Positions 1 through 33,503 of a DNA stretch of 33,503 nucleotides are shown piece by piece. The notes under the pieces were generated by a model. It saw only the letters and a program-made list of their open reading frames with translations. It ran no database searches and had not been told where the DNA came from. The position numbers and the translations under genes are program-made. The stretch spans positions 1 to 33,503 of the forward strand of contig JAIKWY010000064.1 in the NCBI GenBank assembly GCA_024684395.1. Reading direction: 5' to 3'. This DNA is from Oscillospiraceae bacterium (GTDB taxonomy: Bacteria; Bacillota; Clostridia; Oscillospirales; Ruminococcaceae). The number at the start of each line of letters is the position of its first letter. The stretch's first letter is position 1.

Positions 1-1989
1 CGCAAGGCGCACTACATGTTCGGCTGGGACTGGGGTCCGCAGCTCCCGGATATGGGCATCTGGCGGGATGTGTATCTGGAATGCTATGACACCGGGCGCA
101 TCCGGCATGTGCAGTATTTGCAGGAGCATCGCCCGGACGAGGTACAGCTGACCGTGCGTCCGGCATTTGAATGCGACAGCGAAGGGCTGCGCTGGCAGTT
201 TGCGCTGTATGATGCCGATGAAGAGGCGGTCTGCCGTTCGGAGCTCATGCCGGCAGATGAGCCGCTGACCGTGACCATCAAAGAACCCCGGCTCTGGTGG
301 GCAAGGGGCTACGGCGAGCCGCATCTGTATGCGGCGGTCGTTCTGCTGACGGATGCGGACGGGAACCCGATCGACAGCAGCACCGAGCGCATCGGACTGC
401 GGACACTGACTGTGGATCAGGCGCCGGACGAGTGGGGCGAACGCTTCTGCCTGCGGCTCAACGGCGTGGACATCTTTGCGATGGGCGCCAATTATATCCC
501 GGAGGATCAGCTCCTCCCCCGCTGCACAAAGGAACGCACCGAAGCCCTGTTACAGGCATGTCTGGACGGCGGATTCAACACTGTGCGGGTCTGGGGCGGC
601 GGCTATTATCCGGGGGATGCGTTCTATGACTTCTGCGATGAGAACGGTCTCATTGTATGGCAGGACTTCATGTTCGCCTGTGCGAATTACCGGCTGACGG
701 ATGATTTCTGGGAGACTGTCCGGGCAGAGATGCAGGACAACATCCTCCGTCTGCGCAACCACGCCTCTCTCGGGCTTTGGTGCGGCAATAACGAGATCGA
801 GACGGCATTTGAAAACTGGGGACTTCCCGAAAATCCGGAGGCAAAGGCGGATTATCTTGAGCAGTTTGAAAAGCGGATGCCGGCGCTCGCAGCAGAGCTT
901 GACCCGCAGCGCTTCTACTGGCGGTCATCGCCCTCCACCTACGGCGGCTTCGTGGACACGGAATCCAATGATGCCGGAGACCAGCACTACTGGGACATCT
1001 GGCACGGATTCAAGCCGTTTACGGCATTCCGGGAGCTGTATTACCGCTTCTGTTCGGAGTACGGCTTCGAGTCGGTACCCTGCCGCAAGACCATGCAGAC
1101 GGTCTGCGACGAGACACAGGGCGACCTGAATTTGCTCTCGCCGGTGATGGAGGCGCATCACAAATGCGATGACGGCGCCGGGAAGATGCTGTATTATCTG
1201 GCGCAGATGATGCGCTATCCGGAGAACTTCGATGCGCTGAGCTATGCCACGCAGCTCGTACAGGCGCAGTGCATCCGCTCGAATGTGGAGCATATGCGCC
1301 GCAACAGAGGGCGCTGCATGGGCTCGCTCTACTGGCAGCTCGGGGATTCCAACCCGGCGATCTCGTGGAGCAGCGTAGACTATTACGGCAGATGGAAGGC
1401 ACTGCACTATTTCGCCAAGCGCTTCCATGCGCCGGTGCTGCTGACGGCGGGGGCATTTGGTGAGCCGGTGCTGAACATCTCCAACGAGACGATGCAGGAG
1501 GTCGAAGGCACGGTACACTGGTCGATCCGTGATGCAGGGAGCGATATCCTGGCATCCGGGGAGATCCCGGTGAGCGTCCCTGCGCTGACGGCTGTGGATT
1601 TAGAGCGATTGCCGGGTGTGGAAGAGTTCTACACACCGGAGAACCGCCGCCGCTGCTATCTTGCCTACGAACTGACTGCCAGGGACGGCACCTGTCTGAG
1701 CAAGGGCAGCTCCCTCCTGTGCGTACCGAAGCAGTTCTCCTTCCGGAAACCCAACATCCGGATGGAGCTGCGCAAGCTGCCGGAGCATTATATCGTGGAG
1801 GTATCCTCGGATGTGTTCGTGCAGGCGCTGGCGCTCGACTGCCGGACGCTCGATGTGGTCTTCTCGGACAACTGGTTCGACCTGCACGGCGGAGAGACCG
1901 TCTGTGTGACCATCCCCAAACGTGTCGGGCTCACGCTCGATATGCTGCGGAATGACATCTTTGTGAAGCATCAGATGGAGGAACGGTAA
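1..1989 (+). CDS. Beta-mannosidase, glycoside hydrolase family 2 (5' end outside window)
   Basis: The reading frame is open from base 1, so the true start lies upstream; 662 codons are present against roughly 800-850 residues for the family, so only the N-terminal sugar-binding-like domain is missing. The fragment opens with the family's FGWDWGP block. The acid/base glutamate is in WCGNNE (codon 265, bases 793-795) and the nucleophile in CSEYGFES (codon 353, bases 1057-1059). WQDFMFACANY is typical of beta-mannosidases rather than beta-galactosidases. The family removes terminal beta-mannose from manno-oligosaccharides. No signal peptide can be judged because the N-terminus is absent; such enzymes in Ruminococcus relatives are usually cytoplasmic. 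Both catalytic residues are intact. The next gene has its own promoter, so the mannosidase probably ends its transcription unit. Confidence 0.93.
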   Translation, partial: RKAHYMFGWDWGPQLPDMGIWRDVYLECYDTGRIRHVQYLQEHRPDEVQLTVRPAFECDSEGLRWQFALYDADEEAVCRSELMPADEPLTVTIKEPRLWWARGYGEPHLYAAVVLLTDADGNPIDSSTERIGLRTLTVDQAPDEWGERFCLRLNGVDIFAMGANYIPEDQLLPRCTKERTEALLQACLDGGFNTVRVWGGGYYPGDAFYDFCDENGLIVWQDFMFACANYRLTDDFWETVRAEMQDNILRLRNHASLGLWCGNNEIETAFENWGLPENPEAKADYLEQFEKRMPALAAELDPQRFYWRSSPSTYGGFVDTESNDAGDQHYWDIWHGFKPFTAFRELYYRFCSEYGFESVPCRKTMQTVCDETQGDLNLLSPVMEAHHKCDDGAGKMLYYLAQMMRYPENFDALSYATQLVQAQCIRSNVEHMRRNRGRCMGSLYWQLGDSNPAISWSSVDYYGRWKALHYFAKRFHAPVLLTAGAFGEPVLNISNETMQEVEGTVHWSIRDAGSDILASGEIPVSVPALTAVDLERLPGVEEFYTPENRRRCYLAYELTARDGTCLSKGSSLLCVPKQFSFRKPNIRMELRKLPEHYIVEVSSDVFVQALALDCRTLDVVFSDNWFDLHGGETVCVTIPKRVGLTLDMLRNDIFVKHQMEER

Positions 1990-2014
1990 ATCTATATTAT
2001 TTGCGCATCCCCCC

Positions 2015-2043
2015 TTTACATTTCCCATAAAATGCTGTATAAT
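2015..2043 (+). promoter_or_regulatory. Sigma-70-type promoter for the small Gly-rich protein gene
   Basis: TTTACA (2015-2020) and TATAAT (2038-2043) are separated by 17 bp. Transcription would start near 2050, leaving a short leader with an AGGAGG ribosome site before the ATG at 2078. Confidence 0.75.
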
Positions 2044-2077
2044 AAAAGTACAAAACCTGATTTAGGAGGTATTCACT

Positions 2078-2338
2078 ATGGATATCAAGGCAAAAATCGA
2101 AGAAGTCATCAACAAGGTGCAGAACGACAAGGACTTTGCTGCGAAGTTCACCGCAGACCCGGTCAAGGCTGTCGAGGGTGTGCTTGGCGTGGATCTGCCG
2201 GATGACCAGATCAACAGCGTCATCAGCGCTGTCAAGGCGAAGCTCGCAAGCGGCGAGCTGATGGGTGCCATCGGCGGCGGCAACGGCGGCGACCTGATGG
2301 GTGCGCTCGGCGGTCTGCTCGGCGGCAACAAGGAATAA
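2078..2338 (+). CDS. Small protein with helical N-terminal domain and Gly-rich tail
   Basis: This is an 86-residue protein with a strong AGGAGG site and its own promoter. The first ~58 residues are charged and predicted helical, with the pattern KDFAAKF-DPVKAVEGVLGVDLPDDQI. This resembles the short helical proteins of clostridia and, more distantly, the leader part of nitrile-hydratase/Nif11-type RiPP precursors, where a DPxxxxxxxLGVxLP block is common. The tail (residues ~63-83) is almost entirely Gly, Leu, Met, Ala and Asn, ending in GGLLGGNKE. There is no signal peptide or cysteine. No modification enzyme lies next to it, so a RiPP role is unsupported. The gene is followed by a short hairpin and then the deacylase gene. 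Function unknown; it is probably abundant, judging from promoter and ribosome site. Confidence 0.8.
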   Translation: MDIKAKIEEVINKVQNDKDFAAKFTADPVKAVEGVLGVDLPDDQINSVISAVKAKLASGELMGAIGGGNGGDLMGALGGLLGGNKE

Positions 2339-2346
2339 ACGAACTC

Positions 2347-2373
2347 GATGCCCCTGCTGCCTGCGGGGGCATC
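2347..2373 (+). terminator. Possible weak terminator hairpin
   Basis: Arms GATGCCCC (2347-2354) and GGGGCATC (2366-2373) pair fully around an 11-nt loop. The T run after it is poor (CCTTCTT), so it may only reduce transcription into the next gene, whose start at 2390 is close by. Confidence 0.4.
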
Positions 2374-2389
2374 CTTCTTGGAGGAAAGT

Positions 2390-2869
2390 ATGGAGAAAGA
2401 CAGAGAAAAGACCAATGTCATGCGGATCCTTGACCAGAAGAAGATCCCGTACAAGCACTATTGCTATGCCGATACCGGGGCTGTCAGCGGCGTGGAGGTC
2501 GCTGCCGTGCTCGGGCAGGATCCTGCACAGGTGTTCAAAACGCTCGTCACCGAAGCGGGAAAGGGCGGGCATTATGTCTTCGTTATCCCGGTGGCAGAGG
2601 AGCTCGATCTGAAAAAGGCTGCCAAGGCGGTTGGCGAAAAGAGCGTGAGTATGCTCAAAGCCAAAGAGCTGCTGCCGCTGACAGGCTATATCCACGGCGG
2701 CTGTTCCCCCATCGGCATGAAGAAGCAGTTTGTGACGGTCATCGACAAAAGCGCAGAGGCGTTCGGCACGATCATTTTCAGCGCCGGAAAGATTGGCTAT
2801 CAGGTCGAGGTTAACCCCGCCGACCTGGCTAAGATCATCCGCATCTCGTTTGCTGATCTCACTGTATGA
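2390..2869 (+). CDS. ybaK: YbaK/EbsC-type Cys-tRNA(Pro) deacylase
   Basis: This 159-residue protein of the YbaK/ProX superfamily hydrolyses mischarged Cys-tRNA(Pro) in trans to protect translational fidelity. The start at 2390 is chosen over an in-frame ATG at 2348 because GGAGGAAAGT precedes it at good spacing and the upstream codons overlap a hairpin. Family features include the opening T-x-x-MRILDQKKIPYKHYCY, the VFKTLV strand with the conserved lysine, the KAAKAVGEKSVSMLKAKEL helix, and the GYIHGGCSPIGMKKQF block typical of YbaK. Length matches the family. A perfect hairpin follows immediately after the stop. Confidence 0.93.
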   Translation: MEKDREKTNVMRILDQKKIPYKHYCYADTGAVSGVEVAAVLGQDPAQVFKTLVTEAGKGGHYVFVIPVAEELDLKKAAKAVGEKSVSMLKAKELLPLTGYIHGGCSPIGMKKQFVTVIDKSAEAFGTIIFSAGKIGYQVEVNPADLAKIIRISFADLTV

Positions 2870-2870
2870 A

Positions 2871-2901
2871 ATACCCCCTCAGCGCCTTGCTGAGGGGGTA
2901 T
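2871..2901. terminator. Bidirectional terminator hairpin between convergent genes
   Basis: A perfect 13-bp stem (2871-2883 with 2889-2901) encloses a 5-nt loop. It sits between the rightward deacylase stop and the leftward coat-protein stop at 2906, so it can end both transcripts. Neither side has a long T run. Confidence 0.75.
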
Positions 2902-2905
2902 CCTG

Positions 2906-3151
2906 TCATGCTGCCTGGAATTTCTGGCGCACCTGCTGCACCTTCTGCTGTTCGGCGCAGTCGTTCTGGTACCAGCCCTTGGCTGCCATCTCGGCATAGA
3001 TGCTGCTCTGCATCCCGAGCGACTCGTTGAGGGCGGTGCGGAAGCTCTGCTGCACCTCCGGGGTGGCGGATTCAACTGTACCGTGCAGGTACAGCGTGCA
3101 GGCGCCCTTCTCGAGGTTGAGAAGATCCTGCATGATGTTCTGTTCGTTCAT
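2906..3151 (-). CDS. CotF-family spore coat-like protein
   Basis: An 81-residue protein with a strong GGAGGAACACAC ribosome site before ATG. It has the helical, ferritin-like character of Coat_F proteins: MNEQNIMQDLLNLEKGACTL at the N-terminus and IYAEMAAKGWYQNDCAEQQK toward the end. The final AxKGWY block is characteristic of clostridial CotF-like proteins. In this lineage CotF domains are often split over two small genes, and the neighbour at 3173 carries a matching partner. These proteins associate with the spore coat, but homologues also occur in poor sporulators, so a sporulation role is inferred. Confidence 0.82.
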   Translation of the reverse strand: MNEQNIMQDLLNLEKGACTLYLHGTVESATPEVQQSFRTALNESLGMQSSIYAEMAAKGWYQNDCAEQQKVQQVRQKFQAA

Positions 3152-3172
3152 GTGTGTTCCTCCTTCCGTGCT

Positions 3173-3346
3173 TTAGAGCATACCGTACAGACTGCTGTAG
3201 ATCTGCTGGTGCTTCTGTGCCATCTGCTGCACACAGCTCCGCAGCTGCTCGTCCTGCAGGGCATTCATGGCTTCGCTGCACTTGGTCTGGAAGAACTTCT
3301 CATGACCGAGCGCATCTTCAAGATAGAGCAATTCTTTGGATGTCAT
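3173..3346 (-). CDS. Small CotF-like spore coat protein
   Basis: A 57-residue protein. The start at 3346 is chosen because GGAGGTGATAGCA precedes ATG at good spacing; a longer frame upstream would run through that ribosome site. The sequence begins MTSKELLYLEDALGHEKFFQ and continues CSEAMNALQDEQLRSCVQQM, a two-helix unit like the first half of Coat_F. It lies 21 bp upstream of the second CotF-like gene on the same strand and 41 bp downstream of a membrane-protein gene, so the three are probably co-transcribed leftward. Confidence 0.82.
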   Translation of the reverse strand: MTSKELLYLEDALGHEKFFQTKCSEAMNALQDEQLRSCVQQMAQKHQQIYSSLYGML

Positions 3347-3387
3347 TGCTATCACCTCCGTCATGAGTATGGACAGGGGCAGAAGCC

Positions 3388-3768
3388 TTATGCAGGGGGA
3401 GAACACTTTTTTTCGAGATATCCCTTGACGGCGACAATGCTCGTGATGACAATATTGACGCCGCAGACCGTGAGCGCCCGGAGGATCTGTTCATCCCCGC
3501 CGACCAAAATCATAAATATCCAGAATGCGCCGATCCACGCTGTTCCGATGATGTCGAGGATCAGGAGGATCTTCTCGGCTTTCTGGTTGTGACGGGTCAG
3601 GGCATGGATCAGCTCAAAGATGACGGTGAGCGGGATCGTCGGCAGGAGGATCGCCACAAAGAGCAGCAGCACCAAGATCGACTCTGCATCCGGATACCAG
3701 AGAATGACGATCACGGTGCCGATGATCAGGCACAGCACGGCAAGCAGAATGTCATAGATGCGTTTCAT
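3388..3768 (-). CDS. Four-helix integral membrane protein, unknown function
   Basis: This is a 126-residue protein with an AAAGGAGAGCTCT ribosome site. Four hydrophobic stretches are clear (roughly residues 5-25, 29-55, 65-89 and 95-118), with a short charged loop HNQKAEK between the second and third. No catalytic motif is visible. It heads the leftward group that ends with the two CotF-like genes, and a promoter with a palindromic operator lies upstream. A role linked to the envelope or sporulation is possible, but only context suggests it. Confidence 0.72.
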   Translation of the reverse strand: MKRIYDILLAVLCLIIGTVIVILWYPDAESILVLLLFVAILLPTIPLTVIFELIHALTRHNQKAEKILLILDIIGTAWIGAFWIFMILVGGDEQILRALTVCGVNIVITSIVAVKGYLEKKCSPPA

Positions 3769-3798
3769 AGAGCTCTCCTTTCGGGGGCGTTTGTTCTG

Positions 3799-3830
3799 TT
3801 ATAGCATATTAGCGAAGCGTTATGCTATAA
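3799..3830 (-). repeat. Inverted repeat in the leader of the membrane protein/coat operon
   Basis: TTATAGCATA (3799-3808) and TATGCTATAA (3821-3830) are exact inverted copies around a 12-nt spacer. The element lies between the promoter at 3906-3934 and the gene start at 3768. It could be a leader hairpin, or a second operator/-10-like region. There is no U run to make it a clear terminator. Confidence 0.55.
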
Positions 3831-3886
3831 TTGCCCGATATGCAGGGAGCGGATCTCTGATCTGCGGATCTGCAAGGGCATCATTC

Positions 3887-3934
3887 ATAATGAATGCTTG
3901 CATTCATTATAGCATAATGCTGGCGGAAATGCAA
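3887..3934 (-). promoter_or_regulatory. Promoter with overlapping 24-bp palindromic operator
   Basis: On the minus strand, TTGCAT (3929-3934) and TATAAT (3906-3911) are 17 bp apart, directed toward the gene at 3768. A perfect palindrome with 11-bp arms and a TT centre (3887-3910) covers most of the -10 box and the expected start site. The core AATGAATG-n6-CATTCATT resembles operators of TetR-family repressors. No TetR gene is in the window. Confidence 0.68.
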
Positions 3935-3949
3935 GTATACAGGCACAAA

Positions 3950-3973
3950 AGACCTCCCCGGGCGGGGAGGTCT
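3950..3973 (-). terminator. Terminator of the pyrG-dapL operon
   Basis: A 10-bp perfect stem (3950-3959 with 3964-3973) has a 4-nt loop and, read leftward, is followed by TTTTGTG. It lies 45 bp beyond the dapL stop. Confidence 0.85.
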
Positions 3974-4018
3974 TCGTATAGCAGCGTGGGCGGTGTTCGG
4001 CGCCCTCTGCCGTTTGTG

Positions 4019-5194
4019 TTACAGGGTCTCCAGCAGCGCTGCTGCGGCTTCGACGGTCTCTCTCGTACCGAAGGAGGAGAAGCGCAGATAGCCTTCGCCT
4101 GCGGTGCCGAAGCCGGCGCCGGGGGTGCCTGCGATGGCATAGGTATGCAGGAGCTTGTCGAAAAATTCCCACGAGCCCATGCCGTCCGGTGCCTGTACCC
4201 AGACATAGGGGGCATTCTCGCCGCCGGTGGACCAGATGCCTGCCTTGGTTAGCGCTGCTTTCAGGATGCGGGCATTCTCCATGTAGTAGGCGATGTCCTC
4301 GTGGACAGCAGCCTGTCCCTCTGCGGAGAAGACCTTCTCGGCGGCACGCTGGATGATGTAGCTCGTGCCGTTGTACTTCGTGGACATACGGCGGAACCAC
4401 ATATCATGAAGAGATGCGCCGTCGAGCTGCAATGCCCGGGGTACGACCGTCCAGCCGCAGCGCACGCCGGTGAAGCCTGCCATTTTGGAGAGGGAGTTGA
4501 TCTCGATGGCGCACTGCTCGGCACCGGCGATCTCGTAGATGCTGTGCGGGAGCGTGGGGTCGCAGATATAGGACTCATATGCCGCATCGAACAGCAGCAC
4601 GGCTCCCTGATCGAGCGCATACTGCACCCATGCCGTGAGCTGGGAACGGTCATAGACCGCACCGGTCGGGTTGTTCGGCGAGCAGAGATAGATGATGTCC
4701 GCCTTCTTGCTCTCGTCAGGCATCGGCAGGAAGCCGTTTTCCTTGTTGCCGTCGAGGAAGATCACCCGTCTGCCTGCCATGACATTCGTGTCATAATACA
4801 CCGGATAGACCGGATTCGGCAGGAGCACGGTGTTATCCGCATCAAACAGGTCGCAGAGGTCGCCGAGGTCGGACTTGGCACCGTCGCTGATAAAGATGTC
4901 CACCGGGTCGATCCGGATGCCCCGCTTGGTGTAATAGTTCGAGATGGCTTCCCGCAGGAACGGCTCGCCCTGCTCGGCACCGTAGCCACGGAAGGTCTCG
5001 GCATGTCCCATCTCCTCGGCGGCATTTTTCAGCGCATCGGTGATGATGCGGGGCAGCGGGCGGGTCACGTCGCCAATGCTGCATTTGAGGAGCTTCCGGT
5101 CGGGGTTCTCCTTCTGGAATGCGGCAAGACGTCTGCCTACCTCGGAGAACAGGTAGTTGTTTTCGAGCTTCAGTGCGTTGTGATTGACTATCAT
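4019..5194 (-). CDS. dapL: LL-diaminopimelate aminotransferase
   Basis: This 391-residue PLP enzyme converts tetrahydrodipicolinate and glutamate directly to LL-diaminopimelate for lysine and peptidoglycan. It matches DapL in length and sequence: [14 protein letters not shown] at the N-terminus, [12 protein letters not shown] for the substrate loop, [39 protein letters not shown], and the PLP lysine in [15 protein letters not shown]. The ATG overlaps the pyrG stop as ATGA (5191-5194), so translation is probably coupled. The DapL pathway is found in many clostridia and ruminococci. A strong hairpin ends the operon. Confidence 0.95.
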
Positions 5195-6807
5195 TTCTGA
5201 CCTTCCTTTCTGGCAAGACCTGCACGGACGAGTCCGACAAACAGCGGATGCGGCTTATTGGGGCGGCTCTTGAACTCGGGATGATACTGCACGCCGATGT
5301 AGAACGGGTGCTCTGTCAGCTCCACGGCTTCGACAAGGCTGTTGTCGGGCGAGGTGCCGCTGATCGTCAGCCCTGCGCCGGTGAGCGTCTCACGGTAGGC
5401 GTTGGCAAATTCATAGCGGTGGCGGTGACGTTCGGCGATCTCATATCTGCCGTAGCAGTCCGCCAGCTTGCTGCCCGCTGCGATCACGCAGGGATAGCTG
5501 CCGAGACGGAGCGTACCGCCCTTCTCGATGGTCTCGCTCTGACCGTCCATGAAGTCGATGACCTTGTACGGGGACTCCGGATCGAACTCCCTCGAATGCG
5601 CACCAGCAAGACCGGCAGCATTGCGTGCATATTCGATGACGGCGATCTGCATACCAAGGCAGATGCCAAGGTACGGGATCCCGGCGGTCCGGGCGTATTT
5701 TGCCGTTTCGATCATGCCCTCGATGCCGCGCTGACCAAAGCCTCCGGGTACGAGGATGCCGTCCAGTCCGCCGAGGATCTGCGGGGCATTCTGTACCGTG
5801 ATCTCCTCGGAGTCGATCCACTCGATCTGGACATTGGCGGAGAGGTCATAGCCTGCATGGTGAAGCGCTTCTGCAACGGACAGATAGGCGTCATGCAGCT
5901 GGACATACTTCCCGACCAGACCGATGGTAACGGTCGCTGAGCGGGAGGTGATGCGGTGGCAGAGTGCCCGCCATTCCGTCAGATCGGGGGCAGGTGTTTC
6001 GAGGTGCAGCTCCCGGCAGACGATCCCGGAGAGGTTCGCTTCCTCGAGCATCAGCGGGGCTTCGTAGAGGTTCGGGAGGGTGAGGTTCTCGATGACGCAG
6101 TCCGGCTTGACATTGCAGAAGCCTGCGATCTTGCGGAAGATGCTCTCGTCCGTGATCGGCTCATCCGAGCGGAGGACGATGATGTCCGGCGAGATGCCAA
6201 AGCCCTGGAGCTCCTTGACGGAATGCTGTGTGGGCTTGGATTTGTGCTCACCGGAGGCTTTCAGATAGGGCACGAGCGTCACATGGATATAGAGCGTGTT
6301 CTCCCGTCCGACCTCGTGCTTCATCTGGCGGATGGCTTCAAGGAAGGGCTGGCTCTCGATGTCGCCCGTGGTGCCGCCGATCTCGGTGATGACCACATCC
6401 GCCTTGCCGGTCTCGCCGACGCTGTAGATGAAGTGCTTGATCTCGTCCGTCACATGCGGAATGATCTGTACGGTCTTGCCGAGGTAGTCGCCCTGGCGCT
6501 CTTTGGCAAGGACATTGGCATAGACCTTGCCGGTGGTGAGGTTGGAGAAGCGGTTGAGATCCTCGTCGATGAACCGCTCATAATGGCCGAGGTCAAGGTC
6601 GGTCTCTGCGCCGTCCTCGGTGACATAGACCTCGCCGTGCTGGTAGGGGCTCATCGTGCCGGGGTCTACGTTGATATAGGGGTCAAGTTTCTGTGCGGCG
6701 ACCTTGAGCCCCCGTGCTTTCAGGAGCCGTCCGAGCGAGGCTGCCGTGATGCCCTTTCCCAGTCCGGAAACGACACCGCCTGTGACGAAAATATACTTCA
6801 CTGCCAT
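5191..6807 (-). CDS. pyrG: CTP synthase (glutamine-hydrolysing)
   Basis: A 538-residue enzyme that makes CTP from UTP, ATP and glutamine, full length for the family. The N-terminal synthetase domain (about residues 1-265) begins [17 protein letters not shown] and carries the [13 protein letters not shown] and [11 protein letters not shown] blocks. The C-terminal class I glutamine amidotransferase domain (about 290-535) has the nucleophile cysteine in [10 protein letters not shown] and the His-Glu pair in QYHPEFKS. A consensus promoter lies 95-123 bp upstream, and a terminator-like hairpin with a U-rich tail sits between promoter and start. dapL follows by a 4-base overlap. The ribosome site is AGGAGTGATACAG. 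Confidence 0.97.
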
Positions 6808-6840
6808 GTATCTGTATCACTCCTTACAAAAATAGCAAAA

Positions 6841-6882
6841 GCGTTCATCAGGCGACACGTTACCGTGCCTTCTGATGAACGC
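6841..6882 (-). promoter_or_regulatory. Terminator-like leader hairpin of pyrG (candidate attenuator)
   Basis: Read leftward, GCGTTCATCAG pairs with CTGATGAACGC (11 bp). An internal mismatch follows, then an upper CACG/CGTG stem closed by a GTAA (GNRA) tetraloop. The stem is followed by TTTTGCTATTTTTG and then the pyrG ribosome site. It lies entirely between the promoter and the start codon. Gram-positive pyrG genes are known to be controlled by leader termination, but the GGGC start of the Bacillus reiterative mechanism is not seen here. It could instead be a dispersed palindromic repeat. Confidence 0.65.
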
Positions 6883-6901
6883 CTTTGTTCGTACATAGTA
6901 T

Positions 6902-6930
6902 AGTATAGCACACTCTTTCGGAAATGTCAA
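6902..6930 (-). promoter_or_regulatory. Consensus promoter of pyrG-dapL
   Basis: On the minus strand TTGACA (6925-6930) and TATACT (6902-6907) are separated by exactly 17 bp. The start would fall near 6895, just upstream of the leader hairpin. Confidence 0.85.
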
Positions 6931-6972
6931 GGCATAATTCTGTTTTTTCCGATCATCACACAAAAGCCTGAA

Positions 6973-7001
6973 GGAGCGCCCGTTCGCTGCGCTCCGGGCG
7001 C
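6973..7001. repeat. GC-rich palindromic element with two competing pairings
   Basis: GCGCCCG (6976-6982) pairs with CGGGCGC (6995-7001), while GGAGCG (6973-6978) can pair with CGCTCC (6990-6995); the two stems exclude each other. A G-run and a CCCCTTTTT tract follow to about 7041. The intergenic stretch 6931-7130 holds no gene that I can support. The style is that of a dispersed extragenic repeat. Confidence 0.45.
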
Positions 7002-7130
7002 ATGGGGGGGACGGGGCTGACGCCCTGCGACCCCTTTTTATTGGATCAGACACCAGTTATCGAAACAGGACCGGGACGGCGTTTGTACAGTATGATCTAT
7101 ACGTTTTCCATGTGAATAACACGCTGCCTA

Positions 7131-7159
7131 TTGCTTTTTCCGTCAAAATATGCTACAAT
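7131..7159 (+). promoter_or_regulatory. Promoter for the Cys-cluster protein/purB group
   Basis: TACAAT (7154-7159) lies 17 bp after a weak -35 (TTGCTT, 7131-7136). The predicted start near 7166 gives a short leader before the ATG at 7202. Confidence 0.6.
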
Positions 7160-7201
7160 AAGAATAGTCCGCATGATTACGAACAAAAGAGGGTGACTGC
7201 A

Positions 7202-7699
7202 ATGCTGACAAAACTGCTGCGCCGTGAGACATGCGCTGCCTGTAAGCTCTGCTGCCAGTTCAGCAGCTATGACATCTGGAGCACACCGGTGCTCAATGCA
7301 CAGGTGCTTGCGAAAGTCAAAGAGCTCCTGCCCGAGGCGCAGTTTCTCCGGAAGGCTGAGGACGCATGGCTGTTCCGTGTGGAGGATTTCGATGCCGAGG
7401 ACAATTTCCCCTGTCCCCTGCTCGATCCCGGACAGGGTTGTCTGCTCGGCGAGGAGAAGCCGTTTTCGTGCAGCATCTGGCCGTTTCTGCTCACAGAAGC
7501 AGGCGGAAGACAGTGCATCGCCCTGTCACCGCTCTGCCATTCCGTTTTGCAGCAGCCCGTGGACACGCTCCTGCGGTTTGTGAAGGACGAGCTCTCGGAG
7601 GTCGTCTTTGCCTATGCCGATGCGCATCCGGAGGAAGTGCTCCCCTATGACGGCGTGTCGCCCGTTCTCGTGTGGCGGAATGAATCTATGAATCTTTGA
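7202..7699 (+). CDS. YkgJ-family CxxCxxCC cysteine-cluster protein
   Basis: This 165-residue protein carries the family signature CAACKLCCQFSSYD near residues 12-25 and a second cysteine pair in CPLLDPGQGC followed by FSCSIWPF. These clusters are thought to bind zinc or an iron-sulfur centre; the biochemical role of the family is not settled. The start at 7202 is chosen because GAGGGTG precedes it and because the predicted promoter makes the in-frame ATG at 7112 untranscribed. It lies 19 bp upstream of purB and is probably co-transcribed. Confidence 0.85.
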   Translation: MLTKLLRRETCAACKLCCQFSSYDIWSTPVLNAQVLAKVKELLPEAQFLRKAEDAWLFRVEDFDAEDNFPCPLLDPGQGCLLGEEKPFSCSIWPFLLTEAGGRQCIALSPLCHSVLQQPVDTLLRFVKDELSEVVFAYADAHPEEVLPYDGVSPVLVWRNESMNL

Positions 7700-7718
7700 G
7701 AATTACGGAGGAACTATC

Positions 7719-9158
7719 ATGTCAAATCAAAGCTATGAAAGCCCGTTCTGCACCCGCTATGCCAGCAAGGAGATGCAGTATCTGTTCTCTGCCGATAAGA
7801 AATTTTCCACATGGCGCAGACTGTGGGTCGCTCTTGCCCGTGCCGAGATGGAGCTCGGTCTGCCGGTGACACAGGCACAGGTCGATCAGCTCGCTGCCAA
7901 CATCGAGAACATCGACTATGCCAAGGCTGCCGAGTATGAGAAGCAATTCCGCCACGATGTCATGGCACATGTCCACACCTACGGCGATGCCTGCCCGGAT
8001 GCGGCGGGTATCATCCACCTTGGTGCGACCTCCTGCTATGTCGGCGACAACACCGACATCATCATCATGCGGGATGCGCTTGCCGTTGTCAAGCGCAAGC
8101 TCGTCAAGGTCATCGCACAGCTGGCACAGTTCGCTGACAAGTACAAGGCACTCCCCTGCCTTGCCTATACTCACCTCCAGCCCGCACAGCTCACCACTAT
8201 CGGCAAGCGTGCCACGCTCTGGTGCAATGAGCTGCTCATGGATCTCGAAGACCTCGACTTCCGCATCGCTTCCCTGAAGCTGCTCGGCTCCAAGGGTACC
8301 ACCGGTACACAGGCTTCCTTCATGGAGCTGTTCGAGGGCGATACCGACAAGATTAAGGCGCTCGAAGCCAAGATCGCTGCCGAGATGGGCTTTGATGCGG
8401 TCGTTCCGGTATCCGGTCAGACCTATTCCCGCAAGGTGGATTATCAGGTATGCTCCGTTCTGGCTGGCATCGCACAGTCGGCGATGAAGTTCTCCAACGA
8501 CATCCGTCTGATGCAGAGCTTCAAGGAGATGGAGGAGCCCTTCGAGAAGAGCCAGATCGGTTCTTCTGCAATGGCATACAAGCGCAATCCGATGCGTGAC
8601 GAGCGTATCACGTCCCTCGCCCGCTATGTGATGTGCGATGTGCTGAACCCGGCATTCACCGCCGGTACACAGTGGTTCGAGAGAACCCTCGACGATTCTG
8701 CCAACAAGCGTATTTCCGTGGCTGAGGCATTCCTCGGCGTGGATGCCATCCTGAATATCATGCTGAATGTCACCGATCCGGAGAACGGCTTTGTCGTGTA
8801 TGAGAAGATCATCCGCAAGCGTGTGATGGCAGAGCTGCCGTTCATGGCAACGGAGAACATCATGATGGATGCCGTGAAGAAGGGCGGCAACCGTCAGGAG
8901 CTGCACGAGAAGATTCGTCAGTACTCCATGCAGGCGGGCGCAAGAGTGAAGCAGGAGGGTCTGGACAACAACCTCTGCGAGCTGATCCTTGCCGATCCGA
9001 TGTTCATGATCTCCAGGGAGGAGATGGACGCCATCATGGCGCCGGAGAACTTCATCGGCCGCTGCCCGCAGCAGGTGGACGAGTTCATTGCCAACTGCGT
9101 GAAGCCCGTTCTCGATGCAAACGGCGTTTCCGATGACAAGGCGGAGATCAATGTCTGA
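7719..9158 (+). CDS. purB: Adenylosuccinate lyase
   Basis: A 479-residue enzyme of the fumarase/aspartase superfamily. It cleaves SAICAR to AICAR and adenylosuccinate to AMP, each releasing fumarate, in purine synthesis. Visible motifs are RHDVMAHVHTYGD and GIIHLGATSCYVGDN (substrate binding, with catalytic His), THLQPAQLTTIGKR, and the flexible signature loop SSAMAYKRNPMRDE with the catalytic serine. The length and the AYKRNP form match the longer, eukaryote-like PurB type rather than the roughly 430-residue Bacillus type. ACGGAGGAACTATC precedes the ATG. The downstream lipoprotein gene overlaps its 3' end by 8 bases. Confidence 0.96.
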   Translation: MSNQSYESPFCTRYASKEMQYLFSADKKFSTWRRLWVALARAEMELGLPVTQAQVDQLAANIENIDYAKAAEYEKQFRHDVMAHVHTYGDACPDAAGIIHLGATSCYVGDNTDIIIMRDALAVVKRKLVKVIAQLAQFADKYKALPCLAYTHLQPAQLTTIGKRATLWCNELLMDLEDLDFRIASLKLLGSKGTTGTQASFMELFEGDTDKIKALEAKIAAEMGFDAVVPVSGQTYSRKVDYQVCSVLAGIAQSAMKFSNDIRLMQSFKEMEEPFEKSQIGSSAMAYKRNPMRDERITSLARYVMCDVLNPAFTAGTQWFERTLDDSANKRISVAEAFLGVDAILNIMLNVTDPENGFVVYEKIIRKRVMAELPFMATENIMMDAVKKGGNRQELHEKIRQYSMQAGARVKQEGLDNNLCELILADPMFMISREEMDAIMAPENFIGRCPQQVDEFIANCVKPVLDANGVSDDKAEINV

Positions 9159-9642
9159 TCGTCTGCGCCGTCTGACGGGGCTGGCGATAGCAGGCGTGCT
9201 GATGGCTGGGATGACCGGCTGTCAGTACTACCCGCCGACCATGCGGCATGAGGAACGGGATATTGAGCTCATGGATCAGGATTTTCCTGCCAAGGTACAT
9301 CTGTCCGGCGATTTCAGCGATGCGGAGCCACGCTTTGAGGAAGTGAAGCTGACCCAGCCCTCCCAGGGGGCTTTAGGGGCTGCGGCGCTGCTCGATGAGT
9401 CGGCTGTCTACAACGCCACGCTGACGTTCACCTATGACGAGGAAGCGCTCAAAAAACTGGAGATCCCGGAGGAACAGCTCATCCTCATCTTCACGAGCCG
9501 TGACTGCAAGACCAGCTACATGCTCAAGGATGTGGAGCGGAACATGGACGCCAACACGCTGAAAGCCAATGTCTGGGAGCTGGGGCATTACCAGTTTGCG
9601 GATGAACGCTATTTCCAGAATCCCACAGCTGAGACTGACTAA
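9151..9642 (+). CDS. Small predicted lipoprotein
   Basis: This 163-residue protein has a positive N-terminus (MSDRLRRL), a hydrophobic segment and a lipobox-like AGMTGC with the lipidated cysteine at residue 24. The start at 9151 has AAGGCGGAG at good spacing and overlaps the end of purB by 8 bases, so expression is probably coupled; an in-frame ATG at 9115 would lie within purB without a ribosome site. The mature part is mixed alpha/beta with many acidic residues and no motif I recognise. It is probably anchored on the outer face of the membrane. Function unknown. Confidence 0.78.
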   Translation: MSDRLRRLTGLAIAGVLMAGMTGCQYYPPTMRHEERDIELMDQDFPAKVHLSGDFSDAEPRFEEVKLTQPSQGALGAAALLDESAVYNATLTFTYDEEALKKLEIPEEQLILIFTSRDCKTSYMLKDVERNMDANTLKANVWELGHYQFADERYFQNPTAETD

Positions 9643-9652
9643 AGATGCAGGT

Positions 9653-9726
9653 GCAGGAGGCTCAGCCTCCTGCCGAGGGAGGTTTAGGAGGGGCGAGCAG
9701 CCCCTCCTAAGTCGGCATCAGCCGAC
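9653..9726 (+). repeat. Three consecutive hairpins upstream of tgt
   Basis: Hairpin 1 has 10-bp arms GCAGGAGGCT/AGCCTCCTGC (9653-9662, 9664-9673). Hairpin 2 has 11-bp arms (9684-9694, 9700-9710) with a 5-nt loop. Hairpin 3 is GTCGGC-ATCA-GCCGAC (9711-9726). None is followed by a T run on the plus strand. They fill the gap between the lipoprotein stop and the tgt ribosome site. Confidence 0.7.
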
Positions 9727-9755
9727 AAAAACTATCACTGATAAGGAGACCCTTC

Positions 9756-10895
9756 ATGTTCACCCTATTTAAAACCGAAGGCACTGCCCGGCGGGGGCAG
9801 TTCGAGACCGTACACGGCACCTTCCAGACGCCGTGCTTCATGAATGTCGGCACGTCCGCTGCCATCAAGGGCGGCATCACCTCGCCGGAGCTGGCGGAGC
9901 TGAAATGTCAGGTGGAGCTCTGCAACACCTATCATCTGCATCTGCGTCCGGGTGACGATATCATCCACAAGATGGGCGGTCTGCACAAGTTCATGAACTG
10001 GCACAAGCCGATCCTGACGGACAGCGGCGGATTTCAGGTATTCTCTCTGTCAAAGCTGCGCAAGATCAAGGAGGAAGGCGTCTATTTCCAGTCGCACCTC
10101 GACGGCAAGCGCATCTTCATGGGACCGGAGGAGAGTATGCGCATCCAGTCACACCTGGCTTCGACCATTGCGATGGCGTTTGACGAATGTGTAGAGAATC
10201 CGGCGCCCTATGACTATGCGGCACGCTCCTGCGAGCGCACGACCCGCTGGCTGTACCGCAGCCGGGATGAAATGCAGCGTCTGAGCATGGCACCGGATAC
10301 CATCAACCCGAAGCAGATGCTGTTCGGCATCAACCAGGGCTCGACCTTCGAGAAGCTGCGTATCGAGCACATGCAGGCGATCCGTGAGCTTGACCTCGAC
10401 GGCTATGCAGTCGGCGGTCTGGCGGTGGGTGAGCCGACGGAGGATATGTATCGCATCCTCGATGCGGTGGTGCCGCACATGCCCGCCAACAAGCCGCGCT
10501 ATCTGATGGGCGTGGGGACGCCGTCCAACATCATCGAGGCGGTGGCACGGGGCATCGACATGTTCGACTGCGTGATGCCGACCCGGAATGCCCGCCACGG
10601 TACCATTTTCACATGGGAAGGGATGCGGCACATGAAGAACTTCACCTATCAGACGGATCCCCGCCCGATGGATGAGCAATGCGATTGTCCGGCGTGCCGG
10701 CAGTTCTCCCGTGCGTATGTGCGGCATCTGTTCAAGGCAAATGAGATGCTCGCCGGACGGCTGACGGTCATCCACAACCTGTATTTCTACAACACCCTCA
10801 CCGAGCGCATCCGGGAAGCCCTCGACAACGGCACGTTCGATGCGTTCCGGAAGCAGTATTCCACGCTGCTCTCCCAGAAAGCGCCGGAAGATTGA
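9756..10895 (+). CDS. tgt: tRNA-guanine transglycosylase (queuine tRNA-ribosyltransferase)
   Basis: A 379-residue enzyme that swaps guanine-34 for the queuosine precursor in GUN-anticodon tRNAs. The conserved blocks are present: NTYHLHLRPGDDII, LTDSGGFQVFSL with the catalytic Asp, GINQGSTFEKLR, GGLAVGEP, and DCVMPTRNARHG with the nucleophilic Asp. The zinc site is CDCPAC-x10-H (CDCPACRQFSRAYVRHL). ATAAGGAGACCCTTC precedes the ATG at 9756. No other queuosine gene is adjacent. A strong terminator ends the gene. Confidence 0.96.
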   Translation: MFTLFKTEGTARRGQFETVHGTFQTPCFMNVGTSAAIKGGITSPELAELKCQVELCNTYHLHLRPGDDIIHKMGGLHKFMNWHKPILTDSGGFQVFSLSKLRKIKEEGVYFQSHLDGKRIFMGPEESMRIQSHLASTIAMAFDECVENPAPYDYAARSCERTTRWLYRSRDEMQRLSMAPDTINPKQMLFGINQGSTFEKLRIEHMQAIRELDLDGYAVGGLAVGEPTEDMYRILDAVVPHMPANKPRYLMGVGTPSNIIEAVARGIDMFDCVMPTRNARHGTIFTWEGMRHMKNFTYQTDPRPMDEQCDCPACRQFSRAYVRHLFKANEMLAGRLTVIHNLYFYNTLTERIREALDNGTFDAFRKQYSTLLSQKAPED

Positions 10896-10901
10896 CACAG
10901 G

Positions 10902-10940
10902 AAAGCCCCCGAAGAGAGGATATTTCTTTTCGGGGGCTTT
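10902..10940 (+). terminator. Terminator after tgt
   Basis: AAAGCCCCCGAA (10902-10913) pairs perfectly with TTCGGGGGCTTT (10929-10940), ending the transcript 7 bp after the tgt stop. Confidence 0.85.
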
Positions 10941-10965
10941 GATCAAAAAAATTTTCATTTAGGAC

Positions 10966-10994
10966 TTGACGAATCCGGAGAAATGTGCTATAAT
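10966..10994 (+). promoter_or_regulatory. Promoter of the tRNA-Thr gene
   Basis: TTGACG (10966-10971) and TATAAT (10989-10994) are separated by 17 bp. The start would be near 11001, about 34 bp upstream of the mature tRNA. Confidence 0.85.
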
Positions 10995-11034
10995 ATATAT
11001 GTTGCGTTTCCGGATCGCTCCGGGATGTACAGAT

Positions 11035-11110
11035 GCTGGTGTAGCTCAGTCGGTAGAGCAGCGCATTCGTAATGCGCAGGTCGGGGGTTCGAGTCCGTTC
11101 ACCAGCTCCA
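11035..11110 (+). tRNA. tRNA-Thr (anticodon CGT)
   Basis: The 76-nt gene folds into a cloverleaf: acceptor GCTGGTG/CACCAGC, D arm GCTC-AGTCGGTAG-AGC, and anticodon stem GCGCA/TGCGC with loop TTCGTAA giving CGT, which reads ACG. The encoded 3' end is TCCA, so CCA is genomic. The T stem is weak: GGGGG faces CCGTT across TTCGAGT, giving two wobbles and one G-G mismatch. It has its own promoter and terminator. Confidence 0.93.
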
Positions 11111-11121
11111 GATTTTTATAG

Positions 11122-11165
11122 GAAAATGGGCGTTTTCTCGATGAGAGGAAACGTCCTATTTCTTT
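11122..11165 (+). terminator. Terminator after tRNA-Thr
   Basis: GGGCGTTTTCTC and GAGAGGAAACGTCC form a stem with small internal irregularities around a short loop near 11140. The run TATTTCTTTTGTTTTG follows. Confidence 0.75.
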
Positions 11166-11314
11166 TGTTTTGCGGCTGTGGACACTACAACGCCTTCTCG
11201 TTCAATGCTATTTTGCTTTCATCCTGCTTATGTTTCACAATCTTACGGTAGTCATCCTTTGAGGATCAGCTGTGCAGCTGCCGCTGCGTCGGATCCGGCT
11301 TTTGAGGATCCTGC

Positions 11315-11343
11315 TTGACTTATTGCTTGTTATTTGGTATACT
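11315..11343 (+). promoter_or_regulatory. Promoter for the metallophosphoesterase gene
   Basis: TTGACT (11315-11320) and TATACT (11338-11343) are 17 bp apart, leaving a leader of about 115 bases. The remaining sequence from 11171 to 11465 holds no gene that I can support. Confidence 0.75.
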
Positions 11344-11465
11344 TTAATTGACGTAATACCCTGGGACCATCCCTTCTGATAGCGAATTTTGTTCCTATTG
11401 TATCCTGTAAAACTCAAATACGACCGTCCGCCCACCGATGCAGACGGTAACAGAAATGAGATGAA

Positions 11466-12575
11466 ATGATGACGCTCACACTGTATATCCTATGGTTTCT
11501 GCTCACTGCGGCATGGATTGCGGCACTGACCGCTGCACAGGTGCCGCTCCGGAAACGGCGTCTTGTGCCGGTGCGGATCATTCTTGCGGTCGTCAAGATC
11601 CTGCTTGGCATGTTGGCTGCCAATCTGGTCATGATCCAGGACATCGGCTATCATTTCTGGGTGTGCTATGTCCTGACAGCCTGCCATATTGCGCTGTATG
11701 GAGATGCACTGGGCGACCTGCTGATCCTGCCGTTTGTGATCGCCGGGAAGCGGGAGAGCTATGCACTGCCGCAGGGCATCCTGTGTACAGCGCTTGCGGT
11801 GAGCTATCTGGTGTTTGGCACGGTCAATATGCAGCTCGTGACAGCGGAACGCCTGACTTTCCGTTCGGAGAAGCTCACCGAAGGCAAGCGGATCGTGTTT
11901 GTCTCCGATCTGCATGTCGGTTCCTCCCAGAGCCTTGCCACGACAGATAAGACCATCCGGATGATCGCAGAAGAGGAGCCGGATCTGGTGCTGCTGGGCG
12001 GCGACATCGTGGATGAATATACCACCAAGGAGGAAATGAACTGGGTGTTCTCGCAGTTTGGTGCGCTGGATGCGCCGGTGTACTACATCTACGGGAACCA
12101 CGACCGCCAGGATAGAAATGAACTGACCGGCGGCGCATTGTATACACCGGAGGAGCTGGAAACCGCCCTACAGGACAGCGGGCTCCGGGTGCTCCGTGAT
12201 GAATGGATCCGGTTTTCGGAGGATCTGGTCATCCTCGGCAGAGAGGACGTCAGCCGTCCGGAACGTCTGCCGCTTGCGGAGATCCCTGCCCGACCGGAGG
12301 ATGCCTTTGTGCTGCTCGTGGATCATGCACCCTACCAGACAGAGGAGATCGAACAGAGCGGCGCTGACTTGCAACTTTCCGGGCATTCCCATGCTGCGCA
12401 GCTGTTCCCCTTGCTGGTGCTCTATGATCTGACAGGGTATGAAGCCTACGGCACCTACCTGCACGGCGCCACCACGCTGTATGTCAGCCCCGGTGCTTCC
12501 GGGTGGTGTATGACCTTCCGTTCGGAGAAACGGTGCAGCTATGCGGTCATCTCGCTCATGCCGGAGATGGACTGA
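11466..12575 (+). CDS. Membrane-anchored calcineurin-like metallophosphoesterase
   Basis: This 369-residue protein has an N-terminal membrane region with about four hydrophobic segments (residues ~3-120). A phosphoesterase domain then carries all metal-binding motifs in order: FVSDLHVG, LLGGDIVDE, YGNHDRQ, LLVDHAPY and SGHSHAAQ. The layout is like YkuE/YaeI-type enzymes, some of which act on lipid-linked pyrophosphates such as UDP-diacylglucosamine; the substrate here is unknown. The ribosome site is weak (AGATGAA just before ATGATG), so the start could be at 11466 or 11469. It has its own promoter and ends at a long shared hairpin. Confidence 0.9.
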   Translation: MMTLTLYILWFLLTAAWIAALTAAQVPLRKRRLVPVRIILAVVKILLGMLAANLVMIQDIGYHFWVCYVLTACHIALYGDALGDLLILPFVIAGKRESYALPQGILCTALAVSYLVFGTVNMQLVTAERLTFRSEKLTEGKRIVFVSDLHVGSSQSLATTDKTIRMIAEEEPDLVLLGGDIVDEYTTKEEMNWVFSQFGALDAPVYYIYGNHDRQDRNELTGGALYTPEELETALQDSGLRVLRDEWIRFSEDLVILGREDVSRPERLPLAEIPARPEDAFVLLVDHAPYQTEEIEQSGADLQLSGHSHAAQLFPLLVLYDLTGYEAYGTYLHGATTLYVSPGASGWCMTFRSEKRCSYAVISLMPEMD

Positions 12576-12601
12576 TACCGCTCCCCTCTCTCAATAGAAA
12601 C

Positions 12602-12638
12602 ACAAGGCTTCAAAGCAGTAAATGCTTTGAAGCCTTGT
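12602..12638. terminator. Long bidirectional terminator
   Basis: A perfect 16-bp stem (12602-12617 with 12623-12638) has the loop GTAAA. It separates the convergent phosphoesterase and DUF4003 genes. Confidence 0.88.
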
Positions 12639-12700
12639 CATTTGCTATGGTGCAGAAAGGTCTGTCATGCTTCTTATACATTTGCAACCAGCTCCCGAAC

Positions 12701-13765
12701 TCAGCCCTTTTCCTGCTCGCTTTCCGCAGCCTGCTCAGCATCACTGCCAGATCCCGAGCTGTCTTTCTCGGTCACAGCGCCAAGTACTGCCGGCAGCACA
12801 TTGGATATCACCGTGATCACAGTTGCCACCTGCTGCGCTTTGATGACGGACAGCGCATTGTTGATGAACGCATTTCTGATCATCGAATTGCCTGTGCCAT
12901 AGCTTTCAGCCACGAGCAATTCCGCCAGCATCAGCCGCTGTCTGAGACCCTCCTGTTTCTCGTCAAAGATGCGGTTGGCTTTCAGGAACGCATTTGCTGC
13001 GAGGATCTCATTGACGATCTGCTCCGGTCCTGCATCCATGCCGATCAGCATACCAAGCGAGGAAAATACATAGCCATCCTCGACCGCCGACTTGTCCTGC
13101 TGTAACAGATCGTAGAGCCGGATGACCTGATCGCATTGTTCCCTGACGTCCTCCCCTGTCAGTGCAAGGATCTCGCTGAGACGCTGCACGGAATCAGACC
13201 CGACTTTGACCTTGCGGGTCTTTTTGAGATAGTCCATGCATTCTTCCATATCACCGAGGATCTGCCCGACCGGTCTGTCCGACAGCGCAAGCAGTATCAC
13301 ATAGGAAATATCCTCCGGATCTGTCAGGAACGGATGCTGCTTCTCCATCTGCTGCATCAGCTCGTTATGCCTTTCAATGACTGCATCCGTATCGCTTTGT
13401 CTGCCAAGGTCAGTGATCAGCATCGCTGCAAGCACCATGTACAGATCACTCAAAAAATGCCCCTTGTGCAGCTTCTGGTACATCAGCTTGACATCCTCGA
13501 TATACTGTTCCGCATCGTCTGACAGCGCCATTTCGCTGAGCAGCGCCAGCTTTACAGAATCTCTGCACACAGAGAACAGGTCTGTATGTTGATTGAGAAT
13601 GCTGCGGCATTCTGCCAGCTTTTCAGCATCCGCTTCCCTGCCTGCACCGGTAAAGATCAGCGCCGCAGCGATGCGCATGACTGTCTTTTCAAACAGAAAC
13701 TTTTTGGAAATGGCGGTGCGGTTCCGTTCAAACAACTCGCATGTCTGTTGTAATTGCTCAGTCAT
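12701..13765 (-). CDS. DUF4003 family protein
   Basis: A 354-residue, almost wholly helical cytoplasmic protein. The start at 13765 is set by GGAGGTTACT before ATG; an upstream in-frame extension would cross the promoter. It matches the DUF4003 layout: an N-terminal ELFERNRTAISKKFLFEK region, then an array of paired helices with DLYMVLAAMLITDLG, YVILLALSDRP and GYVFSSLGMLIGMD. The C-terminus has one hydrophobic stretch (NALSVIKAQQVATVITVISN) and an acidic Ser/Gly tail. In other Firmicutes the family often lies near stress or membrane genes; its function is unknown. Confidence 0.85.
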   Translation of the reverse strand: MTEQLQQTCELFERNRTAISKKFLFEKTVMRIAAALIFTGAGREADAEKLAECRSILNQHTDLFSVCRDSVKLALLSEMALSDDAEQYIEDVKLMYQKLHKGHFLSDLYMVLAAMLITDLGRQSDTDAVIERHNELMQQMEKQHPFLTDPEDISYVILLALSDRPVGQILGDMEECMDYLKKTRKVKVGSDSVQRLSEILALTGEDVREQCDQVIRLYDLLQQDKSAVEDGYVFSSLGMLIGMDAGPEQIVNEILAANAFLKANRIFDEKQEGLRQRLMLAELLVAESYGTGNSMIRNAFINNALSVIKAQQVATVITVISNVLPAVLGAVTEKDSSGSGSDAEQAAESEQEKG

Positions 13766-13826
13766 AGTAACCTCCTGTCTCACATCTGAGAGCTCTCTCT
13801 GGTGATGGCGCAATACTTCTGCTTTT

Positions 13827-13855
13827 ATTATAACATATGTAAACGGCCAATGCAA
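13827..13855 (-). promoter_or_regulatory. Promoter of the DUF4003 gene
   Basis: On the minus strand TTGCAT (13850-13855) and TATAAT (13827-13832) are separated by 17 bp. Transcription would start about 55 bases before the ATG. Confidence 0.78.
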
Positions 13856-13931
13856 TAGGGATGACTGAACCGGCTATGGCAGATGCATTTACTCTGCTGA
13901 AGTGCATTTTTGAGGGCAGATCTTACAACAG

Positions 13932-13956
13932 CCGCCCCCTCCGCAAGCGGGGGCGG
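13932..13956. repeat. GC-rich hairpin in the divergent intergenic region
   Basis: CCGCCCCC (13932-13939) pairs with GGGGGCGG (13949-13956); a nested CCGC-AA-GCGG can form as an alternative. It lies between two divergent promoters and has no T run, so it looks like an extragenic palindrome or an insulator rather than a terminator. Confidence 0.55.
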
Positions 13957-14017
13957 ATCTTGAGCGCTGCTGAACAGGCTTGGAAATTTTCCGGCATGTA
14001 AACATCGTGATATGATA

Positions 14018-14054
14018 CAAAAGCCTTGCATTTTTAGCTATAGTATGCTATACT
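14018..14054 (+). promoter_or_regulatory. Promoter and operator of the hybrid regulator gene (site A)
   Basis: TTGCAT (14026-14031) and TATACT (14049-14054) are 17 bp apart. The shared motif, here in reverse orientation (minus-strand core GCTAAAAATGCAAGG), covers the -35 box. This arrangement fits repression of the gene by its own product. The predicted start near 14061 leaves only a short leader. Confidence 0.75.
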
Positions 14055-14077
14055 GGAACTACCGGGAGGTGACAGCA

Positions 14078-16285
14078 TTGGCACGCAAAAAACGCATCGG
14101 CATCATCATGGGCAGGATCTACAAGCCGCTCAATAAAAAGCTGCTGTCGGGCATCCTCGAACAGGCAAGGGCTTTGGGCTACAGCGCATTTGTCTTCACG
14201 CTGAATGAGGATTGCAGCATCGAGAAGGTCAGAAACGGCGAAAGGAACCTGTTTCATGCACTGCACTTCTCACAGCTTGACGGCATCGTCTTTGCGCCCT
14301 ATTCATTTGATTCGCATTTTTATTCCGAGTGGCTCGATGACTATTTAGCAGAGAACTGTGACAAGCCCATTGTCCGCATCGGACGGGAGACGGAACGGTT
14401 TCTCCCTGTCTGGTACGATGACAAAGAAGAGATTGCAGAAATAGCACTGCATCTGATCTACGGACACGGCTGCCGGAAGCTGCTTTGCCTGACGGGACCG
14501 GAGGATTCACTGGTCGCACGGAACCGTGCACAGGGCTTCTTGAATGCCGTGGCATCTGCCGGACTGCCTGTGAACGAAAATGCTGTGATCTACGGCGATT
14601 TCTGGCTCTATGCAGCGCAGAAGCTGGCAGAAGAGATCGCTGCCGGGACACGGGAGAGACCGGACGCCGTCGTCTGCGCCAATGACACGATGGCGATCGC
14701 CCTCTGTGATGCGATGAATGCACTTGGCATCTCCGTGCCGGAGGACATCCTCGTCACCGGCTATGACGGCACGCCGGACACGCTGCTGCACATCCCCGCT
14801 GTTACGACGTTTCAGCCGCCGCATGAAATGCTCGGCAGGAATGCGGTCTGTGCTTTGTATGAAGCTGTTTCCGGCGAGCATGTACAGCCTATCCGGATCG
14901 AAAAAGGGACGCTACACTGCCGGGAGAGCTGCGGGTGCCGTTCACCGCATGAGGCGTTCAGCACCCACGACTTCACGCAGATCATCCCGGAGGAAGGCAT
15001 CCTCGACTGTACCGTATCTGCGACGTTTTACGAAGCTGTCAGTCTGCATGACCTTGTGGACAGGATGTTTTCCCTGCGCTACAAATTCATGGCGGACAAA
15101 ACGATTCAAACCGAGCGGCTGTTCCTCTGTCTCTGCGATGACTGGGATTCTGTCACGCAGACGGACGGCAGCCGGACTTACCGCTCGGCGGGCTATTCCG
15201 ACACGATGTACCTGATCGGTTCGGAGGGGAGCCGCCTCACCTTCCCGCTCGAAGAGATGCTCCCGGCAAGTCTCGACACGGACACACTGACCACGGCGTT
15301 TTTCATGCCGGTTCACTTTCAGGATCAGTGTTTCGGCTATATCGCGCTCGAAGTGGAGGACTGCATTGACGATTTCAATATACACTATATCCGCTTTTGT
15401 CGCGAAGTGAACAATGCGCTGAAATTCCTCTGTACCCAGAATGTGCTGAAACGCCTGCTCTATCGGGAAAAGATCGCAAGATCGAGAGACGATCTGACGG
15501 GTCTGTATCGGTTCGATACCTGCAAGGAAATATGGACGGAGCTGCAGGATCATGCAAATGCTTACCGGGAACAGCTCTACCTGATCGTGATCGCGGCGGG
15601 CGGGCTGCGGCACATCGAAAATGCAGCCGGTTCGGTTGAAAGTGACCGCTATCTGGCGTCATTTGCGGATGTGCTCGCCCGATGCTGCAGCAAGGAAAAG
15701 ATCTTCCAGCTTGAATCCAGGAGCTTTGTCATCATCGGTTCCGGACGCGAGCCGGAGAAAAATACAGCGACCTATCTGCAACAGATCCGGGAAACGGCGT
15801 GGAATCTGTGCCTGTCCGATGAGCGGAAATACATGGTCTATGCCAGAACGAGCGTCAGGATCCTTCCGGCGGGCACTTCCCTGCCGGCAGAGGAAGCAGA
15901 AGCCGAGATCCAGAAAATGCTCGATACGCTTAGCGATGCCGATCAGAAACAGCTGTCCGAGCATCTGCATGATACGGCGCTGTTTGCCCTGCGGCGGGAG
16001 ATCTATCTCCACCCGGAGGCTGACTGGAACGGTGAACTGTGCAGCGCCCGCCTGAACATCAGCAAGTCCTATTTCCACAAGCTCTATCTCAAAGTCTTCG
16101 GTGTGAGCTTCATGCAGGACTTGCAGCAAAGCCGACTGAACCGCGCCAAGCAGCTTCTGGTGACAACGCCTTTGCTGCTTCCGGACATCGCGGAGCGCTG
16201 CGGCTATGATTACTACAATTTCATGCGCTTCTTCAAAAAAGAGATGGGCATGACACCGACGCAGTACCGCAAAAACAAACGATAA
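14078..16285 (+). CDS. Hybrid regulator: sugar-binding-protein sensor, degenerate GGDEF and AraC-type HTH
   Basis: This 735-residue protein starts at a TTG (14078) preceded by GGGAGGTGACAGCA; the in-frame ATG at 14012 lies upstream of the promoter. Residues ~5-275 are a LacI-type periplasmic-binding-protein fold (KRIGIIMGRIYKP, GIVFAPYSFDS, CANDTMAIALCDA, DILVTGYDGTPD) without the LacI DNA-binding helices. A CRESCGC link and a GAF-like region (~300-455) follow. A GGDEF-type domain begins SRDDLTGLYRFD near 467, but ESRSF (546-550) replaces the GGDEF loop, so cyclase activity is unlikely. The C-terminal ~100 residues are an AraC two-helix DNA-binding domain (SKSYFHKLYLKVFG; DIAERCGYDYYNFMRFFKKE). 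It probably senses a pectin-derived sugar and controls the adjacent dockerin enzymes. Confidence 0.9.
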   Translation: MARKKRIGIIMGRIYKPLNKKLLSGILEQARALGYSAFVFTLNEDCSIEKVRNGERNLFHALHFSQLDGIVFAPYSFDSHFYSEWLDDYLAENCDKPIVRIGRETERFLPVWYDDKEEIAEIALHLIYGHGCRKLLCLTGPEDSLVARNRAQGFLNAVASAGLPVNENAVIYGDFWLYAAQKLAEEIAAGTRERPDAVVCANDTMAIALCDAMNALGISVPEDILVTGYDGTPDTLLHIPAVTTFQPPHEMLGRNAVCALYEAVSGEHVQPIRIEKGTLHCRESCGCRSPHEAFSTHDFTQIIPEEGILDCTVSATFYEAVSLHDLVDRMFSLRYKFMADKTIQTERLFLCLCDDWDSVTQTDGSRTYRSAGYSDTMYLIGSEGSRLTFPLEEMLPASLDTDTLTTAFFMPVHFQDQCFGYIALEVEDCIDDFNIHYIRFCREVNNALKFLCTQNVLKRLLYREKIARSRDDLTGLYRFDTCKEIWTELQDHANAYREQLYLIVIAAGGLRHIENAAGSVESDRYLASFADVLARCCSKEKIFQLESRSFVIIGSGREPEKNTATYLQQIRETAWNLCLSDERKYMVYARTSVRILPAGTSLPAEEAEAEIQKMLDTLSDADQKQLSEHLHDTALFALRREIYLHPEADWNGELCSARLNISKSYFHKLYLKVFGVSFMQDLQQSRLNRAKQLLVTTPLLLPDIAERCGYDYYNFMRFFKKEMGMTPTQYRKNKR

Positions 16286-16290
16286 CACAG

Positions 16291-16325
16291 ACACCGGCAG
16301 AGGGATCGCTCTGCCGGTGTTTTTT
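16291..16325 (+). terminator. Terminator of the regulator gene
   Basis: A perfect 12-bp stem (16291-16302 with 16309-16320) has a 6-nt loop and is followed by TTTTT. It ends three bases before shared motif B. Confidence 0.92.
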
Positions 16326-16327
16326 GT

Positions 16328-16390
16328 GCTAAAACTGCAAGGTTTTGTTTCCTGATTGCCATTGTAGTTAAGGAAAATGTATGCTATATT
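16328..16390 (+). promoter_or_regulatory. Activator-type promoter of the rhamnogalacturonan lyase gene (site B)
   Basis: The motif GCTAAAACTGCAAGGTTTTG (16328-16347) is followed after 14 bp by a weak -35 (TTGTAG, 16362-16367), 17 bp, and TATATT (16385-16390) with an extended TG. The weak -35 and a motif centred near -60 suit an AraC-type activator. Confidence 0.78.
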
Positions 16391-16449
16391 GAGGATAGCG
16401 ATGATAGAAACGCACGTATCTGCAATCTAAAATAAAAAGGGGAATGATC

Positions 16450-19400
16450 ATGAAGAAAAACAGATGGATGACAGCCGTTCTGACGGGTGCGCTCTGCCTT
16501 TCCACATGGAATGCAGTCCTGCCCGTCAATGCGGCAACTGCGAACAACACGGCATTCAACAACACCGCCGGCATGGTCGTGGAATACCTCGACCGGGGCA
16601 TCTGTGCGGTCAATACCGGCAGCGGGATGCTCGTCAACTGGCGCTTTTTGGCGACCGACCCGGACGATGCGGTATTCAGACTCTACCGGGACAACACGCT
16701 CATCTACACATCGACCGAGAAGGCAAACGGTGCGACCTGCTTCCTCGACAAAGGCGGCAATGCATCCTCCCGATACAAAGTCGAATGCCTGACCTCCGGC
16801 GGAAAGCTGCTGACGAGCGATACCTGTGCGATCCAGTCCTCCAACGCCTATTTCGACATCAAGCTCGACAAGCCTGCCAACGGCTCGGACGGCGGCAGCT
16901 ACTCGCCGAATGATATGAGTGTCGGTGATGTGGACGGCGACGGCGTGTATGAGCTGTTCGTGAAATGGGATCCCTCCACCTCGAAGGACAACTCCCAGAA
17001 GGGCAAGACCGATAAGGTCTACATCGACTGCTACACGCTCACCGGCAAGAAGCTCTGGCGCATTGATCTCGGCGTGAACATCCGTGCAGGTGCGCATTAT
17101 ACGCAGTTCTACGTGGCCGATTTCGATCTTGACGGCAAATGCGAGATGACCTGCAAGACCTCTGACGGCACCGTGGACGGCACGGGCAAGGTCATCGGCG
17201 ATGCGTCCAAGGTCTACCGTGACAGCAGCGGTCTGATCTATTCCGGCAATGAATTTTACACGCTGTTTGACGGCGCAACGGGCGCAGCGCTCGATACAGT
17301 TAACTATGAGCCGGGACGTGGCGACCCCACCGCATGGGGCAAGTCCTCCGACAAATACAACCGTGTGGAGCGCTACTGGGGCAGCGTGGCTTATCTGGAT
17401 GGCATTCACCCGAGTGTCATCACGGGGCGAGGCTACTATGGCAGACTGACCGCCACAGCGTATTCTGTGGAAAACAAGAAGCTGAAAAAGCTCTGGACGT
17501 ATGATTCCGGCACGTCCAATTCCTCCTCCAATGCCTACGGTGACGGCAATCACAACTCCATGTGTGCCGATGTGGACAACGACGGCAAGCAGGAGATCAT
17601 CACCGGCCCCGCCATCATCGACGATAACGGAAAGCTGTATTTTACAACTAAGCAAGGCCACGGCGATGCCATGCATGTCGGCGATCTTGACCCGACAAAT
17701 CCCGGCATCGAGGTGTGGATCTGCCATGAGGAAAGTAAATCAGGCTATGGTGTGACGCTGTACGACGCCGACCAGAAGAAGCAGATCTTCCACAACAACG
17801 GCGCCGGCGACACCGGGCGGTGCTGTGCGGATAATGTCTGGGCAGGCAATCCCGGCGCGGAGCTCTGGGGCAATAAGGAATCGGACAATTCGACGCCTGT
17901 CAAGGACACCAAGGGCAATACCTTGAACTGCCGCCGTCCGGCGATCAATTTCCTTTCCTACTGGGACGGCGACTTAGAGCGCGAAATTCTCGACGGCTAC
18001 ACGGATTCGCCGGCGACCATCTCCAAGCTGACGGGCGATGCGGGCAAGACCACCATCACGAATCTCCTTTCGACAGACGGCTATTACACCTGCAACACGA
18101 CCAAGGGCACGCCTTGTCTTTCTGCTGATATTTTCGGCGACTGGCGTGAGGAGCTCATCGTCCGCAAGGCAGACGGCACGGGCATCCGCATCTATACCAC
18201 GACCTATGACACAGATTATCGTGTGCAGTGCCTGATGCATGACCCGCAGTACCGGATGCAGGTCTCCTCGCAGAATACGGCATATAACCAGCCGCCGCAC
18301 ACAAGCTTTTTCCTCGGTACAGGCTATGATATGCCGGCACGTCCGAAATGCACAGTTCTTGGCGGGACGGCTGCGCCCGTCACCAAGCAGGGCGCAGTTC
18401 TTGATACAACCAATACCTATCGTATAAAAAACGTCAACTCCGGGCTGTATCTCGAAGTTGCGGACAGCAAGGCAGAGAACGGCGCTAACGTGCAGCAGGG
18501 GGCTTCCGGCGCAAATCTCTGGACGGTTGCACAGGCTGCGGACGGGTATTATTATGTGTATTCTGCGCTTGGTGATGGCAGGACATTCCTGCTTGATATC
18601 GACTATGGCAAGACCGAAAACGGCACCAACATCGGCATCTGGGGCAATACGGATTCCGATGCGCAGCTCTTCAAATTCGTGGACAACGGTGACGGGACTT
18701 TCACCATCTGCACGAAGGTGACGGACGATGTTAGTGCCCTCGGCGTGACAGCCGGTTCCAAGGAAAGCGGCGTCAATGTGGTCGAGTGGGAATCCAACGG
18801 CAGCGACGACCAGAAATGGGCTTTGGAAGTATATATTCCGCCCATGAACGGAAAGCTTATCAAAAATTTGCGGGTATCCGCAGATGCATTTCCGAAGGCT
18901 TGGTCGATCAGCGATTCTGCCAAAACCGGCAGCCCTGTATTCGGCGACCGTGATGTGACCTATACACAGTTTCCCGAAGTCCTGAACGGTGCGGAAAACA
19001 TCGTCACAGCGTGCGATGCAAAAAACTGCACCGGCGATCTGGCAGCATTTGAGGTCAGTGCGGATGCGGATGTCTATGTTCTGCTCGATACCCGCGTGGA
19101 GAATGTTCCGGCATGGATGAGTGGTTATACCAAAACCGATCTGACCGCTGTGAACGACAAGGATGTGACATTTGCAGTCTATCATATGCCTGTAAATGCG
19201 GGCGAAACTGTCACCCTCGGCACGAACGGGCAGAGCGCCAACTGCGTGAATTATACGGTATTTGCGGCGGCATCTTCAGCAAGTACCTCCGTGCGTGGGG
19301 ATGTGAATGCGGACGGCGTCTGCAATGTGCTCGATGTGATCCTGCTGCAAAAGTGGATTCTGAACATCTCCGGAACAGCGCTTGCGGATCCGGATGCCGG

Positions 19401-19470
19401 GGATCTGTATCAGGATGGCGTGCTGGATGTATTTGATCTGTGCATGATGAAAAGGATCGTAACGGGATAA
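16450..19470 (+). CDS. Dockerin-bearing rhamnogalacturonan lyase (PL11) with ricin-type lectin domain
   Basis: This 1006-residue secreted enzyme has a signal peptide cleaving near residue 28 (VLPVNAA). The start at 16450 is 7 bp after AAAAAGGGG; an ATG six bases earlier is too close. Residues ~30-635 are a PL11 lyase: RGICAVNTGSGMLVNWRFL, repeated Ca-binding loops such as GDVDGDGVYELFVKWD and DFDLDGKCEM, and the closing SFFLGTGYDMPARP. The family cleaves the rhamnogalacturonan-I backbone of pectin. A ricin-B/CBM13-like domain (~650-795, TYRIKNVNSGLYLEV) follows, then a ~145-residue module shared with the pectate lyase at 28905. A type I dockerin (~947-1006) closes the protein with two Ca loops (DVNADGVCNVLD and DLYQDGVLDVFD), allowing cellulosome attachment. 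Confidence 0.94.
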   Translation: MKKNRWMTAVLTGALCLSTWNAVLPVNAATANNTAFNNTAGMVVEYLDRGICAVNTGSGMLVNWRFLATDPDDAVFRLYRDNTLIYTSTEKANGATCFLDKGGNASSRYKVECLTSGGKLLTSDTCAIQSSNAYFDIKLDKPANGSDGGSYSPNDMSVGDVDGDGVYELFVKWDPSTSKDNSQKGKTDKVYIDCYTLTGKKLWRIDLGVNIRAGAHYTQFYVADFDLDGKCEMTCKTSDGTVDGTGKVIGDASKVYRDSSGLIYSGNEFYTLFDGATGAALDTVNYEPGRGDPTAWGKSSDKYNRVERYWGSVAYLDGIHPSVITGRGYYGRLTATAYSVENKKLKKLWTYDSGTSNSSSNAYGDGNHNSMCADVDNDGKQEIITGPAIIDDNGKLYFTTKQGHGDAMHVGDLDPTNPGIEVWICHEESKSGYGVTLYDADQKKQIFHNNGAGDTGRCCADNVWAGNPGAELWGNKESDNSTPVKDTKGNTLNCRRPAINFLSYWDGDLEREILDGYTDSPATISKLTGDAGKTTITNLLSTDGYYTCNTTKGTPCLSADIFGDWREELIVRKADGTGIRIYTTTYDTDYRVQCLMHDPQYRMQVSSQNTAYNQPPHTSFFLGTGYDMPARPKCTVLGGTAAPVTKQGAVLDTTNTYRIKNVNSGLYLEVADSKAENGANVQQGASGANLWTVAQAADGYYYVYSALGDGRTFLLDIDYGKTENGTNIGIWGNTDSDAQLFKFVDNGDGTFTICTKVTDDVSALGVTAGSKESGVNVVEWESNGSDDQKWALEVYIPPMNGKLIKNLRVSADAFPKAWSISDSAKTGSPVFGDRDVTYTQFPEVLNGAENIVTACDAKNCTGDLAAFEVSADADVYVLLDTRVENVPAWMSGYTKTDLTAVNDKDVTFAVYHMPVNAGETVTLGTNGQSANCVNYTVFAAASSASTSVRGDVNADGVCNVLDVILLQKWILNISGTALADPDAGDLYQDGVLDVFDLCMMKRIVTG

Positions 19471-19476
19471 TAAAGC

Positions 19477-19506
19477 AAGGCTCTGCACTGGGGAGTGCAG
19501 AGCCTT
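19477..19506. terminator. Bidirectional terminator between two dockerin genes
   Basis: A perfect 13-bp stem (19477-19489 with 19494-19506) has a GGGG loop. It serves the convergent lyase and metalloprotease genes. The AGGCTCTGCAC arm recurs in the terminator at 28827. Confidence 0.9.
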
Positions 19507-19531
19507 ACTCTATATTAGGGAAAGTTGATAG

Positions 19532-22270
19532 CTACTTGACAGCGGTGTTTGCCTGTCCGGTGCGCCCATGCTCCGGCAGACCATGTACATACCTTGTGAG
19601 TGCGATCACGTCGCCGACACCGAGCGTTCCGTCAGCATCGCAGTCTGTACACGGCGCATTCTCTCCGGCAAGCACGGCACGTTTCAGAAGCGCCAGATCA
19701 TAGATGTCGATTTCGCTGCTGCTGTCCATGTCGCCGTAATACCAGAGCGCCTGCGTGGGAGCAATGTCCTCTTTCGCCGTATAGTAATAGTCCGGCGCCG
19801 GCACTTCCTTGTCATACACACGGAACAGATCCATCGAGCCGTTCATGCCGTTCGCTGCCGTGCCGCCGATGGTATACACGGCATCCGGGCTGACAACATC
19901 CACCGGATCAAGCGTGAGCGTGCCGGATGCAGCCGTCTTGCCGTTGACAACGAGCTTGCCCTCATCGCCGGTGAGCACCACGCTCACGGTGAACCATTCA
20001 CCCGGTGTATAGGCGTTTTCGGCGGTCAGTTTCTCGGATGTATCGCCATTCTTGATCTGGAACGTCAGAGCCCCGCCGATCGCCGAAAGGGTCATGCTCT
20101 TTTCCTTGCTGCCGAAGCGGAACAGGATCGCCGGATCATCCCGCAGCAGCACTGCCGTCTGATATGTCGCATCATGCAGCATGGCATAGCTGCTGTCTGC
20201 GATCAGGTAATTTGAGCCGTCAAAGGTCATCACGCCGTTCGCAGAGGTGCGCTCTGCCTCCCAGACAGGCGCCTCCATCGGCACGGCATAGGTCGAAGTA
20301 TAGGTGTCTGTGAGTGCAGCGCTGTCAAATTCGAGCGCCGCCATCTGTCCATCTGTAAACGGGCGGGAAGCGACATAGGCATCGGGAGAAGCCCAGCCGT
20401 ACATAGATCCCTTTTCGAGCGTCCTGCCCGAATCGTCGTAATAATCACCGTCCGGCATCGCCTGACCGGTCACAGTCTCCTTGTTGTAGAGGAATGCCGT
20501 GCCTTTGACGGTCGCATTGCCGGAAACGGTGCAGGCATCTGTCACAAGTGCGCTTTCCAGAACTCTCGCATTTTCCGTGATACTCGCCTGTCCGCTGACG
20601 CAGGCGCTGTCGCCGATGATCGCATTCCCGGAGACCTTTGCCGTCCCTGCAACAATTGCATGACCGAGGATCTTCACATTGCCGGAGACATTCGCCCAGC
20701 CGAGCACCTGTGCATTTTCTGCTACATAGACGGAATCTGCGACCGTTGCCGTATCCGCCACAAAGCCGCCGCCGTTCGGATGGATATGCCCTGCCACGCC
20801 GGTATCATACTTCTGCTGCACAGTCGCACCCTTGATCTCCACCGCATAGGGATAGCGGGTCTTGGAGAGGAACGGGACATGGTTCTCGTCAGATGCGCCT
20901 TCGGTGTAAGCCCACGGCACGGCGTTGTGCTGGCATGTCTCTAAATCGGGCGTTGCCGTCACGACAAGATATGCCTTCACATCGGATTTGGTCATCGTCA
21001 CGGTCATGGTCTCCCCTGCTTTGAACAGGTCGGAATAATGCGCCTTCCCGTCAAATGTCTCCATGACGATGCAGGCACGCCAGTCCGCACCCTCCACATC
21101 CGTCAGACCGTCGAGCCGGACGGAGAACTTCGCATCATCGGGCACGAGCGGGATGATGTTCACGCCGAACTGCTGCGGGGCACGCTCGGTCGGGACGGTG
21201 TAATAGCCATTCTCCTGCACCTTGTCGGCGATCATGATGCTGTCCGCATCTCTGACACGTTCCGGCACGGTGAAGATCTGGTTCCAGCTCCACGGCTGGT
21301 CGGCGAGCATCTTGTCCTGCCGTGCCATATAGCTGTCATGGTGCGCAAGATCAAGCGTTGCAAGGCGCTTGGCGTAATGTCCGAGCGTGTCCTTGATGTC
21401 TGCACCGCCGAGCCGTGCGATCTCGTCATAGGGGTACTCGTTGGGCTTGCCCTCCTGCATGAGCGTTTTCACGAAATCGGAGCCGTACTTGCCGAGGTTG
21501 TCCGGATTCTCCGTGAGATATTGCAGGAATGCCCACGATGCATAATTATCCCGTCCGAGGATGGGCGTGAAGTGCAGGTTCTTCATGTAGGTCTCGAAAT
21601 AATCCGTGCCGCTTGCGGGGTCGCTCACCCATTTCTGATAATAATCGGAATAGAGGAACTGCTCCCGGTACCAGTTGGCAACGGACTCCCACCATGCCCC
21701 GACATAGGTGTTGTCGTTCCACCCCCGCTGGTGTGCGGTGACAACATGACCAAATTCATGCGGCATGATCCAGGACGGCACGGGCGTGTTCTGCATGGAA
21801 TCCACGCAGCAGAACATGAAGGCATAGCCCTGTGCGTCAGAGCTCATATACGCCCAGTCCGGCGTGACAGGCGTACCGTCTGCCGTTTTCAGACCCGTCC
21901 CGTGGATGTAGAAATTCACCTTGTACTGCTTTCCGTCCCGCAGCGCAGGATAAAAGGATTCCGTGGGCGGAGCCATAGAGAGGTCGTTCATATAGACCTG
22001 ATAGCACGCTTCAAGATGCTGGGCAGTCTCGGCAAGCAGCGCCTCCGTAACACGGGCGCTGTCCGTGCCGGTATCGCCCCAGTAAAAGCAGAAATGCTCG
22101 GATTCCCAGGTGTGGACACCGGTCATGTCAATGTGGGAATTGCGGGTGGAAAGTACCTCCTCGGCGGCGGAGACACGGCTGGTTTTGACGGTCTGCATGG
22201 GGAGCGCTCCGGTCATGCCGCAGCAGATCACCGCCGCACAGACAGCTGCAAGGATGCGTGTGTGTTTCAT
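19532..22270 (-). CDS. Dockerin-bearing predicted metalloprotease (DUF6055, Svx/AvrXca-like)
   Basis: This 912-residue secreted protein starts at 22270 after AGGAGGGATCAGA. A signal peptide (~1-35) leads into a DUF6055-type domain (~50-480) with a zincin site HEFGH (171-175) and a likely third ligand Glu195 in WWESVANWY, a 19-residue gap as in gluzincins. Relatives are annotated as Svx/AvrXca virulence proteins of plant pathogens. Residues ~500-600 are hexapeptide-like repeats of a left-handed beta-helix (VADTATVADSVYVAENAQVL, then VSGNA- and VAGTA-type turns). A LamG-like jelly roll (~690-830, FDGSNYLIA, WFTVSVVL) and a dockerin (~842-900, DMDSSSEIDIYD, DCDADGTLGVGD) follow. Proteolysis of plant wall glycoproteins is plausible but not shown. 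Confidence 0.88.
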   Translation of the reverse strand: MKHTRILAAVCAAVICCGMTGALPMQTVKTSRVSAAEEVLSTRNSHIDMTGVHTWESEHFCFYWGDTGTDSARVTEALLAETAQHLEACYQVYMNDLSMAPPTESFYPALRDGKQYKVNFYIHGTGLKTADGTPVTPDWAYMSSDAQGYAFMFCCVDSMQNTPVPSWIMPHEFGHVVTAHQRGWNDNTYVGAWWESVANWYREQFLYSDYYQKWVSDPASGTDYFETYMKNLHFTPILGRDNYASWAFLQYLTENPDNLGKYGSDFVKTLMQEGKPNEYPYDEIARLGGADIKDTLGHYAKRLATLDLAHHDSYMARQDKMLADQPWSWNQIFTVPERVRDADSIMIADKVQENGYYTVPTERAPQQFGVNIIPLVPDDAKFSVRLDGLTDVEGADWRACIVMETFDGKAHYSDLFKAGETMTVTMTKSDVKAYLVVTATPDLETCQHNAVPWAYTEGASDENHVPFLSKTRYPYAVEIKGATVQQKYDTGVAGHIHPNGGGFVADTATVADSVYVAENAQVLGWANVSGNVKILGHAIVAGTAKVSGNAIIGDSACVSGQASITENARVLESALVTDACTVSGNATVKGTAFLYNKETVTGQAMPDGDYYDDSGRTLEKGSMYGWASPDAYVASRPFTDGQMAALEFDSAALTDTYTSTYAVPMEAPVWEAERTSANGVMTFDGSNYLIADSSYAMLHDATYQTAVLLRDDPAILFRFGSKEKSMTLSAIGGALTFQIKNGDTSEKLTAENAYTPGEWFTVSVVLTGDEGKLVVNGKTAASGTLTLDPVDVVSPDAVYTIGGTAANGMNGSMDLFRVYDKEVPAPDYYYTAKEDIAPTQALWYYGDMDSSSEIDIYDLALLKRAVLAGENAPCTDCDADGTLGVGDVIALTRYVHGLPEHGRTGQANTAVK

Positions 22271-22328
22271 TCTGATCCCTCCTGATCTATTGTTGTATTT
22301 GCGGTATTGCGCTTTGTCGTCTACATAC

Positions 22329-22391
22329 AGTATACAGGAAATCACTCACTCGGACAATGTCAATTCCAACACAAAACCTTGCAATTTTAGC
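22329..22391 (-). promoter_or_regulatory. Activator-type promoter of the metalloprotease gene (site C)
   Basis: On the minus strand GCTAAAATTGCAAGGTTTTG (22391-22372) is followed after 14 bp by TTGTCC (22357-22352), 17 bp, and TATACT (22334-22329). The spacing is identical to sites B and D. Confidence 0.78.
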
Positions 22392-22730
22392 TGTCCGAAG
22401 TATCAAGAAAACAGCTGCACCCTGAATCGCAGCCATTTATCTATTTTGCATGGGATCCGGAAAAAAGCAAGATGCCTGACACACCCGAACGGCAAACAAA
22501 TGGCATCACAGAAAAAAGCCGCTTACACCCTTAGACCTGATAGAAGCTGTCGTTTTGCACAAATTTGCCAAAATCACGATGCACCACAGGAAATTGCATT
22601 TGATGACCGGAACCGGAATGAAAAGCACGCTTTTTCGATCGTTTTTGCCATGATTGCCAATTTTGCTGTCACTCCCTTCATGTCAAACCATAAAAGTCCA
22701 TTAAAATAAGGAGAAATTTTGGGTAAAATG
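22392..22730. other. Intergenic stretch, no gene seen
   Basis: About 340 bp between the divergent promoters of the metalloprotease and the repeat-peptide operon. Open frames here lack ribosome sites and family character. I see no strong hairpin or repeat. It may hold the left boundary of the inserted operon. Confidence 0.5.
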
Positions 22731-22759
22731 TTGACAAATTCCCGGATAAGTGCTATAAT
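22731..22759 (+). promoter_or_regulatory. Consensus promoter of the repeat-peptide operon
   Basis: TTGACA (22731-22736) and TATAAT (22754-22759) are exactly 17 bp apart, a near-ideal sigma-70-type promoter. The start would be near 22766. The shared pectin-locus motif is absent, so control differs from the flanking genes. Confidence 0.9.
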
Positions 22760-22818
22760 ACAAATAACATGATGCTCGATCGAGTATCCATGTAATTATG
22801 TGCGAGGAGGACTTTTTT

Positions 22819-23136
22819 ATGGGATATAGTGGCGGAAGCGGCGGAAGCCCGAGCAGCGGCGGTTATAACAGACCGGATTATTCTTATGGCGGAAGCTATA
22901 ACGAAAATACGGGTTATACAAGACCGGACTACTCCTATGGCGGCAGTTATAATGAGACGACCGGTTATACGAGTCCTGACTATTCCTATGGCGGCACGTA
23001 TAATGAGACGACCGGATATAGCAGCCCTGACTATTCCTATGGCGGCAGTTACAACGCGACCACCGGTTATACGAGCCCGGATTATTCCTATGGAGGAAGT
23101 TACTCCAGCGGATCTGATGGCAGCGGAGGAAAGTAG
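22819..23136 (+). CDS. Tyr/Gly-rich tandem-repeat peptide, candidate modified precursor
   Basis: This 105-residue protein has GAGGAGG 9 bp before ATG at 22819; an ATG at 22798 precedes that site and is not preferred. After a short MGYSGGSGGSPSSG head come five 17-residue units of the form GYTSPDYSYGGSYNETT, the last grading into SSGSDGSGGK. Each unit has four Tyr, one Pro-Asp, a Gly pair and, in units 1-4, an N-x-[ST]-like Asn. There is no Cys, signal peptide or membrane segment. The strong promoter and ribosome site suggest high expression. Enzyme genes follow after a hairpin, an arrangement typical of RiPP precursors. It could instead be a structural or adhesive protein. I do not recognise the family. 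Confidence 0.82.
   Translation: MGYSGGSGGSPSSGGYNRPDYSYGGSYNENTGYTRPDYSYGGSYNETTGYTSPDYSYGGTYNETTGYSSPDYSYGGSYNATTGYTSPDYSYGGSYSSGSDGSGGK
22861..23115 (+). repeat. Five 51-bp coding repeats
   Basis: Units begin at 22861, 22912, 22963, 23014 and 23065, exactly 51 bp apart. The GGTTAT start and the GACTATTCCTATGGCGGC core are largely kept at DNA level, while the T/S/N/R positions vary. The fifth unit diverges after its GGSY codons. Confidence 0.92.
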
Positions 23137-23208
23137 TTTTCCCGTCCCTTTGAATGCATATGCCTTAACATCTCATGTTACGAAAGAAATTGTTTTATAG
23201 TGAATCGA

Positions 23209-23245
23209 ATCCCCCCATAATACGATCCTTTGTATTGTGGGGGAT
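23209..23245 (+). terminator. Hairpin between peptide and enzyme genes, candidate leaky terminator
   Basis: ATCCCCCCATAATAC (23209-23223) pairs with GTATTGTGGGGGAT (23232-23245), with one bulged C and one G-T pair. No T run follows, so read-through is expected. No promoter is evident before the ACP gene at 23273. Confidence 0.65.
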
Positions 23246-23272
23246 CACTGTATCCAATAGAGGAAGAATGAA

Positions 23273-23494
23273 ATGGAACTGAAAGATCTATGCGACCTGA
23301 TCGCAGAGTTATCCGATGTCTCACCAGACAGCATCCGGAACGACAGCCAATTGCATCACGATCTTGGACTCTGCTCATATGAGATCATGACTTTGATCGC
23401 TATGATCGAAGCAAAAACCAATAAACAGATCAATATCACAGAGTTGAATGGTCAGATCACTGTCGGGGATCTGCTGGCATATATCGCTCCATAA
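23273..23494 (+). CDS. Acyl carrier protein (phosphopantetheine-binding)
   Basis: This 73-residue single-domain carrier protein has AGGAAG before ATG. It shows the four-helix ACP pattern: an N-terminal helix, DSIRNDSQLHHDLGLCSYEIM with the probable phosphopantetheine serine Ser35 in place of the usual GxDSL, and the later EAKTNKQINITELNGQITVGDLLAYI. The LGLCSYE variant differs from fatty-acid ACPs and is more like stand-alone carriers in specialised pathways. A ligase in the same operon is the likely loading enzyme. The radical SAM gene follows after 14 bp. Confidence 0.88.
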   Translation: MELKDLCDLIAELSDVSPDSIRNDSQLHHDLGLCSYEIMTLIAMIEAKTNKQINITELNGQITVGDLLAYIAP

Positions 23495-23508
23495 GAAAGG
23501 GGAGTAGG

Positions 23509-24567
23509 ATGGCAAATATCATGCTTACTGACGTTTGCAACTTGCATTGTCCCTATTGTTTTGCAAACGAATTTGTCAATAAAAGTGACACTGAAATAAC
23601 TGTATCCGCTTTTCAAAAGGCTGTTGATTTTATTTTAGGAGACGGCTCGCATCATTCGGTTGGTCTGATCGGCGGGGAACCTACAACGCATTCCAGGTTT
23701 GCGGAGCTTCTCACGCTCCTTATCAAAGATAGGCGTGCAGAAGCGATCGTCCTCTATACGAACGGCGTCCTGCTTGACAGGTATATGGATCTCATCACAC
23801 ATAAAAAAGTCCATATCCTTATCAATTGCAACGCACCGGAAGACATCGGTGATGCCAATTTTAAACGGATGTGCCGGAATCTCGATCATCTGTATCAGAA
23901 GAAGCTGTTTGAGGATAATATCACGCTTGGCATCAATATGTATAAACCGGATTTTTCTTATTCCTATCTTATGGAACTGCTGTTAAAGTACAAACAGGAT
24001 CATGTGCGTGTGTCCATTACCGTACCGAACATGGAAAACACCCGCAATCATAATGCACATGACTATTTCCAAACCATGAAAGGAAGAGTCTTGGCATTTT
24101 TTGAGGAATTGTTATCCAATGGTATCGTTCCTAATTTTGACTGCAACAAGATCCCCCATTGTCAGCTGACGCCAAAGGAACTTGAACCATTTCAGAAATA
24201 TATGGAGCAGGGACCGCTCCGGGACGCTATTATGCGCAGCAACATCCACGACAGTATCGTAAAATGTACTCCTGTTGTAGACATACGTCAGGATCTTACA
24301 GCGGTCAGATGCTTTGGTCTGTCGGAGGTTTCAAAACAGAATATCTCTGATTTCAAGAATATCACCGAACTCATCAATTTCTATATCCGGACAATTGACG
24401 CATATGCCTATAACACTGTCTATTCTGCACAGTGCGTTGCATGTAAGCACCGTAAAACGCTGATGTGTTCCGGCGGATGCCTCGCCTTTAAAATAAACGA
24501 GATACTCTCAGTTCAGCAATATGCAGAGCAGCGGATCTCTGACTTCAAGGGGAGGAAAAATGAATGA
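23509..24567 (+). CDS. Radical SAM enzyme with SPASM-like C-terminal cysteines
   Basis: This 352-residue enzyme has the [4Fe-4S] motif CNLHCPYC very near its N-terminus (C10, C14, C17), a GGEPTTH motif for SAM binding, and a partial TIM barrel. The C-terminal part has CVACKHRKTLMCSGGC, a cysteine group like a shortened SPASM/twitch domain that would hold an auxiliary cluster. Peptide-modifying radical SAM enzymes often have this arrangement, but so do enzymes of other substrates. There is no recognisable RiPP leader-binding domain. AAAGGGGAG precedes the ATG. Its stop overlaps the next start as ATGA. Confidence 0.9.
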   Translation: MANIMLTDVCNLHCPYCFANEFVNKSDTEITVSAFQKAVDFILGDGSHHSVGLIGGEPTTHSRFAELLTLLIKDRRAEAIVLYTNGVLLDRYMDLITHKKVHILINCNAPEDIGDANFKRMCRNLDHLYQKKLFEDNITLGINMYKPDFSYSYLMELLLKYKQDHVRVSITVPNMENTRNHNAHDYFQTMKGRVLAFFEELLSNGIVPNFDCNKIPHCQLTPKELEPFQKYMEQGPLRDAIMRSNIHDSIVKCTPVVDIRQDLTAVRCFGLSEVSKQNISDFKNITELINFYIRTIDAYAYNTVYSAQCVACKHRKTLMCSGGCLAFKINEILSVQQYAEQRISDFKGRKNE

Positions 24568-25103
24568 CCGGGCTTGTTTTAAGAAAAGTGGTGCTGCATA
24601 GAGATCTGAAGGATCTCTATCGGATGATGATGAACGATGATCAGCATCTCTTCTCAGTCAAGATCACAGCAAATTCTGAACAGCAATTCAATGACTGGTT
24701 ATGCGAACGCTTAAAATATGATTTCCATGATTTTTTCATCATAGCCACTGAAAAGAATGATCAGGCGATCGGTTATGCACACAATTATGATTTTTCTTTA
24801 CAGAACGGCCATTGTAAAGTAGTGGAATACCTTTCTCCGGAATACCGTGATTCCGGGATCGGCGGATTTGGCGGCATACTGTTTATGGATCATTTATTTC
24901 AAACATATCCACTGCGCAAATTGTACACGGCTGTATACAGCTACAATGAACGAAGCCTGACAAACAACCAGAAAGCCGGATTTGTTGAAGAGGGTGCTTT
25001 GGAGCAATACCGCTACTACGATGGGACATACCATAGTCTGCACATCCTTTCCATAAGCCGTCAGGATTTCTACCAAAGTTTCGGAGGTGTTCTGAAACGA
25101 TGA
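24564..25103 (+). CDS. GNAT-family acyltransferase (first of two)
   Basis: This 179-residue protein has the GNAT fold. The acyl-donor pyrophosphate loop is in the PEYRDSGIGGFGG segment (residues ~91-103), and a later NNQKAGFVEEG matches the family's C-terminal region (usually NxxxxxxGF). Its start overlaps the radical SAM stop by ATGA, with GGGGAGGAAAA as ribosome site. Members acylate amines using acyl-CoA and sometimes acyl-ACP; the ACP in this operon makes the latter possible. The substrate is unknown. Confidence 0.85.
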   Translation: MTGLVLRKVVLHRDLKDLYRMMMNDDQHLFSVKITANSEQQFNDWLCERLKYDFHDFFIIATEKNDQAIGYAHNYDFSLQNGHCKVVEYLSPEYRDSGIGGFGGILFMDHLFQTYPLRKLYTAVYSYNERSLTNNQKAGFVEEGALEQYRYYDGTYHSLHILSISRQDFYQSFGGVLKR

Positions 25104-25921
25104 AATGCATCAATCTGTGCGATATTCTTGACAAGTCCGATCTTCAGGGAGATATTGCAGAGGAACTGCTTCAAACACCCTGTATTGCAGATGCCGGCAG
25201 ACTGTATATCGGTTCCTATTTTTGCAGTCAGTATTTCTTAAAAATGGACTTTCTGTCTGAGATCAAAAAGCTGATCGGACAAAAACACTATTCCTTAACG
25301 CTTGTGATCCCGATCATTTCAGAAAAGGATCTGGCAAGATCCAAAGAGCAGATCCGGCATATCCTCGATGAACTTCCGATAGATGAAGTGACCGTCAACG
25401 ATGTTGGGATGCTCTCTGCATTATCCGCCATCCCGCAGATCAAGATCAACCTCGGACGTCTTTTCTTTAAGGACGCACGGGACATTCGCTTGCCTGCTTA
25501 TTACCACAGCACCTTGCGTCCGGCATTCCTGGATCAGTTAAGTGATCTTCGCAGCCGGTACGGGATCCAATACGCTGAACTTGATCCCATCTGCTCGGTA
25601 ATGGATCTTCGCAATGAAACAGACGTGAAGCTTGCCCTTCATGGACCATTCGGGTATCTGACAACAGGCAATATCTGCAAATATGCTTCGATCAGCAAAG
25701 ACATACAATATAAATTCCGTCCTAATGCAACCTGCAATAAGGAATGTCAGCGCATTTTTGAGATCTATGCCCCGACGCCTCCAGATTACGAATTATATCG
25801 GATCGGCAGGGCGGTCTATTTTGCATCAGCGGCCCCGGAAACGATCAACGGCAGCTTTGAACGGTCGATCTATGCGCCTTTTCATGAAATGGTAAAGCTC
25901 AGGAAAGAAGGTTCTTTGTGA
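25100..25921 (+). CDS. U32-family protein resembling UbiV
   Basis: This 273-residue protein overlaps the preceding GNAT by ATGA. It has four cysteines placed as in UbiV, the partner of the anaerobic ubiquinone hydroxylase: C42 in YIGSYFCSQ (UbiV-like YLGExxCSRR), then C193, C212 and C216 in GNICKY and NATCNKECQR, giving C-x18-C-x3-C. HGPFGYLTTG just before matches the conserved H-G-x-L segment. Such cysteines hold a [4Fe-4S] cluster. Peptidase activity is therefore unlikely despite the U32 name. UbiV acts only with a second U32 protein, and the next gene fits that role. Confidence 0.78.
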   Translation: MKCINLCDILDKSDLQGDIAEELLQTPCIADAGRLYIGSYFCSQYFLKMDFLSEIKKLIGQKHYSLTLVIPIISEKDLARSKEQIRHILDELPIDEVTVNDVGMLSALSAIPQIKINLGRLFFKDARDIRLPAYYHSTLRPAFLDQLSDLRSRYGIQYAELDPICSVMDLRNETDVKLALHGPFGYLTTGNICKYASISKDIQYKFRPNATCNKECQRIFEIYAPTPPDYELYRIGRAVYFASAAPETINGSFERSIYAPFHEMVKLRKEGSL

Positions 25922-26880
25922 TGAAGATATTGGTACCTTTGAATCATCGTGAAGATATTGCAGCATTCAGCTCTTTGGGGGCTGATGAGATATACCTTGG
26001 TTTCTATGACGAAAAATGGGAAGAACGCTTCGGAACGTATGCCGATATCAATAGAATGTCCGGATTCGGAAGGCTCGCAAATCAATACAGCTTCTCCGAG
26101 ATCCTGGAGATCATTCAAAGTATACGTTCCCACAATATGGATGCGTTTGTCACCATGAATGCAAATGTATACAGCACCGAAGCACTCAGATGGATCGAAG
26201 CCCGATACTTCCCTGCGCTTGCGGAAGCCGGCGTCAGCGGCGTGATCGTTTCAACGGAAAGCATGGCAGATATCGCTTTGAAGGCAGGATTACAGGTCGT
26301 GGCAAGCACCATGCTGGGGCTTTACAATTCAGATATTGTTCGTTATTATTATTCAATGGGCATCAGAAGAATGATCGTTCCTCGTGATCTTTCTCTGTGT
26401 GAGATCGCTATGATCCGTGAGAAGGTCCCGGATATTGATCTGGAAGTATTCTTTATGCGCAACGGCTGTGTTTTTTCTGATTCGTACTGTCTGGGCACGC
26501 ACAGAAAAGAATGCGGTTCCACTTGCGGAAGCCTGAGATCGTTGCCCAAAACGATCGTGACATCTTCATCCGACTTTCAGTATCGGCATGATGCGGAACT
26601 GAACGACTTGTTATATCAGAATTATTTTCATCACGATGCGTGCGGCATGTGTGCGCTGTATCAGATGAAGGAAATGGGGGTCACATCCCTGAAAATAGTG
26701 GGTCGGGCAGATGTGCCGGGTTCAGTTGCCGAAGATATACGGATCACAAAAGAAAACATGGCGATCCTTGAACAATGTGCAAGTGAAAAAGAATATCTGG
26801 AAAGGATGATCCTGCCGCGCAATAGTTACAGGCAGTGTAAATTAGGATTGTCCTGCTATTATCCCGAAGTACGTTTCTAA
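25918..26880 (+). CDS. U32-family protein resembling UbiU
   Basis: This 320-residue U32 protein begins KILVPLNHREDIAAFSSLGADEIYLGFYD, a TIM-barrel start like UbiU (PAGNxxxLxxAxxxGADAVYxG). The cluster motif is C184-x6-C191-x7-C199-x3-C203 in NGCVFSDSYC-LGTHRKECGSTC, followed by CGMCALYQMKEMGVTSLKIVGR. The start may be GTG at 25918, overlapping the previous stop, or ATG at 25921; AAGAAGG serves both. U32 proteins of this type (UbiU, TrhP, RlhA) perform oxygen-independent hydroxylations, with prephenate as oxygen donor in the cases studied. A hydroxylation step in this pathway is inferred. Confidence 0.85.
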   Translation: MMKILVPLNHREDIAAFSSLGADEIYLGFYDEKWEERFGTYADINRMSGFGRLANQYSFSEILEIIQSIRSHNMDAFVTMNANVYSTEALRWIEARYFPALAEAGVSGVIVSTESMADIALKAGLQVVASTMLGLYNSDIVRYYYSMGIRRMIVPRDLSLCEIAMIREKVPDIDLEVFFMRNGCVFSDSYCLGTHRKECGSTCGSLRSLPKTIVTSSSDFQYRHDAELNDLLYQNYFHHDACGMCALYQMKEMGVTSLKIVGRADVPGSVAEDIRITKENMAILEQCASEKEYLERMILPRNSYRQCKLGLSCYYPEVRF

Positions 26881-26894
26881 TGAAGGAGTGTGCT

Positions 26895-27386
26895 ATGACC
26901 ATACGAAAATATAACAGAGGGACAGACGTGCCGTTTCTGTATCATGAAATGAGCAGACTGGGACTGCTTACAGATCACATCATAGGAAACGACTCGGAGT
27001 TTATCGGTTTTTTTGAGCATCAGCTTCGTACCTATTATTCTGAATTCTGGATCACAGAAGACAGCCGGACCAGGCAGGCAAACGGATTCATCTACACCTG
27101 GGATTACCGTGTCAGGGATGGTCACTGTCATTTTGATTTTTGTTTTTTAAAGCCAGATACCCAGCGGGATCAGGCACTTGTTCAGCAGGTATTACAGCAG
27201 TTGTTCCGGGAATATCCGCTCAATCGGGTCTTTGTGTATGTTGATTCAGATGACACAGAGAAACTGGCACTTTGTCATTCCCTGAATGCAAAAGAGGAAG
27301 CTTTGCTCCAGGAATATCATTACAAAAAAGGACAGTATACGGATGTTCATGTCATGCGTTTGAGCCGCGGATCATTGAACAGTTGA
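26895..27386 (+). CDS. GNAT-like acyltransferase (second of two)
   Basis: A 163-residue protein. The start at 26895 has AAGGAG 6 bp upstream; an ATG at 26880 precedes that site. It resembles the first GNAT in layout (MTIRKYNRGTDVPFLYHEM, ITEDSRTRQANGFIYTW, DGHCHFDFCF) but has lost the clear GxG loop (KPDTQRDQALVQQ), so it may be a divergent or inactive copy or use a different donor. Length and order suggest an ancient duplication. The ligase follows after 11 bp. Confidence 0.72.
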   Translation: MTIRKYNRGTDVPFLYHEMSRLGLLTDHIIGNDSEFIGFFEHQLRTYYSEFWITEDSRTRQANGFIYTWDYRVRDGHCHFDFCFLKPDTQRDQALVQQVLQQLFREYPLNRVFVYVDSDDTEKLALCHSLNAKEEALLQEYHYKKGQYTDVHVMRLSRGSLNS

Positions 27387-27397
27387 AGGTGTATTAC

Positions 27398-28771
27398 ATG
27401 AGCTACATCGCATTTGCGTCATTTGCCGAGATGCTTGAGAACAGCGTTTCACGCTACAATGATCGTATTTTATTTGAGACATATGACCGGAAATGGGACT
27501 ATCGCACTTTTTATCATGATGTTTTATGCTTTGCAGAAGCCGTATCCGCATTCACGCACCAGTATCTCAAGATCAGCATAGAGCACCCCTATCATTTTTC
27601 AGTGGTGTGCTTTGCAGCATTCATCACTGGAAAAACCGCTGTTTTGTCGGAAGTGAAACATGCAGAGGAAGATGTCCTCTGCATAGACGATGCTTTTTTC
27701 AGTAAACATTTTGCTCCTGAAGCTGTGCCAAGCCTGCATCTGAAGGGATCCGGCGAAGACCATCCGTGTGTGATCATTCAGAGTTCGGGAACGACCTCTG
27801 TTTCAAAGGGCGTAATGCTATCACAGAAGAATCTGATCACCGAACTGCATATGCTGATACAGTATAAGCCGTTCCCGGAGCATGAAGTGTATTATCACAT
27901 TTTGCCCTATACGCATCTGTTCGGACTGCTTGGTGAATTTCTGATCCCATTCTGTACGGGCGGAAAGATCTGCTTTGCCGATCAGAATATCAACCTGTTC
28001 CACAACTTTTCTGTATTTAAGCCCACATACTTATGCATTCCTCCTGCCATTGTTGATTCGATCGCAAAAGTATTACAAGCCACCCGGAATTATGAATTTG
28101 CAACCGGAGGCAAACTAAAAGCGATCATTTCAGGGGGCGCATTCTTACATGAGAAAACCCGAAACATCCTGCTGTCCTATGGAGTACAAGTATACATTGC
28201 GTATGGTCTGACAGAATGCTCCCCTGTTATCAGCATAGAACGTGACGGGAGCACATTATGTGGAAGTGTGGGACAGATCCTGCCTTGCTGTAATGTGAAA
28301 ATAGAAGATGGGGAGATCGTCGTATCCGGCAACACGGTCATGCTCGGTTATTGGAACGATCCCGCAGCGACAGAAGCCGTATTGAAAGCCGGTTGGCTGC
28401 ATACCGGAGATATGGGGTATATTGATGATAACGGTTATCTGTTCCTCACAGGAAGGATCTCAAATCTGATCGTGTTTGAAAACGGTGAAAAGCTCATTCC
28501 AGAATCTTTGGAAGAAGAGATCGATCGCCTTCCCGATGTGACAGAATCGCTGGTGATCGGTCAAACGAAAAACAATGATGCCAAGGTCGTTCTTCATATA
28601 TTTGTCTATTCTCCTCAAAGCGGATCCCACGATACAATTGCAGCAGCCATCAAAACTGTCACAGGTCAATATGCACCTGCGGGGTCATTACATGGCATCA
28701 CATTTCTATCAGGACCTTTCAAACGAAATGCCCTCGGAAAAATAGATAGAAACCATTATAGAAACCAATAA
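27398..28771 (+). CDS. AMP-binding acyl/aryl-acid ligase (ANL superfamily)
   Basis: This 457-residue adenylating enzyme has the phosphate loop SSGTTSVSKGV (~129-139), YGLTECSP (~268), GWLHTGDMG (~332-340), GRISNLIV and the catalytic lysine in KRNALGKIDR (~441-450). The start at 27398 is chosen after GAAGGTG; an upstream in-frame extension lies in the GNAT gene. It is shorter than usual at the N-terminus, like stand-alone ligases that load a carrier protein. It would activate a carboxylic acid and probably transfer it to the ACP at 23273. The acid cannot be predicted. It ends the operon before a strong hairpin. Confidence 0.9.
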   Translation: MSYIAFASFAEMLENSVSRYNDRILFETYDRKWDYRTFYHDVLCFAEAVSAFTHQYLKISIEHPYHFSVVCFAAFITGKTAVLSEVKHAEEDVLCIDDAFFSKHFAPEAVPSLHLKGSGEDHPCVIIQSSGTTSVSKGVMLSQKNLITELHMLIQYKPFPEHEVYYHILPYTHLFGLLGEFLIPFCTGGKICFADQNINLFHNFSVFKPTYLCIPPAIVDSIAKVLQATRNYEFATGGKLKAIISGGAFLHEKTRNILLSYGVQVYIAYGLTECSPVISIERDGSTLCGSVGQILPCCNVKIEDGEIVVSGNTVMLGYWNDPAATEAVLKAGWLHTGDMGYIDDNGYLFLTGRISNLIVFENGEKLIPESLEEEIDRLPDVTESLVIGQTKNNDAKVVLHIFVYSPQSGSHDTIAAAIKTVTGQYAPAGSLHGITFLSGPFKRNALGKIDRNHYRNQ

Positions 28772-28826
28772 TGCGATCCTCCTGCCGGAGCGCATCCCTC
28801 CCGCTGCTCTCCATAGCATAAAGATC

Positions 28827-28854
28827 AGGCTCTGCACATTCCCGTGCAGAGCCT
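28827..28854. terminator. Bidirectional terminator between the operon and the pectate lyase gene
   Basis: AGGCTCTGCAC (28827-28837) pairs perfectly with GTGCAGAGCCT (28844-28854) around ATTCCC. TGCTTTGTTATTCTG follows on the plus strand and GATCTTT on the minus strand. Confidence 0.85.
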
Positions 28855-28904
28855 TGCTTTGTTATTCTGTTGTGATCCTTTGCATCATGCACAAGTCTGT
28901 ATCT

Positions 28905-31865
28905 TTATTTCTCAGTCAGCTCCCGCTTCATGAGACCCAGATCAAACACATCCAGCACGCCGTCCCCGTTCATATCACCGACATCAGCATTCGGGAGCGT
29001 GGTTCCCGGCACAGCCAGCAGCCATTGTTGCAGCAGCACCAGATCGAGCGTGTCAAAGCTGCCGTCTGCATTGAGATCATGGAGCCAGCCGTGGTTATCC
29101 GGCACGGCGATCACGATGTAATTCATGCAGTACGCCGACTGTCCGTTTGCGCCCAGAGTGACGCTTTCTCCGGCTTTCAGCGATTTCCGGTACAGCCCGA
29201 AGGTCACGTCATTGCTGGTCGTGACAGCGCTCCGGATGCGTTCAAATGCACCGAGCCACGCCGGGACTTGCTCCACACGGCTGTCCAGCCCGACATACAG
29301 GATCATGTCCTGCTTGGCAGTGACGACCGCCTGCTCCTTGCCGGAATTTTTGGCATCGCAGGGCGTGAGCAGGAGCTGCGCCCCGCCGTCACCGATGGCA
29401 TCATTCACGGCGCATTTCTCCGCCGAACGGTCGCCGAAAACGGCATCGCCCTGCTCCATCTTCTCATCTATGCCCCAGCTTGCATAATATGCCGTATCCA
29501 GAATTACCGCACTGAACAGCTCGCTCTCGATGGGATCGTAGGTAACAGGCGTGCCATTGAACTCGACCGGATCGCCCGCCAGTTCATTCAGATACAGCTC
29601 TAAATTCGTGTAATCATCGCCGGAAAGCGACACGATTGCGCCGTCCTTGGCATCGTTCGGATTCAGACCGTGTTCCGTCTCCCACGCATCCGGCATACCG
29701 TCCCTGTCGGTGTCCGCCGGAGCCGTGCCGCCCTTGAAATTGGTGCTGTTCGGGTAGCCGCCCACGTCGTTCTGGCTGTCGATGATGCCCTGCAATTTAT
29801 CCTTGGAGCCAGTGTATGTGTACTTTCCGTTCGTCACTTCATCATGATAGCGGCTGTCGATGTAGTCGAGTGCCGGCTTGTTCGCACCCGCACCGGAGGT
29901 GTTGTTGATGACCTTCTTGTAGGCATCCTCGGCGGGATCGAGCGTGATGTGATTCTCGAACCACGGGGTATTGCTGCGGATGGTATTGGCATTGGCGTTA
30001 TTGCCCTTCATGCCGCAGACAGCCTTGCCGGAGCTCCATTCATCGGCATTTGCTGCAATGAGCACAGAGCCGTTCTGTGCCACTTTCATGTTGCCGGACG
30101 CATAGAGCATCTGCATATCGGAGGTGTTCAGCTCGTTGCCGTCCACCGAAACAAGATGCAGGCTCGTGTTGGAGACCGGGCCCGCCTTGTAGTAGTTGTT
30201 GACGAACTGCACACGCCGTGCGCCGCCGTCAGTCGTTCTGTCCTTCCAGTTGTAGACAACATTATTGGAAATGTCGAGCTGTCCGCCGTAGGTCTGCCCG
30301 TCCTGCTCCATCGCACCGGCAAGCGACCAGTTTCTTCCGGTGTTGTTGATGAGCAGATTATGATGGAAGGAGCCGGTATAGCCACCGATGGATGCCGCAA
30401 AGGCATGGCGCTCGACCTTGCTGCGGTCATTCGCATCATAGTGGACGGAATTGTTCAGAGACTCGCCGATGATGTTCCATTGGAATGTCAGATTTGCGGC
30501 GCTTCTCGAAGAAAAGCCCTCGTCCGTTGCCCACGAGATGGAGCAGTGATCGACAATACTATGATTGCACGAGCTCATGCCCATGCCGCCGTGGGAGGAA
30601 CCATTCACGTCTCCCACACGCACACGGATGTCACGGAGGATCACATCCTGCGCGCCTATCGCACCGAAGTCATAGTTGATGAGCGTGATGCCGTCACCGG
30701 GCGCCGTCTGACCTGCGACATAGACATCACCGCCGTCCTCGGGGATGCAGAGCGTGTCGGACAGCGTAATGACGCCGCCCACATCAAAGACGATCGTCCG
30801 GGCACCCTTCAGTGTACAGAGCCCGTAGCGGAGGGAACCCTCCTTGCCGTCATCGCTGAGGTTCGTCACATGGTACACATAGCCGCCGCGACCGCCCCGT
30901 GCAAAGCGCCCGTAGCCCTCGGCAGTCGGGAAGGCAAGCCGTGCGATCCGGAAGCTGTAGACAGCGCCAGGAACGATGCTGCCGTCCTTGTTCACCTCGT
31001 CTACACGCCAATAATAGGTCGGCACGGAGGAATAGCTCTCGTCAAGCGCAAATTTCGGCTCGGTCACATTGCCCCGGAACTCCGGGGAGTTTTCGTTAGC
31101 AGCCGAAACTGCCGCATGATCGGTGCCGATGTAGACATTGTGGCTGACCGCATCATCACCCGGCAGCCACGAGAGCCCGTTCTCCCGCAGGAGATGTGCT
31201 TCGCTCTCCCGAGGGGTCATGTAGCTGACAGACCGGAACGGATCGGCGCCGTCGATCTCGAAGGCATTGAGCCACGGTGTGTTGAGCGTGCCGTTGCCAT
31301 CGGCGGTGATCTCGACTGTCACGGAGGTGCCGGAGAAGGTGCCGTATGCCGTTGCGGCGTCCTCGCTGTTGGTCGGGTTCACCGGGCATTGCAGCCCTTT
31401 GGCGACCTCCTTCCCGGCGATCTTTACGGTCAGGGAGCTGTTGGTGACGTTGCGGTCGCAGCAGGCGTGCCATGTCCGGATGGAATGCGCCCCGCCCGGC
31501 AGACCCGTGATCGTGAGCGTCAGCGTCGGCGTACCGGTCACGTCCTTGAGCTTGGCACCGTCCATCGTGAGGGTCGGCGTTTTCTCTATATCCTGCAATT
31601 GCAGAATTTTGTTGTTAACCAGATCGACCGATCCGCCCGACCCGGAGAGCTTGCAGGTGATGCCGTTCACGGTGTAGGTGTATGTCCCGTCCACGAGCCA
31701 GTTGTTGGCATATTTGGTGTAGGATGCCTTGCGGCCGTCATTCCGGTCAATGTCCACGAGGATGCGGCTCCCGGTCTCGGCGGCGGATGCGGGCAGTGCA
31801 GCAGGGATCCCTGTCAGCATGGTCAGCGCTGTCAGAATGCCAAGGATGCGGTTTCGTCTCTTCAT
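28905..31865 (-). CDS. Dockerin-bearing pectate lyase, multi-domain
   Basis: This 986-residue secreted enzyme has a signal peptide (~1-29, ending PASAAET). Residues ~30-205 look like a beta-sandwich binding domain, and ~210-310 like a fibronectin-type region (YYWRVDEVNKDGS). The catalytic part (~313-710) is a right-handed beta-helix beginning AFPTAEGYGRFARGGRGG and VTNLSDDGKEGSLR, as in PL1-type pectate lyases, with an NHSIVDHCSISWATDEG calcium/substrate segment. A TSP3/EF-hand-like DTDRDGMPDAWE follows (~717), then the module shared with the PL11 enzyme (~790-915), and a dockerin (~922-986; DLNADGSFDTLD, DMNGDGVLDVFD). It would cleave homogalacturonan in the cellulosome. The promoter matches that of the PL11 gene almost base for base. 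Confidence 0.92.
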   Translation of the reverse strand: MKRRNRILGILTALTMLTGIPAALPASAAETGSRILVDIDRNDGRKASYTKYANNWLVDGTYTYTVNGITCKLSGSGGSVDLVNNKILQLQDIEKTPTLTMDGAKLKDVTGTPTLTLTITGLPGGAHSIRTWHACCDRNVTNSSLTVKIAGKEVAKGLQCPVNPTNSEDAATAYGTFSGTSVTVEITADGNGTLNTPWLNAFEIDGADPFRSVSYMTPRESEAHLLRENGLSWLPGDDAVSHNVYIGTDHAAVSAANENSPEFRGNVTEPKFALDESYSSVPTYYWRVDEVNKDGSIVPGAVYSFRIARLAFPTAEGYGRFARGGRGGYVYHVTNLSDDGKEGSLRYGLCTLKGARTIVFDVGGVITLSDTLCIPEDGGDVYVAGQTAPGDGITLINYDFGAIGAQDVILRDIRVRVGDVNGSSHGGMGMSSCNHSIVDHCSISWATDEGFSSRSAANLTFQWNIIGESLNNSVHYDANDRSKVERHAFAASIGGYTGSFHHNLLINNTGRNWSLAGAMEQDGQTYGGQLDISNNVVYNWKDRTTDGGARRVQFVNNYYKAGPVSNTSLHLVSVDGNELNTSDMQMLYASGNMKVAQNGSVLIAANADEWSSGKAVCGMKGNNANANTIRSNTPWFENHITLDPAEDAYKKVINNTSGAGANKPALDYIDSRYHDEVTNGKYTYTGSKDKLQGIIDSQNDVGGYPNSTNFKGGTAPADTDRDGMPDAWETEHGLNPNDAKDGAIVSLSGDDYTNLELYLNELAGDPVEFNGTPVTYDPIESELFSAVILDTAYYASWGIDEKMEQGDAVFGDRSAEKCAVNDAIGDGGAQLLLTPCDAKNSGKEQAVVTAKQDMILYVGLDSRVEQVPAWLGAFERIRSAVTTSNDVTFGLYRKSLKAGESVTLGANGQSAYCMNYIVIAVPDNHGWLHDLNADGSFDTLDLVLLQQWLLAVPGTTLPNADVGDMNGDGVLDVFDLGLMKRELTEK

Positions 31866-31915
31866 AGCAATTCCCCCAAAAGTTTGCTCATGTGGATAAA
31901 AAAGCCTCTGTTATC

Positions 31916-31978
31916 AATATAGCATACATTTCTATCAACTGCAATGGCAATCAGGGAACAAAACCTTGCATTTTTAGC
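31916..31978 (-). promoter_or_regulatory. Activator-type promoter of the pectate lyase gene (site D)
   Basis: On the minus strand GCTAAAAATGCAAGGTTTTG (31978-31959) is followed after 14 bp by TTGCAG (31944-31939), 17 bp, and TATATT (31921-31916). The sequence between motif and -35 is nearly identical to site B. Confidence 0.8.
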
Positions 31979-32257
31979 ACAAAAACAGGGGCTGAAAAAC
32001 TGATTCCCGATTGCAAAGCAAGTAACACTGTAGGCGCGCTGGATGTGCTGTGATCGCAATACAGAAAAACTGCAAAGGCAGGATCATCTGATACAGAGCA
32101 AAAAAGCATTACAGCAGTGATAGAACGAATCTTCCCCCCGGCATAATCATTAAATTTCATAAAAAACACCTCCAAAGGGCTTGACAAACGTATAATTAAG
32201 GAGTAAAACATAAGCGAAAGCAATGGACGATGGAGGAAGTGCTCGAAGGAATCAGAC

Positions 32258-32365
32258 ATGCTCATGAATGTCTATCTCGCCCCTATTGAGAAAAAGCGCC
32301 GGGACATTGCCATGAAAATGGAGGAGGAGGTATTCTCAAAGCTAAAACTGGGAGAGGCTATTTGA
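32258..32365 (+). CDS. Possible 35-residue peptide or gene remnant
   Basis: The frame encodes a basic/acidic peptide (MLMNVYLAPIEKKRRDIAM, ending KLKLGEAI) with a weak GAAGGA upstream. An overlapping frame (MEEVLEGIRHAHECLSRPY) ends within it, so the two may be pieces of one frameshifted gene. No family is recognised. Confidence 0.25.
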   Translation: MLMNVYLAPIEKKRRDIAMKMEEEVFSKLKLGEAI

Positions 32366-32426
32366 TGAAGGATCTGACACCAAACACAAGGGAAAGAAAC
32401 AGAAAAAATAAAAGCTGTCAGAAAAA

Positions 32427-32445
32427 CGGTTAGCGTCGGTTAGCG
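32427..32445 (+). repeat. Direct repeat CGGTTAGCG, two copies 10 bp apart
   Basis: CGGTTAGCG occurs at 32427-32435 and 32437-32445, and GGTTAGCGG again at 32742-32750. Close direct repeats near an attachment-site relic could be recombinase arm-binding sites, though they are short. Confidence 0.45.
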
Positions 32446-32549
32446 GATCGACGTCTTAACGGATTTCCGAAAGCATATCCGGGAAAAAACTTTGCAATCA
32501 GACACTTTATCGAATCATTATTATTCTTTATCGCATTTTCGATGTAATT

Positions 32550-32594
32550 TAGTACCTTGAACCGGAGTCGAACCGATGGTCTGACGCTCAGAAG
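32550..32594 (-). pseudogene. 3' half of tRNA-Arg(TCT), attachment-site relic
   Basis: Read leftward from 32594: anticodon loop CTTCTGA (anticodon TCT), stem strand GCGTC, variable AGACC, a fully paired T arm ATCGG-TTCGACT-CCGGT, then acceptor strand TCAAGGT and ACTA. The 5' half is absent: bases upstream of the loop cannot pair with GCGTC. The fragment runs from anticodon loop to 3' end, the portion commonly duplicated by tRNA-integrating elements. Confidence 0.65.
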
Positions 32595-32628
32595 GCAATT
32601 CTGTACTTCTTCATATTTTCCAGCGTAT

Positions 32629-32666
32629 CGTGCATTTTCCAGAAAATGCGCGATTTTCTTTTATTT
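32629..32666 (+). terminator. Intrinsic terminator
   Basis: CGTGCATTTT (32629-32638) pairs with AAAATGCGCG (32643-32652; one G-T) around CCAG, followed by ATTTTCTTTTATTT. No intact upstream gene is present, which suits a decayed region. Confidence 0.7.
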
Positions 32667-32792
32667 AGACTTGTAAATAGTCCGTGAAATCTGCATTTTT
32701 CCATGCAAATTTTCTGGTATTATCGTCTTTGGTTAGAAGATGGTTAGCGGAAATAAGAGGTAGCTTTGCTGACTGAGATAGGAGGCTTGTAT

Positions 32793-33503
32793 ATGTTTAC
32801 AACCGGAATCCCCGCTTGTGATGCTGTCAAGGAAATGGCACTGACCGGAAATGTGATCTCGCAGATCTAGTACAAGACGCTTGTGCGTGCTGTGTTTACA
32901 ACTGCGGAGATCGACGGGAAATATGTTGTTTCGGCTGAGATTCCTCCGCTAGATGTGACAGATCGCCCCTGCTATTACAAGGGTAAGGGTCGGCTGAAGG
33001 GTTCTTACGTCCGTGTAGGCGATGCTGACAAGCCTATGACCGAATACGAAGTCTACAGCTATGCGGCGTATCGGCGGAAATACCGGGATGATGTGCGGGA
33101 GGTGGAGCGTGCATCCATTACGTCGCTCGATGAGGAACGGATTGACAGCTATCTGAAACTGTTGAAACCGGAAAAGCCCAATCTCTCTCGACTTGAAGAT
33201 GCGCAGATATTGGAACTGATGTGCATGATCGTGAACGACAAAACCACACTTGCGGCGCAGATGCTGTTCGGCCTTTATCCGCAGGCATATTTTCCGCAGC
33301 TTGGTATCATTGCTGTTTCGGTGCCCGGCACAGAGATTGGACAGGTCGATCTGGACGGTTCACGGTTCATCGACAATCAGCGGATTGAGGGCTCAATCCC
33401 GGAGATGCTCAAATCGGCACTGAAATTCGTCCGCACCAATACCCGGAAGCGCACGATCATTGATCCGAAGACCGGTGAACGCCAGGATCGGACGGACTAC
33501 CCG
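32793..33503 (+). pseudogene. Truncated AlbA_2/COG2865-type ATP-binding regulator with in-frame stop
   Basis: A good ribosome site (TAGGAGG) precedes ATG at 32793, but TAG at 32868-32870 stops the frame after 25 codons. The same frame then stays open to the window end. The part after the stop (VRAVFTTAEIDGKYVVSAEIPP, RPCYYKGKGRLKGSYVRVGDA, KPMTEYE) matches the region following the AlbA_2 DNA-binding domain in COG2865 proteins. The DNA-binding half is missing, and the first 25 codons do not look like it. These genes are common in mobile regions. The gene is probably dead; an internal restart would give only the C-terminal ATPase part. Confidence 0.75.

Follow-up and report, generated by a model that had tools for sequence, protein, structure and literature searches.

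Related systems

The U32 proteins UbiU and UbiV carry the cysteine motifs CX6CX16CX38C and CXnCX12CX3C, respectively, and are described as acting on a small ring compound (PMC6747719). U32 oxidases are described as hydroxylating precursors of ubiquinone as well as RNA bases; for ubiquinone, the donor is prephenate (PMC11574389). In biphenomycin-like peptides, according to their description, an aromatic-ring hydroxylase works on the same ribosomal peptide as a B12-type radical SAM cross-linker (PMC12257519), and in selidamides, GNAT acyltransferases adjoin a ribosomal peptide and acylate lysine or ornithine (PMC9505594).

Here we analyze an operon that resembles each of these systems in some respects. 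It lies in a 33,503-nt stretch of a contig from an Oscillospiraceae bacterium (JAIKWY010000064.1), called the window below. We lean towards reading it as an anaerobic RiPP-like operon, in which a radical SAM enzyme (rSAM) and a pair of U32 proteins would modify the tyrosine repeats of a small protein, and a ligase, an acyl carrier protein (ACP), and a GNAT (GNAT1) would perform acylation in a subset of loci. The preliminary description knew of no pathway with this gene set, and a full-text literature search, assessed by titles and the openings of abstracts, likewise found no description of such a system.

Operon structure

The sequence confirms that the operon is real. It starts with a sigma-70-type promoter with an extended -10 element (positions 22731-22759, plus strand; TTGACA-17-TATAAT, with TG before the -10 element), which matches the consensus at 12 of 12 positions. 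A near-palindrome, GATGCTCGATCGAGTATC, read directly off the sequence just after the -10 element (22772-22789, no strand assigned), is a putative operator-like site. The first gene (22819-23136, plus strand), with the ribosome site AGGAGG at 22805-22810, encodes a protein of 105 residues with 17-residue units. Both the consensus promoter and the repeat protein had been recognized in the preliminary description.

The seven enzyme or carrier genes, all on the plus strand, encode ACP (23273-23494), rSAM (23509-24567), GNAT1 (24564-25103), U32a (25100-25921), U32b (25918-26880; start at GTG 25918 or ATG 25921), GNAT2 (26880-27386; start at ATG 26880 or 26895), and the ligase (27398-28771). There are gaps of 14 nt between the ACP and rSAM genes and 11 nt between the GNAT2 and ligase genes, while the other junctions are overlaps: ATGA at 24564 and 25100, GTGATG at 25918, and 1 nt at 26880. 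The one-direction run of tightly spaced genes claimed earlier thus holds for these seven, whereas the repeat gene is set apart by 136 nt that contain a strong hairpin (23196-23252, plus strand; 14-bp inner stem). The 139-nt stretch containing this hairpin has a folding z of -3.28, with equal stability in one of 200 shuffles, and the hairpin is possibly an attenuator or an mRNA stabilizer. Downstream of the ligase gene lies a terminator-like hairpin with 11 pairs and a weak T tail (28827-28854, plus strand), one of a class of sites found 11 times in the region versus 4.5 expected.

The tyrosine-repeat protein

The presumed substrate has five tyrosine repeats, exemplified by the 17-residue unit YSYGGSYNENTGYTRPD, and a single lysine at the very C-terminus. 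When the first four units, of 16 codons each, are compared pairwise (six pairs), raw counts give 36 synonymous and 15 non-synonymous codon differences, which suggests that the protein sequence has been kept. Homologues are encoded at loci L004, L005, L007, and L009 of our collection, L007 being from Slackia equolifaciens DSM 24851, and a peptide of the same type at L064. This type, present at six loci in Bacillota and Actinomycetota, has five SYGG or NYGG repeats 16-17 residues apart, and all six peptides terminate in GGK or GSGK. It is kept although the rSAM proteins of L004, L005, L007, and L009 are only 47-59% identical to that of the window. Across loci, the motifs of Tyr proteins diverge (DSYGGYYN, SYSYGNGYT, YYSD, YSNYSNY, GYDNHY) and the composition is common, the pattern to be expected if they are substrates and not neighbours by chance. 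No leader or recognition-element domain was found among the Pfam matches of the window, no conserved leader was seen by eye, and no protease or exporter was identified for the system. Gly/Ser/Tyr repeats are also found in resilin and mussel foot proteins, whose tyrosines are cross-linked or hydroxylated by animal, O2-dependent chemistry; the comparison claims no homology.

Spliceases target X-Y-G, and a [SN]-Y-G-G site is present in every repeat of the six peptides. The rSAM could thus excise tyramine or otherwise break the backbone at S-Y-G, with the U32 proteins acting on the resulting groups. However, the substrates with YYSD, YSNY, and GYDNHY mostly lack X-Y-G, and no splicease family is among the best 25 of 55 NCBIfam matches of the rSAM, making such a reaction improbable.

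Linkage of Tyr proteins to rSAM and U32 genes

The linkage was assessed in 27 loci comprising 1458 ORFs of at least 60 aa and 447 kb in total. Low-complexity proteins rich in Tyr, Gly, Ser, and Asn were defined, post hoc, by at least 10 Y+W and at least 35 of YWGSNDT in 50 residues. Such a protein is encoded within 1 kb of the rSAM relative at 19 of 27 loci, with one passing ORF per locus, and all 1135 ORFs lying more than 1 kb from the rSAM fail. Six genomes of a single family (f176) contribute eight of these 19 loci, and hence the loci are not independent. The protein is absent from the other eight loci: L012 has U32 and rSAM, and L010, L011, L026, L027, L028, L060, and L062 have neither U32 nor a Tyr protein. 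The linkage at 19 loci and the six peptides of one type mean that, as in RiPP systems, a candidate precursor gene is conserved beside the modifying enzymes.

The composition criterion postdates a simpler one, 10 Y in 50 residues, which we rejected. Under the simpler criterion, 13 of 22 loci had a qualifying ORF no more than 1 kb from the rSAM. At two of these, L012 and L013, that ORF is a fragment of the U32 gene, and six ORFs were flagged across the two loci; the Trp-sharing loci L030-L033 were overlooked. The four L012 ORFs fail the composition criterion. Outside the 27 loci were L013, a tandem copy from the same contig as L012; L035, at a contig end and with no rSAM; the plasmid locus L046; the viral loci L036-L039; and loci that were short or duplicates (L001-L003, L016-L025, L040-L045, L047-L057, and L063).

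U32 genes and Tyr proteins co-occur, both being present at 16 loci, the Tyr protein only at three, U32 only at one, and neither at seven (Fisher p = 9e-4, the loci being taken as independent and their relatedness ignored). L015 and L034 have a Tyr protein and an rSAM with no U32 found, and the U32 genes of L064, which was scored as lacking U32, lie on a different contig. The U32 proteins of L014 and L012 fall under the Pfam cut-off and are matched at 2.4e-54 and 2.7e-26 by a model built without both. The gene set is conserved in other bacteria, as the preliminary description had proposed to check, and the Tyr protein is a frequent, although not a constant, neighbour. Homologous operons do not consistently lack the peptide, and the proposal that the repeat protein is what the enzymes modify withstands this test.

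Similar sets beside Tyr-rich proteins occur in distant bacteria and probably also in a phage. With the window rSAM as the query, a phage collection gave no match at 1e-8, and a plasmid search gave one distant match (27% identity, Chlorohelix) with no Tyr-rich neighbour. In the tree, L027, L028, L046, L038, L014, and L012 form long branches, so that deep placements are unsure.

Of 29 loci scanned, just three, the window, L004, and L005, have ACP and GNAT2. The ligase occurs at these three and also at L064 and L015; L064 additionally has a 4'-phosphopantetheinyl transferase. The best explanation is a wider core of rSAM, U32, and Tyr protein, to which the acyl part (ligase, ACP, and GNAT1) is added in a subset. 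Alternatively, the ligase, ACP, and GNATs may build an acyl or aryl compound to be hydroxylated by U32, with the Tyr protein a mere scaffold or condensate former. This would agree with the motif-bearing ligase, ACP, and GNATs of the window, L004, and L005, as well as with the substrate described for UbiU/UbiV (PMC6747719). Still, the Tyr protein, rSAM, and U32 stay together at loci that yielded neither a ligase nor an ACP (L006, L007, L008, L009, L014, and the f176 loci), and peptide maturases are the closest matches to the rSAM fold; we consider a small-molecule pathway unlikely.

The radical SAM enzyme

The rSAM matches PF04055 (E = 1.5e-15) and has SPASM-like C-terminal cysteines. The CxxxCxxC motif (C10, C14, C17) is invariant in two sets of 11 and 16 sequences, and eight further cysteines are invariant in the set of 11. 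The predicted model (pLDDT 80.4) most resembles peptide maturases, as its top 11 PDB matches are SuiB, ChlB, anSME, TigE, SkfB, and the sactipeptide enzyme 5why, which we take to be CteB. The likeness to SPASM RiPP maturases (SuiB/streptide, CteB, SkfB, ChlB, PapB) comprises a fold that matches along most of the protein (TM 0.5-0.6, normalized to the query), the CxxxCxxC motif, the SPASM-like cysteine set, and a small substrate gene close by. Unlike these systems, the window has a multi-repeat Tyr substrate with no evident leader and U32 partners, and its rSAM has no Pfam SPASM match. Moreover, the best 25 of 55 NCBIfam models, including named maturases (PapB, DynA, SCIFF, and others), all score far under the cut-off, the highest score being 57.4 bits against a cut-off of 380.

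PADLOC pVip models match the rSAM at 1.9e-11, which could indicate a viperin-like defence gene cluster. We rejected this reading as hardly credible: the best pVip match spans only residues 2-123, that is, the generic rSAM core, while the SPASM-like cysteines, the SuiB-type top folds (viperin ranks 13), and the U32 and Tyr neighbours do not fit.

In PQQ formation, an rSAM is combined with a ring hydroxylase, and an rSAM acting with the putative U32 hydroxylases would parallel it, PqqE being among the fold matches of the rSAM at rank 38. By analogy with PQQ or quinohemoproteins, the Tyr protein could mature into a quinone-like protein with redox activity that serves a broader set of enzymes. We give this little credence, as the quinohemoprotein maturase model scores 30.7 of 453 bits, far under the cut-off, and no further enzyme is conserved across the loci (nine query families scored).

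The U32 pair

Of the two U32 proteins claimed earlier, U32b is a member (PF01136, E = 1.4e-30) that aligns with E. coli UbiU (hhalign probability 97.8). Its Fe-S cysteines C183-x6-C190-x11-C202-x38-C241 are kept in 7/7 sequences examined (L006, split over two frames, was left out), with one gap five residues shorter than in UbiU (CX6CX11CX38C versus CX6CX16CX38C). As its NCBIfam UbiU score is 49.8 bits against a cut-off of 440, U32b is, by sequence, UbiU-like and not UbiU.

U32a is possibly a U32 member, judging by its cysteine pattern, the adjacent U32b gene, and the weak structural match of its model (pLDDT 72.7) to U32 peptidase 5d88 (E = 4.9e-3, TMt 0.51). C42, C193, C212, and C216 are invariant in six sequences, and their spacing (CXnCX18CX3C) differs from that of UbiV (CXnCX12CX3C). 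No Pfam or NCBIfam match was found for U32a at E 0.1, its hhalign probability against E. coli UbiV is 0.1, and its model had no match at 0.001 in the PDB or in a viral structure library. Profiles of U32b and U32a yielded nothing among PDB sequences.

The adjacent genes, similar four-cysteine sets, and UbiU match of U32b recall the UbiU/UbiV hydroxylase, although U32b misses the UbiU cut-off, U32a is not UbiV by sequence, and the pair is linked to a peptide and not to ubiquinone genes. With biphenomycin-like RiPPs the operon shares the combination of hydroxylase and radical SAM enzyme; there, however, an MNIO is described as hydroxylating phenylalanine (PMC12257519), whereas the U32 pair would act on tyrosine, and the window operon has no B12-type rSAM.

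ACP, GNATs, and ligase

The 73-aa ACP (PF00550, E = 4.6e-9) carries the GLCS motif with the serine for phosphopantetheine, also present in L004 and L005. The ligase is of the adenylate-forming acyl/aryl type (PF00501, E = 1.4e-39), with the motifs SSGTT, YGLTE, TGD, TGR, and a C-terminal GK. The two GNATs of the preliminary description differ in standing. GNAT1 matches PF13302 (E = 2.5e-8) and has the R/QxxGxG acyl-CoA loop in 6/6 homologues. GNAT2 is its homologue, matched by the GNAT1 profile at 4.3e-20, but the loop is absent in 3/3 sequences; it has no Pfam match, and its single NCBIfam match, PseH, is under the cut-off. Unlike selidamide clusters as described (PMC9505594), the window operon has a ligase and an ACP.

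A possible mechanism and its meaning

In the RiPP-like reading that we favour, the five-repeat Tyr protein would be the substrate, perhaps in excess over the enzymes. The SPASM-type rSAM would alter the repeats, most likely by a carbon-centred cross-link or another oxidation at or beside tyrosine, and U32a/U32b, arranged like UbiU/UbiV, would hydroxylate aromatic rings without O2. The likely oxygen donor is prephenate, which the window's genome can be expected to make, as it has two prephenate dehydratase matches. In window-type operons, an acid would be activated by the ligase and then loaded on the ACP, from which GNAT1 would pass the acyl group to the peptide. Plausible acceptors are the C-terminal lysine, the only one in the peptide, or newly formed hydroxyls, and GNAT2 would be a partner that is non-catalytic or faces the carrier. 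The order of these steps is likewise conjectural. The product may serve as an adhesive rich in tyrosine or catechol, as a material with metal or redox activity, or as a condensate former. Speaking against this reading are the eight loci with no Tyr protein, the three Tyr loci scored as lacking U32, the poor resemblance of U32a to UbiV, and the missing acyl-CoA loop of GNAT2.

The preliminary description offered as alternatives that the repeats are modified or that an ACP-bound acid is attached to them. These need not exclude each other, since rSAM, U32, and the Tyr protein form the wider core and ACP, GNAT2, and ligase are confined to few loci. Its interpretation as a whole fits the conserved gene set, the frequent Tyr protein, and the maturase-like rSAM model, and fits less well the eight loci without a Tyr protein.

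More tentatively, U32 oxidases may also hydroxylate protein tyrosines, providing an O2-free route to a DOPA-type, probably cross-linked protein in gut Bacillota, Slackia, and possibly phages. If true, the U32 route would parallel PQQ or mussel-glue chemistry under anaerobic conditions. U32 oxidases would gain a protein substrate, and radical SAM, U32, and Tyr-repeat genes would form a recognizable class that the best 25 of 55 NCBIfam models do not name. The 105-residue substrate makes the role of orphan U32 proteins in gut anaerobes directly testable, and strict anaerobes would have a way to a catechol- or cross-link-rich protein without O2.

Operon structure and enzymes

The operon lies where the preliminary description placed it, at 22731-28771 on the plus strand, and its claimed consensus promoter is a perfect sigma-70-type promoter that begins at 22731 and leads into the repeat gene. 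The latter (22819-23136) encodes a 105 aa protein with five Tyr repeats and is followed by genes for an ACP, a radical SAM enzyme, GNAT1, U32a, U32b, GNAT2 and a ligase. The description of very short gaps and overlaps holds for these seven genes, which are tightly packed up to 28771, but not for the repeat gene, separated from them by 136 nt containing a strong hairpin. A terminator-like hairpin follows the ligase end at 28771. As the flanking genes on the opposite strand encode secreted-type proteins (a DUF6055 protein with a laminin-G domain and a dockerin protein), the operon stands alone. Just 3' of the -10 element there is a near-perfect palindrome (22772-22789), a possible operator.

The ACP, radical SAM, GNAT1, U32b and ligase were identified by Pfam and NCBIfam. 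U32a, GNAT2 and the repeat protein had no Pfam match at E 0.1; the one NCBIfam match of GNAT2, to PseH, was below the cut-off. The radical SAM carries CxxxCxxC and eight more cysteines invariant in 11 sequences, one of which, C320, is no more than nearly invariant in a wider set of 16. The best structural matches of its model (pLDDT 80.4) are SuiB, ChlB, anSME, TigE, SkfB and structure 5why, which we take to be CteB.

U32b matches PF01136 and aligns with E. coli UbiU over 246 columns. Its C183, C190, C202 and C241 are kept in 7/7 sequences examined, with the spacing of UbiU save for one shorter gap. In U32a, C42, C193, C212 and C216 are kept in 6/6 sequences, in an order like that of UbiV with one gap longer; comparison of the U32a and UbiV sequences gave no match, and a low-confidence model matched the U32 peptidase 5d88 only weakly, second among other barrels. 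The two GNATs are homologous, but the R/QxxGxG acyl-CoA loop is found in 6/6 GNAT1 and 0/3 GNAT2 sequences. The ACP has its Ser and the window ligase its adenylation motifs; the ligase of a related locus, L064, has only two of the five adenylation patterns.

Related loci and the Tyr-rich protein

In loci L004 and L005 the full set of eight genes recurs with its order unchanged. In L064 a phosphopantetheinyl transferase gene precedes those for the peptide, radical SAM, GNAT1 and ligase; U32b and part of U32a lie at the end of a different contig of that genome. L007 and L009 have the peptide, radical SAM and GNAT1; their U32b and U32a genes run on the opposite strand. The peptides of these five loci and the window all contain five [SN]YGG motifs spaced 16-17 residues, end in GGK or GSGK, and have neither Cys nor Trp. 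The sole Lys of the window peptide is its final residue, and the L005 peptide has an additional S-Y-D-G at its start. Since L007 and L009 are near-copies, the six represent about five independent lines.

Other Tyr-rich proteins occur in further loci. In L006 and L008, the genes for radical SAM, U32a and U32b directly follow a Tyr-rich tail; the tail in L008 terminates a protein that by eye appears membrane-bound. L015 has a ligase, a SYSYGNGYT-repeat peptide and the radical SAM; L014 has a U32-type gene and the radical SAM, with a YYSD-repeat protein two genes further. In one bacterial family (f176), 8/25 genomes have the radical SAM, and in six of these (L029-L033, L058, L059, L061) a second SPASM radical SAM, a U32-type protein, a YSNYSNY/Trp protein and the radical SAM stand in a row, which is absent from the other two (L060, L062).

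A composition criterion chosen post hoc, after inspecting the data (at least 10 Y+W and at least 35 of YWGSNDT within 50 residues), gave 19 matches in 27 loci, each of them no more than 1 kb from the radical SAM; of the 1135 ORFs lying farther away, not one matched. A simpler Tyr criterion was passed by 13/22 loci, two of them spuriously. The window clusters with L004 and L005 (support 100/99) in the radical SAM tree (23 rows), on which the presence of the Tyr protein requires 4 changes versus a shuffled mean of 6.9, and 5/500 shuffles were as low. A Tyr-rich protein close to the radical SAM, seen in 19/27 loci, is thus clustered on the tree and not universal.

The distribution of the gene set is patchy. 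Counting the window's own genome, U32a matches were found in 2/297 genomes of the family (single-query search), and the radical SAM profile at E 1e-30 in 4/391 of the class and 5/398 of the phylum. Twelve loci from the named-genome scan are labelled as Bacillota-type bacteria, Slackia (Actinomycetota) and Gastranaerophilales.

Relatives also occur on viral contigs, probably of a phage, and on a plasmid. The 138-kb viral contig L038, to which L037 looks identical, appears to read TGA as Trp. Frames read by eye place in one stretch (7998-13900) a relative of the radical SAM with 25% identity, a GYNNH-repeat protein of the Tyr/His/Asn-repeat type, two more radical SAM genes and a U32-like protein. 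In L034 (3504-14368), a GYDNHY/GCNTHS repeat protein adjoins the radical SAM, one of four, near a subtilase-like gene and phage-tail-like genes (both by eye); it may be a modified tail protein. On a Chlorohelix plasmid (L046:6339-13388), a relative of the radical SAM is accompanied by a PqqD-like protein (by eye), another two annotated radical SAMs and two proteins with Cys-containing C-terminal tails.

Loci outside the pattern

Neither a Tyr protein nor a U32 was found in L010, L011, L060 and L062, from one radical SAM branch, three of which form a supported clade (L011 is outside the tree's rows), or in L026-L028. L012 has a U32 and no Tyr protein; L015 and L034 have the Tyr protein, with no U32 found. 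The radical SAM family is therefore wider than the function proposed below, and U32 is dispensable to it.

L060 adjoins a molybdo-enzyme whose first domain, in the large subunit, barely reaches the PF21423 (pyrogallol-hydroxytransferase-like) cut-off, and L062 a similar gene (by eye). In L060 (1501-7643), L062 (2201-8271) and L010 (6750-10032), the radical SAM neighbours the Fe-S subunit of a molybdo-enzyme and an MFS transporter, of lactate type in L060. The Gastranaerophilales locus L012 (7185-11134), with a second copy, L013, on the same contig, comprises a B12-methyltransferase-type radical SAM gene, the radical SAM relative and, split over two frames, a U32-like gene. In L026 (7027-14952), the relative lies in a peptide cluster of different appearance, together with another radical SAM, whose best NCBIfam match (DynA) is below the cut-off, and two insulinase-type peptidase-like genes (by eye).

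Proposed function

The preliminary description knew of no pathway with this gene set, and in a full-text collection of mainly non-subscription papers no title or abstract opening among those listed describes one; an earlier description may exist. Searches there for radical SAM and U32 together with RiPP, tyrosine-rich protein, operon or biosynthetic gene cluster gave no matching system, and one for peptidase U32 with posttranslational hydroxylation gave no paper.

Two papers describe U32 oxidases as a group of Fe-S enzymes whose substrates, ubiquinone precursors and RNA bases, are hydroxylated in the absence of O2; prephenate is the donor in the ubiquinone reactions and the suspected donor in the rest (PMC11574389, PMC6747719). 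The window's genome has two matches to prephenate dehydratase. Elsewhere it encodes two further U32 proteins, to which the operon pair is an addition.

The radical SAM would most likely form an accompanying bond, by analogy with SuiB, which it resembles in fold, and with biphenomycin-like peptides, for which hydroxylation and radical SAM cross-linking on a single peptide are described (PMC12257519). The ligase, ACP and GNAT1 could add an acyl group, as GNATs acylate Lys/Orn in selidamides (PMC9505594). The link between a UbiU/UbiV-like pair and a protein notable only for its Tyr suggests hydroxylation of peptidyl Tyr rings, with U32a and U32b as the putative hydroxylase of the repeat protein.
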